From Actinoplanes derwentensis (GTDB lineage Bacteria; Actinomycetota; Actinomycetes; Mycobacteriales; Micromonosporaceae), in the NCBI RefSeq assembly GCF_900104725.1, contig NZ_LT629758.1:9831001-9895000 (forward strand): DNA of 64,000 nucleotides, given 5' to 3'. A program made the translations under genes and the position numbers. Shown in pieces: positions 1-64,000 of the stretch. The notes under the pieces were generated by a model. It was not told the origin of the DNA. It saw only the letters and a list, made by a program, of their open reading frames with translations, and made no database searches. How positions within the stretch are numbered: the stretch's first letter is position 1; the number at the start of each line of letters is the position of its first letter.

Positions 1-565
1 CGGCCACCTCGCTCAGGCCGTCGTTCGGTGGGCTCGACTGCCCGCCACCAGCCCAGACACCGTCAGCCGAGCGGGCGCCGAGGACCACTCCGCCGCGCTC
101 CTGACTACGGCGCATCCGGGCCACGGCGGCCTCGGACGGATCGTCCGGGAACTCGCCGAAGGCCTCGTTCTGCGCGGAGACGATGGCGGCCCGGTCCCGG
201 TCCGTCTCCGGTTCCACCAATTCCAGACCGGTGGGTACGGGGGGAGCGTTCAGCGTCGACGGGGAGCAGATCAGGTACTGGTTGCGCTCCTCGACGGTGA
301 ATCCGGCACCGAGCAGCAGCCCTTCCAGCTCCGGGGAGCAACTGGTCACGTACTCCAGGCGGGGTTTGCGGCCCGCGCCGGCGAATGCCGTGACCAGGGC
401 GGTGATGTCGGCTGCCGTGATCGGGACACCGGGCACGGGAGTGGCGTAGTTGATGTAGGGACTGTCGGTCTCCGGGTCGAACCCGGCCACGAACGGGCCG
501 GTGTCGATGGCCTGCGGCCGGGTACGGAGGTTGGACACGACGGAGCGCTGAATGCGCAGATCCAT
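1..565 (-). CDS. GNAT-family N-acetyltransferase, 3' part outside the window
   Basis: The minus strand is open from an ATG at 563-565 to the window edge, about 188 codons with no stop. The product starts MDLRIQRSVVSNL and has a typical tandem layout: an N-terminal pseudo-GNAT half (about residues 1-110, with EYVTSCSPELEGLLLGAGF) and the beginning of a second half (LELVEPETDRDRAAIVSAQN) with an acidic ExxAFGEFPDD stretch. This is the usual look of small-molecule acetyltransferases using acetyl-CoA. The acetyl-CoA loop lies beyond the edge, so substrate and full length are unknown. The Shine-Dalgarno is weak. The gene is divergent from the DUF4132 gene. The family call rests on overall pattern. 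Confidence 0.7.
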   Translation of the reverse strand, partial: MDLRIQRSVVSNLRTRPQAIDTGPFVAGFDPETDSPYINYATPVPGVPITAADITALVTAFAGAGRKPRLEYVTSCSPELEGLLLGAGFTVEERNQYLICSPSTLNAPPVPTGLELVEPETDRDRAAIVSAQNEAFGEFPDDPSEAAVARMRRSQERGGVVLGARSADGVWAGGGQSSPPNDGLSEVA

Positions 566-922
566 GATGAGTGAAGCCTTTTCGCCAGAGAAACGGATGC
601 CTACGCGGAAGATTTCGCGGGGCCGCCTGCTGGGCGTGCGAGCGTCAGCGGCGGCCGAAGGGCCGGGCCGAGGGCATTGGCGTCACTCTTTCAAGAAGTC
701 GGGACCGTGTGCTTTCACACGACCGCCCGCAAATCCTGCCACGGGCGGGTGTTCTCCCGCAAACATCGGCGCGGGCCGGCCGCCTGCACGGCCCGCACCG
801 ATGTCCCTCACTCTGTCCCATCCCGATCGGGAAGTCCATGGACGTCGATGTGTTCCCCTTTTTGTCGGAGGGGGTCGTTAGGGTTCAGCCGACCGATCGA
901 GCGATGCCTGGGAGAGTGAGCC
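566..922. other. Intergenic region between divergent GNAT and DUF4132 genes
   Basis: About 357 bases with no convincing gene. Open frames here lack Shine-Dalgarno sites and show no recognisable product. It holds a possible plus-strand -10 box TAGGGT at 879-884, about 39 bases before the GTG of the DUF4132 gene, and a Shine-Dalgarno GGAGAG at 911-916. GTCCATGGAC at 834-843 is a short perfect palindrome that could be an operator. No riboswitch or terminator is evident. Confidence 0.5.
879..884 (+). promoter_or_regulatory. Possible -10 box of the five-gene MoxR/VWA operon
   Basis: TAGGGT fits the actinobacterial TANNNT -10 pattern and would put transcription start near 890, giving a leader of about 33 bases before the GTG at 923. 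The -35 region (around 856-861) is a poor match, so this rests mainly on the -10 box and on the absence of a better candidate. Confidence 0.35.
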
Positions 923-3900
923 GTGACATTTGTCGTGCCGGCCGGGTGGAAACGGTTCCTGCTGCCGCGTCGCGGTGACGCCCCGGCGTTCCCACAGGTC
1001 AAGCTCGCCGAGGTCACCGCCGCCGACGAGCTGCTGACCGCCTTCGACGGCGACGTCCGGGGCGCGCTCGGCCATCGGCTCACCCCCGGCGACCTGTCCG
1101 CTGCCGGGCACGCCCATCTCTCCGGCGAGGCCCCCTCCCCGCTCGGCGCGGCGGTCGTGGCCGCGGCGGTGGCCAACGTGCTGCAGTGGCCCCGGCAGGA
1201 GGAGCTGCTCGCCTTCACCGAGCTGTGGCGCTCCCGGCACGGGCTGCCCTTCGCCGCGGCGGCCGTCGCCGAGTTGACCACGATCTTCCACGGGAGTCAG
1301 CGGGTCGACCGCCCGATCACCCGGGCCGTGCCGGACCTGGACGCCGACGGCTTCGCCACCCGGGTTCTGCTGCCGATGGCCTTCCGGCTGCGGCGCGCCG
1401 TCGCCGCTGTCCCCGCGGGGGAGTATGCACAGGTCGTCGCCGCTCTGGCCGCGGTGCGCGGGCCGTCGCTGCTGCAGCGGGTGACCGTCTCGGTGCTGAC
1501 CCCCGACGAGACCGGGTGGGCCACCGACATCACCGGCGCGCTGCTGGCGGTCTCCGGACGGGACGGGCTGAAGGCCCTGATGCTGACCGTCGTCACCGAC
1601 GAGGCGGCGGCCGCCCGGCTGGCCGCCCCACTCAGCCCGTGGCAGGTGCTGAACTGGAACGAGGTCGTCTACACCTTCACCGCCACGCTCGGCCCGGCCG
1701 CCGCCCCGGCGCTGGCCCAGTGGCTCGACGCCACCACGACCGCCGCGCAGCTGCGGCGCAGACTGCTCACCCTGCTGACCACGATCGGTGGCGACGCGGC
1801 CTTCACCGCCCTGCTCGTCCGGCTCGACCAGCCGGACGTGGCCGCCGCGATCGCCGATTCGGCCGGTCGCTCCCCGGCCCGGGCCCTGCGGCTGCTGGCT
1901 GAGGCGCCGGTCGGCGACCGGCTGCTGCGCAACCACCTGGCCAACCATCGTGACCTCGCCGACGAGGTCCGGCCCCTGCTCACCGACGAGGCCGCCGGCC
2001 GGTTCGACGCCGCCCACGCCGTGCTGACCGCGGTCGGCGGCGACGTGGCCGGCCCCGCCGACCTGCCGCCGATCCTGGTCAGCCCGCCCTGGACCGACCC
2101 GGTCCCGCGCAAGCCCCTGGTCGTCACCGGCCTGATCGGCGACGACGCGCCCCAGGTGGAGTGGGCGCCGGGTGAGCGGGAGAGCTGGGGCGACGGATCC
2201 TGGCCCGCCCGGCACGGTGGCTCCCGCGACTGGGCGACCATCGCCGCCGACTTCGGCACCAGCCGGGCCAACCCGTGGCACGAGACGTTCTTCTTTCTGC
2301 AGGGCCCCGACGAGGTGACCCTGTCCCGGATCACCGGCTGGCGCCCGGAGTGGACCCACTATCTGGACGACTGGGGTCCCGAGTTGCTCGCCCGCTACCA
2401 GGCCGACGCCGTCCCGGCCCTGGTCGCGGCGGCGAAACGCACCCCGGTCGCGGGCGCGCCGGTGCTGCTCCCGGCCGCCACCGCCGAGGTGGCGCTGCTG
2501 ATGGCCGGATGGCTCGCCAAGTCCCGCGCGATCCGCACGACAGCCCTGGCCTGGTTCGCCCGCCACCCGGCGTTCGCCGCCCGCGCCCTGATCCCGATCG
2601 CCGTGGGCAAGGTGGGCAAGACCCGGACCGAGGCCGAGGCCGCGCTGCGTGTCCTGCCCCGCGACGAGGTCCTGACCGCCGCCGCCGGTCACGGCCCGGA
2701 GGCCGTCGCGGCGGCCGAGGAGATCCTGGCCGTCGATCCGGTGACGATCCTGCCCAAGGTCATCCCCGCGGTGCCCGACTGGGCGAACCCGGCGGTGCTG
2801 CCCCCGGTCCGGCTCACCGGCGGTCGCGGCACGCTGCCCGCCGACGCCGTCCGGCACCTGCTGACCATGCTCGCCCTGTCCCGTCTCGACGGCGTCTACC
2901 CGGGCCTGCCCCTGGTCGCCGCCGAGTGCGAGCCGGCCGACCTGGCCGAGTTCGCCTGGGTCCTGTTCACCGAGTGGCGCGAGGCCGGCCATCCGGCCAA
3001 GGCGAGCTGGCCGCTCGACGCCCTCGGCCTGCTCGGCGACGACGAGACGGTCCGGCGGCTGGCCCCGGTGATCCGCGCCTGGCCCGGCGAGGGCGGCCAC
3101 ACCCGCGCGGTCACCGGGCTCGACGTGCTCGCCACGATCGGCACCGACGTGGCCCTGATGTACCTCAACGGCATCGCGCAGAAGGTCAAGTTCAAAGGCC
3201 TGAAGGAGCGTGCCGAGGAGAAGATCGCCGAGCTCGCGGCCGGGCTCGGGCTCACCAGCGAGGAACTGGCCGACCGCCTCGTCCCCGACCTGGGCCTCGG
3301 CGAGACCGGCAGCCTCACCCTGGACTACGGGCGCCGCACCTTCACCGTCGGTTTCGACGAGCAGCTCAAGCCCTACGTCACCGATGCCGGCGGTAAAAAG
3401 CTCAAAGCCCTTCCCAAGCCTGGTACGCAGGACGACCCGGTCCTCGCCCCGGAGGCCTACCAGCGGTTCACCGCCCTGAAGAAGGACGTTCGCGCCATCG
3501 CCACCGACCAGGTGCGCCGACTGGAACGGGCGATGGTCGACCAGCGCCGGTGGACCGGCGCCGGCTTCCGGCAGTTCCTCGCCGGGCATCCGCTGCTACG
3601 GCACCTGGTCCGGCGGCTCGTCTGGGTGCGCTTCGACGAGGCCGGGCGCCCGGCCGGTGGGCTGCGCCTGGCCGAGGACGGCAGCCTCGCCGACCGCACC
3701 GACGAGACCGTCACCCTGCCCGACGACGCCCTGATCGGGATCGGTCACCCACTGCACCTCGGCGACGACCTGGCCACCTGGGTCGAGTTGTTCGCCGACT
3801 ACGAGATCCTCCAGCCGTTCGACCAGCTCGGCCGGGGCACCGAACCGCTCACCCCGGAGCGGGCCGCCGGATTCACCGGCCGCACCGTGCCCAGCACCAC

Positions 3901-4192
3901 ACTGCTCGGGTTGGAACGGCGCGGATGGCGGCGCGGCAGCCCGCAGGACGGCGGCGTGCAGGGCTGGTTCGAACGCGACGTTCCCGGCGCCCGGCACCTG
4001 GTGGTGGCGATCGACCCCGGTATCCCGGTCGGCGCCGTCGACGTCCTCGGTGACCAGACGATCGAGGCGATCTTCGTGGAGCCGGCCGCCGCGTACCACT
4101 GGTCCCGCCGGGACCAGGACGACCACATCCGCGAACTCGATCCGATCACCGCCGCCGAGGCGCTGCGCGAACTATCCGAGGTGCTCCCGTGA
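923..4192 (+). CDS. DUF4132 domain protein (YehI/MolR-like), first gene of a MoxR-VWA operon
   Basis: A 1089-residue protein starting at GTG 923, preceded by GGAGAG at 911. No signal peptide or membrane segment is visible. The N-terminal ~800 residues are Ala/Leu-rich helical hairpins resembling HEAT-type repeats. The C-terminal ~290 residues match DUF4132 as I know it: YGRRTFTVGFDEQLKPYV, GKKLKALPKPG, then RLERAMVDQRRW, GFRQFLAGHPLLRHLVRRLVW and HPLHLGDD. In Escherichia coli the DUF4132 protein YehI is encoded near yehL-yehM-yehP-yehQ, and the next four genes here are the same families. Biochemical role is unknown; a scaffold or substrate-recognition subunit is an inference. The stop overlaps the next start by four bases (GTGA). 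Confidence 0.8.
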   Translation: MTFVVPAGWKRFLLPRRGDAPAFPQVKLAEVTAADELLTAFDGDVRGALGHRLTPGDLSAAGHAHLSGEAPSPLGAAVVAAAVANVLQWPRQEELLAFTELWRSRHGLPFAAAAVAELTTIFHGSQRVDRPITRAVPDLDADGFATRVLLPMAFRLRRAVAAVPAGEYAQVVAALAAVRGPSLLQRVTVSVLTPDETGWATDITGALLAVSGRDGLKALMLTVVTDEAAAARLAAPLSPWQVLNWNEVVYTFTATLGPAAAPALAQWLDATTTAAQLRRRLLTLLTTIGGDAAFTALLVRLDQPDVAAAIADSAGRSPARALRLLAEAPVGDRLLRNHLANHRDLADEVRPLLTDEAAGRFDAAHAVLTAVGGDVAGPADLPPILVSPPWTDPVPRKPLVVTGLIGDDAPQVEWAPGERESWGDGSWPARHGGSRDWATIAADFGTSRANPWHETFFFLQGPDEVTLSRITGWRPEWTHYLDDWGPELLARYQADAVPALVAAAKRTPVAGAPVLLPAATAEVALLMAGWLAKSRAIRTTALAWFARHPAFAARALIPIAVGKVGKTRTEAEAALRVLPRDEVLTAAAGHGPEAVAAAEEILAVDPVTILPKVIPAVPDWANPAVLPPVRLTGGRGTLPADAVRHLLTMLALSRLDGVYPGLPLVAAECEPADLAEFAWVLFTEWREAGHPAKASWPLDALGLLGDDETVRRLAPVIRAWPGEGGHTRAVTGLDVLATIGTDVALMYLNGIAQKVKFKGLKERAEEKIAELAAGLGLTSEELADRLVPDLGLGETGSLTLDYGRRTFTVGFDEQLKPYVTDAGGKKLKALPKPGTQDDPVLAPEAYQRFTALKKDVRAIATDQVRRLERAMVDQRRWTGAGFRQFLAGHPLLRHLVRRLVWVRFDEAGRPAGGLRLAEDGSLADRTDETVTLPDDALIGIGHPLHLGDDLATWVELFADYEILQPFDQLGRGTEPLTPERAAGFTGRTVPSTTLLGLERRGWRRGSPQDGGVQGWFERDVPGARHLVVAIDPGIPVGAVDVLGDQTIEAIFVEPAAAYHWSRRDQDDHIRELDPITAAEALRELSEVLP

Positions 4193-5400
4193 CCCGTTCC
4201 ACCCCGCCGAACTCCGCTTCGTCCTTCGTTTCGCCTTCCGGGGCCTCCGCTGCTTCGCCTTCCGGGGCCTCCGCTGCTTCGCCTTCCGCGTCGTCCTCCG
4301 CTTCGTCCTCCGCGCCGGAGCACGTTCAGCGGCCGCCGGCCGAGGTTCGCTACGCCGACGAGCTGGCTCGTCTCCGCGCCGCCGACGACGCGCCCACCCC
4401 GCCCGGCTGGGCGCTCAGCCTCCGGGCCGCCCGTGCGTTCGTCGTCGGCGACGAGAACCTCGGCGTCACCCGCAAGTTCGTCGGCGACCCGTCACTCATC
4501 GACCGGGCCCTGGTCAGCCTCGCCACCAGTCGCGGTCTGCTGCTCGTCGGCGAGCCCGGCACCGCCAAGTCGCTGCTGTCCGAACTGCTCGCGGCGGCCG
4601 TCAGCGGCGACTCGACCCTGACCATCCAGGGCGGCGCGGCCACCACCGAGGACCAGATCAAATACTCGTGGAACTACGCCCTCCTCGTCGCCGAGGGCCC
4701 GACCGAGCGGTCCCTGGTCCCGGCACCGCTGCTGCGCGGCATGGCCCACGGCAAGGTGGTCCGCTTCGAGGAGATCACCCGTTGCCCCCTCGAAGTGCAG
4801 GACTGCCTTCTCTCCCCGCTGTCCGACCGGGTCCTCGCGGTGCCCGAGCTGCCCGGTGCCGCGAGCATGGTGTTCGCCCGGGAAGGCTTCAACATCATCG
4901 CCACCGCGAACACCCGCGACCGGGGTGTCAACGACATGAGCTCGGCGCTGAAACGGCGCTTCAACTTCGAGACGGTCTTCCCGATCGGCGACTTCGACAC
5001 CGAACTGGCTCTGGTCGAAACCGAGGCCGGCGCCCTGCTGCGGCGCTCCGGCGTCACCGCCCCGCCCCGTCGTGACGTGCTCGAAGTGCTGGTCACCGCG
5101 TTCCGGGAACTGCGCACCGGGCGTACCGGGCGCGGCGACGAGATGGAGAGACTGTCGTCGGTGATGAGCACCGCCGAGGCGGTGTCGGTCGCCCACGCCG
5201 TCGGGCTGCGCGGCTGGTTCCTCAACGGCACCGCCGGCACCACCACCGACCTGGTCTCCTGCCTGGCCGGCACCGCCGCCAAGGACAGCCCGGAAGACCT
5301 CGCGAAACTGCGCCGCTACCTGGAGCAGCACACCTCGTGGCGGTCCGGACCGCAATGGCGTGAGCTGCGGGACGCGCGCCGGGAACTGCCCGGCGGATGA
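4189..5400 (+). CDS. MoxR-family AAA+ ATPase (YehL-like)
   Basis: A 403-residue ATPase whose GTG start overlaps the previous stop. Walker A is GEPGTAKS (about 121-128), Walker B lies in VVRFEEITR (about 190-198), sensor 1 is the Asn of ATANT (about 241), and SSALKRRFNF (about 251-260) supplies candidate arginine fingers. MoxR ATPases typically remodel or activate partners that carry VWA domains, and a VWA protein is encoded two genes downstream. The first ~45 residues are an unusual Ser/Ala/Pro tail made partly by a tandem 24-bp DNA repeat. No signal peptide; probably cytosolic. Family assignment is strong, the substrate is unknown. Confidence 0.9.
   Translation: MTRSTPPNSASSFVSPSGASAASPSGASAASPSASSSASSSAPEHVQRPPAEVRYADELARLRAADDAPTPPGWALSLRAARAFVVGDENLGVTRKFVGDPSLIDRALVSLATSRGLLLVGEPGTAKSLLSELLAAAVSGDSTLTIQGGAATTEDQIKYSWNYALLVAEGPTERSLVPAPLLRGMAHGKVVRFEEITRCPLEVQDCLLSPLSDRVLAVPELPGAASMVFAREGFNIIATANTRDRGVNDMSSALKRRFNFETVFPIGDFDTELALVETEAGALLRRSGVTAPPRRDVLEVLVTAFRELRTGRTGRGDEMERLSSVMSTAEAVSVAHAVGLRGWFLNGTAGTTTDLVSCLAGTAAKDSPEDLAKLRRYLEQHTSWRSGPQWRELRDARRELPGG
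4231..4288 (+). repeat. In-frame tandem 24-bp repeat in the MoxR gene
   Basis: Two perfect 24-base units (4231-4254 and 4255-4278) and a third partial copy to 4288. Each unit is eight codons (SPSGASAA), so copy-number change would keep the frame and alter only the length of the N-terminal disordered tail. The following bases continue as a degenerate Ser/Ala run. Confidence 0.9.
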
Positions 5401-8045
5401 ACCTCACCGTCATCGGGGTCCGGCACCACAGCCCCGCCTGCGCCCGCCTGGTCGGCACCACGATCGCCGCGCTCCAGCCGGCGTTCGTGCTGATCGAGGG
5501 GCCCGCCGACATGAACGCGCGGATCGGTGAACTCCTGCTCGGCCACGACCTGCCGGTGGCGGTCTTCACCAGCTACCTCGACGAACAGCGGCGGCACGGC
5601 TCGTGGGCGCCGTTCTGCGAGTACTCACCCGAGTGGGAGGCCCTGCGCGCAGGCCACGCGAGCGGGGCGGAACTCCGGTTCATCGACCTGCCGGCCTGGC
5701 ACGAGGCGTTCGCCGACCGCGACAACCGCTATGCCGACGCCGAACTGCGCTACGCCGAAGCCGTCGACCGGCTGTGCACCGAGTTCGGCGTCGACAACAG
5801 CGACGCCCTCTGGGACCACGTCGTCGAGATGGCGCCGGCCGACGGTCTGGCCGACCGCCTGGCCGCCTACTTCGAGCTGATCCGCGGCGACACGGCGGCC
5901 GGCCCCTCCGACACGGCCCGCGAGGCCTACATGGCCGCCTGGCTCCGGGCCGCGTGTGCCGAGGCCGGTGACCGCCCGGTCGTCGCGGTCGTCGGCGGTT
6001 TCCACCGCCCCGCCCTCCTCCGCCTGGCCACCACACCGGCTGACCCGCCGATCCCCACATCCGCGCCCGCGCCCATCCCCGCGCCCACCCCCACCCAGAC
6101 TCCGGCCTTCTCGGCCGTGGCGCCTGCCGCCGCGTCGTCATCCCCGCCTGCTTCTGAATCTCCCGGCGCCGTGGCGGGTTTCTCCCCGCTCACATCCCGG
6201 TCTTCCGGGGCCGGCTCGGCGGCGGGCGGGGCCGGGTGGCCGGAGATTCCCGCTCCGCCGGACGGGGCTACCGCCGGGAGCTATCTGGTGCCGTATTCGT
6301 TCCGGCGGCTGGACGCGTTCGGGGGATACCAGTCGGGGATGCCGTCACCCGAGTACTACCAGCGGCTCTGGGAGAGCGGCCCGGAGGAAGCGGCCCGATA
6401 CCTGGTGACCGCCGTCGCGGGGCGGTTGCGGAAACGCGGTCAGCCTGTCTCCACGGCCGACCTGATCGCCGCCCGTGCCGGGGCCGAAGCGCTCGCACTG
6501 CTGCGCGGGCACGACCACCCGGCCCGAGTCGACGTGCTCGACGGGCTGGCGTCCGCGCTGGTCAGCGAAGCTTTGGAAGTGCCACTGCCGTGGGCGGTGC
6601 GCGGGACCGTCAGCGCCGGGCAGCATCCGGCCGTCGTCGAGATGACCGCCGCGCTCAGCGGGGAACGGGTCGGGCGGCTGCATCCGGACACCCCGCTGCC
6701 GCCGCTCGTCCACGCGGCCACCGCCGAACTGGAGCGGTACCGCCTCGACGAACCCGGCGAACACACCGCCGACCTCACCGAGGCGCACGGCCGTACCGTC
6801 AGCCGGGTCCTGCACCGCCTGCGGGTCCTCGGGGTGCCGGGCTTCCGGCGTGACGCCGGGCCGGCCACCGGCATCGACCCGGTGCTGCGGGAACGATGGA
6901 CCACCACCGCGCACGAGCACCGGCTCGCCGCACTCATCGAGGCCGGCGGCTACGGCCCGACACTGGAGGCCGCCACCGCCGCCCTGATCACTCAGCGCAT
7001 CGCCGGATCGTCCGGAGACCTGGCCCGGCTCGCCGACGCGCTCTTCGACGCGGCGCTCAGCGGGGTCACCGACCTCGGCACCGATGTCCCCGCCCTACTC
7101 GAACGCGGTGTCGCCGCCGGGAGCGACCTGGCCGAACTGGGCCGGGTCCTGGCGATCACCCTGGCTCTGTGGCGGCACGACCGGCTGCTCGGTACCGCGG
7201 GCAGCGACACCCTCGGTACCGTGATCGCCGCAGCCACCCGCCGGATCCTCTGGCTGTCCGAGGGCTGGCACGCGGCCGGAGCACCCGCCGACCGGACCCG
7301 GATCGCCGCCGTCGTGGCGGTCCGCGACGCGGTGTTGCACGCCGGGGCGGTGGGCGTCGACCGTACCGCCGCCGTTGAATCAGCCGGCCGGATCGCCGCC
7401 GACCGCGCCGCACCGCCGGACCTTCGCGGCGCCTTCTACGGCCTCGGCCGAACCCTCCTCGCCGCCACCGCACCACCCGCCGGCCTTGCGCCTGCCGTTC
7501 CCGCTGGCCTTGAGCCCGTCAGCCTTGAGCCCGCTGGCCTCGTGATCCCGGCGGACTCGGTGGCCGCTGACGATCCGCCCGTCGCGCCCGGTGGTTCGCC
7601 GCCCGGTCCAGGCCGTGGCGGGGGCTCCTCGGGCTCCGGTGGGAGCGGGGAGCCTTTTCCGGCGCCGGATCATGCGGTTCGGGGAGCGTTCGCGGCGGGG
7701 ACCGCGGGGGACTGGCTGGCGGGGCTCTTCGGGGTGGCCCGGGAGCCGGTGCTCGCGCCGGACGGGATCCTCGACCTGCTCGACGATCTGATCAGCGGGT
7801 TCGCCGCTGAGGACTTCCTGGTGGCGTTACCGGCGCTGCGGCAGGCGTTCGAATATTTTCCGCCGCGGGAGCGGGCCACCATCGGTGACCGGTTGCTGGC
7901 CCGGCGCGGGCTCGCCGGATCGGGGCGTGACCTGCTGCGGGCCACCGGCGATCCGCGGCTGGTGGCGGCCGGGATGGCGCTGGACGAGACCATCGAGCAG
8001 CGACTCGTGCGAGCGGGGCTGATCAGCTTGAGGGAGACGGCATGA
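5397..8045 (+). CDS. DUF5682 family protein (YehM-like)
   Basis: An 882-residue protein starting at ATG 5397 and overlapping the ATPase stop by ATGA. The N-terminus IGVRHHSPACARLVG followed by AFVLIEGPADMN (residues 6-40) is the hallmark of the family. A Gly-x-x-His-His motif, a helix, then a strand ending in Glu resembles TraB/EreA/ChaN-type proteins, so a metal-dependent hydrolase-like fold is possible but unproven. The N-terminal ~200 residues and the region from about 290 (YLVPYSFRRLDAFGGYQSG) look ordered. They are separated by Pro/Ala-rich linkers near residues 218-285 and 695-760. The last ~120 residues (DGILDLLDDLISGFAAEDFL and onward) form a helical tail common to these proteins. Operon position supports a role with the MoxR and VWA partners. 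Confidence 0.8.
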   Translation: MNLTVIGVRHHSPACARLVGTTIAALQPAFVLIEGPADMNARIGELLLGHDLPVAVFTSYLDEQRRHGSWAPFCEYSPEWEALRAGHASGAELRFIDLPAWHEAFADRDNRYADAELRYAEAVDRLCTEFGVDNSDALWDHVVEMAPADGLADRLAAYFELIRGDTAAGPSDTAREAYMAAWLRAACAEAGDRPVVAVVGGFHRPALLRLATTPADPPIPTSAPAPIPAPTPTQTPAFSAVAPAAASSSPPASESPGAVAGFSPLTSRSSGAGSAAGGAGWPEIPAPPDGATAGSYLVPYSFRRLDAFGGYQSGMPSPEYYQRLWESGPEEAARYLVTAVAGRLRKRGQPVSTADLIAARAGAEALALLRGHDHPARVDVLDGLASALVSEALEVPLPWAVRGTVSAGQHPAVVEMTAALSGERVGRLHPDTPLPPLVHAATAELERYRLDEPGEHTADLTEAHGRTVSRVLHRLRVLGVPGFRRDAGPATGIDPVLRERWTTTAHEHRLAALIEAGGYGPTLEAATAALITQRIAGSSGDLARLADALFDAALSGVTDLGTDVPALLERGVAAGSDLAELGRVLAITLALWRHDRLLGTAGSDTLGTVIAAATRRILWLSEGWHAAGAPADRTRIAAVVAVRDAVLHAGAVGVDRTAAVESAGRIAADRAAPPDLRGAFYGLGRTLLAATAPPAGLAPAVPAGLEPVSLEPAGLVIPADSVAADDPPVAPGGSPPGPGRGGGSSGSGGSGEPFPAPDHAVRGAFAAGTAGDWLAGLFGVAREPVLAPDGILDLLDDLISGFAAEDFLVALPALRQAFEYFPPRERATIGDRLLARRGLAGSGRDLLRATGDPRLVAAGMALDETIEQRLVRAGLISLRETA

Positions 8046-9160
8046 CCGACGCCGGACTGGAACGATGGCGGCTGGTCCTGGGCGAACCCGCCGGTGGCAG
8101 CCTCGGGGAACCCGGCGGTGACGCAGCCGCCCGGGACGCGGCCCTGGACTGGCTCTACGGCCGCGACGGCGAACTGGACCGGCGTGACATCCGGCGGCGC
8201 CAGGGCGGTTCCGGCCCGTCCCAGATCACCACCGTGGACTGGCTCGACGACATCACCCGGCTGTTCCCGAAGGAGACCGTCGAACGTCTGCAGCGCGACG
8301 CCGTCGAACGGTACGAGATCGACGACATCGTCACCGACCCGAAGGTCCTCGAACGGATCGAGCCGAACCCGTCCCTGCTGCGTGCTGTGCTCCGCACCAA
8401 GCATCTGATGAACCCCGAGGTGCTGCGGCTGGCCCGGCGGATCGTCGAAGCGGTCGTCCGCGATCTGATGGAACGGCTCGCCACCGAGGTCCGGCAGAGT
8501 TTCTCCGGCGCCCGGTCCCGGCGGTCCAGCCGGTTCAAACAGGCCCGCGACTTCGACGCCCGGCGCACGATCCGGGCGAACCTCGGCAACTACCGGCCGG
8601 ACGAAGGGCGGATCTATGTCGAGACGCCGTACTTCACGTCCCGGACCCGGCGCCAGCTCACCCAGTGGCAGGTGATCCTGCTCGTCGACCAGTCCGGGTC
8701 GATGCTCGACTCGGTGATCCACTCGGCGGTCACGGCGGCCTGCCTGTGGGGGCTGCCCGGGGTGCGTACCCATCTGATCGCCTTCGACACCGACGTCGTC
8801 GACCTCACCTCCGACGTCAGCGACCCTGTCGAACTGTTGATGAAGACCCAGCTCGGCGGGGGTACGGACATCGGGCGCGCGGTCCGGTTCGCGGCTCAGC
8901 TCGTCGAGCAGCCACGACGAGCGATCGTGGCGGTGATCAGTGACTTCTACGAGGGCGGATCGGAGGCGACCCTGGTGCGGGCGGTGCGGGAACTCGTCGA
9001 GCAGGGCACGATCGTTCTCGGTCTGGCGGCTCTCGACGAACAGGCGGATCCGGCGTACGACCGGGCCTGTGCCCAGCGACTCGCCGACGTCGGCGCCTGG
9101 GTCGGCGCGATGACTCCGGGTGAACTGGCCGCGTTCGTCGCCGAGCGGGTCGGCCGATGA
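8042..9160 (+). CDS. VWA domain protein (YehP/CoxE-like)
   Basis: A 372-residue protein coupled to the previous gene by ATGA. The C-terminal half is a von Willebrand A domain with an intact MIDAS: DQSGS (about 216-220), Thr in GGGTDIG (about 275) and an Asp in VISDFYEGG. The N-terminal ~200 residues are helical and charged (ALDWLYGRDGELDRRDIRRR; VDWLDDITRLFPKETVERLQ), as in the adaptor regions of VWA partners of MoxR ATPases. No signal peptide or membrane segment, so a cytosolic metal-dependent protein-binding subunit is expected. Its MIDAS probably binds Mg2+ and a carboxylate of the client or of another subunit. Confidence 0.88.
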   Translation: MTDAGLERWRLVLGEPAGGSLGEPGGDAAARDAALDWLYGRDGELDRRDIRRRQGGSGPSQITTVDWLDDITRLFPKETVERLQRDAVERYEIDDIVTDPKVLERIEPNPSLLRAVLRTKHLMNPEVLRLARRIVEAVVRDLMERLATEVRQSFSGARSRRSSRFKQARDFDARRTIRANLGNYRPDEGRIYVETPYFTSRTRRQLTQWQVILLVDQSGSMLDSVIHSAVTAACLWGLPGVRTHLIAFDTDVVDLTSDVSDPVELLMKTQLGGGTDIGRAVRFAAQLVEQPRRAIVAVISDFYEGGSEATLVRAVRELVEQGTIVLGLAALDEQADPAYDRACAQRLADVGAWVGAMTPGELAAFVAERVGR

Positions 9161-11478
9161 GCCTGCCGGTACGCGCCGACCTGCTCGCCCTCGACGACGC
9201 CGCTCTCGCCGCACTCGCCAACCGGGGCCTGGTGAAACGGGCCGCCCGGGAGGTCGAGCGCGAATCCCCGCTGCTGTCCGCCCGGCAGACCACGATCGTG
9301 GCCGGCTGGCCCGACGGCATTCACACCGAACTCCCGGAAGGCGGCCTGGACCGGGGCACCTGCTCGTGCGGCGCGACCGGGGTGTGCCGCCACCTGATCG
9401 GCCTGGTCTTCGCCTACCAGCACGTCTCCACCGCCCCACCATCCGCCGCGTCATCGTCGGCCGCCACGCCGTCCACCGTGTCGCAGTCCGCCGTCGCGGT
9501 CCCGACGGCCGAGCCGTCCGTTGCCGCGTCGGCCGCCATCCAACTGGCCGCCACCACGTCGGACGCCGGTGAGTCGTCGCCTGCCGGGTCGCCCGCCGCG
9601 GAGAAGCCGCCTGCCAGGGTGTCCGTGTCGTGGTCGCCCGGAGCGTTCAGCGACGCTGATCTGGTCGGCCGGATCGGGGCACGGCTCGTCGACGCGGCCC
9701 GCCGGGCCGAACGTGGCGGATACACCGCCCGGATCCGGCGCGGACCGGTTCCGGTGGCCGAACTACCCGCGGCGACGGTCCGGTTCCTGGTGCCGAACGA
9801 TCTCGGATACGTGCACACCGACGCCAAAGCCGGTGTCCGAGACGATGTGATCGCCCTGGCCGTCTGGGCGTTCCGGGCCGCCGACGAGCAGCAGCCGGGC
9901 GCCGACGACTGTGTGGTCGACGTCGGCGGGTCACGAACCGGGGCCGCCACCTCCGATTCCGGGCTCGAACAGGTGGTGGAGTTCGCCGCCGAGGTACTGC
10001 GGGCCGGTGCCGTACACGCGGGTGCCGGGCTGGCCGCGATGGCCGCTGGGCAGATCACCGCCCTGGAGAAGAGCAGCCTGCGGTGGCCGCTCGACGCCGT
10101 CACCGAACTCGCCGGTCAGCTCGCCGCCTACCGGGATCGCGGCGCTCGTTACTCCCCGGACGTACTCGCCGATCTGATCGCCGAGTTGTTCGCCCGGCAT
10201 CGTGCCGTCATCGCGGGCGGCGGCACGGCCGTGCGTTCCCGGGTGCTCGGTACGGAGGAGGCGGCCGAGACCCCATTGCGGAGAGTACGACTGGACGGCC
10301 TCGGTGCCCGAGTCACCGCGGTCGACGACGAACGCCGGGTCGAGATCTTCCACGGCCAGGCAGCCAGTGGTGTGGTCCTGGTGTCACACCGGCAGTGGAC
10401 CGCCACCGACGACGGCCCGGCCCTGTCGAGACGCCGCCTGGCCGGTGCCACGATCGCCGCGCTGGCCGCCGGAACCCTGGTGACCGAATCCGCGATCCGC
10501 AGCGCCAGCCGTTCGGTGCGCCTGACCGCCAGCCGCGTCGCCAAGTCCACGGTGACCGCCTCGACCGGCGCCTGGGAACACCTGCCATCCGCCTTGCGGG
10601 TGCATGACTATGCGAAGTTCGCCGCCGAACTGGACGCCATGCCACCCCGCCCGGTCCGCGCCCGGGTGCGAGCCGACCTGGTCCGCGTCCTGGAGATCGC
10701 CGAGGTCGGCGAGAGCCACTACGCGCCCGGAGCCCAGCGCCTGACGGTGCAGATCCGCGACAGCCTGGGCAACACGGCCACGGTGGTGGCGACGCACTCG
10801 GCGGTGGCTCCGGCCCGCCTGGACGCGGTGGCCGCCGCCCTGAACGGCACCCGGGGCCGCCCCCGCTACGTGGCCGGCAGCATTCACCGCAGTGGCGGCG
10901 GCTTGGTGATCGACCCTTACGCGATCGCCGCCGACGGCCCACCGGTGGTCCCCGACCTGGCTTCCCCTGCCGACTTCCCCACCTTGACGGTCACGCACCC
11001 CGCCGGGCCACCAGCCGCCTCATCGGCGCTGCCGGCTGCGGATGACGGGTTGTCGAGCGGGGATGTCCTTCCGGTGAGTGCTCCGCATCCAGCCGCAGCT
11101 TCGGACATGGCGTTGCCGGTTGTGGAAGGCGAAGGACGATTGGGCGGGAGTGGTGCTCCGGGGGGTGAAGTCTGTGGTGGGGTGGAACCCGGAGCCGCTT
11201 CGGTCGACGACGGGACGACGGATGTGCTGGCGGCTGTGGTGGCGGCCGCCCGGGAAGTCTTGGCCGAGGCCGCGCACAGTGGGCTCGCCCATCTGCCGCC
11301 GGCTTATGCCGAGCGGCTGGGGACCGCCCGTGGCTCACTGGCCGGGGCCGGCCTGCATCGGGTGGCTTCGGCGTTCGGCGAACTGGCCGCCCGGATCAGC
11401 CCCGACCCGGGTATCGAGACCGCCCAGGCCTGGGTCGACGCCTACCTGCGGGTGAGTCTCGCAGCCGATCTCCTGTGA
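9157..11478 (+). CDS. SWIM zinc-finger protein (YehQ-like)
   Basis: A 773-residue protein, ATGA-coupled to the VWA gene. The SWIM motif CxCx5CxH is at residues 69-79 (CSCGATGVCRH). SWIM fingers bind DNA or protein. The rest consists of several apparently ordered segments divided by Ala/Ser/Pro-rich linkers (about 90-150 and 605-690). A long central part contains LRRVRLDGLGARVTAVDD and YAPGAQRLTVQIRD, of unknown fold. It is the last of the five coupled genes; the next gene has its own Shine-Dalgarno. Family identity is well supported by motif and context; the ligand is unknown. Confidence 0.82.
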   Translation: MSLPVRADLLALDDAALAALANRGLVKRAAREVERESPLLSARQTTIVAGWPDGIHTELPEGGLDRGTCSCGATGVCRHLIGLVFAYQHVSTAPPSAASSSAATPSTVSQSAVAVPTAEPSVAASAAIQLAATTSDAGESSPAGSPAAEKPPARVSVSWSPGAFSDADLVGRIGARLVDAARRAERGGYTARIRRGPVPVAELPAATVRFLVPNDLGYVHTDAKAGVRDDVIALAVWAFRAADEQQPGADDCVVDVGGSRTGAATSDSGLEQVVEFAAEVLRAGAVHAGAGLAAMAAGQITALEKSSLRWPLDAVTELAGQLAAYRDRGARYSPDVLADLIAELFARHRAVIAGGGTAVRSRVLGTEEAAETPLRRVRLDGLGARVTAVDDERRVEIFHGQAASGVVLVSHRQWTATDDGPALSRRRLAGATIAALAAGTLVTESAIRSASRSVRLTASRVAKSTVTASTGAWEHLPSALRVHDYAKFAAELDAMPPRPVRARVRADLVRVLEIAEVGESHYAPGAQRLTVQIRDSLGNTATVVATHSAVAPARLDAVAAALNGTRGRPRYVAGSIHRSGGGLVIDPYAIAADGPPVVPDLASPADFPTLTVTHPAGPPAASSALPAADDGLSSGDVLPVSAPHPAAASDMALPVVEGEGRLGGSGAPGGEVCGGVEPGAASVDDGTTDVLAAVVAAAREVLAEAAHSGLAHLPPAYAERLGTARGSLAGAGLHRVASAFGELAARISPDPGIETAQAWVDAYLRVSLAADLL

Positions 11479-11488
11479 CGGAGGGATC

Positions 11489-11968
11489 ATGCCCGACGGG
11501 TTCGTGATCCGGGACGCGGTGCCGGGTGACCGGGATGCGGTGCTGTCCTTCTGGCCGCATCCCGACCGCTTCGACCGGCGGCTGGCCTCGTCCGTATCGG
11601 GTGAGGAATCGCTGCTCGTGGCCGTTCACGGCGACCTGACCGCCGGGATTGTCGGCATTCGGTGGGACGGCGGGTGTGATGACGCGGCGCGACCGTTGCT
11701 GTACGCCCTGGAGATCCGGGCGGAGCAGCGTGGGCGCGGCGGTGGGACCGCGTTGATCAGGCATGTCGCCGGTCTGGTGGCGGATCGGGGGTTCGCCGAG
11801 CTCACCCTGGAGGTCGAGGTGGCCAACGCCGGGGCGATCAGGCTCTATCACCGTCTCGGCTTCGTGACGGCCGGCCCGCACCGGCACGTCTGGCATTCCG
11901 GCAAGTCCTGCGGGATCGCCGACGTCCTGATCATGCACGGCGGGGCCGGCGACCTGGCCCGCCGGTGA
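11489..11968 (+). CDS. GNAT-family N-acetyltransferase
   Basis: A 159-residue single-domain GNAT protein from ATG 11489 with GGAGG at 11480-11484. The acetyl-CoA loop is visible as EIRAEQRGRGGGTALIRHV (motif A, Q/RxxGxG/A), followed by ELTLEVEVANAGAIRLYHRLGF, the classical motif B that places the catalytic pocket. It probably acetylates an amine of a small molecule or protein N-terminus. It lies 10 bases after the SWIM gene and could be read from the same mRNA, but nothing else ties it to that system. Confidence 0.85.
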   Translation: MPDGFVIRDAVPGDRDAVLSFWPHPDRFDRRLASSVSGEESLLVAVHGDLTAGIVGIRWDGGCDDAARPLLYALEIRAEQRGRGGGTALIRHVAGLVADRGFAELTLEVEVANAGAIRLYHRLGFVTAGPHRHVWHSGKSCGIADVLIMHGGAGDLARR

Positions 11969-12033
11969 GTCCCGACTGGCGGGCCGTCACTGACGGCCAC
12001 CACTGACAAGGCATCAGTGACGGGGCGCTGTGG

Positions 12034-12840
12034 TCAGCTGAGGCTGACGGCCTGGTCGACGCTGGTTTCGTACCGGCCCAGGAAGATCGGGTCGCGGGCG
12101 GTCAGGACATCAGCGGCGGCTTTCACGGCGGCTCCGTACTCGCGGACCTCCCCGCGTACCCACATCTGTTTGAAGACCCGGACAGAGGAGTCGCCCACGC
12201 CGGTGGCTTCGATGCCCTGTTCGCGGCAGAGGGTCACGGCTCGGGGCAGGTGGAAGTCCTGAGTCACGACGATGGCCTCGCGTACGCCGAAGATCTTGTT
12301 GGCTCGGGAGCACGAGTCGTAGGTGTCGAAGCCGGCGTGGTCGAGGGCCACCCGGTCGGCGGGGACCCCGTTGGCCACCAGCCAGTTCTGCATGGCGCCG
12401 GGCTCGTCGTAGGCCCAGCGGCCGTGGTCGCCGGAGACCAGGATCGCCTTCACCTTTCCGGCTGCCAGTAGTTGGCGGGCGATCTCCAGGCGCGCGGCGA
12501 GGAAGGCCGACGGCTGGCCGTCCGCACCGACCTGAGCGCCGAGGACCAGGGCGACAGGGGCGGCGGGAACGGAGGCGGCGTCATAGATGTGACCGTCGGC
12601 GGCCGAACGTATCCACTGGGAACAGCCGAGGACGACAGCCACCGCGACGGCCATGCCCAGCGCGCCCACCGTGATCAGGCGGCGCAGGCGCCGGGCGCTG
12701 AAGAACGCGGCGATCCGGGTGAGGAGTGCGGGGAGGCGAGGCGCGACGCGGGAGAAGCGCGCGGGGAGGTGAACCGCGACCCGGCTGAAGCGCGCGGCGG
12801 CGCGGGCGGAAAGGGTGGTGAGGGCGGGTCGCTTCGGCAC
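12034..12840 (-). CDS. SanA/YdcF-like DUF218 membrane protein
   Basis: About 268 residues from GTG 12840. Alternative in-frame ATGs at 12876 and 12885 would overlap the start of the divergent GNAT gene; none has a good Shine-Dalgarno. A basic N-terminus with imperfect repeats (ARFSRVAVHLPARFSRVAP) precedes one membrane segment (LITVGALGMAVAVAVVLGC). The extracytoplasmic DUF218 domain follows: VALVLGAQVGADGQPSAFL, AILVSGDHG, DEPGAMQNWLVANGVP and VTQDFHLPRAVTLCR. SanA of Escherichia coli and relatives affect envelope barrier function (vancomycin sensitivity). The reaction is not known. Confidence 0.8.
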   Translation of the reverse strand: MPKRPALTTLSARAAARFSRVAVHLPARFSRVAPRLPALLTRIAAFFSARRLRRLITVGALGMAVAVAVVLGCSQWIRSAADGHIYDAASVPAAPVALVLGAQVGADGQPSAFLAARLEIARQLLAAGKVKAILVSGDHGRWAYDEPGAMQNWLVANGVPADRVALDHAGFDTYDSCSRANKIFGVREAIVVTQDFHLPRAVTLCREQGIEATGVGDSSVRVFKQMWVRGEVREYGAAVKAAADVLTARDPIFLGRYETSVDQAVSLS

Positions 12841-12874
12841 CGGGCCGAGGATGCCAGACCTGGTCAATGGCACC

Positions 12875-13636
12875 ATGACGGCCATGATCGAGATCGCTGA
12901 CCCGTTGATCCGCTGGGCCTTGCACGCACGGGGCGCGTGCCGGTGGGAGCGATCGGGCGCGGTGGTCGTCGCCTGCCCGGAACTGGCGCACTGGGACCGG
13001 CTGGTGACGAGCGGCGAACCGGCGGCGGTGGCGGACCTGCTGAGGGTGGTGCTGGCGGAGACGGGGGAGACGTTCCGGCCGTTCGGCACCGAGGAACTGA
13101 TCACCGAGGTGGTCGCCCGGCTGCCGGAACTGGAGGTGAGCGCCAGGTTCGCCTGGATGGAGACAACCGTCCCGGTGAAGCGGGTGGAGACGACCGCGCG
13201 GGTGAAACACGGGGAGACGGCGACGCGGATTCCGTCGAGTGGGGATGACGGTGGGGGACCGGTTTGGCTCACCGAAGCGGACTGGCCCGCGGTGGCCGAG
13301 TTGATCCGGGAGGCCTATCCGGATTCGTATGCCTGGCCGGGGGACCCGGATGTGCGGCGCTGGGCCGGCATCCGTGGCACGGACGGTGAGCTGCTGGCGG
13401 TGGCTGCGGAGGCGTGGTCGGCGCCGGAGGTCGGGTTCCTGTCGGGAGTGGCGACCCGGCCGTCCGCGCGGGGCCGCGGCTTGGGGGCGGCGATCTGCGC
13501 TTTCACCGCGAACGAGCTGCTCGACGGCCGGGAACGGGTGGCGCTGCTGGTCGACTACGGGAACACGGCGGCGGTGGCCACCTACACACGGCTCGGGTTC
13601 ACGATGCGCCGGGTCGCGGCCGCCCGGCGTTCCTGA
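12875..13636 (+). CDS. GNAT-family N-acetyltransferase with extra N-terminal domain
   Basis: About 253 residues from ATG 12875 (or 250 from ATG 12884); neither has a good Shine-Dalgarno. The C-terminal half is GNAT: GFLSGVATRPSARGRGLGAA contains the acetyl-CoA loop RxxGxGxA, and ALLVDYGNTAAVATYTRLGF is motif B. The N-terminal ~120 residues (IRWALHARGACRWERSGA) form a separate region seen in some actinobacterial GNATs. An odd linker with imperfect VKxxETT repeats (residues about 100-120) joins them. The gene is divergent from the SanA-like gene, with start codons nearly superimposed. Confidence 0.75.
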   Translation: MTAMIEIADPLIRWALHARGACRWERSGAVVVACPELAHWDRLVTSGEPAAVADLLRVVLAETGETFRPFGTEELITEVVARLPELEVSARFAWMETTVPVKRVETTARVKHGETATRIPSSGDDGGGPVWLTEADWPAVAELIREAYPDSYAWPGDPDVRRWAGIRGTDGELLAVAAEAWSAPEVGFLSGVATRPSARGRGLGAAICAFTANELLDGRERVALLVDYGNTAAVATYTRLGFTMRRVAAARRS

Positions 13637-13745
13637 GAAAGCCGAATCGAGAAGGCCGGTCCGGAGAAAGGCCGAATCGAGGGAAGACGATCGGGGGGAT
13701 ATGGTGCCCGGCGGCCCCTGGGACGCGACCGCCGGACACCGGCTT
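13637..13745. other. Convergent intergenic gap with short direct repeats
   Basis: Between the ends of the GNAT and GH3 genes. GCCGAATCGAG occurs twice (about 13641-13651 and 13671-13681) within slightly longer imperfect repeats. No rho-independent terminator with a T-tract is evident. Confidence 0.4.
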
Positions 13746-16049
13746 CTAGGAGATCCGGAACTTCGCGGCGAGCAGGGACGACGGCCGCGAGTCCGGGCCG
13801 ACCAGCAGTTCGAAGTCGCCGGCTTCGACGACCCGGGTCGCGGTGGCGTCGACCAGGGTGCAGTCGGCGGCCGCTACCGACAGGGCGACCGTGACACTCT
13901 CCCCGGGTGCGACGGTGACCTGCCGGTACGCCTTCAGTTCCCGGCTCGCCCAGGTCACGCTGGTGACCAGGTCGCTGACGTAGACCTGCACGGTCTCCAG
14001 CGCCGGACGAGTGCCGGTGTTGGTCAGCCGCACGGTGGCCCGCACGGTCCCGTCGGCGGTGACGTCGGGTTCCTCGATGCTGAGCCCGTCGTAGGTGACG
14101 GTCGTGTAGCTGAGCCCTTCCCCGAAGGCGAAGAGCGGATCCTGGGTGAGGTCGGCGTACCGGGCGCCGTGCTGCCCGCGCACCTGGTTGTAGAAGACCG
14201 GCTGCTGTCCGGCGTGCCGGGCCGCCGAGATGGGCATCCGCCCACTCGGTTCGATCAGGCCGAGAAGTAGTTCGGCGATGGCTTGCCCGCCGCGCATGCC
14301 GGGGTTGAACGCCTGCACGATCGCGGCCGCGGAGAGCGCCGACGGCGGTAGGGCGTGCGGTTTGCCGTCGACCAGCACCACGATCATCGGTGTGCCGGTG
14401 GCGGCGACCGCGTCGAGCAGCGCGATCTGCCCGCCCTGGAGTTCCAGGGTGGCGGTGGACTTGCCCTCGCCGGTCAGGTTGACGGTGTCGCCGACGACGA
14501 CGATCGCGTAGTCGGCGGCGGCCGCGAGGGAGGCCGCGGCGGCGACCTGAGCGGGAGAGGCCGGGACGGCCTGGGAGATCGCCGGCCGGGGCTGCCCGTC
14601 CGGGAACGTCTCGCCCGCCGGGTCCGGTACGAGCTGTTCGATCGCGACGGCCGGGTCGAAGTCCAGGGTCCATCCGGACGGCAGCAGCGCGCGCAGCCCG
14701 TCGAGGACGGTCGACGTCAGGGCGCGCGGGTGCCCGCCGGGCATCCAGTCGACCTGCCCGGAGTCGCCGGCCCAGTCGCCGAGCTGCGCGGACACGTCGT
14801 CGGCGTTGGGTCCGAGGAGCGCGATCCGGCCGGGAAGCGCGATCCGGCCGGGATCCGGGATCCGGTCGGGGTCCGCGATCCGGCCGGGGTCCGCGATCCG
14901 GCCGGGGGAGGTCAACGGCAGAACCCCGTCATTACGCAGCAGTACGAGGGACCGGCGCGCCACTTCCAGGTTGAGCGAGGTGTGGGCCGCGCATCCGATC
15001 ACTTCCCGCTGACGGGCGGCGTCCGGGGTACGCGGGTTCTCGAACAGGCCGAGTTCGAATTTCAGGCGCAGGATCCGCCGTACGGCCGCATCGATCTCGG
15101 TCTCGGACAGCGACCCGCGGCGGACCGCTTCTTGAGCGCCCTCGAAGAAGCCCGGCGTCGTCATGATCAGGTCGTTGCCGGCCTGCACGGCGACCGTCGC
15201 CGCTTCGGCGTGGTCGGCGCAGACCTTCTGTTCCCAGACCATCCGGCCGACGTTGTCCCAGTCGGTGACCAGCGTGCCGGTGAAGCCCCACTCGTCTTTG
15301 AGCACGTCGTTGAGCAGCCATCGGTTGGCGGTGATCGGCACGCCGTCCATCGACTGGTAGCCGAGCATGAAGACCCGGCAGCCCTCCCGGGCGGCTCGTT
15401 CGAACGGTGGCAGGAACCAGGAGCGCAGTTTGCGCCGGCTGATGTCGGCCTCGCTGGCGTCCCGGCCGCCCTGGGTCTCGGAGTAGCCGGCGAAGTGTTT
15501 GGCGGTGGCCAGGATCGCGGTCGGGTCGGTGAGGCCGTCACCCTGGTAGCCGCGGATCATCGCGGCGCCGAGTTCACCGATCAGGTACGGGTCCTCGCCG
15601 AACGTCTCGTCGACGCGTCCCCAGCGCAGGTCGCGGGTGATGCAGAGGACCGGGGAGAAGGTCCAGTGCACGCCGGTCGCGGAGGCTTCCACAGCGGTGG
15701 CCCGGCCGACCTTCTCGATCAGCGCCGGGTCCCAGGTGGCGGCCATCGCGAGCTGGGTGGGGAAGACGGTGGCGCCGGGCCAGAAACCGTGGCCGTGGAT
15801 GCAGTCCTCGGCGGTGAGCAACGGGATCCGCAGCCGGGTCCGGGTGACCAACGTCGCAGCTTCGGCGAGCTTCGCCGGGGAGGTGTGCAGGATCGATCCG
15901 GCGAGCTTGCCGAGCACGATCTCGGGCAGGTCCAGCCGGGCGTCGAGCTGGAGCATCTGGCCGGCCTTCTCCGGCAGCGTCATCCGGCCCAGCAGGTCCT
16001 CCACCCGTTCCGGCACGCCCAGCGAGGGGTCCTGATATGGCAAGGGCAT
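13746..16049 (-). CDS. Glycoside hydrolase family 3 beta-glycosidase
   Basis: 767 residues from ATG 16049, with GGGAGAAGC upstream on the minus strand. No signal peptide, so probably cytosolic. The N-terminal GH3 barrel has EDCIHGHGFWPGATVFPTQ, KHFAGYSE (about 184-191) and the catalytic nucleophile Asp263 in TLVTDWDNVGR. The second alpha/beta domain begins near 370 (LVLLRNDGVLPL) with LLGPNADD. A fibronectin III-like C-terminal domain (AFGEGLSYTTVTYDGL, VQVYVSD, LKAYRQV) completes the beta-glucosidase/beta-xylosidase layout. It hydrolyses terminal beta-glycosides of imported oligosaccharides; exact sugar unknown. An insertion of about 25 residues built from (R)I(A/P)DPG repeats sits at about 383-408. 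Confidence 0.92.
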   Translation of the reverse strand: MPLPYQDPSLGVPERVEDLLGRMTLPEKAGQMLQLDARLDLPEIVLGKLAGSILHTSPAKLAEAATLVTRTRLRIPLLTAEDCIHGHGFWPGATVFPTQLAMAATWDPALIEKVGRATAVEASATGVHWTFSPVLCITRDLRWGRVDETFGEDPYLIGELGAAMIRGYQGDGLTDPTAILATAKHFAGYSETQGGRDASEADISRRKLRSWFLPPFERAAREGCRVFMLGYQSMDGVPITANRWLLNDVLKDEWGFTGTLVTDWDNVGRMVWEQKVCADHAEAATVAVQAGNDLIMTTPGFFEGAQEAVRRGSLSETEIDAAVRRILRLKFELGLFENPRTPDAARQREVIGCAAHTSLNLEVARRSLVLLRNDGVLPLTSPGRIADPGRIADPDRIPDPGRIALPGRIALLGPNADDVSAQLGDWAGDSGQVDWMPGGHPRALTSTVLDGLRALLPSGWTLDFDPAVAIEQLVPDPAGETFPDGQPRPAISQAVPASPAQVAAAASLAAAADYAIVVVGDTVNLTGEGKSTATLELQGGQIALLDAVAATGTPMIVVLVDGKPHALPPSALSAAAIVQAFNPGMRGGQAIAELLLGLIEPSGRMPISAARHAGQQPVFYNQVRGQHGARYADLTQDPLFAFGEGLSYTTVTYDGLSIEEPDVTADGTVRATVRLTNTGTRPALETVQVYVSDLVTSVTWASRELKAYRQVTVAPGESVTVALSVAAADCTLVDATATRVVEAGDFELLVGPDSRPSSLLAAKFRIS
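14818..14907 (-). repeat. In-frame 18-bp degenerate tandem repeat inside the GH3 gene
   Basis: Five to six copies of an 18-base unit around GCGATCCGGCCGGG encode repeated RIADPG-like hexapeptides between the GH3 barrel and the second domain. Copies differ at a few bases, and 18 bases keeps the reading frame. Confidence 0.85.
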
Positions 16050-16098
16050 GCGCTTCTCCCGAGAAATGACGGCCGTGAACGGTTCGGAGTCTTCCAGT

Positions 16099-16136
16099 CC
16101 GGAACCGGTTCCGGCACCCTGCCGTGGTTCCGGAAC
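16099..16136. promoter_or_regulatory. Pair of GGAAC palindromes upstream of the GH3 gene (candidate operators)
   Basis: CCGGAACCGGTTCCGG at 16099-16114 is a perfect 16-base palindrome, and GTTCCGGAAC at 16127-16136 is a perfect 10-base palindrome with the same half-sites. Their centres are 25 bases apart, 50-90 bases upstream of the GH3 start and 100-140 bases before egtA. A dimeric sugar-responsive repressor such as a LacI-family protein is the natural guess. Confidence 0.45.
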
Positions 16137-16239
16137 TTCATCTTGGGTATGAGGCGAATTCGACGGCTTGCGGGTAGGGTCGTCGAGGAAAGGTACTCAT
16201 TGGAGTCTATCTATCGCTCTCAGTAATCAGAGGGAGAAC

Positions 16240-17427
16240 ATGGGTTCGGCTGACCAGGTCCTGCAGAGGGCCGACGACGCGATCGAGCACATACGTGGCA
16301 TCTGCTTCAAGACCGGCCCACCCCGTCAGGTCGGCGCCGAACTGGAGTGGACCACCCACCGCACCGCTGACCCGACCGCGTACCTGCGGCCCGGTGAGCT
16401 GGTCGAGGCTCTCGGGGCACACGCCCCCGCCACCCTCGGCAACCCGAACCCGGTGCCGCTGCCCGGAGGAGGCGCAGTCACCGTCGAACCCGGCGGTCAG
16501 GTCGAGATATCGTCGGCCCCGGCCGGTTCCCTGACCGCGTTGCACGCCGCGGTCACCGCGGACGAGACGGCGCTCACCGATCTGCTCGGCCGTGCCGGTC
16601 TCTCCTTGGGAGAGCGGGGCCTCGACCCCCACCGGGAACCCCGCCGCATCCTCGACACCCCGCGCTACGCGGCCATGGAGCGCATCTTCAACCCCGCCGG
16701 ACGCACCATGATGGGCGGCACCGCGGGTTTCCAGATCTGCCTCGACGCGGGCGAGGCCGCGCAGATCCCGGCACGCTGGGCCGCCCTGCACGAGATCGGG
16801 CCGGCGATGCTGGCCCTGTTCGCCAACTCGCCGCGGGACGGCTGGGCCTCCGCCCGGATGGCCGCCTGGTACGGCATCGAAACCCACCGCACCGACCCGG
16901 TCCCGCAGACCGCCGACCCGGCCCTGAGCTGGGCGGAGTACGCAGTGGACGCCCCGCTGCTCTGCATCCGCCGGCCGGACGGGAACTGGGACGCGCCACG
17001 GGGAATGACGTTCCGGCAGTGGATCGACGAGGGTGTACCGACCCTGGACGATCTCGACTACCACCTCGGGACCCTGTTCCCACCGGTCCGCCCTCGCGGT
17101 TACCTGGAGGTCCGCTACCTGGACACCCAGCCCGCCGGCGAGTGGATCGCCCCGGCCGCGCTGATCGTCACCGTGTTCGCCGACGACGTCCTCACCGACC
17201 GGGCCCGGGACCTGGCCGCCTCGGCGGCGGGGCGCTGGCACACCGCCGCCCGGCTCGGGCTGGCCGACCACCCGGTGCGTGAGGCCGCGACCGCCCTCGC
17301 CGATCTGGCCCTGCGCAACCTGCACCGGACCGGGCTCCCGGCTCCGGTCCGCGACACCGTCACCGACATCGTCACCAGCCGCCTGCACCACGCGGCCTCC
17401 GGACGAGGATTGGGGATCCCCGCATGA
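16240..17427 (+). CDS. egtA: Ergothioneine biosynthesis glutamate-cysteine ligase EgtA
   Basis: 395 residues from ATG 16240, chosen because AGGGAG sits at 16231-16236; the frame is open further upstream. EgtA joins glutamate and cysteine into gamma-glutamylcysteine, the sulfur donor used by EgtB. The GCS2-type fold shows QVGAELEW (about 31-38), VEPGGQVEIS, MMGGTAGFQICLD and GYLEVRYLD, which line the ATP/glutamate site. It is the first gene of egtABCD and overlaps egtB by ATGA. Cytosolic. The operon context separates it from general glutathione-type ligases. Confidence 0.93.
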   Translation: MGSADQVLQRADDAIEHIRGICFKTGPPRQVGAELEWTTHRTADPTAYLRPGELVEALGAHAPATLGNPNPVPLPGGGAVTVEPGGQVEISSAPAGSLTALHAAVTADETALTDLLGRAGLSLGERGLDPHREPRRILDTPRYAAMERIFNPAGRTMMGGTAGFQICLDAGEAAQIPARWAALHEIGPAMLALFANSPRDGWASARMAAWYGIETHRTDPVPQTADPALSWAEYAVDAPLLCIRRPDGNWDAPRGMTFRQWIDEGVPTLDDLDYHLGTLFPPVRPRGYLEVRYLDTQPAGEWIAPAALIVTVFADDVLTDRARDLAASAAGRWHTAARLGLADHPVREAATALADLALRNLHRTGLPAPVRDTVTDIVTSRLHHAASGRGLGIPA

Positions 17428-18722
17428 CCACCCAGGACCTGCGGCTCACCATCGCCGCCGAGTTGGAGCGCACCCGGGCCCGGACCGCGCTGCTCACCGA
17501 AGCGGTCGACGACGACGACCTGACCCGGCAGCACTCACCGCTGATGTCGCCGCTGGTCTGGGACCTGGCGCACGTCGGCAACCAGGAGGAGTTGTGGCTG
17601 GTCCGGGACGTCGGCGGCCGTGACCCGGTGCGCCATGACATCGACGAGCTGTACGACGCGTTCAAACACTCCCGCCGGGACCGCACGGCCCTGCCGCTGC
17701 TGAACCCGGCCGAGGCCCGCGCCTACGTCGGCCAGGTCCGGGACAAGGTGTTCGACGTGCTGGACCGGGTCCGGTTCGACTCCGCGCAGCGTCTGGTCGA
17801 CGGCGGGTTCGCCTTCGGCATGATCCTGCAACACGAGCAGCAGCACGACGAGACCATGCTCGCGACGCACCAGCTCAGGGCCGGTTCGCCGGTCCTCACC
17901 GCGCCGTCGCCCCCGGCCGCGACAGCGGTCCCCGCCGGTGAGATCTTGATCAGAGCAGGGACCTTCACCATGGGTACGGATACCGAGCCCTGGGCCCTGG
18001 ACAACGAACGGTCCGCACACCTCGTGGACGTGCCGGCGTTCTGGATCGACGCCGCCCCGGTCACCAACGGTGACTACCTGGCGTTCATCGACGCCGGTGG
18101 CTACGACGAGTCACGCTGGTGGAGCGAGCGCGGCTGGGCCCACCGGCAGTCGGCCGGCCTGGAAGCGCCGATGCACTGGCTGCGCGATCACGACGGCTGG
18201 CACTACCGGCGGTTCGGGCGGGTCGAGCCGGTGAACCCGGCCGAACCGGTCGTGCACGTCTGCTACTTCGAAGCCGAGGCGTACGCCGCGTGGGCCGGGA
18301 AACGCCTGCCCACCGAGGCCGAGTGGGAGAAGGCGGCCCGCTGGGACCCGGCGACCGGCCGCTCCCGGCGGTTCCCGTGGGGCGACGACCCGCCCGGCCC
18401 GCAGCACGCCAACCTCGGGCAGCGACATCTCTCCCCGGCTCCGGTCGGCGCCTACCCGGACGGGGCCTCGCCGTCGGGGGTGCACCAGCTCATCGGGGAC
18501 GTCTGGGAGTGGGTGTCGTCCGGGTTCGAGCCCTACCCGGGATTCGCCGCGTTCCCCTACCAGGAGTACTCCGAGGTGTTCTTCGGCGGCGACTACAAGA
18601 TGCTGCGCGGTGGCTCGTTCGGCACCGACACGACCGCTGTGCGCAGCACCTTCCGTAACTGGGACCACCCGATCCGGCGGCAGATCTTCAGCGGCTTCCG
18701 CTGCGCGCGGGACGCGAGCTGA
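17424..18722 (+). CDS. egtB: Hercynylcysteine sulfoxide synthase EgtB
   Basis: 432 residues, start overlapping the egtA stop. EgtB is a non-haem iron oxygenase that forms the C-S bond between hercynine and gamma-glutamylcysteine using O2. The N-terminal DinB-like helical domain supplies the iron ligands: His50 in WDLAHVGNQEE, and His137 and His141 in ILQHEQQHDETML. The C-terminal part (about 165-432) is an FGE-sulfatase/SUMF1 fold: TFTMGTDTEPWALDNE, VTNGDYLAFIDAGGY, RLPTEAEWEKAAR and MLRGGSFGTD. Length and residues match actinobacterial EgtB, so it should be active. Confidence 0.96.
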   Translation: MTTQDLRLTIAAELERTRARTALLTEAVDDDDLTRQHSPLMSPLVWDLAHVGNQEELWLVRDVGGRDPVRHDIDELYDAFKHSRRDRTALPLLNPAEARAYVGQVRDKVFDVLDRVRFDSAQRLVDGGFAFGMILQHEQQHDETMLATHQLRAGSPVLTAPSPPAATAVPAGEILIRAGTFTMGTDTEPWALDNERSAHLVDVPAFWIDAAPVTNGDYLAFIDAGGYDESRWWSERGWAHRQSAGLEAPMHWLRDHDGWHYRRFGRVEPVNPAEPVVHVCYFEAEAYAAWAGKRLPTEAEWEKAARWDPATGRSRRFPWGDDPPGPQHANLGQRHLSPAPVGAYPDGASPSGVHQLIGDVWEWVSSGFEPYPGFAAFPYQEYSEVFFGGDYKMLRGGSFGTDTTAVRSTFRNWDHPIRRQIFSGFRCARDAS

Positions 18723-19477
18723 TGTGCCGCCACCTCGGGTACCTCGGCCCACCCGTACCGCTGCGAAGCCTGCTCTTTGATCCTCCGCACTCGCTGGCCA
18801 CGCAAGCCTGGGCGCCACGGGACATGCGTGGCGGGGGCACGATCAACGCGGACGGGTTCGGGGTGGGGTGGTGGCCGCCCGGCGCCGTCGTCCCGGTGCG
18901 GCACCGCAGTGCGATGCCGATCTGGACCGACACCACCCTGCCCGCCCTGGCCGGGGCGGTGTCGTCCGGTGCGGTGCTGGCCGCGGTGCGCTCGGCGACC
19001 GTCGGGATGCCCGTGGTGGAGACGGCCGCGGCCCCCTTCACCGACGGGCGGTGGCTCTTCAGCCACAACGGCGTGATTCGCGGCTGGCCTTCGGCCGTCG
19101 CCGCTCTGGCGCGTGACCTTCCGGTCGACGATCTGCTCACGCTCGACGCGCCCACCGACTCGGCGATCCTCTGGGCTTTGGTACGAGCGAGGCTACGGTC
19201 CGGTGAGCCCCCGGCGAAAGCGGTGGCCGCCGTGGTCGGCGACCTGGTGACCGTCGCACCGGGTTCCCGTCTCAACCTGCTGCTCACCGACGGTCACCAG
19301 ATGATCGCCACCACGCTGGGGCACGCCTTGTCGGTCCGTCCTGGCCGTGGCTCCACCCTGATCAGCTCCGAACCCCTCGATCCCGGGCCGTCCTGGCAGC
19401 CCGTCGCCGACGGTCACCTGGTGACCGCGACCGCCACCGAGGTGGAGATCACCCCGATCTTCTCTGCGCCTTCCTGA
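18722..19477 (+). CDS. egtC: Gamma-glutamyl-hercynylcysteine sulfoxide amidohydrolase EgtC
   Basis: 251 residues; the start shares one base with the egtB stop (TGATG). It is a class II glutamine amidotransferase-fold hydrolase that removes the gamma-glutamyl group from the EgtB product. Cys2 in MCRHLGYLG becomes the N-terminal nucleophile after Met removal. INADGFGVGWW, FSHNGVIRGW and DSAILWAL are the standard oxyanion and glutamate-binding elements. The 3' end lies in a 23-bp imperfect tandem duplication that also creates the Shine-Dalgarno of egtD. Confidence 0.94.
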   Translation: MCRHLGYLGPPVPLRSLLFDPPHSLATQAWAPRDMRGGGTINADGFGVGWWPPGAVVPVRHRSAMPIWTDTTLPALAGAVSSGAVLAAVRSATVGMPVVETAAAPFTDGRWLFSHNGVIRGWPSAVAALARDLPVDDLLTLDAPTDSAILWALVRARLRSGEPPAKAVAAVVGDLVTVAPGSRLNLLLTDGHQMIATTLGHALSVRPGRGSTLISSEPLDPGPSWQPVADGHLVTATATEVEITPIFSAPS

Positions 19478-19503
19478 GGGTCTTCTCTGCCGCTTCCTAA
19501 GGG
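19458..19503 (+). repeat. 23-bp imperfect tandem duplication across the egtC stop codon
   Basis: Unit 1 (19458-19480) and unit 2 (19481-19503) are TCTTCTCTG-starting blocks identical at 20 of 23 positions. Unit 1 contains the egtC TGA and GAGGG; unit 2 ends in AAGGGG, the Shine-Dalgarno of egtD. The egtC-egtD spacer and ribosome site therefore look like the product of a local duplication. Confidence 0.8.
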
Positions 19504-19510
19504 GAAAAAC

Positions 19511-20479
19511 GTGCTCGACGTCTATCTCGATGAGGATCACGCTGCCCGTGAACTGCGCGCCGACGTGCGGGCCGGGCTCACCGCCGACCCGCGCTGGACG
19601 CCGCCCAAGTGGTTCTACGACGCCCGGGGCAGCGAGTTGTTCGAGGAGATCACCGGTCTGCCGGAGTACTACCCGACCCGTACCGAACGGGCCATCCTCG
19701 ACGAACGGGCCGCCGAGATCGCCCGGATCACCGAGGCCAAGACCCTGATCGAACTCGGCTCCGGCTCCTCGGCGAAGACCCGGCTGCTCCTCGACGCGCT
19801 CCTCGGCCACGGGACGCTAGGCGCGTTCGTGCCGCTCGACGTGTCCGCGTCCGCCCTGACCGCGGCCGTGGAGTCGCTGTCCGCCGCCTATCCCGGGCTC
19901 AGCGTCCGCGGGGTCGTCGGCGACATGACCCGGCACCTGCGCCACCTGCCGGACGGCGACAACCGGCTCGTCGCCTTCCTCGGCGGGACCATCGGCAACC
20001 TGACCCCCGGCGAACGCGCGGCCTTCCTCGCCTCGGTGAGGTCGGTCCTGCACGAGGGCGAGTGGCTGCTGCTCGGTGCCGACCTGGTCAAGGACCCGGC
20101 GGTGCTGCTGCCCGCCTACGACGACGCCGCCGGGGTCACCGCCGCGTTCAACCGCAACGTCCTGTCGGTGATGAACCGCGAGCTGGGAGCCGACTTCGAC
20201 CCGGCGTCCTTCCAGCACGTCGCGCACTGGGACCCGGAGCGGGAGTGGATCGAGATGCGGCTGCGCTCACTGCGGGACCAGCAGGTCAGCATTCCGGCCC
20301 TGTCCCTGGACGTCGCGTTCGCCGCCGGGGCGGAACTGCGCACCGAGATCTCCGCCAAGTTCCGCCGGGAGGGCCTGGCCGCCGAACTGGCCGCCGCCGG
20401 CTTCTCCGCCCGGCACTGGTGGACGGATCCGCAAGGGTGGTTCTCGGTCACCCTGGCCCAGGCCGGTCCGCCGCTCTGA
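19511..20479 (+). CDS. egtD: L-histidine N-alpha-methyltransferase EgtD
   Basis: 322 residues from GTG 19511 with AAGGGG seven bases upstream. EgtD trimethylates histidine to hercynine with three S-adenosylmethionine, the first step of the pathway. Visible are the DUF2260/EgtD opening (PPKWFYDARGSELFEEITGLPEYYPTR is split across residues about 35-61), the SAM loop LIELGSGSSAKTRLLL, VAFLGGTIGN and VLSVMNRELGADFD. Last recognisable gene of the egt operon. No egtE (PLP-dependent C-S lyase) follows, so the final step must be encoded elsewhere. Confidence 0.95.
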   Translation: MLDVYLDEDHAARELRADVRAGLTADPRWTPPKWFYDARGSELFEEITGLPEYYPTRTERAILDERAAEIARITEAKTLIELGSGSSAKTRLLLDALLGHGTLGAFVPLDVSASALTAAVESLSAAYPGLSVRGVVGDMTRHLRHLPDGDNRLVAFLGGTIGNLTPGERAAFLASVRSVLHEGEWLLLGADLVKDPAVLLPAYDDAAGVTAAFNRNVLSVMNRELGADFDPASFQHVAHWDPEREWIEMRLRSLRDQQVSIPALSLDVAFAAGAELRTEISAKFRREGLAAELAAAGFSARHWWTDPQGWFSVTLAQAGPPL

Positions 20480-20673
20480 CCAGACTGTCCCGTTCCGTCG
20501 ACCAGCCGGGTCCGGTTCTTTGACCAGGCCGTTCGCTGTCGCGCGTGTATCGGTTTCGCGTTTTCCGGGCGCGGGCGGCGGTAAAGGTTGAGGCATCGTG
20601 CTTTTCTTGCGGTGTCACACATCGCCCTCGCGGCAATCGCGGGGGACGGCTGTGGGGCACCGGAACGGGCCGA

Positions 20674-20706
20674 GCCGTGAAGGTGCCCGTGCGTCGCCTT
20701 CACGGC
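20674..20706 (+). promoter_or_regulatory. Perfect 10-bp hairpin between egtD and the next gene
   Basis: GCCGTGAAGG (20674-20683) and CCTTCACGGC (20697-20706) are perfect inverted arms with a 13-base loop, 47 bases before the next start. No T-tract follows, so a leader structure or operator is as likely as a terminator. The rest of the 273-base gap shows no gene. Confidence 0.45.
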
Positions 20707-20752
20707 CGGGCTGGTCCCGCCGCGCCGGGAGGCGGGAAAGAGGGGGTGTCTC

Positions 20753-21244
20753 ATGGAGTCCGATCGAATAGTGCCAGCCGATCCCGAGCGCCCGGTCTCC
20801 GGCGAACCACACGTCCGCCTGGTCGACGCGGTGCTCCGCAGTTCCCGCGGGCACGCCGACTGGCAGGCCGAGGGCGGCCCCCGGCCGCAGCTTCCACGGG
20901 GCTGGACCGAGCTGTGGAACGACGCGGTCCGGCGGCAGATGGACCTGGCCGAAGAACCGGAGAACGATGCCCGCCGGACCGTTCAGGCCATGCTCGACCA
21001 GTTGACCCGCCTGGACCGGGAGGCCGAGTGGTTCCGCAGCGACCCGTTGCTGCGGACCCGGGCCATCTCCGAGACACTGCTGCACTGCACCCGGCTCGGG
21101 CCGGACGTGCCGAGCCGGCTCGCGCAGGCCGCCTGGCACCGCCAGCAGGGGCTGCGGCCGGTCGACTACGCCCGGATCCAGGCCATCGCGGCCGCCCAGG
21201 ACGACTGGCTGGAAGCGTGGAACATCTGGGCGACCACCCGCTGA
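20753..21244 (+). CDS. Uncharacterised 163-residue protein
   Basis: From ATG 20753, preceded by a purine-rich GGGAGGCGGGAAAGAGGGGG tract. The product is acidic, soluble and helical, with no signal peptide, membrane segment or Cys motif. It shows PHVRLVDAVLRSSRGHADW, RPQLPRGWTELWNDAVRRQMD, a middle helix AMLDQLTRLDREAEWF and a C-terminus IAAAQDDWLEAWNIWATTR. I do not recognise the family. It follows the egt operon after 273 bases and is closed by its own terminator hairpin, so it is probably transcribed separately. Confidence 0.65.
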   Translation: MESDRIVPADPERPVSGEPHVRLVDAVLRSSRGHADWQAEGGPRPQLPRGWTELWNDAVRRQMDLAEEPENDARRTVQAMLDQLTRLDREAEWFRSDPLLRTRAISETLLHCTRLGPDVPSRLAQAAWHRQQGLRPVDYARIQAIAAAQDDWLEAWNIWATTR

Positions 21245-21266
21245 TCTCGCACTGATCATCCGACTT

Positions 21267-21317
21267 CACCCCGTACCGCAACATCTGAGCGCCACGCTCA
21301 GCATGCGGGACGGGGTG
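21267..21317 (+). terminator. Hairpin terminator ahead of the arg operon
   Basis: A long stem with outer arms CACCCCGT (21267-21274) and ACGGGGTG (21310-21317) and an inner CTGAGCG/CGCTCAG stem, followed by TTTCGCTGTTG. The structure is strong and the U-tract weak, as usual for high-GC actinobacteria. Confidence 0.6.
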
Positions 21318-21326
21318 TTTCGCTGT

Positions 21327-21356
21327 TGCCGCCGGGTATTGCGAGTTGATACGGTG
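21327..21356 (+). promoter_or_regulatory. Promoter of the arginine operon
   Basis: TTGCCG (21327-21332) and TACGGT (21351-21356) are 18 bases apart and fit a housekeeping actinobacterial promoter. Transcription would start near 21362, inside the candidate ARG box, leaving a leader of about 35 bases to argC. Confidence 0.55.
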
Positions 21357-21358
21357 GT

Positions 21359-21374
21359 TTGCATATTCATGCGA
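21359..21374. promoter_or_regulatory. Candidate ARG box (ArgR operator) upstream of argC
   Basis: TTTGCATATTCATGCG is an AT-centred near-palindrome like known ARG boxes (TGCAT-type half-sites around an AT core). It overlaps the predicted transcription start of the operon that encodes ArgR itself, so arginine-dependent autorepression is expected. This is an inference from sequence and context. Confidence 0.6.
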
Positions 21375-21396
21375 AGGCGGAGAGGCGGCGGAGGTC

Positions 21397-22398
21397 ATGG
21401 GCATCCGGGTCGCGGTAGCGGGAGCCAGTGGTTATGCGGGCGGTGAGTTACTGCGCCTGATCACCGGGCACCCCGAGTTCGACCTGGTGGCCGCGACCGC
21501 GCACAGTCAGGCCGGTTCGCCGGTCAGCGCGGTGCACCCGCAGCTGACCGGGCTCGATCTGACACTGGGCAGCACCGACGCGGCGACGCTGAGTGACGCC
21601 GATCTGGTGTTCCTCGCGCTGCCGCACGGACAGTCGGCGGCCCTGGCGGCCCAGCTGACCCCCGGCACCAAGGTCGTCGACCTGGGCGCCGACTTCCGGC
21701 TGCAGAGCGCCGAGCAATGGACGCGCTACTACGGCGGCGGCCACGCCGGCACCTGGACCTACGGGCTGCCCGAGCTGCCCGGCGCCCGTGAGGCCATCGC
21801 CGCCTCCGACCGGGTGGCCAACACCGGGTGTTACGCCGCGACGATCACCCTGGCTCTCGCGCCACTGATCGCCGCCGGTGTCGCCGACCCCCAGGACGTG
21901 GTGGTGGTCGCCAGCTCGGGCACCTCCGGCGCCGGCCGCAGCGCCAAGGTCAACCTGCTGGCCAGCGAGATCATGGGTGACCTCTCGCCCTACAAGGTCG
22001 GCGCCCACCAGCACGTCGCCGAGATCAAGCAGGCCACCGGCGCGGCCTCGCTGTCGATGACACCGATCCTGGCGCCGATGCCGCGCGGCATCCTGGCGAC
22101 GGTGACGGCCCGCCGGCTCAACGGCGGCGACCCGCGCGAGGCGCTGCAGGCGGCCTACGCCACCGACCCGTTCGTGCACGTGCTGCCGGAGGGTTCCTGG
22201 CCGCACACGGCCGCCACCGCGGGTTCCAACTCCTGCCACCTGCAGGCCACTGTCGACATCGACTCGGGCCGCATCATCGTGGTGAGCGCACTCGACAACC
22301 TCGGCAAGGGCGCCGCCGGTCAGGCCGTGCAGAACGCCAACATCATGTTCGGTCTGCCCGAGACCACGGGCCTCAGCGTCTTCGGAGTCGCACCGTGA
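21397..22398 (+). CDS. argC: N-acetyl-gamma-glutamyl-phosphate reductase ArgC
   Basis: 333 residues from ATG 21397, selected over an upstream in-frame ATG because GGCGGAGG lies at 21387-21394. ArgC reduces N-acetylglutamyl phosphate to the semialdehyde with NADPH. The Rossmann motif VAVAGASGYAGGELLRL opens the protein, the catalytic Cys is in RVANTGCYAAT, and SSGTSGAGR and GAHQHVAEI complete the site. Length is typical. First gene of argCJBDFR-orf-G, overlapping argJ by GTGA. Confidence 0.97.
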   Translation: MGIRVAVAGASGYAGGELLRLITGHPEFDLVAATAHSQAGSPVSAVHPQLTGLDLTLGSTDAATLSDADLVFLALPHGQSAALAAQLTPGTKVVDLGADFRLQSAEQWTRYYGGGHAGTWTYGLPELPGAREAIAASDRVANTGCYAATITLALAPLIAAGVADPQDVVVVASSGTSGAGRSAKVNLLASEIMGDLSPYKVGAHQHVAEIKQATGAASLSMTPILAPMPRGILATVTARRLNGGDPREALQAAYATDPFVHVLPEGSWPHTAATAGSNSCHLQATVDIDSGRIIVVSALDNLGKGAAGQAVQNANIMFGLPETTGLSVFGVAP

Positions 22399-23567
22399 GC
22401 GTCACCCAGCCCAAGGGCTTCCGGGCCTCCGGAGTCGCCGCCGGCCTCAAGGCCAGCGGCAACCCCGACGTCGCCCTCGTCGTCAACGACGGTCCCGACT
22501 ACACCGCGGCCGCCGTCTTCACCGGCAACCGGGTCAAAGCCGCGCCGGTCCTGTGGAGCCAGCAGGTCCTCAAGGGCGGCATAGTCCGCGCCGTGGTGCT
22601 CAACTCGGGCGGCGCCAACGCGTGCACCGGCTCGCAGGGCTTCCGGGACACCCACGCCACCGCCGAGCACACCGCCACGGTGCTTCGCGGCGGCGCCAAC
22701 CGGATGATGATCGGCCCCGGCGACGTGGCGGTCTGCTCCACCGGCCTGATCGGTGAGCTGCTCCCGATGGACAAGCTGCTCCCCGGGGTCAACGCGGCGG
22801 CCAAGGCACTCGCCGCCGACGGCGGCCCGCGAGCGGCCGAGGCGATCATGACCACCGACACGGTCGCGAAGACCTCGGTGGCCGAGCGCGAGGGCTGGTC
22901 GGTCGGCGGCATCGCCAAGGGCGCGGGCATGCTCGCCCCGGCCCTGGCCACCATGCTCGTCGTCATCACCACCGACGCTTCCGCCGACAACGACACGCTC
23001 GACGCCGCGCTGCGCGCCGCCACCCGGGTCACCTTCGACCGGATCGACGCCGACGGCTGCATGTCCACCAACGACACGGTGCTGCTGATGGCCAGCGGGG
23101 CGTCCAACCGGCAGCCGACGGTCGAGGAGCTGACGGCCGCGGTCACCGAGGTCTGCCACGACCTCGCCCAGCAGCTGATCACCGACGCCGAGGGCGCCAC
23201 CAAGCACATCGCGATCGAGGTGCAGGGCGCGGCCAGTGAGGCCGACGCGGTGCAGGTGGGCCGCACGGTCGCCGGCAACAACCTGGTCAAGACGGCGTTC
23301 TTCGGCAACGACCCGAACTGGGGCCGGATCCTCGCCGCGGTCGGCACCACCAGCGCGGCCTTCGAGCCGGACCGGATCGACGTGGCGATCAACGGCGTCT
23401 GGATCTGCAAGGGCGGCGCCGCCGCGGAGGACCGCAACAAGGTCGACCTGTCCGGCCGCGACGTGACCGTCACGATCAACCTGCGGGAGGGCGAGATGGC
23501 CGCGACGATCTGGACCACCGATCTGTCCCACGCCTACGTCCACGAGAACTCGGCGTATTCGTCGTGA
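22395..23567 (+). CDS. argJ: Glutamate N-acetyltransferase / ornithine acetyltransferase ArgJ
   Basis: 390 residues from GTG 22395 (4-base overlap with argC). ArgJ recycles acetyl from N-acetylornithine to glutamate and cleaves itself at a conserved Thr. Here the cleavage motif is [16 protein letters not shown], with Thr at the start of the beta chain. The C-terminus [13 protein letters not shown] and [12 protein letters not shown] is characteristic. Because ArgJ regenerates ornithine, no argE is needed, consistent with its absence. Whether it also uses acetyl-CoA (bifunctional) cannot be told from sequence. Confidence 0.96.
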
Positions 23568-24430
23568 AAGCGCAGAAGAAAGCCGAGATCCTGATCGAGG
23601 CGCTGCCCTGGCTGGAGCGTTTCCACGGCAGCACCATCGTGATCAAGTACGGCGGCAACGCCATGATCGACCCCGCGCTGTCCGCCGCGTTCGCCGCGGA
23701 CATGGTGTTCCTGCGACACGTCGGCATCAAGCCGGTCGTGGTGCACGGCGGCGGTCCGCAGATCAACCGGATGTTGAAACGGGTCGGTATCGAGAGCGAG
23801 TTCCGCGGCGGCCTGCGGGTCACCACGCCGGAGACGATGGAGATCGTCCGGATGGTGCTCACCGGCCAGGTCGGCCGCGAGCTGGTCGGCCTGATCAACC
23901 AGCACGGCCCGCACGCGGTCGGTCTCTCCGGTGAAGACGCGCGACTGTTCACCGCGGTCCGCCGGGGCGCCGTCGTCGACGGCGAAGAGGTCGACATCGG
24001 CCTGGTCGGCGACGTCGAGCAGGTGGACACGTCGGCCGTCGACGACCTGATCGCGGCCGGCCGGATCCCGGTGATCGCCACCGTCGCGCCGGACGTCAAC
24101 GGCGTCGCCCACAACGTGAACGCCGACACCGCCGCCTCCGCGCTCGCGGTCGCGCTCGGCGCCCGCAAGCTGGTGGTCCTCACCGACGTGCCGGGTCTCT
24201 ACACGAACTGGCCGGACACCTCCTCGCTGACCAGCGAGATCGACGCGGCCACGCTGGAGAGGCTGCTGCCGTCGCTGGAGTCCGGGATGGTGCCCAAGAT
24301 GGAGGCCTGCCTGCGCGCGGTCCGCGGCGGAGTGCCCTCCGCACACGTCGTCGACGGCCGGGTCGCTCATTCGACCCTGCTCGAAGTCTTCACGGAAGAA
24401 GGATTCGGAACCATGGTGGTCCCCTCATGA
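23564..24430 (+). CDS. argB: Acetylglutamate kinase ArgB
   Basis: 288 residues from GTG 23564, overlapping argJ by GTGA. It phosphorylates N-acetylglutamate with ATP. The amino-acid kinase fold is clear: [23 protein letters not shown], the substrate loop with [25 protein letters not shown] and the nucleotide site [10 protein letters not shown]. An N-terminal extension ([19 protein letters not shown]) precedes the kinase core, the helix associated with arginine-feedback-sensitive hexameric forms, so feedback inhibition is likely. Confidence 0.96.
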
Positions 24431-24503
24431 GCGAGCTCGCGAGCGAATCAGGCAGCACAGGTGGCAAGTCATGTCGGTGCCGGAGCGCAGCGGAGGTAAC
24501 GGC

Positions 24504-24507
<4 letters not shown>
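24427..24507 (+). CDS. 26-codon micro-ORF linking argB and argD (putative)
   Basis: An ATG at 24427 overlaps the argB stop as ATGA, and the micro-ORF's own TGA at 24505-24507 overlaps the argD ATG as ATGA. It encodes [20 protein letters not shown] and six further residues. Every other junction from argC to argG is a 4-base overlap, so this frame would keep ribosomes moving from argB to argD. There is no separate Shine-Dalgarno. It may instead be a fortuitous frame in a GAGCGAGCTCGCGAGCG repeat-like tract. Confidence 0.4.
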
Positions 24508-27080
<2,573 letters not shown>

Positions 27081-27084
<4 letters not shown>

Positions 27085-27974
27085 CGTTCACACCAGCGGT
27101 GGAGGTTCGGTTCCCCGACTTCGCCGACCACACCGACAGCCTGGCCGGGCACGGTGTGGAGTTCTTCCTCGCCTCCAACGAGACACTGCGGCCGCAGTTC
27201 AACGAGACGCCGTACGGGCACAAGGTCACCTGGCTCGACTTCACCGAGACCGCCGAGAAGGACTGGTCGATCCGGGACTTCCTGAACTTCTTCAACGTGA
27301 TCAACGGCATCGCGTTCGGTGACCGGGGTATCCCGATGCCGCAGTGGGTGATGGTCGACCTGATCCTGATGCCGGCCGCCGCCCTGATCGCCGGTCTGCC
27401 GCAGGCGGAGTTCGCGGCCATGGTCGAGCGGTCCACGTTCCGGTTCGACACCGACGTGAAGCAGCTGCTGCGCAAGGTCCAGCAGGACATGAAGGACAGC
27501 GGCTACCGGGGCCCGGTCCCGGTCGGTGGCTACTGTGCCGCCCCGAGTGCCGAGCCGGGCCGCTGGACGGGCTGGTCGCTGTGGTCGCTGATGCCGGCGG
27601 TCGGTCTCGGCAAGGCGGCCAAGGCGCTCGCGCTGTCCGCGTACCGCGCGCAGAAACTGGACGGCGTCACCCAGTACGACAACAGCGCGCTGAAGGTGCA
27701 CACCGAGTTCGGCGCGCTGAAGATCCTGGTCGCGACCGTGCCGTTCCACACCTCGCCGGGCTCGTTCGTTTACCAGAGTGACCTGACCCTCCCGGCCGGC
27801 GCGGAGGTGCCCGAGCCGACCTTCCTGCTCGATCCGTTCGACTACAGCCGCCAGCGGGCGATGCAGAAGGACATCGAAGCAGGTCGCTGTGACTTCTATG
27901 TCCTGCCGCCCGGCCACGTCCGCCGGGACGGCAAGACATACGTGCCGATTCTCGAGAAGGAAATTCCCCGATGA
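27081..27974 (+). CDS. Uncharacterised 297-residue protein inside the arginine operon
   Basis: From ATG 27081, overlapping both argR (ATGA) and argG (ATGA), so it is translated as part of the arg operon. The protein is soluble, without signal peptide or membrane segments. Notable segments are [77 protein letters not shown] and a C-terminal domain with [20 protein letters not shown] and [21 protein letters not shown] do not recognise the family and see no nucleotide-binding or catalytic signature. Tight coupling argues for a role in arginine synthesis, its control, or a reaction tied to citrulline or argininosuccinate. Base composition is like its neighbours. Confidence 0.8.
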
Positions 27975-29203
27975 CCAAGCGCAAGATCGTCCTCGCTTTC
28001 TCCGGTGGACTGGACACCTCGTACGCCCTCGTGGACTTCCGCGAGAAGGGCTGGGACGTGGTGACCGCCAACATCGACACCGGCGGCCTGCACAGCGGGG
28101 AGGCCGAGGTCGTCACCAAGCGGGCCGAGGAGCTGGGCGCCGTCGAGCATCACGTCGTCGACGCCCGGTCGGAGCTGTACCACCGGGTCATCACCTACGC
28201 GATCAAGGCGAACTACCTGCGTAACGGCGCCTACCCGTCGTGTGTCGGCGCCGAGCGGCTGATCCAGGCCGAGAAGGTCGTCCAGGTCGCCCTGGAGGTC
28301 GGCGCGGACGCGGTGGCGCACGGCTCGACCGGTGCCGGGGCGGACCACGTCCGTTACGACGCGGTGATCCGGGCCCTGGCCCCGCACCTGGAGATCGTCA
28401 CCCCGATCCGGGACGAGCGGCTCACCCGGGAGGGGGAGACCGACTTCCTGCGTTCCCGCGGTTACGAGGTCAGCGAGAAGGTCAAGCTCTACTCGATCAA
28501 CGAGGGCCTGATCGGTACGTCCATCGGTGGCGAGGAGACCTACGGCTCCTGGGACTACCTGCCGGAGTCGGCCTGGACCTACACCAAGTCGATCGACGAG
28601 GCGCCGGACAAGGGTGTCGAACTGCTGCTCACCTTCGAGAAGGGTGAGGTGGTGTCGGCGGTGACCGCGGACGGCGACGCGCTGCCCAGCGAGCACAACT
28701 ACTCGATCCTGTCGGCGCTGAACACGCTCGGTGGCGAGCACGGTATCGGCCGGGGCATCCACATGGGTTCCACCATGGTCGGCAACCTGGCCCGGGTCGG
28801 GTTCGAGGCGCCCGGCATGCTGATCCTGCTGGCCGCGCACCGCGAGCTGGAGAAACTGGTCCTGTCGAACCGGCAGCAGGCCACCAAGGCGACGCTCGGC
28901 AACACGTACGGCGACCTGCTGCACGAGGCCGTCTACTTCGACCCGATCATGGACGACTTCCGGGCCTTCCTGGACTCCAGCCAGCGCCGGGTCACCGGCA
29001 CCGTGCGGGTCCTGCTGCACAAGGGCAACATCGTGCTCCTGGGCAGCAAGAGCCCGTACTCGTTGCTGGACGCCGCGACCCGTTCGGGTGTCGTCTACGG
29101 CCACGGTTCGTCGCTGTGGACCGGCGAGCAGGCCCGCGCGTTCGCCCACATGTACTCGGTCCCCGGCGCCATCGCCCGCGCCGCCGCCAACCCCGCCGAG
29201 TAG
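27971..29203 (+). CDS. argG: Argininosuccinate synthase ArgG, divergent type
   Basis: 410 residues, start overlapping the 297-aa gene. It ligates citrulline and aspartate with ATP. The PP-loop is IVLAFSGGLDTSYALVDF, with DAVAHGSTGAGADHVRYDA and YSINEGLIGTSIGGEETYG further on. It lacks the GNVGQGDD-type aspartate loop seen after the PP-loop in most bacterial ArgG. Instead it has TANIDTGGLHSGEAEVV and ANYLRNGAYPSCVGAERLIQ, resembling the variant I associate with Bacteroidetes and some Proteobacteria. It is the only argG here and completes the pathway with argH, so it is almost certainly functional. Confidence 0.9.
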   Translation: MTKRKIVLAFSGGLDTSYALVDFREKGWDVVTANIDTGGLHSGEAEVVTKRAEELGAVEHHVVDARSELYHRVITYAIKANYLRNGAYPSCVGAERLIQAEKVVQVALEVGADAVAHGSTGAGADHVRYDAVIRALAPHLEIVTPIRDERLTREGETDFLRSRGYEVSEKVKLYSINEGLIGTSIGGEETYGSWDYLPESAWTYTKSIDEAPDKGVELLLTFEKGEVVSAVTADGDALPSEHNYSILSALNTLGGEHGIGRGIHMGSTMVGNLARVGFEAPGMLILLAAHRELEKLVLSNRQQATKATLGNTYGDLLHEAVYFDPIMDDFRAFLDSSQRRVTGTVRVLLHKGNIVLLGSKSPYSLLDAATRSGVVYGHGSSLWTGEQARAFAHMYSVPGAIARAAANPAE

Positions 29204-29212
29204 CCAGGTTCA

Positions 29213-29255
29213 GCGTGGTGACTTGCGGTCCGGATCGAGCCGCGGGTCACCACGC
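29213..29255. repeat. 43-nt palindromic element, copy A
   Basis: Arms GCGTGGTGAC (29213-29222) and GTCACCACGC (29246-29255) flank the core GCGGTCCGGATCGA. It lies ten bases after the argG stop, in the gap between convergent argG and dapE. It aligns gap-free with copies B, C and D. Confidence 0.9.
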
Positions 29256-29273
29256 GATGCGGGCGTGGCGGCA

Positions 29274-29316
29274 GCGTGGTGACCCGCGGTCCGGATCGAG
29301 CCGTAAGTCACCACGC
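29274..29316. repeat. 43-nt palindromic element, copy B
   Basis: Same arms as copy A, extendable to 12 bp (CAGCGTGGTGAC and GTCACCACGCTG), and the same core GCGGTCCGGATCGA. It lies 19 bases after copy A and just before the dapE stop. The two hairpins could act as a bidirectional terminator for the convergent genes. Confidence 0.9.
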
Positions 29317-29322
29317 TGGGAG

Positions 29323-30381
29323 TCAGGACAGCCAGGAACGCAGGACGGCGTGGGCCTGGCGGATCTCCGGGATCGGGACGAACTCGTTGTCGGTGTGGGC
29401 CAGCAGTGGGTCGCCGGGGCCGAAGTTGACCGCGGGGACGCCCAGCACGGCGAAGCGGGACACGTCGGTCCAGCCCAGCTTGGCCTGCGGCTCGCGGCCG
29501 ACCAGCTCGACGAACTCCTTGGCGGCCGGGCGGTCCAGGCCGGGGCGGGCGCCGGGGGCGGCGTCGACGACCTCCAGCTCGAAACCGGCGAACACCTCCC
29601 GCAGGTGGGCCTCGGCGTCGGCCACGGAGCGGTCGGGGGCGAAGCGGTGGTTGACGTAGACCGTGCACAGGTCGGGGATCACGTTGCCGGCGATGCCGCC
29701 TTCGATCTTCACCGCGTTGAGGCCCTCGTGATACTGCAGGCCGTCGACGATCGGCTGGCGCGGCACGTAGGCGCGGAGCACGTCGAGGACCGCCCCGGCG
29801 CTGTGGATGGCGTTGCTGCCGCGCCACGAGCGGGCCGAGTGCGCCGCCACCCCGGGCACGGTGATCGTCACCCGCATGGTGCCCTGGCAGCCGCCCTCGA
29901 CGGTGCCGTCGGACGGCTCGCCGAGGATCGCGAAGTCGCCGGCCAGCCACTCAGGGTGGTTGCGGACCAGTCGCCCGAGCCCGTTGAGCTTGGCCGCGAC
30001 CTCCTCGTGGTCGTAGAACACGTAGGTCAGGTCGTAACGCGGCTCGGTCAGCGTCGCGGCGAGGTGCAGCGCCACGGCCACGCCGGCTTTCATGTCGCAG
30101 GTGCCGCGCCCGCGCATCAGGTCACCGTCGACGACGACCGGCAGGTTGTCCTTGATCGGCACGGTGTCGAGGTGGCCGGCGATCACCACCCGGGTGTCGC
30201 GCCCCAGCGAGGTGCGTGCCACGACGGCGTCACCGTCCCGGAGGACCTCCAGATGCCCGAACGAGCGCAGGGCGGTCTCGACGGCGTCGGCCAGGGCCTT
30301 CTCCTCGCCGCTGACGGACGGAATGTCACAGATGGCCCGAGTGAGTTCGACGACATCACCGGTCAGATCGAGCGTGGTCAT
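29323..30381 (-). CDS. dapE: Succinyl-diaminopimelate desuccinylase DapE
   Basis: 352 residues from ATG 30381. An M20 metallopeptidase that releases L,L-diaminopimelate for lysine and peptidoglycan. Zinc ligands appear in VIAGHLDTVP, GRGTCDMKAG, YDHEEV and FAILGEPSDG, with the dimerisation-domain His in GVAAHSARSW and the late ligand in LLAHTDNEF. The opening LTRAICDIPSVSGEE is typical of actinobacterial DapE rather than ArgE. It sits convergently between argG and argH. The promoter has TAAGTT six bases before the ATG and no Shine-Dalgarno, so a leaderless mRNA is likely. Confidence 0.93.
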   Translation of the reverse strand: MTTLDLTGDVVELTRAICDIPSVSGEEKALADAVETALRSFGHLEVLRDGDAVVARTSLGRDTRVVIAGHLDTVPIKDNLPVVVDGDLMRGRGTCDMKAGVAVALHLAATLTEPRYDLTYVFYDHEEVAAKLNGLGRLVRNHPEWLAGDFAILGEPSDGTVEGGCQGTMRVTITVPGVAAHSARSWRGSNAIHSAGAVLDVLRAYVPRQPIVDGLQYHEGLNAVKIEGGIAGNVIPDLCTVYVNHRFAPDRSVADAEAHLREVFAGFELEVVDAAPGARPGLDRPAAKEFVELVGREPQAKLGWTDVSRFAVLGVPAVNFGPGDPLLAHTDNEFVPIPEIRQAHAVLRSWLS

Positions 30382-30387
30382 GTTGCA

Positions 30388-30393
30388 AACTTA
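30388..30393 (-). promoter_or_regulatory. Leaderless-type -10 box of dapE
   Basis: TAAGTT on the minus strand ends six bases before the ATG at 30381. No Shine-Dalgarno is present. Transcription should begin at or next to the start codon. Confidence 0.55.
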
Positions 30394-30404
30394 TCAGACA
30401 TCAG

Positions 30405-30416
30405 GCATTTTTATGC
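30405..30416. promoter_or_regulatory. Candidate ARG box between dapE and argH
   Basis: GCATTTTTATGC is a near-perfect AT-centred inverted repeat with the GCAT half-sites expected of an ARG box. It lies 91 bases before the argH start and 24 before dapE, so ArgR could control argH separately from the main operon. Confidence 0.5.
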
Positions 30417-30506
30417 ACGGCGATGTGGTCCCACCCCGTGCCGTGGCCGACCGTCGCACCGATAGGGTCAGGAAGGTAACGAAACGTGAACGACCGAGGA
30501 GAACCC

Positions 30507-31937
30507 GTGGCGGAGAGCGACGAGCCGACCAGGCTGTGGGGTGGCCGCTTCGCCGGTGGCCCGGCCGAGGCGCTGGCCCGGCTGAGCGTCAGCGTCCAGT
30601 TCGACTGGCGGCTCGCGCCGTATGACCTGCTGGCCTCCCGCGCGCACGCCCGGGTCCTGGCCAACGCGGGCCTGCTCGACGCCGACGAGCTGGGCAAGAT
30701 CCTGGCCGCGCTGGACGATCTGGCGTCGGCCTGTGCCGCGGGCGAGTTCCGTCCCACGATCGAGGACGAGGACGTGCACACCGCCCTGGAGCGCGGCCTG
30801 CTGGAGCGCCTCGGAGCGCTCGGCGGCAAGCTGCGCGCCGGCCGGTCCCGCAACGACCAGGTCGCCACCGACCTGCGGCTCTACCTGCGTGACCACGCCC
30901 GTGGGGTGGCGGTGGCCCTGATCGAGCTGGCCGATGCACTGACCGAGCAGGCGTCCCGCAACGTCGACACCCCGGCGCCGGGCCTGACCCACGTGCAGCA
31001 CGCGCAGCCGGTGAGTTTCGGCCACTGGCTGCTGGCGCACGTCCAGCCGCTGCTGCGTGACCTGGAGCGGCTGCGCGACTGGGATGTCCGCACCGCGATC
31101 AGCCCGCTGGGGTCGGGCGCGCTGGCCGGTTCGTCGCTGCCGCTGGACCCGGCCGCGGTGGCCAAGGAGCTGGGTTTCACCGCTCCCGCGCAGAACTCGA
31201 TGGACGCCGTCGCCGACCGCGACTTCGTGGCCGAGTTCCTCTTCATCACCGCGCTGATCGGTGTGCACCTGTCCCGCCTCGGCGAGGAGGTGGTGCTCTG
31301 GACGTCGACCGAGTTCGGCTGGGTGGAGCTGGACGACGCCTTCGCCACCGGTTCGTCGATCATGCCGCAGAAGAAGAACGCGGACATCGCCGAGCTGGCC
31401 CGGGGTAAGAGTGGCCGGCTGATCGGTGGCCTGGTGGCGGTGCTGACCATGCTCAAGGGCCTGCCGTTGACGTACGACCGGGACATGCAGGAGGACAAGG
31501 AGCCCGCTTTCGACGCGGTGGACACCTTGCAGCTGCTGCTGCCGGCGCTGGCCGGGATGATCTCGACGATGACCGTCCGGGTGGACCGGCTGACCGCCGC
31601 GGCGCCGGTGGGCTTCTCGCTGGCCACCGAGGTCGCCGACTGGCTGGTGCGCCGCAACGTGCCGTTCCGGGACGCGCACGAGATCACCGGCCGGCTGGTG
31701 GCGCTCTGTTCAGCTCGCGAGTGTGAGCTGGAGGACGTGACCGACGACGACCTGAAGACGGTCAGCGAGCACCTGGACCCGTCGGTGCGTGAGGTGCTGT
31801 CGGTGTCGTCGGCGCTCGCGGCCCGCACGACGCCGGGTTCGACCGGTCCCGGCCCGGTGGCCGACCAGCTCGCCACGGTGCAGCACAAGCTGGACAACTG
31901 GCGTCAGTGGGCGGTCGAGCAGGTGGTTCCGCGCTAA
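30507..31937 (+). CDS. argH: Argininosuccinate lyase ArgH
   Basis: 476 residues from GTG 30507, preferred over GTG 30486 because GAGGAG lies at 30496-30501. It cleaves argininosuccinate to arginine and fumarate. Family motifs: LWGGRFAGGPAEAL, EDVHTALERGL, AGRSRNDQVATDLRLYLR, THVQHAQPVSFGHWL and the mobile signature loop GSSIMPQKKNADIAELARG carrying the catalytic Ser. It is separated from the rest of arg by the inverted dapE gene, and followed by a strong terminator. Confidence 0.97.
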   Translation: MAESDEPTRLWGGRFAGGPAEALARLSVSVQFDWRLAPYDLLASRAHARVLANAGLLDADELGKILAALDDLASACAAGEFRPTIEDEDVHTALERGLLERLGALGGKLRAGRSRNDQVATDLRLYLRDHARGVAVALIELADALTEQASRNVDTPAPGLTHVQHAQPVSFGHWLLAHVQPLLRDLERLRDWDVRTAISPLGSGALAGSSLPLDPAAVAKELGFTAPAQNSMDAVADRDFVAEFLFITALIGVHLSRLGEEVVLWTSTEFGWVELDDAFATGSSIMPQKKNADIAELARGKSGRLIGGLVAVLTMLKGLPLTYDRDMQEDKEPAFDAVDTLQLLLPALAGMISTMTVRVDRLTAAAPVGFSLATEVADWLVRRNVPFRDAHEITGRLVALCSARECELEDVTDDDLKTVSEHLDPSVREVLSVSSALAARTTPGSTGPGPVADQLATVQHKLDNWRQWAVEQVVPR

Positions 31938-31953
31938 GCGGGCAGAACGCGGA

Positions 31954-31988
31954 AGCGGTGACGGGCACGACGCCCGTCACCGCTTTTT
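31954..31988 (+). terminator. Rho-independent terminator of argH
   Basis: Perfect 13-bp stem AGCGGTGACGGGC / GCCCGTCACCGCT with a five-base loop, followed by TTTTT. This is the clearest intrinsic terminator in the window. Confidence 0.92.
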
Positions 31989-32009
31989 CATGCGCGGATC
32001 CGGCATCGA

Positions 32010-32029
32010 CTTGCAGTCCGTTTTGCAAG
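32010..32029. promoter_or_regulatory. Candidate MalR-type operator upstream of the maltodextrin transporter
   Basis: CTTGCA (32010-32015) and TGCAAG (32024-32029) form an inverted repeat with an eight-base spacer, like the TTGCA/TGCAA half-sites of actinobacterial MalR operators. It is 168 bases before the binding-protein gene. The same GCAAG half-sites recur upstream of the amylopullulanase gene. Confidence 0.5.
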
Positions 32030-32131
32030 ATTTTTCAGAGTGAGAACGATCGAAAGCCGATCGGCAGCGCAACGCTGGCGCTTTTATGCGCTTTTGTCCC
32101 ACCGGCTTGTTTCCGATGAGTGCGCAAGGGG

Positions 32132-32164
32132 TTTCTGGCGATGAAACTTCTTGCTAGCGTCCGG
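32132..32164 (+). promoter_or_regulatory. Promoter of the maltodextrin ABC operon
   Basis: TTTCTG (32132-32137), 17 bases, TAGCGT (32155-32160). The -10 region lies inside CTTGCTAGCGTCCGG (32150-32164), a 15-base string repeated exactly at the amylopullulanase promoter, which suggests shared control. Confidence 0.6.
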
Positions 32165-32196
32165 TCGACATCGAGCCGGTCGTCAAGGAGCGCAAC

Positions 32197-33477
32197 ATGC
32201 GTCGCATCACCACGGGACTCGCCGCCGCCGGTCTGGTCCTCACGCTCGCCGCCTGCGGTGGCACTAAAACCGCCAAGACCACCGAGGAACCGGCCCCGCC
32301 CACTGAACTCACCTGGTGGGACACCTCGGACGCCAAGAACGAGGGCCCGGTCTTCCAGGAGCTGATCAAGAAGTTCTCCGCCGAGTTCCCGAACGTGCGG
32401 ATCAACTACCAGTCGGTGCCGTTCGCCGACGCGCAGAACAAGTTCAAGACCGCCGCCGCGGCCAAGACCGGCGCCCCGGACATCCTGCGCGCCGAGGTCG
32501 CCTGGGTGCCGGAGTTCGCGTCGCTCGGTTACCTCTACTCGCTGGACGGCTCCGACCTGACCGCCGACGCGGCCGACTACAACCCGGCCGCGCTCGCCTC
32601 CACCAAACTGGACGGCAAGACGTACGGCGTCCCGCAGGTCACCGACAGCCTCGCCCTGCTCTACAACAAGGATCTGGTCGAGAAGGCCGGTGTTGAGATC
32701 CCGAAGACCTGGGCCGAACTGAAGACCGCCGCGCGGACGGTCAAGCAGAAGACCGGCGCCGACGGCCTCTACCTGAACCCGGCCGGCTACTTCACCCTGC
32801 CGTTCCTCTACGGCGAGGGCGGCGACCTGGTCGACACGGCGGCGAAGAGCATCGTGGTGAACTCGGCGCCGAACGTCGCCGGCCTGAAGATCGCCAAGGA
32901 CCTGATCGACAGTGGCGCCGCGGTGAAGCCGTCCGCCACCGACGGTTACAACACGATGATGACCCTCTTCAAGGAGAAGAAGATCGCCTTCATCATCAAC
33001 GGCCCGTGGGAGGTCGGAAACGTCAAGTCCGCCCCGGACTTCGGTGGGGTCGAGAACCTCGGCGTCGCGCCGGTCCCGGCCGGGTCGGTCCGGGCCGGTA
33101 CCCCGATCGGCGGCCACGACTACGTGGTCTGGTCCGGTGTCCCGCAGGAGAAGGCCGCGGCCGCCGTCGCGTTCATCAAGTTCATGAACTCCGCCGAGTC
33201 GCAGGCGTTCCTGGCCGGCAAGCTGGGCCTGCTGCCGACCCGCAAGTCGGCGTACGAGATCGACACGGTGGAGAACGACGCGGTGATCTCCGCGTTCAAG
33301 CCGGTTTCGGAGACCGCGGTGAGCCGCCCGTGGATTCCGGAGGGTGGCCAGTTCTTCGGCGCGCTCGACCAACTCGCCACCGAAGTCCTGGTGCAGGACG
33401 CGGACCCGAAGACCGCGCTCGACGCAGTGGCGGCGAAGTACAAGGCCGAGGTCGTCCCGGCGTACGCCACCAACTGA
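32197..33477 (+). CDS. malE: Maltose/maltodextrin ABC transporter, solute-binding lipoprotein
   Basis: 426 residues from ATG 32197 with AAGGAG upstream. A lipoprotein signal ends at LTLAAC, with lipidated Cys20, so it is tethered to the outer membrane face. The family 1 solute-binding fold shows ELTWWDTSDAKNEGPVFQ, FSAEFPNVRINYQSVPF, GVPQVTDSLALLYNKDLVEKAG split over about residues 145-166, and FIINGPWEVGNV. Context (two permeases, LacI regulator, amylopullulanase) points to malto-oligosaccharides made by the secreted enzyme. Its stop overlaps malF by one base. Confidence 0.88.
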   Translation: MRRITTGLAAAGLVLTLAACGGTKTAKTTEEPAPPTELTWWDTSDAKNEGPVFQELIKKFSAEFPNVRINYQSVPFADAQNKFKTAAAAKTGAPDILRAEVAWVPEFASLGYLYSLDGSDLTADAADYNPAALASTKLDGKTYGVPQVTDSLALLYNKDLVEKAGVEIPKTWAELKTAARTVKQKTGADGLYLNPAGYFTLPFLYGEGGDLVDTAAKSIVVNSAPNVAGLKIAKDLIDSGAAVKPSATDGYNTMMTLFKEKKIAFIINGPWEVGNVKSAPDFGGVENLGVAPVPAGSVRAGTPIGGHDYVVWSGVPQEKAAAAVAFIKFMNSAESQAFLAGKLGLLPTRKSAYEIDTVENDAVISAFKPVSETAVSRPWIPEGGQFFGALDQLATEVLVQDADPKTALDAVAAKYKAEVVPAYATN

Positions 33478-34442
33478 TGGCCACGATGACCGCACTCCGG
33501 CGGAGCTGGGACAAGCACTGGACGGCCTGGGCGATGGTCGTACCGGTCGTGCTGGTCCTGGCGGTCCTGATCCTTTATCCCCTGGCCAACGGCATCTGGC
33601 TGAGCTTCACCGACCAGACCGAGGCCAACCAGCTCGCCGAGATCTGCACCAGGTCGATCACCGGTGGCGAGGTGTGCCGGGACAACCCGGACGTCTGGTC
33701 GTTCGTCGGTCTCGGCAACTATGCCGACGTGCTCACCGGCCGGATCGGCGAGTTCTGGCAGTGGACCGGCACCACCCTGATCTGGACGGCCGCCGGGGTC
33801 ACCTTCCACTACGGTCTCGGGCTGGGCCTGGCCGTCCTGATCCACCGGGAGATGCGATTCCGCGGCCTCTACCGGGTGCTGCTGGTCCTGCCGTGGGCGG
33901 TGCCCGCGTTCATCAGCGCATTCGCCTGGAAGTTCCTCTTCAACGAGCGGCTCGGCCTGGTCAACTCGGTGCTCAACGCGTTCGGGGTGGACTCGGTGGC
34001 CTGGTTCGCCGATCGCTGGACGTCGCTGTTCGTCGCGGTGCTCACCAACATCTGGCTGGGTGTGCCGTTCATGATGGTGGCTCTGCTCGGCGGGTTGCAG
34101 AGCATCCCGGGGGACCTGTACGAGTCGGCCGCGATCGACGGCGCGTCGCCGTGGCAGCGGTTCCGGGCCATCACCCTGCCGGGGCTGCGACCGGTCAGCA
34201 CGACGGTGATCCTGCTCGGCACGATCTGGACGTTCAACATGTTCCCGATCATCTTCCTGGTCACCGAGGGACAGCCGGCCGGGCAGACCGAGATCCTGGT
34301 GACCGGCGCGTTCCGGGCCGCGTTCGAGGGCATCCGGAACTACTCGCTGGCCTCCACGTACGGCGTACTTATCCTCTCGATTCTGTTGATCTTCTCGGTG
34401 TTCTACCGGCGGGTGCTGCGCGAGCAGGGCGAGGTGTGGTGA
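33477..34442 (+). CDS. malF: Maltodextrin ABC transporter permease, MalF-type
   Basis: 321 residues from ATG 33477 (TGATG overlap); an alternative Met lies three codons on. About six membrane helices, the first being AMVVPVVLVLAVLILYPLAN. The cytoplasmic EAA loop is YESAAIDGASPWQRFRAITL, the docking site for the ATPase. No ATPase gene is present, as is usual where a shared MsiK-type ATPase elsewhere serves several sugar importers. Forms the channel with malG. Confidence 0.9.
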   Translation: MATMTALRRSWDKHWTAWAMVVPVVLVLAVLILYPLANGIWLSFTDQTEANQLAEICTRSITGGEVCRDNPDVWSFVGLGNYADVLTGRIGEFWQWTGTTLIWTAAGVTFHYGLGLGLAVLIHREMRFRGLYRVLLVLPWAVPAFISAFAWKFLFNERLGLVNSVLNAFGVDSVAWFADRWTSLFVAVLTNIWLGVPFMMVALLGGLQSIPGDLYESAAIDGASPWQRFRAITLPGLRPVSTTVILLGTIWTFNMFPIIFLVTEGQPAGQTEILVTGAFRAAFEGIRNYSLASTYGVLILSILLIFSVFYRRVLREQGEVW

Positions 34443-35269
34443 TGGCCCGGAGCAGGCGCAGTTCGGTCGCGCTGCACGGGACTCTGATCCTGGCCTCGTT
34501 GATCGCGGCCGGCCCGATCCTGTGGGTGGTGCTCAGTTCGTTCAAGCCCGGATACGCCGTGCAGAGCACCGAGATCACCCTGATCAAGGACCCGACACTG
34601 GCGAACTACCGGTACGTGCTGTTCGAGACGAGCTTCCCGATCTGGTTCCGGAACTCGGTGATCGTGGCGAGCCTGACCATGCTGATCGGCATCTTCCTGT
34701 CGGCCACCACCGGTTACGCGCTGTCCCGGTTCAACTTTCCGGGCCGCCGCTCGCTGATGACGGTCTTCCTGGTCACCCAGATGTTCCCGGTGTCGATCCT
34801 GATCGTGCCGATCTACTCGATCATGTCCGGCCTCGGGTTGATCAACACGCTTCCGGCGCTGATCATCGCGTACCTGACGATCGCTGTGCCGTTCTGCGCC
34901 TGGATGCTGAAAGGATATTTCGACTCGATCCCGACCTCGCTCGACGAGGCGGCGGCACTGGACGGGTGTGACCCGTTCCGGACCTTCTGGCGGGTGATCC
35001 TGCCGCTGGCCCGGCCGGCGATCGCGGTCACCGGCTTCTACTCGTTCCTCACCGCCTGGGGCGAGGTGGCTTACGCGTCGGCCTTCACCCAGACCGACGA
35101 CACATTCACCCTGGCGTACGGGTTACAACAGTTCGTCCCGCAGTTCAACGCGCAGTGGGAATACCTGACCGCGGCGGCCGTGCTCGTCACGATTCCAGCC
35201 GGAATCGTATTCCTCTTCGCACAACGGCATCTCGTGTCGGGCCTTACCGCCGGTGGCACGAAGGGCTGA
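34442..35269 (+). CDS. malG: Maltodextrin ABC transporter permease, MalG-type
   Basis: 275 residues from ATG 34442, overlapping malF by one base. About six membrane helices (first: GTLILASLIAAGPILWVVLS) and the EAA loop SLDEAAALDGCDPFRTFWRV. The C-terminal TIPAGIVFLFAQRHLVSGLT is typical of MalG-type permeases. Third and last gene of the transporter operon, closed by a hairpin at 35284. Confidence 0.9.
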   Translation: MARSRRSSVALHGTLILASLIAAGPILWVVLSSFKPGYAVQSTEITLIKDPTLANYRYVLFETSFPIWFRNSVIVASLTMLIGIFLSATTGYALSRFNFPGRRSLMTVFLVTQMFPVSILIVPIYSIMSGLGLINTLPALIIAYLTIAVPFCAWMLKGYFDSIPTSLDEAAALDGCDPFRTFWRVILPLARPAIAVTGFYSFLTAWGEVAYASAFTQTDDTFTLAYGLQQFVPQFNAQWEYLTAAAVLVTIPAGIVFLFAQRHLVSGLTAGGTKG

Positions 35270-35283
35270 TCTGCGGAAAGGAG

Positions 35284-35316
35284 ACGCCGGTATTCGGGAT
35301 TTCCGAATACCGGCGT
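35284..35316. terminator. Bidirectional hairpin terminator between malG and the LacI-family gene
   Basis: A perfect 14-bp stem (ACGCCGGTATTCGG / CCGAATACCGGCGT) with a five-base GATTT loop, between convergent stops. It could end both transcripts; T-tracts are short. Confidence 0.75.
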
Positions 35317-35322
35317 TATCGG

Positions 35323-36360
35323 TCAGGCGACCGGAAGTGCGGCCCGGGACGGCGCGATTGCCGTCGAGTTGCGCACCACCAGTTCGGGATGGAAAAGGTA
35401 CTCCGATTTCGGAGCACCGTGCCCGTTGATCTCGTCGATCAGGGAACGGACCGCGGCCACCGCCATCGAGGCGACCGGCTGGCGCAGTGTGGTCAGCGGC
35501 GGGTCGGTGAACGGGATCAGCGTCGAGTCGTCGAACCCGATCACCGACACGTCCTCGGGAACCCGCAGCCCCCGGCGCCGGGCGGCCCGGATCGCACCGA
35601 GCGCCATCATGTCCGACGCACAGATGATGCCTGTCGCACCCCTGCTGAGCAGGCGTTCCGCGGCGACCTCGCCACCTTCGACACCGAACAGGGTCAGCGA
35701 GACCAACTCGTCGACCTCGGCGTCCGGGATGTTCAGCTCCCGCTTGAGCGCCGTGCGGTAACCCTCCAGCTTGCGCTGGGTGGTGATGAACCGGTTGGGC
35801 CCGGAGATCATGCCGATCCGGCGGTGCCCGAGCGCGACCAGGTGAGTGACCCCCAGCTCGCCGGCGACCCGGTCGTCACAGGACACGAACGGCGCCTCCA
35901 GCTCCTTGGCGAAGCTGTTGACCAGCACGATCGGGAGCGGACGGTCGAGCAGCCGCTGGTAGCGCGACCGGTCCGAAGTGGTGTCGGCGGCCAGGGACGA
36001 GATGAAGACGATCCCGGAGACCTGCCGGTCCAGCAGCATCTCGACGTATTCGTCCTCGGTGACGCCGCCCGGCGACTGGGTGCAGAGCACCGGGGTGTAA
36101 CCGTGCTGGGCCAGTGACGACTCGACCGCCTGCGCGAAGGCCGGGAAGATCGGGTTCTCCAGCTCGGGGACCACCAGGCCGACGAGTCCGGCGCTTCGTT
36201 TGCGCAGGCGCTCGGGCCGTTCGTAACCGAGAACGTCGAGGGCGGTCAGGACCGCCTGTCTGGTTTCAGCGGAGACACCGGGGCGGTCATTGATGACACG
36301 CGACACCGTCGCCTCACTGACCTGAGCCTGTTTGGCGATATCGGCCATTCGCGCACGCAT
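35323..36360 (-). CDS. LacI-family transcriptional regulator, MalR-type
   Basis: 345 residues from ATG 36360. The N-terminal helix-turn-helix and hinge are MADIAKQAQVSEATVSRVIN and DRPGVSAETRQAVLTALDVL. The periplasmic-binding-protein-like sensor domain begins LVGLVVPELENPIFPAFAQA and includes FVSCDDRVAGELGVTHLVAL and VIGFDDSTLIPFTDPPLTTL. Flanked by the maltodextrin importer and the amylopullulanase gene, it probably represses both and is induced by malto-oligosaccharide. TAGAGT six bases before the ATG suggests a leaderless transcript, although GGGAG also precedes the ATG. Confidence 0.88.
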   Translation of the reverse strand: MRARMADIAKQAQVSEATVSRVINDRPGVSAETRQAVLTALDVLGYERPERLRKRSAGLVGLVVPELENPIFPAFAQAVESSLAQHGYTPVLCTQSPGGVTEDEYVEMLLDRQVSGIVFISSLAADTTSDRSRYQRLLDRPLPIVLVNSFAKELEAPFVSCDDRVAGELGVTHLVALGHRRIGMISGPNRFITTQRKLEGYRTALKRELNIPDAEVDELVSLTLFGVEGGEVAAERLLSRGATGIICASDMMALGAIRAARRRGLRVPEDVSVIGFDDSTLIPFTDPPLTTLRQPVASMAVAAVRSLIDEINGHGAPKSEYLFHPELVVRNSTAIAPSRAALPVA

Positions 36361-36409
36361 GCTCCCACTCTAGTCACCTGCCGGGTGTCGGGCATGGTCC
36401 TGAAAGCTC

Positions 36410-36442
36410 TTCCATTGCCTGCAAGACCTTGCTAGCGTCCGG
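36410..36442 (+). promoter_or_regulatory. Promoter and operator of the amylopullulanase gene
   Basis: TTCCAT (36410-36415), 17 bases, TAGCGT (36433-36438). Between the boxes, GCAAG-AC-CTTGC (36421-36432) is a perfect inverted repeat, well placed to block RNA polymerase. CTTGCTAGCGTCCGG (36428-36442) is identical to the transporter promoter. Confidence 0.6.
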
Positions 36443-36557
36443 CGACAAGAGTGATACACGTTGATTCTTCGATGCAGTGGTCCCGGTGTCGTCCACGCCG
36501 GGGCAGCGCAAAATCAATGACAATCGATCCGATACCACCGAATCGGAAGGGTGCGCC

Positions 36558-39500
36558 GTGGCACCGAAAAGACATCGACTGAGGCTGGGCGCCGCATTGC
36601 TCAGCCTGTTCCTCCCACTGATAGCGGTCCCGGCTGCGGCCGCCCCGAAGGTTCCCGGCGATGCCGTCGTCGCGAGCTGGGGCTCCGACCAGCCCACCGG
36701 CGGCGAACAGTTCTACTTCGTGCTGCCGGACCGGTTCGCCAACGGGAATCCGGGCAACGACAAGGGCGGTCTCTCCGGCGACCGGCTGTCCACCGGCCTC
36801 GACCCCACCGACAAGGGCTTCTATCACGGTGGCGACCTCCAGGGCGTGATCGACCGCCTGGACTACATCCAGGGTCTGGGCACCACCGCGATCTGGCTCG
36901 CCCCGGTCTTCAAGAACCGTCCCGTGCAGGGCACCGGCGCCGACGTGTCGGCCGGTTACCACGGGTACTGGATCACCGACTTCACCCAGGTGGACCCGCA
37001 CTTCGGCACCAACGCCGACCTGAAGAAGCTGGTCGGGCTCGCGCACCGGCGCGGGCTCAAGATCTACCTGGACATCATCGTCAACCACACCGCCGACGTC
37101 ATCAAGTACGCCGAGGACACCTACACCTACGTCGACAAGACGGACTCGCCGTACACCGACACTGACGGGCAGCCGTTCGAGGACCGCAACTACGCCACGG
37201 CGGAGCGGTTCCCGAAGACCGACGCGACCTCGTACCCGTACACACCGGTGTTCGGCAGTGAAAAAGACAAGACGGTCAAGAAGCCCGGGTGGCTCAACGA
37301 CGTGAACATGTACCACAACCGCGGTGACTCCACCTTCGCCGGTGAGAACAGCGAGTACGGCGACTTCTTCGGCCTCGACGACCTCTTCACCGAGCGTCCC
37401 GAGGTGGTCGAGGGCATGACGAAGATCTACGCGGACTGGGTGCGGGACACCGGGATCGACGGCTACCGGCTCGACACCGTCAAACACTCCAACCTGGAGT
37501 TCTGGCAGCAGTGGGCGCCGGCCATCGAGAAGGCGGCGAAACCGGGCTTCTTCATGTTCGGCGAGGTCTACACCGCCGACCAGGAGATCCAATCCGCCTA
37601 CGTACGCCAGGGCCGGCTCCCGGCGACGCTTGACTTCTCGTTCCAGGAGGCGGCTCGCGGTTTCGTCACCGGCGACAGTGGTGCCGAGGCGCTGTCCGAT
37701 CTCTACGCCAAGGACGACCTCTACACCGCCCGCGACACCGGCGCCGACCGTCTGCCGACCTTCCTCGGCAACCACGACATGGGCCGGATCGGCTCGTTCA
37801 TCGCCGCCACGGCGACTGCCGACACCCAGCTCAAGCGGGACCAGCTCGCTCACGAGCTGATGTTCCTGACCCGCGGCCAGCCGGTCGTCTACTCCGGCGA
37901 CGAGCAGGGCTTCACCGGGCCGGGCGGCGACAAGGACGCCCGTCAGGACCTGTTCGCCAGTAGGAGCGCGGACTACCTGGACGACGACCTGATCGGCACC
38001 GACCGCACCCACGCGGTCGACAACTACAACACCGCGCACCCGCTCTACCGGACCATCGCCGACCTCGCGAAGCTACGGAAGGCCCATCCGGCGCTGGTCA
38101 CCGGCGTGCAGACGACCCGGTACGCGGCCGACGGCGTGTTCGCCGCCTCACGGATCGCCCGCGACACCCGGTCGGAGTACGTGGTCGCGGTCAACAACGC
38201 GACCACCGCGAAGACGGTCACCTTCGCCACCTCGTCACCGGGCGCGAGCTTCACCGGCGTCTACGGAGCAACGGGCCGAGCCACCACGGGCTACGACGGC
38301 ACGATCACCATCTCGGTACCGGCGCTGTCGTCGGTCGTCTTCAAAGCCGGCGCGAAAGTACCCGTACCAGCGAGCGGTCCGTCGGTGACCATCAGCAGCC
38401 CACAGCCGGGCGCATCGGTCCCCACCCGCACCGAGATCGTCGCCGGCGTCACCGGTGACCCGCTGACCACGGTCACCTTCGCCGCTCAGGTCGGCGACGG
38501 CGCGTGGAAGCTGCTCGGCACCGCCGACCGGGCACCCTACCGGATCTACCACGACCTGACCGGGCTCGCCGGGAACACTCCGGTGCGGTACAAGGCGGTG
38601 GCCCGGGACGGTAAGGGACGGCTCGGGTCGTCGACCGTGACCATCGGGGTCGGCACCCCGGCGGCCACCTCCACCGCCGGTTACGCGGTCGTGCACTACC
38701 AGCGCCCGGCCGGCGGATACGACGACCAGAACCTCTACGTGTGGGGTGACGTCGACGCGTCGATGACCACCACCTGGCCGGACGGGCAGCCGTTCACCGG
38801 CGAGGACTCCTACGGGCGCTTCGCCTACGTCAAACTCGGACCGGGCGCTAGGTCCGTCGGATTCATCGTGGTCAGCGACGGCGGGATCAAGGACACCGAC
38901 GCTGATCGTACGATCGACGTGGCGTCGAACCCGGAGATCTGGATCAAGCAGGGAGATACCGCGGTCTACCCGACACGGCAGGCGGCCACCGGGCAACCTG
39001 ATCCTGTGCAGGACGAGTCCACCGCGATCATCCACTGGAAACGGGCCGATGGGAACTACGACGGCTGGGGCCTGCACGTCTGGTCCGGCGCGGCGAACCC
39101 GACCGACTGGTCCAGCCCACTGCTCCCGGCCCGGATCGACGCGTACGGCGCGGTGTTCGAGGTGCCGCTCGCGGCCGGCGCGCCCTCACTCAGCTACATC
39201 CTGCACAACGGGGACGCCAAGGATCTGCCGACCGACCAGTCCCTCGACTTCGCCAAGGCCGGCCGGGAGGTCTGGCTGCTCGCCGGTTCGGAGACCCGGC
39301 TCTTGCCGCTGGTCAAGACCGCCGGAGGAGGCGGCGTCGTGGACGTGACGAAGTCCGCCGCGGTGTGGATCGACCGGGGGACCATCGCCTGGAGGACCGG
39401 GACCGGCAGCACCCTGGAACCGGTCGGCGCGGGCACCGACGGCAGGGTCTACCAGCTCGCGTACGCTCCGTCCGGTGGGATCGGGACCGCCGCCGGCGAA

Positions 39501-41978
39501 CTGACCGGCACCTACAAGACGATCGCCTTGACGGCACGGCGTACCGGGCTGACCGAGGCACAGCGGGAGAGATTCCCGCACCTCTGGCAGTACGGGTCGT
39601 TCAAGCTCGACAGGTCCGCCATCACCGACATCCTGCGTGGTCAGGTAGTGGTCACCGAGCGGGACGCGACCGGAAAGCTGCTGTCCGCCACCGGGGTCCA
39701 GCTCGCCGGAGTCCTCGACGACGTCTACCGGAGTGCCGCCGCCGCTAGCCTCGGCCCGGTCGTCGACGGCCGGCAAGCCAGCGTCGCGGTCTGGGCGCCG
39801 ACCGCCCGCAGCGTCCAGCTGGAGGTCTACGCCGACGCCGCCGCGGCCACTGCGCCGGCCCTGGTCGAGTTGAGCCGGGACACCCGCACCGGCGTCTGGT
39901 CCGGCCGTGGTGACTGGGCCGGAAAGTTCTACAAGTTCCGGGTGACCGCGTGGCAGCCGGCCACCCAGCGGATCGTCACGGCGTCGGTGACCGACCCGTA
40001 CTCGGTCGCGCTCGCCACCGACTCCACCCGCAGCCGGTTCGTCAGCCTGTCCGACCCCGCGCTCACCCCGGCCGGATGGAACGGTCTGACCAAACCGGCC
40101 GCCGTCCCGGCCGCGAAGATCCAGATCTCCGAACTGTCGGTACGCGACTTCTCCATCGCCGACTCCACCGTGGCACCCGGCAAACGGGGCACGTTCAGCG
40201 CCTTCACCGTGGACTCGGCCGGCACCCGGCACCTGAAGAGCCTGGCCGGCGCCGGTCTCACCCACCTGCACCTGCTTCCGGCGTTCGACTTCGCCACCAT
40301 CCCGGAGAACCGCGCCGACCAGCGGCAACCCGCCTGTGACCTGGCGTCGTTGCCACCCGACTCGCCGGAGCAGCAGGCCTGCGTCGCGGCGGTCGCGGCC
40401 ACCGACGGCTACAACTGGGGTTACGACCCGCTGCACTACACGGTGCCCGAGGGGGGTTACGCCGTGGACCCGGACCAGCGGACCCGCGAATTCCGGGAGA
40501 TGGTCGCCGGAGTCAACAAAGCCGGCCTGCGGGTGGTCATGGACGTCGTCTACAACCACACCGCGGCCGCCGGAACCGACCCCCGGTCGGTACTCGACCA
40601 GATCGTGCCCGGCTACTACCACCGCCTGCTCTCCGACGGGACGGTCGCGAACTCCACCTGCTGCGCCAACACCGCGCCGGAGCACACCATGATGGGCAAG
40701 CTGGTGGTGGACTCCATCGTGACCTGGGCCAAGGCGTACAAGATCGACGGGTTCCGGTTCGACCTGATGGGCCACCACCCGAAGGCGAACATCCTGGCGG
40801 TGCGCGCGGCCCTCGACAAGCTCACCCTCGGCCGGGACGGGGTCGACGGCAAGAGCATTCATGTGTACGGGGAAGGCTGGAACTTCGGGGAGGTCGCCGA
40901 CGACGCCCGCTTCGTGCAGGCCACCCAGCTCAACATGGGCGGCACCGGGATCGGCACGTTCAACGACCGGCTCCGGGACGCCGTGCGGGGCGGCGGTCCC
41001 TTCGACGACAACCCGCGGGTGCAGGGCTTCGCGTCCGGGCTCGCCGGAGCACCCAACGGTGACCCGGTCAACGGGACCGAAGCCGAGCGGGCGGCGCGGC
41101 TGCGGCACTACCAGGACCTGATCAAAGTCGGGCTCACCGGCAACCTGGCCGACTACTCGTTCACCAGTGCGTCGGGGGCCGTCGTCAAGGGTTCCGAGGT
41201 CGACTACAACGGCCAGCCCGCCGGGTACACGGCCGACCCGGGGGACGTGATCACCTACGTGGACGCGCACGACAACGAGATCCTGTTCGACTCACTGGCG
41301 TACAAACTTCCGCAGGCCACCATGGCCGCCGACCGGGCTCGCGCGCAGTCGGTGGCGCTCGCCACCACGGTCCTCGGGCAGGGCCCCGGCTTCGTCACCA
41401 CCGGCAGCGAACGGCTTCGGTCGAAGTCGCTGGACCGCAACTCCTACGACTCGGGCGACTGGTTCAACCAGATCACCTGGGACTGCGTTCAGGGCAACGG
41501 ATTCGGTCGCGGGCTGCCGCCCAAGGCGGACAACGAGGCGAAGTACGAGTACGCCAGGCCGCTGCTCGCCGACCCGGCTCTGGTGCCGGACTGCGCGGCG
41601 ATCAACCTGACCGACTCGCTCTACCGGGAGCTGCTGCGGATCCGGAAGTCGACTCCGGCGTTCGGTCTGGCCACCGGATCCCAGGTGCGCAAGCGGGTGG
41701 GGTTCCCGCTCGCCGGCCCCGGGGAGACCCCCGGCGTGATCACCATGACGATCGACAGCCGCGGTCTCGACCCGCAGTGGAAGTCGATCACGGTCGTCTT
41801 CAACGCCGGTCCGGCGGCGGCTACCCAGACGGTGCCCGCGCTGGCCGGGCAGAAGGTGACCCTGCATCCGATCCAGCAGACCTCCGCCGACCCGGTGACC
41901 CGCTCCGCGTCGTTCACCGCCGCCACCGGGACCCTGACCGTCCCCGGCCGAACCGTCTCGGTGTTCGTACAGAACTGA
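36558..41978 (+). CDS. Secreted bifunctional amylopullulanase (alpha-amylase plus type I pullulanase)
   Basis: 1806 residues from GTG 36558 (GGAAGG at 36545-36550); the frame is open upstream but only this start gives a clean signal peptide, [20 protein letters not shown]. Domain 1 is a GH13 amylase with nucleophile Asp305 ([10 protein letters not shown]), acid/base Glu336 (MFGEVYT) and Asp407 (LGNHDMG). An Ig-like segment follows, then two pullulanase-associated starch-binding domains (about 708-811 and 823-916). Domain 2 is a pullulanase with YNWGYDP (about 1285), [14 protein letters not shown], Asp1402 ([11 protein letters not shown]), Glu1439 ([10 protein letters not shown]) and Asp1572 (VDAHDNE). 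It should cut alpha-1,4 and alpha-1,6 bonds of starch or pullulan outside the cell and feed the adjacent importer. Layout resembles the two-domain amylopullulanases of Bifidobacterium. Confidence 0.93.
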
Positions 41979-42079
41979 CCGGCCCCGGCCGGTCAGGGCC
42001 GGTTCCGGCCGGGCGGTCCCTGACCGGCCCCGGCCGGTGTCGGCTGATCGCCGGGTCCACCGCATTCGGCCCGGCGGTC

Positions 42080-42110
42080 GCGAGGCGGTCCCGGTGCGGG
42101 ACCGCCTCGC
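42080..42110 (+). terminator. Hairpin downstream of the amylopullulanase gene
   Basis: Perfect 13-bp stem GCGAGGCGGTCCC / GGGACCGCCTCGC with a five-base loop, about 100 bases after the stop. The intervening bases are CCGGCC-rich and self-complementary. No long T-tract. Confidence 0.6.
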
Positions 42111-42260
42111 GTCGTCACTACGGGACCGTTCTGTGGGGCGTACAAGATCGGCGGTTTTTGGGAAGTGCCTCGACCGGTGACCTCAGGGAGCCGTCCGGGC
42201 CGCCGATCAGGACGGTCCGAGCGGTGGCCGACGGCCGCCCGAACCCGGAGGTGCCCACTG

Positions 42261-42488
42261 GTGGACCCGATGCTGCTGCTCCTGCGTGAACAGATGTCCC
42301 GCAAACTGGCGGAGGTGGCCGGCGCGATGTCGGCGACCATGGAGGTGCTCAGCGCCACCCGGACGATCGCCGGTGACGTCCGCGGCACCGAGTCGCTGCG
42401 GGCCGCCATCGAGGAACTCGGCACCACCCGCGACCAGCTGCTCAACCAGGCCCGCGCCTTGGACGCCTTCGCACCCACCCGAGCCTGA
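42261..42488 (+). CDS. Small uncharacterised helical protein
   Basis: 75 residues from GTG 42261, with CGGAGGT at 42246-42252. The sequence (VDPMLLLLREQMSRKLAEVA, then AMSATMEVLSATRTIAGDV, and an ELGTTRDQLLNQARALDAF helix) is amphipathic and probably forms two or three helices or a short coiled coil. No signal peptide. Family not recognised. It is flanked by a terminator hairpin upstream and palindromic element C downstream, so it looks like a single-gene unit. Confidence 0.55.
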   Translation: MDPMLLLLREQMSRKLAEVAGAMSATMEVLSATRTIAGDVRGTESLRAAIEELGTTRDQLLNQARALDAFAPTRA

Positions 42489-42544
42489 ACCCCGGGCCAC
42501 CCGAGCCCAGGTCCGTTTCACGGTCACGGCGCGATCGCCCAATT

Positions 42545-42587
42545 GCGTGGTGAGTCGGGGTGCGAATCGTACCCCGACTCACCACGC
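42545..42587. repeat. 43-nt palindromic element, copy C
   Basis: Perfect 17-bp arms GCGTGGTGAGTCGGGGT (42545-42561) and their complement (42571-42587) around a nine-base loop GCGAATCGT. It sits between convergent genes and aligns without gaps with copies A, B and D. It is the most symmetric copy and could serve as a bidirectional terminator. Confidence 0.92.
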
Positions 42588-42623
42588 GACCCGGACGACG
42601 AACGTCTCCGGATCCGCCGAGCC

Positions 42624-43700
42624 TTACCCCTCGTTGATCTCGTCGATCTCCTCGTGGAACGACGCCCAGTCCAGGCCCAGTTTCCGGAGCCGGCGCAGCG
42701 ACGAACGGCTCCGGGTGCCGACGTAGACCTCGAACCAGTCCGCGTCGTCCTCGCCGACCAGCGCGATCGTGTCCGGCCCGGCATAGATCCGGGAACGTGC
42801 CGACGGCCAGCGCAACGGCCGCAACGGCACCCGCCGCAACGGGGCGACGATCCGCCGGGCCTGCGCCCGGTCCACGAACGCCATCCCACCGGCCGCGGGC
42901 CCGTCCATCGCGGCGGCGGCCAGAACCGAGAGCAGCAGGTACCGGCCCAGCCGCTCCCGCTCCCGCAACGGCCGGTCACTGAGACCGTGGTAGTAGACGG
43001 CCGGATCATCCACCCCGGCGTCCATCAGCAGCTCGAACGTCCCGTCCCCGGCCTCGCCGAACACCAGGGTCCCCTCGGGGCCGCCCGGCACCGGCTCCGG
43101 GTAGATCCGCAGCGAGCCGCTCTCCGCGCGCCCGGCGACCGCCCGCTGGAACACCCGCAACGCCTCCGGCAGCCGGTCCGTGACCTCGGCCGGCGCGGTG
43201 GGCGGCGCGTCCCACCAGTCGGCGGCGAACCGTTCCATGGCAGCCAGCGGATCGTCCGGCAACAGGTCCAGCCAGTCAGCACCCGGTTCGCCGATCTCGG
43301 TCAGGCCCAGCAGATGCTCCGGCAGCGGCGTGTCCAGGCGCAGGTCCAGCCGTTGCAGGACACCACGGCGGCGGGCGGGTTCGGTGACCCGGGCGGTGCC
43401 CAGAGTCAGACAGCCGTCCGGCAGCCGGGCGAAGACGTGCAACGGCGGACCGTCCCCGCCGGTCAGACGGCCCTCGATGAGACGCGGAAACGGCCCGGAG
43501 ACGGTCAGATCCTCCGCGTTGCGCACCCCGGTCGCGATCATGACGGTGCCGTCCGGCCCCGCGGCGAACACCGCGTCCGCGGTCTCGTGAACCCGCGCGC
43601 CGGGCCCGGCGACAGCGAGGGCCCCGGGCTCGGCGACGACGTCCCAGAGGCGGATCTCCACCAGGTCACGGTAGTTGCCACCCGCCACCGTCCGGTGCAC
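42624..43700 (-). CDS. Uncharacterised 358-residue protein
   Basis: Start placed at GTG 43700 because GGGGGAGG lies nine bases upstream and the longer frame would run through the promoter and start of the divergent esterase gene. The product starts VHRTVAGGNYRDLVEIRLWD. No signal peptide or membrane helix. Segments include PDGTVMIATGVRNAEDLTVS, TPLPEHLLGLTEIGEPGADW, LPEALRVFQRAVAG and a C-terminal DADWFEVYVGTRSRSSLRRL. Family and function unknown. An upstream in-frame start cannot be excluded. Confidence 0.65.
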   Translation of the reverse strand: MHRTVAGGNYRDLVEIRLWDVVAEPGALAVAGPGARVHETADAVFAAGPDGTVMIATGVRNAEDLTVSGPFPRLIEGRLTGGDGPPLHVFARLPDGCLTLGTARVTEPARRRGVLQRLDLRLDTPLPEHLLGLTEIGEPGADWLDLLPDDPLAAMERFAADWWDAPPTAPAEVTDRLPEALRVFQRAVAGRAESGSLRIYPEPVPGGPEGTLVFGEAGDGTFELLMDAGVDDPAVYYHGLSDRPLRERERLGRYLLLSVLAAAAMDGPAAGGMAFVDRAQARRIVAPLRRVPLRPLRWPSARSRIYAGPDTIALVGEDDADWFEVYVGTRSRSSLRRLRKLGLDWASFHEEIDEINEG

Positions 43701-43803
43701 GCGGGTGGCCTCCCCCTCGGCGGCCACCCGCGTGCCCGCACCCCGACGGTATCCGGTGGCGGCACGTGTTCCGATCGTTGACGGGCTGGGCGAGGATGCC
43801 CTC

Positions 43804-44715
43804 ATGTTCCGGCTCACGTTTCTGATCCTGCCGCTGCTTCTGGTGCTCGCGGGCTGCACCGAGCCGTCCGCCACCGGCTTCGTGACGGGTGCGTCCGACC
43901 ATGCCCTCGGCGAGCGGACCTTCCGGGTCTACCGGCCGTCGTCGTTGCCGGCCGGGCAACGGGTGCCGTTGGTGCTGGTCCTGCACGGGGGCGCCGGTTC
44001 CGGGGCGCAGGCCGAGAAGGCGTACGGGTGGGACACCACCGCCGACGGCAACGGTTTTGTGGTCGCGTACCCGGACGGGGTGGGCCGCTCGTGGAACGCG
44101 GGTCCCGGCTGCTGCGGCCGGGCCGCCCGGGACGGTGCCGACGACGTCGGCTTCCTGGAGGACGTGGTGGAGGCCGTCTCCGGAGGTGTCCCGATCGACC
44201 CGGCCCGGGTCTTCGTCACCGGCATGTCCAACGGCGCGATGATGACCTACCGGCTGGCCTGTGAGAGCACCCTGTTCCGGGCGGTCGCCCCGGTCGCCGG
44301 CACACTGATCGGCGACTGCCCGGCTCCGGCGCCCGTCTCGCTGCTGCACATCCACGGCACCGCCGATCGGAGCGTTCCCTGGGCCGGTGGCCCCGGCCGG
44401 CAGGACAACGGCGGCACCGGCCGGGTTCCGGTCCGGATCGACGGACCGCCGATCACCGAGGTGACCGATGCCTGGCGCCGCCGGGCCGGATGCGCCGCCT
44501 TCACCGAGCAGACCGCCGATCCGGTGACCAGGCGGACCGCCACCTGTCCCGGCGGCCGGACCGTCGAGTTGATCAGCGTCACCGGTGCTGGTCACCAATG
44601 GCCGGGCGCCGTCCCGGAGAGCCGGGCGGTGACGGGGATCCTCTCGCTGGACCCGCCGTCCGGCGCCCTCGACGCCACCGCGACGATCTGGAGCTTCTTC
44701 GCCGGCAGCCGGTGA
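43804..44715 (+). CDS. Secreted lipoprotein esterase, PHB depolymerase/LpqC family
   Basis: 303 residues from ATG 43804. A lipoprotein signal ends at LLLVLAGC, so it is anchored outside the membrane. The alpha/beta-hydrolase fold carries VLVLHGGAGSG (oxyanion loop), the nucleophile Ser in VFVTGMSNGAMMTYRLAC, the acid in HIHGTADRSVPW and the catalytic His in TGAGHQWPG. This family includes polyhydroxybutyrate depolymerases and feruloyl/acetylxylan-type esterases; the substrate cannot be decided. Confidence 0.85.
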   Translation: MFRLTFLILPLLLVLAGCTEPSATGFVTGASDHALGERTFRVYRPSSLPAGQRVPLVLVLHGGAGSGAQAEKAYGWDTTADGNGFVVAYPDGVGRSWNAGPGCCGRAARDGADDVGFLEDVVEAVSGGVPIDPARVFVTGMSNGAMMTYRLACESTLFRAVAPVAGTLIGDCPAPAPVSLLHIHGTADRSVPWAGGPGRQDNGGTGRVPVRIDGPPITEVTDAWRRRAGCAAFTEQTADPVTRRTATCPGGRTVELISVTGAGHQWPGAVPESRAVTGILSLDPPSGALDATATIWSFFAGSR

Positions 44716-44739
44716 CGCCGTCGTCAGTGACGCCGGCGG

Positions 44740-45258
44740 TCAGTGATCGTCGTGGTCGGTGGCGCGGGCCGCGCACAGGAAGGTGCCGCCGACCGCGAAA
44801 GCGCCCAGCACGGCCAGCGAGATCTGAGTCTCGTGGTCGATCTGCCGTTCGTAGACAGCGCGGCCGACGATCGTCTCCCGGCCGCGGTCCATCAGCACGT
44901 AGGTTCCGCCGCGTTCCAGCGGGCTTCCGTTCAGCGCGGCGAACGCCAGCACCAGAGCCAGCCAGAATCCGGCGAAGATCAGGGCCGCCGCGATCGCCGC
45001 CCACACCGGCACGTGCGGCGGTACCCAGGAGGCGAGGCTCCAGAGGCGGCGGGGCTGCTGGGTGCGGTAGCCGCGGCGGTTGGCGAGGATGCCGGCCGCG
45101 AAACCGGGCACCGTCAGGATCGCGGCGAACCCCACCGCGAGCTGGGTGATCACCGGCCGCACCTCGAACGCCAGGGTCCCGATCAGGACCGCACACCACA
45201 GCACGCCGACCCCGGACACCAGGCTCAGCCAGGACAGACCGCGTCTCGTGAACATCAC
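44740..45258 (-). CDS. Four-helix membrane protein of unknown function
   Basis: 172 residues from GTG 45258 or ATG 45255. Hydrophobic segments near SLVSGVGVLWCAVLIGTLAF, LAVGFAAILTVPGFAAGILA, VWAAIAAALIFAGFWLALVL and ISLAVLGAFAVGGTFLCAA suggest four transmembrane helices, with an ~35-residue outer or inner loop before the last. No enzymatic motif. TAGCCT lies five bases before the GTG with no Shine-Dalgarno, so a leaderless mRNA is possible. Confidence 0.6.
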   Translation of the reverse strand: MMFTRRGLSWLSLVSGVGVLWCAVLIGTLAFEVRPVITQLAVGFAAILTVPGFAAGILANRRGYRTQQPRRLWSLASWVPPHVPVWAAIAAALIFAGFWLALVLAFAALNGSPLERGGTYVLMDRGRETIVGRAVYERQIDHETQISLAVLGAFAVGGTFLCAARATDHDDH

Positions 45259-45346
45259 CGCCGAGGCTAGTGCCCGTTCGCGCCCACGGGGTTATTTCAC
45301 CACAAAACGCCGGGTGGAAACGCCTGCGGCACCCGCCGTGCGTTTC

Positions 45347-45352
45347 TAGAGT
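45347..45352 (+). promoter_or_regulatory. Leaderless-type -10 box of the ricin-domain gene
   Basis: TAGAGT ends six bases before the ATG at 45359. GAGG is present but only two bases from the ATG, too close to serve as a Shine-Dalgarno. Confidence 0.5.
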
Positions 45353-45358
45353 GAGGCG

Positions 45359-45826
45359 ATGCGTGTAGTCCTGCCGTCTCTGACCGCCGTCGTCGCGCTC
45401 TCCCTGCTGCCCGCTCCGGCGGCCGCGGTGCCCGCCCCGCCGCCACTGCATCAGGGCTGGATCGTCACCCAGCAGACCCCGTACCGCTGCCTGACCGGCG
45501 GCGCGGCCGGCACGTCACTGTTCACCAGCGTGTGCGACCGGGCGAACAAGGCCCAGGACTTCTACCAGACCAGCGACGGCCACTTCACCCAGGGCGAGAA
45601 CTGTGTCGAGCCGAAGACCACCGCCAAGGGGGTGAAGGTGAAGGTGGTGCCGTGCACGTACCAGGCCGACCAGAAGTGGTGGTTCACCACGGCACTGCAG
45701 GCCGGCGACCAGTGGGGCCCCTGCCTGACCGAGACCCCGCTCGACTCGGCAGGTCACGGCCGGATCCGTCTGCAGGACTGCACGGGCGCCGTCGACCAGC
45801 AGTGGCGTTCCTTGAACCCCTGGTGA
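45359..45826 (+). CDS. Secreted ricin-type beta-trefoil lectin-like protein
   Basis: 155 residues from ATG 45359. A signal peptide (VVLPSLTAVVALSLLPAPAAA) is followed by one beta-trefoil-like domain with ricin B features: YRCLTGGAAGTSLFTSVCD, NCVEPKTTAKGVKVKVVPC, and repeated terminal QxW (DQKWWF, DQQWRSL). Paired Cys residues fit disulfides. Such domains bind galactosides or polysaccharides; no catalytic domain is attached. Confidence 0.72.
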   Translation: MRVVLPSLTAVVALSLLPAPAAAVPAPPPLHQGWIVTQQTPYRCLTGGAAGTSLFTSVCDRANKAQDFYQTSDGHFTQGENCVEPKTTAKGVKVKVVPCTYQADQKWWFTTALQAGDQWGPCLTETPLDSAGHGRIRLQDCTGAVDQQWRSLNPW

Positions 45827-45827
45827 G

Positions 45828-46421
45828 TCAGTGAGCGGCCGGCCGGCGTCGCGGAGTGTGCCGCCGGTAGGTGCTGACCGTCGGGTCCCCGGTGATCCAG
45901 AACCGCCACGGCACGTCGTGCGCCGAGGTCACCCCGACCCGTGGCCCGGCCGAGACCGGCCCCACCGGAGCGTCCGGTGGGGTCAGCGTGGCCGGTCCGC
46001 CGCCGGACAACGGGGTGTTGTCGGCGGCCCGGTCCAGGCCGAGGACCAGTGTGAGCTTGCCGGGACCATCGGCCAGAGCGGCGGCGGTACGGGCGGTCGG
46101 CCGCCGTTGCCGGGCGAGTCCGGCGCCGTCGACCACCTCGCCGGCCCGCAGCAGCACGGCGGCGGCCGTCCCGTTCTCGCCGCAGACCACGTTGGCGCAG
46201 AAGTACATCCCGTAGATCTGGTAGACGTAAAGCTGCCCGGCCGGGCCGAACATCACCGCGTTCCGGCTGGTCAACCCGCGGTGCGCGTGGCTGGCCGGGT
46301 CCTCGCCGAGGCCGCCGTACGCCTCCGTCTCGGTCAGGCGCACGGTCACCCCGTTCGCGGTGAGCCGCCAGCCGAGCAGCCGGCGGGCCACCTCGTCGAC
46401 CGGCTCGCTGTCGAGCATCAC
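45828..46421 (-). CDS. mpg: 3-methyladenine DNA glycosylase (AAG/Mpg family)
   Basis: 197 residues from GTG 46421 (or ATG 46418), overlapping the dioxygenase stop. It excises alkylated and deaminated purines. Family motifs: ARRLLGWRL, VRLTETEAYGG (with the active-site Glu), ASHAHRGLTSRNAVMFG, LYVYQIYGMYFCANVVC and AVLLRAGEVV. Third gene of the marR-dioxygenase-mpg operon; a repair enzyme beside an aromatic/quinone-type detoxification pair is unusual and may reflect response to reactive electrophiles. Confidence 0.93.
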   Translation of the reverse strand: MMLDSEPVDEVARRLLGWRLTANGVTVRLTETEAYGGLGEDPASHAHRGLTSRNAVMFGPAGQLYVYQIYGMYFCANVVCGENGTAAAVLLRAGEVVDGAGLARQRRPTARTAAALADGPGKLTLVLGLDRAADNTPLSGGGPATLTPPDAPVGPVSAGPRVGVTSAHDVPWRFWITGDPTVSTYRRHTPRRRPAAH

Positions 46422-47299
46422 GGCAGGGTCTGGAACGACCGCTTGGAGAAGCCCAGCATGTAGCCGTCGATCGCGGTCCGCACCGGGGCGTCCGGCCGGT
46501 CCGCCGCACCGAGGGTGACGAAGAGCGGGGTGAAGTGGTCCGGGGTCGGGTGCGCGTACGGCATGCCCGGCGCCCGGTCCTGGTAGGCGGCCAGTTCGTC
46601 GACGTCACCACGGCCGAGCGCGTCGGCGGCCCAGGCGTCGAAATCGGACGACCAGGACGGCACCGTGCCGCGGGTGACCATCTCGCGGGTCAGGAACGGC
46701 AGGCCGTGCACCATGAACCCGGAGCCGATCACCAGCACCCCTTCGGCACGCAGCCCACGTAGCCGTTCGCCGATCGCGAGCAGCCTGGCCGGGTCCTGGC
46801 TGGGCATGCTGAGTTGCAGCACCGGTACGTCGGCCAGCGGGTACATCGCCATCAGCGGCACCCACGCCCCGTGGTCCAGGCCGCGGCTCGGATGCTGGTG
46901 CACCGGCTCGCTGTCGGGCATCACGGCGGCGACCCGGCGGGCCAGGGCGCCGGCGTCGGGTGTGGCGTACCGCATCTGGTAGTAACGCCGGTGGAAGCCG
47001 CCGAAGTCGTAGACGAGCGGGGTGTGCGCGGCCGGCGCGGACAGCGACAGCGGCGCGCTCTCCCAGTGCGCGGAGACGATCAGAATGCCGGTGGGTTTAG
47101 GCATCGACTGCGCCCAGTCGAAGAGTTCCCGCAGCCAGGGGCCGTCGTCGAAGAGCGGCGGCGCGCCGTGGCTGAGATAGAGCGCGGGCAGCGCGGCATC
47201 ACCGGTCTGCCAGGCGCGTTGCGCTCGAGCGAGGGGCTGGGCGCCGATCAGGAACTGGTCGTACGCCCCCGCGGGAACCGCCGGATTCAGAGTGGTCAT
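46418..47299 (-). CDS. DODA/LigB-type extradiol dioxygenase (YgiD-like)
   Basis: 293 residues from ATG 47299, coupled to marR by ATGA. A class III extradiol ring-opening dioxygenase fold: the metal ligands lie in ALYLSHGAPPLFDD, LIVSAHWESAPLSL and HPSRGLDHGAWVPLM. Ring-cleaving or related oxidations of catechol-like compounds are the family role. The MarR regulator upstream and divergent doxX gene suggest response to catechols, quinones or similar stress. Confidence 0.88.
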   Translation of the reverse strand: MTTLNPAVPAGAYDQFLIGAQPLARAQRAWQTGDAALPALYLSHGAPPLFDDGPWLRELFDWAQSMPKPTGILIVSAHWESAPLSLSAPAAHTPLVYDFGGFHRRYYQMRYATPDAGALARRVAAVMPDSEPVHQHPSRGLDHGAWVPLMAMYPLADVPVLQLSMPSQDPARLLAIGERLRGLRAEGVLVIGSGFMVHGLPFLTREMVTRGTVPSWSSDFDAWAADALGRGDVDELAAYQDRAPGMPYAHPTPDHFTPLFVTLGAADRPDAPVRTAIDGYMLGFSKRSFQTLP

Positions 47300-47790
47300 C
47301 GGGTGCTCCTGGAGGTGGGGCAGGGGTCGTCCGGGCCGATCGCCGCCGTGATCCGCCGGCCGATCTCGTGGAGTTGTCTGACCTGCGCTTTGGTGAGGGA
47401 GTCGAAGATCAGGGCGCGCACGTTCTCGACGTGGCCGGGCGCCGCGTCGACGACCTTCGCCCAGCCGTCATCGGTGAGCGTGGCCAGGGTGTAACGGCCG
47501 TCGGCCGGGTCGGTGCCGCGGGTGACCCAGCCCCGCCTCTCCAGTCGCCCGACCGCCTGGGAGAGGCGGGCCAGTGATCCTTCGGCGAGCAGTGCCAGCA
47601 CGCTCATCCGCATCGTCCGGTCCGGTGCCTCGGAGAGGCCGGCGAGGATGCCGTATTCGAAGTTGCTGAGGCCGGCGTCGCGCTGCAACTGCGCGTCGAG
47701 GGCGGTGGGCAGGCGCATGAAGACGCCCATCAGGGTCATCCAGGCGGCCCGCTCTTCGCTGTTCAGCCACCGTGTCTCGGTGTTCTCCAC
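47296..47790 (-). CDS. MarR-family transcriptional regulator
   Basis: 164 residues from GTG 47790. A winged helix with ALLAEGSLARLSQAVGRLER as recognition region and GWVTRGTDPADGRYTLATLT as wing; the N-terminal helix MTLMGVFMRLPTALDAQLQR dimerises. TAGCAT six bases before the GTG and no Shine-Dalgarno suggest a leaderless transcript. It probably represses its own operon and the divergent doxX gene through the inverted repeat at 47846. Confidence 0.9.
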   Translation of the reverse strand: MENTETRWLNSEERAAWMTLMGVFMRLPTALDAQLQRDAGLSNFEYGILAGLSEAPDRTMRMSVLALLAEGSLARLSQAVGRLERRGWVTRGTDPADGRYTLATLTDDGWAKVVDAAPGHVENVRALIFDSLTKAQVRQLHEIGRRITAAIGPDDPCPTSRSTR

Positions 47791-47845
47791 CCCTAAATGC
47801 TAGCTCACGGTTACTTGCATGTTTAAGTCACTGCCCCTACCTTTC

Positions 47846-47861
47846 ACTCAACTGCTTGAGT
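47846..47861. promoter_or_regulatory. Candidate MarR operator between marR and doxX
   Basis: ACTCAA-CTGC-TTGAGT is a perfect inverted repeat. A further GAGTC-like half-site follows (TGAGTC at 47869-47874). Its location in the 94-base divergent gap fits a shared operator. Confidence 0.55.
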
Positions 47862-47884
47862 CAACTGAATGAGTCGAGGCAATA

Positions 47885-48259
47885 ATGAACGTCGTCCTGT
47901 GGATCATCGCGGGCCTGTTGGCGGCGGCCTTCCTGGCAGCCGGTGCGATGAAGGCGCTGCAGCCCAAGGAGAAGCTCGCCGCCTCCGGACTGACCTGGGT
48001 CGAGGACTTCAGCGCCGGTCAGGTCAAGGCGATCGGGGTGGTGGAGGTGCTCGGCGCGATCGGCCTGGTCCTCCCGGCGCTGCTGGACATCGTCCCGATC
48101 CTGGTCCCGATCGCGGCCACCGGCCTGGCCGTCGCGATGATCGGCGCGATCGTGGTGCACGCCCGTCGCAACGAGATTCCGGGGATCGCGCCGGGCGCGG
48201 TTCTGTTCGTACTGGCGGCGGTTGTCGCGTGGGGACGATTCGGGCCCTACGCGTTCTGA
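47885..48259 (+). CDS. DoxX-family membrane protein
   Basis: 124 residues from ATG 47885 with GAGG at 47874-47877. Four hydrophobic segments (VVLWIIAGLLAAAFLAAGAM; GVVEVLGAIGLVLPALLDIV; ATGLAVAMIGAIVVHARR; VLFVLAAVVAWGRFG) and the family pattern AGAMKALQPKEKLA. DoxX proteins are often paired with dioxygenases and thiol or quinone stress genes, as in Bacillus catDE. Divergent from the marR operon. Confidence 0.85.
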   Translation: MNVVLWIIAGLLAAAFLAAGAMKALQPKEKLAASGLTWVEDFSAGQVKAIGVVEVLGAIGLVLPALLDIVPILVPIAATGLAVAMIGAIVVHARRNEIPGIAPGAVLFVLAAVVAWGRFGPYAF

Positions 48260-48298
48260 CCGGCTGTTTCGCCAGGTGCGAATCGGCAATTACATCGA

Positions 48299-48304
48299 TA
48301 TAGT
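48299..48304 (+). promoter_or_regulatory. Possible -10 box of the polyproline membrane protein gene
   Basis: TATAGT is a strong -10 match 34 bases before the ATG at 48338; the -35 region is not convincing. Confidence 0.4.
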
Positions 48305-48337
48305 TCGTCGTCCGGGGGTCGGGGCGGGGAGCGTGTG

Positions 48338-49141
48338 ATGCGGCAGCCGGGCGGCGACGAGGCGGGCACCGAAGCCGAGGGCAGTGGCCTGGCCGCCCTC
48401 GGTGGGCTGGAGCTCGGGGACCTCGACGCCGGACCGGGCGGGAGCGCGGGGGAGGCGGGACGCTCCGGCCGTTCCGCCAGGAACCGGAATCTGATCGTCT
48501 CCACCCTGCTCACCGCGCTCCTGATCGCCTGCCTCGGCACCGCGGTCCATCTCTTCCTGCGGATCAACGAACCGTCGGCGGCCGGGCGGCCGCCCCCGCC
48601 CCCGCCCCCGCCCCCGCCCCGCCCTGGTCCGAGTTCGGGTGGCCCGCAGCCCGCCGGGCAGTCGGTGCGCACCGAGAGCGACCTGGGCCAGGTCTGCGCC
48701 GACAAGTTCTACCCGTCCGCGCCGAGGTACCGCGGTTCCGCCCCGCATCCGGTTCTGATCAGCGAGGGCGAGGACGCCGTGGCGGACTCCCGGTCGACAC
48801 GTACCCTCAACCGGGCCGCCTTCGCCGGGTCGGCCACTCAGCGCCGCACCTGGGCGCCCGGCCCGGAGCGCGCCCAGATCGTCGCCTGCCTGGACCTCAC
48901 CGGCCCCGGCCGCAAGATCCGCGACTGCCGCACCGGTGACGGCACGCTCCCGCTGGTCGAAGGGCGGTACCGGCTGTCGGTCTACGAGGTCGCCACCCGG
49001 CGCCGGCTTCTGCGGACCGCCGTGACCGGAACAGATCGTTCCTGCCCGTTCGTGATCCCGAGCGGGTCCGGCGACATCCTGCACAGCGCGGTGAAGGATC
49101 AGCAGCTCTACGACCTGCTCCGGGACCGGGTCGAAGGCTGA
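48338..49141 (+). CDS. Membrane-anchored protein with polyproline stalk, function unknown
   Basis: 267 residues from ATG 48338 (GGGGAG upstream). A Gly/Glu-rich cytoplasmic tail of about 50 residues, one membrane helix (LIVSTLLTALLIACLGTAVHLF), a ten-proline run encoded by a hexanucleotide repeat, then an extracytoplasmic domain of about 160 residues. That domain contains SDLGQVCADKFYPSAPRYRG, AQIVACLDLTGPGRKIRDC, RYRLSVYEVATRRRLL and DRSCPFVIPSG, with four Cys likely paired in disulfides. I do not recognise the domain. Confidence 0.65.
   Translation: MRQPGGDEAGTEAEGSGLAALGGLELGDLDAGPGGSAGEAGRSGRSARNRNLIVSTLLTALLIACLGTAVHLFLRINEPSAAGRPPPPPPPPPPRPGPSSGGPQPAGQSVRTESDLGQVCADKFYPSAPRYRGSAPHPVLISEGEDAVADSRSTRTLNRAAFAGSATQRRTWAPGPERAQIVACLDLTGPGRKIRDCRTGDGTLPLVEGRYRLSVYEVATRRRLLRTAVTGTDRSCPFVIPSGSGDILHSAVKDQQLYDLLRDRVEG
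48591..48620 (+). repeat. Hexanucleotide tandem repeat coding for polyproline
   Basis: Five perfect copies of CGCCCC followed by a GCCC remnant. Six-base units keep frame, so slippage would only lengthen or shorten the proline stalk. Confidence 0.9.
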
Positions 49142-49145
49142 GCCG

Positions 49146-49388
49146 TCAGGGCCCGGCCCAGCCGAGGAACCGTTCGTAGAGATCGGTCGGCGCCCCGCCG
49201 CTGCCCGCCGCCCAGTCGTCGATCGCCTCCAGCAGGCACGAGCCGAGATAGACCGAGAGCCCGTGCGGGAAGTTCTGGTACTGCTCGGTCAGTTCGACCT
49301 TCGCGGTGGCGCACGGCCAGGGCTGCCCGCAGACCCGGCAGTCCCAGGACGGGCGCTCACCGACGTGTTCGGTCCTCGGTACGAGCAT
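49146..49388 (-). CDS. Small Cys-containing protein, divergent from the XRE/DUF397 pair
   Basis: 80 residues from ATG 49388 with GTGAGG six bases upstream; the longer frame into the XRE gene is rejected. The protein has WDCRVCGQPWPCATAKVEL, a CxxCx4C zinc-knuckle-like motif, then LSVYLGSCLLEAIDDWAAG and YERFLGWAGP. Similar small proteins with this W-x-C-x-x-C-G motif are encoded beside XRE/DUF397 pairs in many actinomycetes, to my knowledge without an assigned function. Confidence 0.7.
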   Translation of the reverse strand: MLVPRTEHVGERPSWDCRVCGQPWPCATAKVELTEQYQNFPHGLSVYLGSCLLEAIDDWAAGSGGAPTDLYERFLGWAGP

Positions 49389-49545
49389 GAAAACCTCACC
49401 ATGTGCAATTCGACGACTACACATTGGAGCGTGACTTGCCTTAGGCTCAGTCTCAAGCCGTGACGGCGAGAATCCCGGAAATGGATTCTCAGCGTCTCGT
49501 TCACAGCATCCGGATCGTCTCGTTCGATACAACCGTGGGAGAGAT

Positions 49546-50421
49546 ATGACCGAGACGGGCTCGACCGTTCCGCGGCGGCAGGTCGGCCGGCTGTTACGGC
49601 AGCTGCGCGAGCAGGCCGGCGTCTCGCTCATGGCGGCGGCCCACGAGCTGGAGTTCTCCCGGGCCCGGATGTACCGGATCGAGAACGGCGAGGTCCCGGT
49701 CCGCAAACACGACGTGATCGCGATGTGCGGGGTCTACGCGGCGCCCGGCCACATGACCGAGGTGCTGATCGGGCTGGCCGCCGAGTCCAAGGCGAAAGGC
49801 TGGTGGCACGCGTACGGCGACGTGGTCCCCGCCTGGTTCGAGCTCTACGTCGGCATGGAGCAGGCGGCGTCCCGGCTGCGGTCCTTCGCCCCCGGAGTGA
49901 TCCCCGGCCTGTTGCAGACCCGGGAGTACGCGGAGGCGGTCTTCCGGAAATGGCACGGCGACGACGAGGAGGCGGTGGCCAACGCGGTGGCCGTGCGGCT
50001 GGAACGCCAGTCGCTGCTCAGCCGGCGGCTGCCCGAGGCGCCCCGGCTCGACGTGGCGATCGACGAGGGGGTGCTGCGCCGGGCGATCCCGGACACCCTC
50101 GGCATGCAGAAACAGCTCGCCCACCTGGTCAACGTCTCGACCCGGACCAACATCAGCGTGCGGGTGATCCCGTTCGCGGCCGGCCCGCACCAGGCGTCCA
50201 GTTCGGGGCAGTTCACCGTGCTGGAGTTCCCGGCCGTCGGCACCGCCTCACCCGAGCCGTCGACCATCTACTGCGAGAACCTCACCGGAGCGCTCTACCT
50301 CGATAAGCTCGCGGAGGTGGCGGCGTACGAATCGATCTGGGCCGAGATCGACGCGATCGCGCTGAACCGGGCCGATTCCGACGATCTCATCCGCACGATC
50401 ATCGAGGAGAGCGATGGCTGA
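49546..50421 (+). CDS. XRE-family regulator with DUF5753 domain
   Basis: 291 residues from ATG 49546 with GGGAGAG upstream. The N-terminal helix-turn-helix is RQVGRLLRQLREQAGVSLMA, AAHELEFSRARMYRIENGEV. The DUF5753 region follows: LRSFAPGVIPGLLQTREYAE, VRLERQSLL, VRVIPFAAGPHQASSSGQFT and EFP. Such WhiJ-like regulators are very numerous in actinomycetes and pair with DUF397 partners. The gene overlaps its DUF397 partner by eight bases. Confidence 0.9.
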   Translation: MTETGSTVPRRQVGRLLRQLREQAGVSLMAAAHELEFSRARMYRIENGEVPVRKHDVIAMCGVYAAPGHMTEVLIGLAAESKAKGWWHAYGDVVPAWFELYVGMEQAASRLRSFAPGVIPGLLQTREYAEAVFRKWHGDDEEAVANAVAVRLERQSLLSRRLPEAPRLDVAIDEGVLRRAIPDTLGMQKQLAHLVNVSTRTNISVRVIPFAAGPHQASSSGQFTVLEFPAVGTASPEPSTIYCENLTGALYLDKLAEVAAYESIWAEIDAIALNRADSDDLIRTIIEESDG

Positions 50422-50617
50422 CCTGACCGGTGCCGTCTGGCGCAAGAGCACTCGCAGCGGCGGCAACGGGGGCGACTGCGTCGAGGTGGCCGGCAACCTT
50501 CCCGGCGTTGTGGCCCTGCGTGACAGCAAGGACCCCGGCGGCGCGACGCTGATCTTCGACCGTGCCGAGTGGACGGCCTTCCTGGCCGGTGTGCGGGCCG
50601 GGGAGTTCGACCTTTAG
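50414..50617 (+). CDS. DUF397 small protein, partner of the XRE regulator
   Basis: 67 residues from ATG 50414, overlapping the regulator's end. The family signature is complete: AVWRKSTRSGGNGGDCVEVA, VALRDSKDPGGATLIFDRAE and WTAFLAGVRAGEFDL. DUF397 proteins are thought to bind and modulate the cognate XRE protein in developmental or antibiotic control. Confidence 0.92.
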   Translation: MADLTGAVWRKSTRSGGNGGDCVEVAGNLPGVVALRDSKDPGGATLIFDRAEWTAFLAGVRAGEFDL

Positions 50618-50649
50618 GAATCCGTGAGCCCAGCCTTAAGGGTTCCTTT
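50616..50649 (+). terminator. Weak hairpin after the DUF397 gene
   Basis: AGGAATCC and GGTTCCT pair with a single bulged T, a loop of about 18 bases, and are followed by TTTG. The 111-base gap to the next gene otherwise shows no recognisable riboswitch. Confidence 0.35.
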
Positions 50650-50728
50650 GCGGGCGGATGCGAGCTTCCGGCCTGGTGCATGGTGATGGGGCGCCGTCCC
50701 CTGTCCCGTCTCGCCGAGGTGAACATCC

Positions 50729-51508
50729 GTGCCCTTCTCCGCTGCCGCCCGATTCCGGTATTCCCTGGCAGCAGGGTCGACAGCGGTGGTGATCGGTGCG
50801 GCCTTCCTGGTGGCGGGCCTGGCCCCCGGTGGCACCGAGTCCGTCGAACCCACCGCGGTGACCGCTCCGCTCGCCGCCGCCGCGCCCCCCGGTGGTGACG
50901 AGACCGAGCCGGTCGTCCCGGAGTCGGCCGCGGCGTCCCCGAGCGCCACCACCGCGTCCCCGTCACCGTCGGTGAAGTCGAAGAGTCCCTCGCCGAAGGT
51001 GACCGCGAAGAAGACGGCCACCGCGAGTACGAGCAAGAAGGCGAGCACCTCGTCCGGGGCGTCGAAGACCACCGTGCCGGTCACCTCCGGGACCGTGGCC
51101 GAGCAGGTTCTCGCACACATCAACGAGGCGCGGGTGGCCGAGGGGCTCAAGGCGGTCACCCTGGACGCCGACCTGTCCAAGGCCGCCGCCATCCACACCC
51201 AGCTGATGATCGACGGCTGCGGGCTGTCCCACCTGTGCTCGGGTGAGGCCGACCTCGGTGATCGGTTCAGCGCCCAGGGCGTCTCGTGGAGCCGGGCGGC
51301 CGAGAACATCGGTTACGGCTCCAGCGGCAGCAGCACCTCCGCGATGGTCGGCGCGGCCAACGGGCTCACCGACTCGATGCTGGCCGAGGTCCCGCCGAAC
51401 GACGGCCACCGGGAGAACCTGCTGAACGCCGCCTACACCCGGATCGGCCTGAGCATCGTCCGCGACGCCAAGGGCATGACCTGGATGACCCAGGACTTCG
51501 TGGGCTGA
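50729..51508 (+). CDS. Secreted CAP-domain (SCP/PR-1) protein
   Basis: 259 residues from GTG 50729 with GAGGTGAA upstream. A signal or anchor segment (LAAGSTAVVIGAAFLVAGLA) leads into a Ser/Thr/Lys-rich linker (about 45-120) and a CAP domain: VLAHINEARVAEGLKAVTLD, LSKAAAIHTQLMI, AENIGYGSSGS and GHRENLLNAAYTRIGLSIV. The His/Glu cavity residues of the CAP fold are present (IHTQ, AENI, GHREN). Bacterial CAP proteins are extracellular; proposed roles include lipid or peptide binding. Confidence 0.9.
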   Translation: MPFSAAARFRYSLAAGSTAVVIGAAFLVAGLAPGGTESVEPTAVTAPLAAAAPPGGDETEPVVPESAAASPSATTASPSPSVKSKSPSPKVTAKKTATASTSKKASTSSGASKTTVPVTSGTVAEQVLAHINEARVAEGLKAVTLDADLSKAAAIHTQLMIDGCGLSHLCSGEADLGDRFSAQGVSWSRAAENIGYGSSGSSTSAMVGAANGLTDSMLAEVPPNDGHRENLLNAAYTRIGLSIVRDAKGMTWMTQDFVG

Positions 51509-51555
51509 GCCGGGGCCGGAGATCTTGGTCCTGTGCGGCCGGGGTGATCCGGCTT

Positions 51556-51561
51556 TAGGGT
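51556..51561 (+). promoter_or_regulatory. Leaderless-type -10 box of the MazF-like gene
   Basis: TAGGGT ends six bases before the GTG at 51568; no Shine-Dalgarno. Confidence 0.5.
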
Positions 51562-51567
51562 GGCGCG

Positions 51568-52143
51568 GTGCTCGAATTCCTGAAAACTCTGCTCCGGTGG
51601 CTGACGGGCGCGTCGGAGAAGCAAGCCGACCCCGCGTCTCCTAAGCCCTCTCGGCCTTCCGCGCCGAAACCCGCCCCGCCGAAGCCGGCAGCGTCGAAGC
51701 CGGCCGCACCGAAACCCGCTCCTCCGAAGCCCGCCGAGGTTCGCCGGGTTCCGCGGACGGTGCCGGTGCCGAAGCAGGGCCGGCACCTGGCCTACGCGCC
51801 CAGCCTGGACGGTGACGCCGATCCGGGTGAGATCGTCTGGACCTGGGTGCCCTACGAGGGCGATCCGGCCCAGGGCAAGGACCGGCCGGTGCTGGTGGTG
51901 GGACGCGACGCCGGTACCCTTCTCGGCCTGATGCTCTCCAGCCAGAGCGACCGGGACGGTCAGCGGCACTGGATGGCCCTCGGCCCCGGCGAGTGGGACC
52001 GCGACTCGCGTCCGAGCTGGATCCGCCTGGACCGGGTGCTCGAGATCGAGGAGGACGGCATCCGCCGCGAGGGCGCGGTCCTGGACCGGCCCCGGTTCGA
52101 CCGGATCGCCGCGATCCTGCGCCGCAACTACGGCTGGCCGTGA
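51568..52143 (+). CDS. PemK/MazF-like domain protein with Lys/Pro-rich linker
   Basis: 191 residues from GTG 51568. An amphipathic N-terminal helix (LEFLKTLLRWLTG) is followed by a (A/P)PKPA repeat linker (about 22-57), then a MazF/PemK-like domain: PGEIVWTWVPYEGDP, KDRPVLVVGRDAGTLLGLML and WIRLDRVLEIEEDGI. MazF-type proteins are mRNA endonucleases of toxin-antitoxin pairs, but no antitoxin gene is adjacent. Fold similarity is likely; toxin activity is unproven. Confidence 0.7.
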   Translation: MLEFLKTLLRWLTGASEKQADPASPKPSRPSAPKPAPPKPAASKPAAPKPAPPKPAEVRRVPRTVPVPKQGRHLAYAPSLDGDADPGEIVWTWVPYEGDPAQGKDRPVLVVGRDAGTLLGLMLSSQSDRDGQRHWMALGPGEWDRDSRPSWIRLDRVLEIEEDGIRREGAVLDRPRFDRIAAILRRNYGWP

Positions 52144-52165
52144 TCCGCCGGATAGCGTTGCTGTC

Positions 52166-52735
52166 ATGGACGTCATGACCGGTTTCGGTGGCAAGCAGGC
52201 CTGGCTCGCCGTCGCGGCCGCCGAACCCTCCGCGGTGATCGAAGCGCTCAGCCTGCGCGACCTCGGCACAGTGCCCTGGCGAGACGGGCTGGACCTGGCT
52301 CACCTGACCGACGACCGGGTGGCGGTCACCCCGCCGCTGCCCGGCGCGCGGGGTGTGTCGTGGGTGCTCGCGGTGGGGCGGCGGCTGATGACGCCGGGCC
52401 CTGACGTCGTCGCCCTGTCCACCGCGCTGCGGACCGAGGTGCAGTTCTTCGCCACGCACCGGGTCACCGAGTTGCACCGCTGGCAGCGGGCGGTCGACGG
52501 GGAGCTGGTGCGGACGTTCGGTTATGTGGGGCAGACCGGTGACGTCACCTCCTGGTTCGGTGATCCCGATCCGGCCGAGCGCGACGCCGGGCTACCCGGC
52601 GAGTTCGATCCCGAGGAGGCGTCCGTGCTGGTCGCCGAGCGGGATGTGTTCCGGGTGGCCGGCGCCTGGAGCATCGACCCGACCACGTTGTCCGGGCCCG
52701 CGCCCGGCCCGCTGCGCCTGGGCGCGGCGGACTGA
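52166..52735 (+). CDS. Uncharacterised 189-residue protein
   Basis: From ATG 52166, with TAGCGT seven bases upstream and no Shine-Dalgarno. Soluble, Trp-rich: MTGFGGKQAWLAVAAAEPSA, SWVLAVGRRLMTPGPDVVAL, EVQFFATHRVTELHRWQRAV and FGYVGQTGDVTSWFGDPDPA. Similar proteins occur in actinomycetes without assigned function. It lies between the MazF-like gene and the adenylate kinase homologue, all on the plus strand but with separate starts. Confidence 0.65.
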   Translation: MDVMTGFGGKQAWLAVAAAEPSAVIEALSLRDLGTVPWRDGLDLAHLTDDRVAVTPPLPGARGVSWVLAVGRRLMTPGPDVVALSTALRTEVQFFATHRVTELHRWQRAVDGELVRTFGYVGQTGDVTSWFGDPDPAERDAGLPGEFDPEEASVLVAERDVFRVAGAWSIDPTTLSGPAPGPLRLGAAD

Positions 52736-52752
52736 TTCGGTTTGGAGGCGCG

Positions 52753-53400
52753 ATGCGCAAGTACGTGATCATGGGCGTGCAGGGCAGCGGCAAGGGCACC
52801 CAGGCCAAGATGCTGCGCGAGGAGTTCGACCTGGTGCACATCAGCGTGGGTGACATCTTCCGCTGGCACGTGCGCCAGCACACCAAGATCGGCGCCCAGG
52901 TCAAGCGGATCATGGCGGCCGGCGATCTGGTCGGCGACGACCTGGTCGCGGAGGTGGTGCGCCGCCGGCTGGGCATCCACGACTGGAACTACGGCTTCAT
53001 CATCGACGGCTTCCCGCGCAACGGGCGGCAGGCCGAGTTCTTCATGGAGAGCTACGACATCGACGCCGTGATCCATCTGGAGCTGACCGACGACGAGGTG
53101 CGCCGCCGGGTGCTCAGCCGCCGGCTCTGCACCAACTGCGGGATGGACTACAACCTGATCGCCGACCGTCCCGAGGTGGAGGGCCGTTGTGACATCTGCG
53201 GTGGTGAGCTGATCACCCGGGCCGACGACACCCCGGAGGCCCTGGAGACCCGGCTGAGCGACTACCACGAGAAGACCCGGCCGGTGCTGGAGCTGTTCCG
53301 GCGCAAGGAGGTCGTGCACGACGTCGACGGCCGCGCATCGGTCGACGAGGTGCAGTCGGCCATCCGTAAGACCCTCGGACTGCCGTCGTCACGCGGCTAG
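52753..53400 (+). CDS. Adenylate kinase homologue with zinc-type LID
   Basis: 215 residues from ATG 52753 with GGAGG upstream. P-loop GVQGSGKGT (about 8-16), NMP-binding helix VHISVGDIFRWH, IDGFPRNGRQAEFF and a LID with CTNC...CDIC, a four-Cys zinc site. It phosphorylates AMP (or another NMP) with ATP. Canonical actinobacterial adk lies beside secY and map, which are absent here, so this is probably a second, paralogous kinase. Its nucleotide preference is unknown. Confidence 0.85.
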   Translation: MRKYVIMGVQGSGKGTQAKMLREEFDLVHISVGDIFRWHVRQHTKIGAQVKRIMAAGDLVGDDLVAEVVRRRLGIHDWNYGFIIDGFPRNGRQAEFFMESYDIDAVIHLELTDDEVRRRVLSRRLCTNCGMDYNLIADRPEVEGRCDICGGELITRADDTPEALETRLSDYHEKTRPVLELFRRKEVVHDVDGRASVDEVQSAIRKTLGLPSSRG

Positions 53401-53410
53401 CATCGCGCTG

Positions 53411-53980
53411 GTGACTCTGACTCCCGATGATCTGATCGGTTACGTCGAGCGTGACCTCGACGCCGACATCGCCCGCTGGTTCCCGGACGCCGAGCGGGCC
53501 GAGGTTCCCGTCGAGACCCGCTCGATCGACCGTCTGGTGGGCCTTCTGCCGGCGTCCGGGGCGGCCGCCCTGACCGCTTTCGACCAGCGGGTCCGGGTCG
53601 GCCGCGTCCCGGCCGTCTTCGACGTCTCCGACTGGTCCTACGGCTTCGACTTCGCCGGCAACGACTGCGGCATCGTCGCCGCGGACTACGAGACCGAGAT
53701 CTCCGGCGACGACGTCTTCACCCTCGCCGCCGACGGCTCCGGCAACCTGTGGACCCTGCTGGCGGACGGGCAGGTGGCCGTCTGGTTCCACGAGGAGGAG
53801 GTGCTGGAGGAGGGCACCCGGTTCGACCATCTGGACGTCTTCCTCTGGTCGCTGGTCCGCTACCACGCGGTGCGCCAGGGGCGGCTGAGTCTCGCCGAGG
53901 TGAAGGCGGACTTCCTCGCCCTGGGCCAGGGCGGCATGGTCGCTCCGGAGCTCGGGATGCTCACCTACTTGAAGGACTGA
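53411..53980 (+). CDS. SUKH (SMI1/KNR4)-like protein
   Basis: 189 residues from GTG 53411. TAGCAT (using the previous gene's stop codon) lies seven bases before it, suggesting a leaderless transcript. Features: VSDWSYGFDFAGNDCGIVAA, FTLAADGSGNLWTLLADGQV, AVWFHEEEVLEEGTRF and LDVFLWSLVRYHAVRQGRL. The GNLW-x-DG-x-V-x-W-x-HEE pattern resembles SUKH proteins, many of which are immunity proteins for polymorphic toxins. No toxin gene is adjacent. Moderate confidence in fold only. Confidence 0.55.
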   Translation: MTLTPDDLIGYVERDLDADIARWFPDAERAEVPVETRSIDRLVGLLPASGAAALTAFDQRVRVGRVPAVFDVSDWSYGFDFAGNDCGIVAADYETEISGDDVFTLAADGSGNLWTLLADGQVAVWFHEEEVLEEGTRFDHLDVFLWSLVRYHAVRQGRLSLAEVKADFLALGQGGMVAPELGMLTYLKD

Positions 53981-54020
53981 TCCCCCGATCAGGGCAATCC
54001 GATCAAGTCGGACACCAGCC

Positions 54021-54026
54021 TACCGT
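54021..54026 (+). promoter_or_regulatory. Leaderless-type -10 box of the Nudix gene
   Basis: TACCGT ends six bases before the GTG at 54033; no Shine-Dalgarno. Confidence 0.5.
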
Positions 54027-54032
54027 GATGCG

Positions 54033-54740
54033 GTGTATCTCGGACCGTCGTTCTCTGCGCCCGTCACCTCTTCCGGCACGGTTCTGTGGCGTGGCGCGGG
54101 AAACGCCCGTGAGGTCGCCGTCGTTCATCACCCGCGCGGCGAATGGGGCTTTCCGAAAGGGCGCACGGCACCCGGTGAACATATGGCCGCCGCCGCGGTA
54201 CGGGCGGTTTCCGAGGAGGCCGGAATCGCTGTCGCACTCGGGCCGTGGCTGGGTGCCGTGAATTACGTCCGGGGCGGCTGGCCGGAACACGTCGACTATT
54301 TCGCGGCCGAGGCGGTCGGCGACGAACAGGCCGGTGACCTGCTCTGGCTGTCTCCGGAGCGGGCCGCCGACGCGCTGAGCCGGCCCGATGACGTGTGGAT
54401 TCTTCACGAATTCCAGCGCCGGGTCACCGTACGCACGAGTTGCTTCATCCTCCGCCGTGGTGGCGCTTATCCGGCGCAGTCGGTGCTGTCCGCCTATGGC
54501 GTGCGGGAACAGCCGAACGGTGATCTGGAATACGTGCTGCGGATCGCCGGGGAGTCGTTCGACTCCGGCCGCCCGGCCGCGGTCTGTGCCGAACTCGCGG
54601 CGATCCAGGAACTCTTCGGCGAGCTGTGCCGTCGGCGGCCGGCGCCGGTTCCGGTGGACGCGACGGTGCCGGAGGGCGGACTGCTCGTCCTGCACGGCAC
54701 CCCGGACCGGATCGTCACGGTCGAACGTCATCTTGTCTGA
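54033..54740 (+). CDS. MutT1-like Nudix protein with altered Nudix box and degenerate C-terminal domain
   Basis: 235 residues from GTG 54033. The Nudix region is EWGFPKGRTAPGEHMAAAAV then RAVSEEAGI; the consensus REUxEExGU is changed to RAVSEEAGI, so the first Glu is lost while the metal-binding EE pair is kept. The C-terminal half (TSCFILRRGGAYPAQSVLSA; GRPAAVCAELAAIQELFG; GGLLVLHGTPDRIVTVERHL) parallels the histidine phosphatase-like domain of mycobacterial MutT1, but the catalytic RHG motif is absent. It may hydrolyse nucleotide or diphosphate substrates weakly or bind them. Confidence 0.75.
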   Translation: MYLGPSFSAPVTSSGTVLWRGAGNAREVAVVHHPRGEWGFPKGRTAPGEHMAAAAVRAVSEEAGIAVALGPWLGAVNYVRGGWPEHVDYFAAEAVGDEQAGDLLWLSPERAADALSRPDDVWILHEFQRRVTVRTSCFILRRGGAYPAQSVLSAYGVREQPNGDLEYVLRIAGESFDSGRPAAVCAELAAIQELFGELCRRRPAPVPVDATVPEGGLLVLHGTPDRIVTVERHLV

Positions 54741-54863
54741 AAACCACACAACCGGACTTTCCTAGTAAGACCCGTTAATAACCGTTTTGTGCAGGTGTCT
54801 CAAGCAATTTAAGGAGACCGAAATCTCTTTGACATATTGCGCTCGGGCAGAAGCGGGCGTAAA

Positions 54864-54881
54864 CAAAGACAAAGCCAAAAC
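54864..54881. promoter_or_regulatory. Triple CAAA-type direct repeat upstream of the DeoR gene
   Basis: CAAAGA-CAAAGC-CAAAAC in tandem, 17 bases before the ATG. DeoR-family sugar regulators often bind short direct repeats. The surrounding 150 bases are AT-rich for this genome, and TTGACA at 54829-54834 could be a -35 box, but no convincing -10 follows. Confidence 0.4.
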
Positions 54882-54897
54882 GAGCCGGGTGGTGAGG

Positions 54898-55659
54898 ATG
54901 TACGCGGAGGAACGCCAGCAGGAGATAGTCCGGCGGGCCCGTGCCGAGGGCCGGGTCGATGTCGTCGCGCTGGCCGAGACCTTCGGGGTGACGGCCGAGA
55001 CGATCCGCCGCGACCTGACCGTTCTGGAACGGTCCGGGGTGCTGCGCCGGGTGCACGGCGGGGCCATCCCGGTCGAGCGCCTCGGCTTCGAGCCGGCGCT
55101 CGCCGCCCGGGACGCCGTCCTGATAAGCGAGAAGGAGCGGATCGCCAAGGCGGCCCTGGCCGAGATCCCGGAGGACGGCGCGATCATCCTCGACGCCGGG
55201 ACCACCACGGCCCGCCTCGCCCAGCTGCTGCCCGCCGACCGTGAACTCACCGTGGTGGTGAACTCGCCGGTGCTGGCCGCGACCCTCGGGCTCAAACCCA
55301 ACCTCACCGTCCTGCTGCTCGGCGGCCGGGTCCGGGGCAAGACCCTGGCCACCGTCGACGACTGGGCGCTCCGGCCGCTCGCCGACATGTATGTCGACGT
55401 CGCCTTCATGGGCGCCAACGGTGCCAGCGTCGAACGCGGGATGACCACCCCGGATCCGGCCGAGGCCGCGGTCAAGCGGGCGATGATCGCGGCGGCCCGC
55501 CGGGTGGTGCTGCTCGCCGATCACACCAAGATCGGCAACGACTACCTGGCCAAGTTCGGTGCTCTCGCCGACCTGGACCTGCTGATCACCGACAACGGGC
55601 TGGACCAGGACCTCGCTGCCGAGGTCGAGGCCACCGGCGTCCGGGTGGTGAAAGCATGA
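54898..55659 (+). CDS. DeoR-family regulator of the polyol/fructose PTS locus
   Basis: 253 residues; ATG 54898 gives the usual DeoR N-terminus MYAEERQQEIVRRA, although the frame is open from 54787. Helix-turn-helix VVALAETFGVTAETIRRDLT, then LERSGVLRRVHGGAIP. The sensor domain has AIILDAGTTTARLAQLLPAD and MGANGASVERGMTTPDPAEA with VLLADHTKIG, which binds a sugar phosphate. Coupled to 1-phosphofructokinase by ATGA, so fructose-1-phosphate is a likely effector. Confidence 0.88.
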   Translation: MYAEERQQEIVRRARAEGRVDVVALAETFGVTAETIRRDLTVLERSGVLRRVHGGAIPVERLGFEPALAARDAVLISEKERIAKAALAEIPEDGAIILDAGTTTARLAQLLPADRELTVVVNSPVLAATLGLKPNLTVLLLGGRVRGKTLATVDDWALRPLADMYVDVAFMGANGASVERGMTTPDPAEAAVKRAMIAAARRVVLLADHTKIGNDYLAKFGALADLDLLITDNGLDQDLAAEVEATGVRVVKA

Positions 55660-56594
55660 TCCTCACCGTCACTCTCAACCCCAGTGTCGACCGGGCTCTC
55701 GAGGTCGGCGTCCTGATCCGCGGCGAGGTCCTGCGCGCCGCCGACTCGCACATCGACCCGGGCGGCAAGGGCGTCAACGTCTCCCGCGCGCTGCTCGCCA
55801 ACGGGGTCCGCTCGACCGCGGTCGTCCCCACCGGCGGCGCCGAGGGCGACCAACTCGTCGACATGCTCAAGGCCGAGGGCGTCGACATGCTGGCCGTGCC
55901 GATCGCCGGCCGGACCCGCTCCAACATCACCCTGGCCGAGCCGGACGGCACGGTCACGAAGATCAACGAGATCGGCCCGGTCCTCTCCGACGCCGAGTTC
56001 GCCCAGGTCAGCAAGGCGGTCCTGGACGCCGCGACCACCGCCGACTGGGTGGTGATCTGCGGCAGCCTGCCGCCCGGCCCGAGTATCGGCGCCTTCATCG
56101 AACTCTGTGAGCGCCTGGTCGCCGGCGGTACCCGGCTCGCCGTGGACAGCAGCGGCCCGGCCCTGCTGGCCGGGGTGGCCGCCGGTGCCGCCCTGGTCAA
56201 GCCGAACCGGGAGGAACTCGCCGAAGCCGTCGGCGCGGAACCCGAGACTCTCGGTGACGTGATCGAGGCCTGCCAGCGGCTGCGTGCCGCCGGTGCCGGA
56301 GCGGTCCTGGCCAGCCTCGGCGCTGACGGGGCCGTCCTGGTCGACGCCGACGGGGTCCTCTCCGGATCGTCGCCGGTGAGCGTGCCCCGCAGCACGGTCG
56401 GTGCCGGGGACGCGATGCTCGCCGGCTTCCTCGCGGCCGGCGCGCGTGGTTCCGAGGCCCTCACCGAGGGCCTCGCGTGGGGCGCGGCAGCGGTCGCTCT
56501 TCCGGGCAGCCGGATGCCGACCCCGTCCGATCTCGACCGTACGACCGTCAGCGTCTCCACCGACCTGAATCTCTCCCGCCGCTTGCACTCCTGA
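55656..56594 (+). CDS. fruK: 1-phosphofructokinase (PfkB family)
   Basis: 312 residues, ATGA-coupled to the DeoR gene. It phosphorylates fructose-1-phosphate to fructose-1,6-bisphosphate with ATP. PfkB signatures: NPSVDRALEV, DPGGKGVNVSRALLANGV, ICGSLPPGPS, LVKPNREELAEAVG and the C-terminal anion hole STVGAGDAMLAGF with catalytic Asp. A fructose PTS (fruA) is not adjacent; a mannitol-type PTS is. A tagatose-6-phosphate kinase-like role cannot be excluded. Confidence 0.88.
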   Translation: MILTVTLNPSVDRALEVGVLIRGEVLRAADSHIDPGGKGVNVSRALLANGVRSTAVVPTGGAEGDQLVDMLKAEGVDMLAVPIAGRTRSNITLAEPDGTVTKINEIGPVLSDAEFAQVSKAVLDAATTADWVVICGSLPPGPSIGAFIELCERLVAGGTRLAVDSSGPALLAGVAAGAALVKPNREELAEAVGAEPETLGDVIEACQRLRAAGAGAVLASLGADGAVLVDADGVLSGSSPVSVPRSTVGAGDAMLAGFLAAGARGSEALTEGLAWGAAAVALPGSRMPTPSDLDRTTVSVSTDLNLSRRLHS

Positions 56595-56602
56595 CCCCCG
56601 TC

Positions 56603-56645
56603 GTGTGGTGAGTCCGGGTTCGATCCGGACCGCGACCCACCACGC
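56603..56645. repeat. 43-nt palindromic element, copy D (reverse orientation)
   Basis: Read on the minus strand it begins GCGTGGTGGGTC, carries the core GCGGTCCGGATCGA exactly as copies A and B, and ends TCACCACAC. It lies eight bases after the fruK stop and upstream of the PTS operon. Confidence 0.85.
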
Positions 56646-56749
56646 TCGCCCCCACCCTCGTCGGACCGTGAGGTCTCCACGCCTGTGGTGGGCCGGAAAT
56701 AACCCCTTAAAAGATGATGTAACTCTCCACCACCGAATGGGAGATCCTG

Positions 56750-57916
56750 ATGGCCTCTTCGTTCACCCCCGAGGTCACTGGAGGCGGCTTCCGAGCCCGC
56801 GTCCAGAAACTCGGCGGCCACCTAGCCGGCATGGTCATGCCCAACATCGGGGCGATCATCGCCTGGGGCCTGATCACCGCCTTGTTCATCCCGGTCGGCT
56901 GGGTGCCGAACGAGAACCTCGCCGAGCTCGTCGATCCGATGATCAAGTACCTGCTTCCGGTACTGATCGGTTACACCGGTGGCCGGATGGTCCACGGCCA
57001 GCGCGGCGCGGTCGTCGGCGCCACCGCCACGATGGGTGTCGTGGTCGGTGCCGACGTGCCGATGTTCCTCGGCGCGATGATCATCGGCCCGCTGACCGCG
57101 TACGTCCTGAAGCTGTTCGACGACGCGATCGACGGCAAGATCAAGCCCGGCTTCGAGATGCTGGTGGACAACTTCTCGGCCGGCATCATCGGCGGTGGCT
57201 TCGCCATCCTCGGCAAGCTGGCGATCGGCCCGGTCGTCAACGGTCTCACCAAGGCCGCCGGCACCGGTGTGGACTGGCTCCTCGACCACAGCCTGATGCC
57301 GCTGGTTTCGGTCCTGGTCGAGCCGGCCAAGGTGCTGTTCCTCAACAACGCCATCAACCACGGTGTGTTCAGCCCGCTCGGTGTGCAGCAGGTGGCGGAG
57401 AGCGGCAAGTCGATCCTGTTCATGATCGAGTCGAACCCCGGCCCCGGTCTGGGCCTGCTCCTCGCGTACTTCTTCTTCGGACCGAAGTCGCTGCGCCCGA
57501 CCGCTCCGGCTGCGATGATCATCCACTTCTTCGGCGGCATTCACGAGATCTACTTCCCGTACGTACTGATGAAGCCGCGCCTGATCCTCGCTCTGATGGC
57601 CGGTGGCGCGTCCGGTGTCGCCACCTTCATGATCACCGGCGCCGGTACGGTGGCCTCCCCGGCTCCGGGCAGCATCTTCGCCTTCGCCGCGGTGACCGCC
57701 AAGGGCTCGCACGTCGGCATGTTCCTCGGTGTCCTGATCGCCGCCGCGGTCACCTTCGGTGTCGCCGCCCTGCTGCTCGGCTTCGGCAAGCTGAAGTCCG
57801 ATCAGGAACCCGACGAGACCGCCCCGGACGAGACCGCTGACGCTCCGGCCATCCCGGAGCAGCGCACCGCCCCGGCCGACGAGACCACCGACAGCAGCCG
57901 CAAGGAAAACGCCTAA
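56750..57916 (+). CDS. Mannitol-type PTS permease EIIC
   Basis: 388 residues from ATG 56750 with GGGAG upstream. Multi-helix EIIC of the fructose-mannitol superfamily: HLAGMVMPNIGAIIAWGLIT, TGGRMVHGQRGAVVGATATM, DNFSAGIIGGGFAILGKL and the substrate-site motif FFGGIHEIYFPYVLMKPRLI. The acidic C-terminal tail after the last helix ends without an EIIB domain; EIIB and EIIA are separate downstream genes. Transports mannitol or a related polyol. Confidence 0.9.
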   Translation: MASSFTPEVTGGGFRARVQKLGGHLAGMVMPNIGAIIAWGLITALFIPVGWVPNENLAELVDPMIKYLLPVLIGYTGGRMVHGQRGAVVGATATMGVVVGADVPMFLGAMIIGPLTAYVLKLFDDAIDGKIKPGFEMLVDNFSAGIIGGGFAILGKLAIGPVVNGLTKAAGTGVDWLLDHSLMPLVSVLVEPAKVLFLNNAINHGVFSPLGVQQVAESGKSILFMIESNPGPGLGLLLAYFFFGPKSLRPTAPAAMIIHFFGGIHEIYFPYVLMKPRLILALMAGGASGVATFMITGAGTVASPAPGSIFAFAAVTAKGSHVGMFLGVLIAAAVTFGVAALLLGFGKLKSDQEPDETAPDETADAPAIPEQRTAPADETTDSSRKENA

Positions 57917-57940
57917 CTACAGGGAAGGGCCGCCAACCTC

Positions 57941-58249
57941 ATGGCAACCATCAACGGCAAGGACATCCGCAAGCTCGTGGTCGCGTGCGACGCGGGAATG
58001 GGCAGCAGCGTGATGCTCGCCAGCACTCTGCGCAAGCAGCTCGGCAAGACCGGGGTCATCGTCGAGCACACCCCGGTGAACTCGATCCCGGCCGACGCCG
58101 ACGTGGTGGTCTGCCACAGCGGTCTGGCGGCCCGCGCCCGCTCGGTCGCCCCGGACAAGCCGATCGTGCCGTTCCAGATCTTCCTCGGCGACCCGGCCGT
58201 CACCCGCGTCGTCAAGGCGATCCAACAGGGTACCGATCTCAATGTCTGA
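57941..58249 (+). CDS. Mannitol-type PTS EIIB component
   Basis: 102 residues from ATG 57941. The phosphoryl-carrying Cys16 lies in LVVACDAGMGSSVML, as in MtlA EIIB. It takes phosphate from EIIA and passes it to the polyol entering through EIIC. It overlaps the EIIA gene by eight bases. Confidence 0.92.
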   Translation: MATINGKDIRKLVVACDAGMGSSVMLASTLRKQLGKTGVIVEHTPVNSIPADADVVVCHSGLAARARSVAPDKPIVPFQIFLGDPAVTRVVKAIQQGTDLNV

Positions 58250-58691
58250 CCAGCAGCTCTTGGACCCGCGGGCGATCCGGCTCGCGGAGAAGGCAGCCGA
58301 CCGCGACGACGCGATCCGTCGTTGCGGTCAGGCCCTGGTGGACATCGGCGCGGCCGAACCGGGCTACGTCGACACGATGCTGGCCCGTGAGCAGTCGATC
58401 TCCACCTACGTCGGCGAGGGGGTCGCCATCCCGCACGGCACCCTCGCCGGCAAGGACCTGGTCAAGCGCGACGCCCTCGCGGTGCTGCGCTTCCCGGAGG
58501 GTGTCGACTGGGACGGCGAAACGGTCACCTTGTGTGTGGCCATCGCCGCCCAGGGCGACGGGCACGTGGAACTGCTCGCCGCTCTCGCCGAGATCCTGCT
58601 CGACGAGGACCAAGCCCGCGAACTTCGCGAGGCGACCGAACCCGAGACCGTGATCCGGCTTCTCGGGACCATCCAGGAGGAAGAGAACTGA
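58242..58691 (+). CDS. Mannitol/fructose-type PTS EIIA component
   Basis: 149 residues from ATG 58242. Phosphorylation site His65 in GEGVAIPHGTLAGKD, with conserved RREXX-type TMLAREQSISTYVGEG before it. Accepts phosphate from HPr (encoded downstream). Overlaps EIIB and is followed by the dehydrogenase with a one-base overlap. Confidence 0.93.
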   Translation: MSDQQLLDPRAIRLAEKAADRDDAIRRCGQALVDIGAAEPGYVDTMLAREQSISTYVGEGVAIPHGTLAGKDLVKRDALAVLRFPEGVDWDGETVTLCVAIAAQGDGHVELLAALAEILLDEDQARELREATEPETVIRLLGTIQEEEN

Positions 58692-59731
58692 TGAAGGTCG
58701 TACGATTCCACGCTCCCGGTGACGTCCGCTTCGAGGACGCCCCCGAGCCCGAGGCCGGTCCCGGTGAGGTGAAGATCCGGGTCCGGAACTGTTCCACTTG
58801 CGGTACCGACGTGAAGATCTCCAAGTTCGGTCACCACCACATCCACCCGCCGCGGGTGATGGGCCACGAGATCGCCGGCGAGATCGTCCAGGTCGGCGAC
58901 GGCGTCGACGGCTGGTCCAACGGCGACCGGGTCCAGGTGATCGCGGCCATCCCGTGCGGGAAGTGCGCCGAGTGCGAGCGGGGCCGGATGACGGTCTGCC
59001 CGAACCAGGAGTCGATGGGCTACCACTTCGAGGGTGGCTTCGCGCAGTTCATGGTCGTACCGGAGAAGGTCCTTGCGGTTGACGGCCTGAACCGCATCCC
59101 GGAGGGCGTCTCGTTCGCCGAGGCGTCGGTGGCCGAACCGCTGGCCTGCGCGCTCAACGCGCAGAACCTGGCCCGCGTCGGCGAGGGCGACGACGTCGTG
59201 GTGATCGGTTCCGGCCCGATCGGCTGCCTGCACGTGCGGCTGGCCCGGGCCCGCGGCGCCGCCCGCGTCTTCCTGGTCGAGTTGAACCGGGAACGCCTGG
59301 ACATGGCCGCCAACCTGGTCCAGCCGGACGCCGCGATCTGCGCCGCCGAGGTCGACCCGGTCGAGGAGATCCTGAAACTCACCGACGGCCGCGGCGCCGA
59401 CGTGATCATCACGGCCGCCGCCTCCGGCAAGGCCCAGGAACAGGCCATCGAGATGGCCGCCCGCCAGGGCCGGATCAGCTTCTTCGGCGGCCTGCCCAAG
59501 GACAACCCGACGATCACCTGCGACTCCAACCTGGTGCACTACCGGGAGCTGATGATCATCGGCGCGAACGGGTCCAGCCCGGCCCACAACGCCGAGGCCC
59601 TCAACCTGGTCGCCACCGGAGCCGTGCCGGTCCTCGACCTGATCACCCATCGCCTGCCGCTGGAGAGCGCCATCGACGCCTTCGGGATCGTCGCGCGCGG
59701 CGAGGCCATCAAGGTCACCATCGAGCCCTGA
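58691..59731 (+). CDS. Zinc-dependent medium-chain dehydrogenase, probable polyol-phosphate dehydrogenase
   Basis: 346 residues from ATG 58691 (TGATG overlap with EIIA). Catalytic zinc ligands in NCSTCGTDVK and VMGHEIAGEI; structural zinc Cys in CGKCAECERGRMTVC; Rossmann loop VVIGSGPIGCLHVRLARA with an acidic VELNRER preferring NAD. Inside a mannitol-type PTS operon it most likely oxidises the incoming polyol phosphate to a ketose phosphate, replacing the unrelated MtlD. Regiochemistry (fructose-6-P versus fructose-1-P) is not determinable from sequence. Confidence 0.85.
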   Translation: MKVVRFHAPGDVRFEDAPEPEAGPGEVKIRVRNCSTCGTDVKISKFGHHHIHPPRVMGHEIAGEIVQVGDGVDGWSNGDRVQVIAAIPCGKCAECERGRMTVCPNQESMGYHFEGGFAQFMVVPEKVLAVDGLNRIPEGVSFAEASVAEPLACALNAQNLARVGEGDDVVVIGSGPIGCLHVRLARARGAARVFLVELNRERLDMAANLVQPDAAICAAEVDPVEEILKLTDGRGADVIITAAASGKAQEQAIEMAARQGRISFFGGLPKDNPTITCDSNLVHYRELMIIGANGSSPAHNAEALNLVATGAVPVLDLITHRLPLESAIDAFGIVARGEAIKVTIEP

Positions 59732-59742
59732 AGGAGTCTGTT

Positions 59743-60018
59743 GTGCCCACCCGAACGGTGACCGTCGGTTCCGCCAGCGGCCTGCACGCCCGCCCCGCGA
59801 AGATCTTCGTGGAAGCCGCTGCGAAAGCACCGGTCAAGGTCACCATCCGGTCCGGCGACCGTAAGCCGGTACCCGCCAAGAGCATGCTGTCGGTGCTCGC
59901 CCTCGGTGCCAAACACGGCACCGAGGTGATCCTCGAAGCCGAGGGGGAGGGCGCCGACGAGGCCCTGGACAACCTGGCCGCACTGCTCGCGAAGGACCTG
60001 GACGCCGATCATGGCTGA
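59743..60018 (+). CDS. ptsH: Phosphocarrier protein HPr
   Basis: 91 residues from GTG 59743 with AAGGAG upstream. The active His15 lies in ASGLHARPAKIFVEAA; the regulatory-serine region is PAKSMLSVLALGAKHG (Ser47). Transfers phosphate from Enzyme I to EIIA. Encoded inside the polyol PTS operon and overlapping ptsI by eight bases. Confidence 0.94.
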   Translation: MPTRTVTVGSASGLHARPAKIFVEAAAKAPVKVTIRSGDRKPVPAKSMLSVLALGAKHGTEVILEAEGEGADEALDNLAALLAKDLDADHG

Positions 60019-61654
60019 GGTGCTCACCGGCATCGGGGTGTGCGCCGGGATCGTGGCCGGTCCGCTGCTGCGGATCGCCGGGGCCCCGGCGCTGCCCGCC
60101 CCCACCACGGTCACCGACGTCGAGGCGGAGGTGGCCCGCGCCGAGGCCGCCCTCGCCGACGTGGTCGCCGAACTCGAACGGCGCGCCGACCGGGCCACCG
60201 AGTCCACCATCGCCGAGGTGCTGCGGGCCGAAGCGATGATGGCCGACGACGAGGCGCTGCGCGACGGCGTCCGGGAACACGTCGAGGCGGGCCACGACGC
60301 GCCGCACGCGATCGACGGCGCGTTCGCGAGCTTCCGGGAGGCCTTCGAAGCAGCCGGCGGCTACCTCGCCGAACGTGTCGCCGACCTGGACGACCTGCGG
60401 GACCGGGCGGTGGCGGTCCTGCTCGGGCTGCCGATGCCCGGTGTCCCCTCGCCCGGTCACCCCTATGTGCTGGCCGCCCGCGACCTCGCGCCGGCCGACA
60501 CCGCCGACCTCGACCCCGACCAGGTGATCGCCCTGGTCACCGAGGTCGGCGGCCCGACCAGTCACACCGCGATCCTGGCCCGCGCGCTGGGCCTGCCCGC
60601 GGTGGTCGCCTGCGCGAACGTCCTGTCCGTCCCGGACGGCACGATCGTGCTGGTCGACGGGGCTTCCGGCCGGGTCGAGACGGGCGTCGACGAGGCCACC
60701 GCCAAAGCCGCGACCGAGGCGGCACTCCAGGCGAGCGAGGCGGCCTCCGGTCTGACCGGCCCCGGTCAGACAGCTGATGGGTACGGTGTGAAACTCCTGG
60801 CCAACGTCGGCTCGGCCAAGAACGTCCCGGCCGCCGACGAGGCACACGCCGAGGGTGTCGGACTGTTCCGCACCGAACTGCTCTTCCTCGACCGCTCCCA
60901 GGAGCCGTCCCACGACGAGCAGGTGGCCGCGTACCGCGAGGTGTTCACGGCCATGACGGGGCGGCGGGTCGTCATCCGTACCCTCGACGCCGGAGCCGAC
61001 AAACCGCTGCCGTTCCTGAACCAGGACGGCGAGCCCAACCCGGCCCTGGGCGTCCGCGGTCTGCGGGTGGCCCGCCGCCGCCCGGAGGTGCTCACCACGC
61101 AACTCGCCGCTATCGCCGAGGCCCGCGCGCAGACCGGCGCGGACGTCTGGGTGATGGCCCCGATGGTCGCCACCCTGACCGAGGCGACGGAGTTCGCGGC
61201 CGCCGTGCACGACGCCGGGCTGCCGAAGGCCGGCGTGATGATCGAGGTACCGGCCGCCGCGCTGCGGGCCGCCGACCTGCTCCGGGTGGTCGACTTCCTG
61301 AGCATCGGCACGAACGACCTGAGTCAGTACACGTTCGCCGCCGACCGGATGTGCGGCGACCTGGCCGACCTGCTCGACGTCTGGCAACCCGCGCTGCTGC
61401 AGCTCATCGGCATCTGCGGGGAGGCCGGCCGGGCAGCCGGCAAACCGGTCGGGGTGTGTGGTGAGGCCGCGGCCGACCCACTGCTCGCTCCGGTCCTGGT
61501 CGGGCTCGGCGTGACCAGCCTGTCCATGTCACCGCGGGCGATCGGCCAGGTCCGGGCGGCACTCGCGGCCCGGACCGAGGCCGACTGCCGGCGGCTCGCC
61601 GAGCTGGCGGTGGCCGCTCCGGACGCGGCCGCGGCGCGCGAACTGGTGCACTGA
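60011..61654 (+). CDS. ptsI: PTS Enzyme I (phosphoenolpyruvate-protein phosphotransferase)
   Basis: 547 residues from ATG 60011. Starts PTS phosphorelay by taking phosphate from PEP on His185 (TEVGGPTSHTAILARALGLP). The PEP-binding barrel shows GVGLFRTELLFLDR, RTLDAGADKPLPFL, GVRGLRVARRRPEVL, SIGTNDLSQYTFAADR and ICGEAA. Complete; last gene of the PTS operon and followed by a strong hairpin. Confidence 0.95.
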   Translation: MAEVLTGIGVCAGIVAGPLLRIAGAPALPAPTTVTDVEAEVARAEAALADVVAELERRADRATESTIAEVLRAEAMMADDEALRDGVREHVEAGHDAPHAIDGAFASFREAFEAAGGYLAERVADLDDLRDRAVAVLLGLPMPGVPSPGHPYVLAARDLAPADTADLDPDQVIALVTEVGGPTSHTAILARALGLPAVVACANVLSVPDGTIVLVDGASGRVETGVDEATAKAATEAALQASEAASGLTGPGQTADGYGVKLLANVGSAKNVPAADEAHAEGVGLFRTELLFLDRSQEPSHDEQVAAYREVFTAMTGRRVVIRTLDAGADKPLPFLNQDGEPNPALGVRGLRVARRRPEVLTTQLAAIAEARAQTGADVWVMAPMVATLTEATEFAAAVHDAGLPKAGVMIEVPAAALRAADLLRVVDFLSIGTNDLSQYTFAADRMCGDLADLLDVWQPALLQLIGICGEAGRAAGKPVGVCGEAAADPLLAPVLVGLGVTSLSMSPRAIGQVRAALAARTEADCRRLAELAVAAPDAAAARELVH

Positions 61655-61660
61655 CTGAAC

Positions 61661-61706
61661 AGACCGACGGGCCCGGCCCGAAGTTCCGGGTGGGCCCGTT
61701 CGGTCT
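61661..61706 (+). terminator. Terminator of the PTS operon
   Basis: AGACCGACGGGCCC and GGGCCCGTTCGGTCT pair over about 14 bp with one interruption, with an inner CCCG/CGGG stem. Followed by CTCAGCGTCTCAGTC without a clear T-tract. Confidence 0.65.
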
Positions 61707-61710
61707 CTCA

Positions 61711-61760
61711 GCGTCTCAGTCTTCGATCGCGGTCTCAGTTTTCGATCACGGTCTCAGTTG
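61711..61760. repeat. Short imperfect tandem repeats around a gene end
   Basis: Three copies of a ~20-base block containing GTCTCAGT(T/C)TTCGATC lie between the PTS terminator and the stop of the next minus-strand gene; the last copy includes that stop. Confidence 0.6.
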
Positions 61761-62248
61761 AAGGGGAAGCCGGGCGGGAAGACCGGCATCGGCACCGTTT
61801 CGGTCCTCTTGATCAGGTCGAGCAGCACCTGCGGCGTGCCAGGCGTCTTCGAGTACGTGACTACCTGCTTCTGCTTGCCGTTGCGGTACCGGACGGTCAC
61901 CTCGTACCGGTACCGGCCGGATTTGCTCACCGGTGCGTACCGCGGCCCCAGCGTCCGGAACGCCGGGCTGGAGGCCAGCCGCAACACCTCACTGGAGTAC
62001 GAGTTACCGCTGCCCGCCACCTGGAACGTCGAGATGTTGTTGCGGCCGCGGGTACGCACGACCGACACCGCGACCGCTTGGTGATCCTTGGGAGCCACCT
62101 GATCGGTGGCCTGGGACACCGGGACGAAGGATCCGGCCGAGTTCAGCACGCTGGGGCCGGCGGCACTCATCACGAGCCCGAGCCCGGCGAGTCCGACCAG
62201 CAGGGCGGCGCTAGGCCGCCACGAAAAGAGTTTCCTGCTCATGGGCAT
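61754..62248 (-). CDS. Secreted or membrane-anchored protein of unknown function
   Basis: 164 residues from ATG 62248. A hydrophobic signal/anchor (AALLVGLAGLGLVMSAAGPS) is followed by an extracytoplasmic region with AVAVSVVRTRGRNNIS, SSEVLRLASSPAFRTLGPRY and YRYEVTVRYRNGKQKQVVTY, ending VPMPVFPPGFPFN. No known domain recognised. TACTGT six bases before the ATG with no Shine-Dalgarno indicates a leaderless transcript. Confidence 0.65.
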   Translation of the reverse strand: MPMSRKLFSWRPSAALLVGLAGLGLVMSAAGPSVLNSAGSFVPVSQATDQVAPKDHQAVAVSVVRTRGRNNISTFQVAGSGNSYSSEVLRLASSPAFRTLGPRYAPVSKSGRYRYEVTVRYRNGKQKQVVTYSKTPGTPQVLLDLIKRTETVPMPVFPPGFPFN

Positions 62249-62254
62249 GCCGCG

Positions 62255-62260
62255 ACAGTA
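62255..62260 (-). promoter_or_regulatory. Leaderless-type -10 box
   Basis: TACTGT on the minus strand ends six bases before the ATG at 62248. Confidence 0.5.
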
Positions 62261-62300
62261 TCCCGCAAAACGCCGATAAACGTGGCAAAACGCCCGAATG

Positions 62301-63083
62301 TCAGTCGTGTGGGCCGCCGTCCTGGTCGGCTGCGCTCAGGTCGTACCCCCGCTTGGCCAGCCGGGTCTCCAGAAGGTGACAAACGTGCTCAGCCACGGCC
62401 AGCCGTGCGTGAGGCTTGTTATTGCCCGCGATCACGGTCCACCGCGCCTTCGGGCGATCCGTCCGGTCGATCATCTCCTCGACCGCCGCCTCGTACTCGG
62501 CCCGCTTCTCCCGGTTACGCCAGTCCTCATCGGTCAGCTTCCACGACCGCAGCGGGTCCGTCCGCCGGCTCTCGAACCGTTCCAGCTGCTCATCCTCCGA
62601 CACGTGCATCCAGAACTTGATCAGGATCATGCCCTCGGCGGCCAGCGTCCGCTCGAACTCGGCGATCTCGTCGTATGCCCGCGTCCACTGCTCTTGAGTC
62701 GCGAAACCCTCGACCCGCTCCACCAGCACCCGCCCGTACCAGGACCGGTCCAGCACCGACATCCCACCGTTGCCGGGCAGCACGTTCCAGAACCGCTGCA
62801 GGAAATGGTGCCGCTTCTCGTCGTACGTGGGAGCGGCGAACTGCGACACCCGGACATGCCTCGGGTCCAGCGGCGCGACGAGGCGCTTGATCGCACCACC
62901 CTTACCGGACGCGTCCCACCCCTCGAACACCACACACAACGGCGGGCCGATCCGTTTCTCCCCGATCTGACCACCCAGCAGAAGCCGCAGCCGCAACAAA
63001 CGCTGCTGTGCCGCGACCAGCCGCGCCTCGGCCTGCTTCTTCGAGATCTCGGACGGGGGATTAGCGCTACCCAGATGACCCAT
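62301..63083 (-). CDS. ppk2: Polyphosphate kinase 2 family protein
   Basis: 260 residues from ATG 63083. PPK2 enzymes transfer phosphate between polyphosphate and nucleotides. Walker A GWDASGKGG (about 55-63), the lid module RHHFLQRFWNVLPGNGG, Walker B-like SVLDRSWYGRVLVERVEGF and LIKFWMHVSEDEQLERFESR. Divergent from tyrS, with 59 bases between. Whether it makes GTP/ATP from polyphosphate or the reverse is not clear from sequence. Confidence 0.92.
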   Translation of the reverse strand: MGHLGSANPPSEISKKQAEARLVAAQQRLLRLRLLLGGQIGEKRIGPPLCVVFEGWDASGKGGAIKRLVAPLDPRHVRVSQFAAPTYDEKRHHFLQRFWNVLPGNGGMSVLDRSWYGRVLVERVEGFATQEQWTRAYDEIAEFERTLAAEGMILIKFWMHVSEDEQLERFESRRTDPLRSWKLTDEDWRNREKRAEYEAAVEEMIDRTDRPKARWTVIAGNNKPHARLAVAEHVCHLLETRLAKRGYDLSAADQDGGPHD

Positions 63084-63142
63084 CCGCCCAGCATCCCTAA
63101 TCCCGTTGTGATCCGCACCGGCCGGTGCGGGAGAATCCGTTG

Positions 63143-64000
63143 GTGACTTTCGTAGACGACCTGCAGTGGCGTGGACTGATCCAGGACTCGACCGACCCCG
63201 CCGAACTCCGCAAGAAGCTCGACGCCGGCTCGCTCACGTTCTATGTCGGTTTCGACCCCACCGCCGCCTCGCTGCACGTCGGTCACCTCATGCAGGTGTG
63301 TACCGCGCGCCGCCTCCAACTCGCCGGCCACCGCCCGCTGCTGCTCGTCGGCGGCGCCACCGGCCAGATCGGCGACCCGCGCGAGTCCAGCGAGCGCAGC
63401 CTCAACCCGCCCGAGGTGGTCCAGGGCTGGGTCGAGCGGATCCGCACCCAGCTGTCGCCGTTCGTGAGTTACGAGGGCGACAACGCGGCCACCATGGTCA
63501 ACAACCTGGACTGGACCGGCCCGACCTCGGTGATCGACTTTCTCCGCGACGTCGGCAAACACTTCCCGGTCAACAAGATGCTGGCCCGCGACGTGGTCCG
63601 CAACCGCCTCGAGAGCGGCATCAGCTTCACCGAGTTCAGCTACCAGCTGCTCCAGTCCAACGACTTCTACCAACTGCACGTCCAGCACGGCTGCGAGCTG
63701 CAGTTCGGTGGCTCCGACCAGTGGGGCAACATCACCGCCGGCGTCGACTTCGTCAGGCGTCGCGGCGCCGGCCCGGTGCACGCCTTCGTCACCCCGCTGG
63801 TCCTCAAGGCCGACGGCACCAAGTTCGGCAAGACCGCCGGCGGCGCCGTCTGGCTCGACGACACCATGACCAGCCCCTACTCGTTCTACCAATTCTGGGT
63901 CAACAGCGCCGACGCCGACGTCAGCCAGTACCTGCGCTACTTCAGCTTCAAATCCCGCGAAGAGCTGGAGGAACTGGAGAAGGCCACCGCCGAGCGGCCG
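63143..64000 (+). CDS. tyrS: Tyrosyl-tRNA synthetase TyrS, 5' part
   Basis: The first 286 codons, from GTG 63143; GGGAG lies about ten bases before it. The class I HIGH motif is HVGH (about 45-48), the tyrosine pocket includes [17 protein letters not shown] and [11 protein letters not shown], then [14 protein letters not shown]. The KMSKS loop is KFGKT (about 227-231), a common bacterial variant. The C-terminal S4-like RNA-binding domain lies beyond the window. No T-box leader is evident in the short upstream gap. Confidence 0.96.

Follow-up and report, generated by a model that had tools for sequence, protein, structure and literature searches.

What might the products of five tightly packed genes in Actinoplanes derwentensis do together? 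The genes (Table 1) lie in a window of 64,000 nucleotides, which is the whole stretch of DNA analysed here. The earlier note on this DNA had read them as joined by overlaps and made together, and the frame coordinates bear out the overlaps: five plus-strand frames run from 923 to 11478, joined by four 4-base overlaps. The Walker motifs of the MoxR protein and the MIDAS of the VWA protein, which had been called intact, were confirmed (GEPGTAKS and Walker B; DQSGS), and these motifs recur in relatives. None of the five proteins reached the cut-off in an NCBIfam search. The parallel drawn with enterobacterial yehI/L/M/P/Q was also right: E. coli K-12 carries these five families in an identical order (yehI-yehK-yehL-yehM-yehP-yehQ, with yehK in between). 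Identity between the window and E. coli is 63% for MoxR, 58% for VWA, 35% for DUF5682, 30% for DUF4132 and 27% for SWIM. The E. coli region has extras, namely the inserted yehK, an upstream pseudogene yehH (DUF4132-like pieces) and the WGR protein yehF, whereas the window has one DUF4132 gene and, in the stretch read, no counterpart of yehK, yehH or yehF. The five-gene set is an established operon, already visible and widely conserved, and the association itself is not new. The new part is the assignment of DUF5682 as a probable enzyme, together with the definition of a core and its variants.

Table 1. Features of the five-gene set, in positions of the window.
Feature	Coordinates	Strand	Details
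DUF4132 protein (YehI type)	923..4192	+	1089 aa; Pfam DUF4132 3.5e-51
YehL-type MoxR AAA+ ATPase	4189..5400	+	403 aa; Pfam AAA_5 4.4e-35
24-bp tandem repeat, 3.5 copies	4230..4314	+	inside frame, codes part of MoxR N-terminal extension
DUF5682 protein (YehM type)	5397..8045	+	882 aa; Pfam DUF5682 6.5e-94
DUF5682 N-terminal domain, TIKI-superfamily-like (residues 1-216)	5397..6044	+	landmarks H10, E34, R175-E176, H203
CoxE-type VWA protein (YehP type), MIDAS DQSGS	8042..9160	+	372 aa; Pfam VWA_CoxE 5.3e-56
SWIM-type zinc-finger protein (YehQ type)	9157..11478	+	773 aa; motif C69-x-C71...C77-x-H79

The identity with E. coli YehL extends over the whole ATPase and places the window MoxR in the YehL subfamily, a MoxR subfamily named in the available part of PMC3893208; E. 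coli plasmid copies are ∼63% identical over 89% of the query. Walker A, Walker B, sensor 1 and the arginine finger region are all present in the alignment, as is KRRF. Among 87 YehL-type MoxR proteins (the window included, the second set of its own genome left out), GxxGxxK[ST] and [AG]T[AG]N were found in all 87, KRRF in 84, the stricter GEPGTAKS in 76 and a strict Walker B pattern in 59. In VWA proteins counted on the same basis, DxSxS was found in 78/78 and the stricter DQS[GA]S in 61/78. Of all the gene boundaries, the one at the start of MoxR is the most doubtful. The start at 4189 adds ∼44 low-complexity N-terminal residues with no alignable counterpart in relatives. Counting the window, 17 of the 42 DUF4132-MoxR junctions read would allow a 4-base overlap, which makes this start plausible but leaves it short of certain.

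We examined the conservation of the set by scanning named genomes with a MoxR alignment, which gave at least 593 matches and at least 585 relatives. The best 80 loci were used, and linkage was counted in the 59 of them that extend 9 kb or more to each side. Over-long frames in GC-rich DNA distort the gene order, so only plus-strand presence was counted, with seed-profile matches replacing a first HMM round that had mixed in shadow frames (L094, with a right flank under 9 kb, is the exception and was called complete from that first round). The co-occurrence survey proposed in the earlier note came out positive: within the YehL type, all five families stood on the plus strand in 52 of the 59 loci, taken from the best 80 of at least 585 relatives. 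Five loci lacked DUF4132 on the plus strand (in L079 it lies on the opposite one); of the remaining two, one has DUF4132, MoxR and DUF5682, and the other has DUF4132 and MoxR only. The best 80 loci span actinobacteria, proteobacteria, Myxococcota, cyanobacteria, planctomycetes, Bacillota and spirochaetes. Since they were taken for their closest likeness to the window's MoxR, the linkage holds within the YehL type and not for all MoxR proteins. In a separate sample of 149 genomes from the window's phylum, DUF5682 was found in 10 and DUF4132 over the cut-off in 6; both families occurred in five genomes, each time with a copy of one within 8 kb of a copy of the other.

Divergence was correlated across loci for all ten family pairs (r 0.894-0.982, no control family), and the lowest correlations were those of pairs with DUF4132. 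DUF5682 and VWA form one open frame in 4 of the 79 loci with both (L016, L051, L074, L077), and also in L134. The linkage, the correlated divergence and these fusions uphold the claim that the five proteins are one machine, which is well supported. Against it, 7 of the 8 DUF4132 genes in the window's genome (L018-L024) stand away from the other four families, which gave no BLAST match in the 18-kb stretches read around those seven genes. DUF4132 thus also occurs alone and is the most independent part of the set. Its frames per locus also vary: one in 28 loci, two in 16, three in 6, four in 4 and none in 5 (59 loci, partial frames counted). In Actinoplanes rectilineatus (L028), whose MoxR is the closest to the window's among the matches listed (89%), the 21-kb locus has no DUF4132. 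On an Iodobacter plasmid (L015, 3424-20828) there are two DUF4132 genes, a SWIM protein split over two frames and IS elements nearby.

Two further architectures were found. Seven stretches from the window's phylum (L125-L131) carry MoxR-DUF5682-VWA with no DUF4132 match; a SWIM motif lies upstream of MoxR in four of the seven, and the two upstream proteins tested were DUF5691. The sets of L125-L127 are flanked by frames that resemble, by eye, succinyl-CoA ligase beta and a B12-binding protein. The other architecture, VWA-MoxR-DUF5682, is present in L135 and in the window's own genome (L025). The latter copy (5529-10756 of its stretch, about 9.498-9.504 Mb) is a second set with no DUF4132 or SWIM matches. 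MoxR, VWA and DUF5682 are kept in all three architectures and are therefore the common core.

The two remaining proteins may form a platform for this core. The AlphaFold2 model of the DUF4132 protein (mean pLDDT 90.3) predicts a HEAT-like solenoid at residues about 27-785, with HEAT-type solenoids as its best structural matches, followed by the C-terminal DUF4132 domain (Pfam, residues 824-1002). The SWIM-type protein is defined by its finger only. It has no significant Pfam match, and Pfam SWIM is matched at E up to 0.1 by 47 of the 59 aligned sequences, the window's own protein not among them; the CxC...CxH pattern is present in 58/59, window included.

The core protein DUF5682 looks like a TIKI-family enzyme that cleaves esters or proteins, which the earlier reading had missed. 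Its N-terminal domain shares His, Glu, Arg and His landmarks with the TIKI superfamily (ChaN, erythromycin esterase EreC, TraB/GumN, HopBA1). In a profile alignment with ChaN (172 columns, probability 70, E 4e-5), H10, E34 and H203 align to ChaN H35, E59 and H206. Three unrelated control profiles gave 0.8 or less against DUF5682, and the Ere profile was not significant. H10, E34 and H203 are each present in 66/66 DUF5682 sequences, Arg175-Glu176 is also invariant, and the 12 matches listed show the landmarks (HH after strand 1, Glu, RE..M, G..H). TIKI-superfamily members share a core of parallel beta-sheet with alpha-helices, and the fold predicted by the AlphaFold2 model (mean pLDDT 84.2) may resemble HopBA1 and, more weakly, EreC. 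Unlike the TIKI superfamily, DUF5682 does not have the Glu of GE(x)H, has a second His after the first and has a long helical C-terminal part. The Glu of the catalytic 2His/2Glu set found shortly before the first His in other members (EreC E47, RRSP E3900) is absent from the window protein, which has Val8/Arg9 there, and Arg9 is present in 64/66 DUF5682 sequences. In the literature searched, with most subscription papers outside it, we found no function for the five-gene set, no mention of DUF5682 or DUF5691 (a prior description of these is possible) and no co-mention of MoxR and Tiki among the papers listed. Three papers mention DUF4132, and PMC2669436 contains both MoxR and erythromycin esterase.

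DUF5682 is kept in all three architectures and is sometimes fused to VWA, and on this ground we propose a TIKI-type enzyme as the protein that MoxR and VWA control. In known MoxR-VWA pairs the VWA protein captures a target peptide and ATP-driven remodelling follows (PMC7159879, from the portion available). By analogy, the YehI/L/M/P/Q system would be an ATP-driven chaperone-type complex built around a putative DUF5682 hydrolase. Using ATP, the MoxR ring and VWA adaptor would load DUF5682, open it or switch it, which would restrict the action of its site to times of need. Recruiting or sensing the target might fall to the DUF4132 solenoid, the SWIM protein might anchor the complex on a nucleic acid or a protein, and the bond hydrolysed would be an ester or a peptide bond. 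DUF5691 may stand in for DUF4132 as the scaffold or targeting part beside SWIM. That the window holds a copy of such a chaperone-type YehI/L/M/P/Q complex is our leading reading, to which we give slightly less than even weight; the motifs are present in the proteins, the folds are predicted, and client and catalysis are what we infer. The narrower reading is more doubtful. In it, YehL-type systems would be TIKI proteases or esterases gated by ATP, in which MoxR/VWA switch a DUF5682 protein of single active site on a HEAT/SWIM platform. If true, it would mean a regulated hydrolysis unlike that of chambered AAA+ proteases, with a range that takes in E. coli, actinobacteria and clostridia; it would have escaped notice because both the client and the scaffold are DUFs. 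MoxR-VWA chaperones would then gain an enzyme class among their clients. Nearly all E. coli genomes carry the set, it is found again in other phyla, and the putative active site (H10, E34, H203) makes its function directly testable.

The same ChaN-like domain could instead bind a cofactor such as haem or iron, with no cutting, while MoxR and VWA insert metal or cofactor into a target enzyme. We consider this unlikely, if the best of the rivals. The VWA protein is of the CoxE type, and CoxD/CoxE and NorQ/NorD, the models for such a role, likewise pair a MoxR ATPase with a CoxE-type VWA with MIDAS, as does RavA/ViaA. NorQ/NorD are described as required for iron insertion in the available text of PMC9976466. 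ChaN, the closest DUF5682 relative found by profile, binds haem according to the part of PMC7979712 at hand, which keeps cofactor insertion a candidate. Unlike in CoxD/CoxE, NorQ/NorD and RavA/ViaA, the conserved partners here are DUF5682, DUF4132 and SWIM genes, and none of the known target genes of those systems was seen recurring in the flanks of the loci. A molybdenum hydroxylase gene (MoCoBD domains) does lie 3′ of a SWIM-DUF5691-MoxR-DUF5682-VWA set (L128, 12636-15236), but it had no match among the 574 flanking frames of the best 80 loci, and no common target gene was seen in those flanks. The DUF4132/WGR region of E. coli yeh is presumably molR. The name molR refers to molybdate use, judging from the title of a reference. 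We searched for MoaC in the genomes of 60 of the 80 loci, chosen by hand, and found a match in 24/25 plus 30/35 genomes. Four of the six genomes without one hold all five families, namely an isolate (L061) and three draft metagenome genomes (L089, L094, L097). The other two are L101 (draft metagenome, short contig), which shows no DUF4132, and L080, with DUF4132 and MoxR only; absence of MoaC is weak in the draft metagenome genomes L089, L094, L097 and L101. Because all five families occur in genomes with no MoaC match, genome content shows no requirement for the molybdenum cofactor. The metal-centre assembly once suggested for this set is thereby weakened as a dedicated molybdoenzyme role, and cofactor insertion stays as the rival.

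A conflict role would keep DUF5682 as an effector, freed by the MoxR-vWA switch upon phage infection or other attack. The model for it is the MoxR-vWA ternary systems reportedly set out by Kaur et al. in 2020. These systems (VMAP, iSTAND, bpMoxR, TERNS3) also join MoxR and vWA to a third component, and such trios are proposed as conflict systems in the available part of PMC7159879. HopBA1, whose fold the DUF5682 prediction may resemble, is a type III effector (PMC7979712, same portion), and the Iodobacter plasmid copy adjoins a type I restriction system. Unlike in the ternary systems, the extra parts here are constant and not variable effectors, and the effector-like part is not swapped across the set. 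Pfam assigned neither a VMAP nor an iSTAND domain to any of the five proteins, and as to a beta-propeller third component, bpMoxR reached 22.4 bits over 49 residues, under the 27-bit cut-off. PADLOC-DB 2.0.0 gave two matches for the five proteins, to unrelated families (E 0.0088 and 0.0097). A viral collection gave a single match (30%), and 1 of 50,697 phage records matched (44% identical). Among the matches listed for 123 flanking proteins from 20 lower-GC loci, those of defence type were mostly single proteins; the flanks look mostly ordinary, as judged with no comparison set. In E. coli the genes are chromosomal and near-universal: at 80% or more coverage, yehL was found in 5160, yehM in 5166 and yehI in 5177 of 5426 genomes (∼95% for the three genes tested), and 2 of 5183 yehL places were on plasmids. 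The phage defence role that had been suggested found no support in these results, and we regard a conflict system as distinctly improbable.

A DNA-damage response, in which the DUF4132 and SWIM proteins would tie the ATPase to damaged DNA under SOS-type induction, is in our judgement very improbable. WGR is fused to DUF4132 in 1 of the 7 DUF4132 proteins scanned, and the E. coli set is preceded by the PF05406 (WGR) protein YehF. molR is listed among LexA-regulated genes in the available parts of PMC11039860 and PMC4576408, and depletion of DdrO in Deinococcus raises genes of DUF4132 and WGR proteins (PMC8533742, in the excerpt available). The LexA-type pattern GAACN4GTTC, however, occurred three times in 52,460 upstream bases, or 0.057 per kb as against 0.015 over whole loci; in two of these cases it lies upstream of MoxR, within the region of the preceding gene. 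The gamma- and alpha-proteobacterial LexA patterns had no match in the upstream bases. A LexA-type box before yehF in E. coli K-12 (L108, 1950-1965) has one mismatch, and 3 such boxes were found in that stretch vs. 1.73 expected there by chance. An SOS link is reported for molR, yet by these pattern counts it is no feature common to the loci.

In a large E. coli ST131 sublineage, a resistance transposon lies in the DUF4132 region (metG/DUF4132/yeh), according to the accessible part of PMC9334617. The insertion suggests that the DUF4132 region is dispensable in that sublineage.
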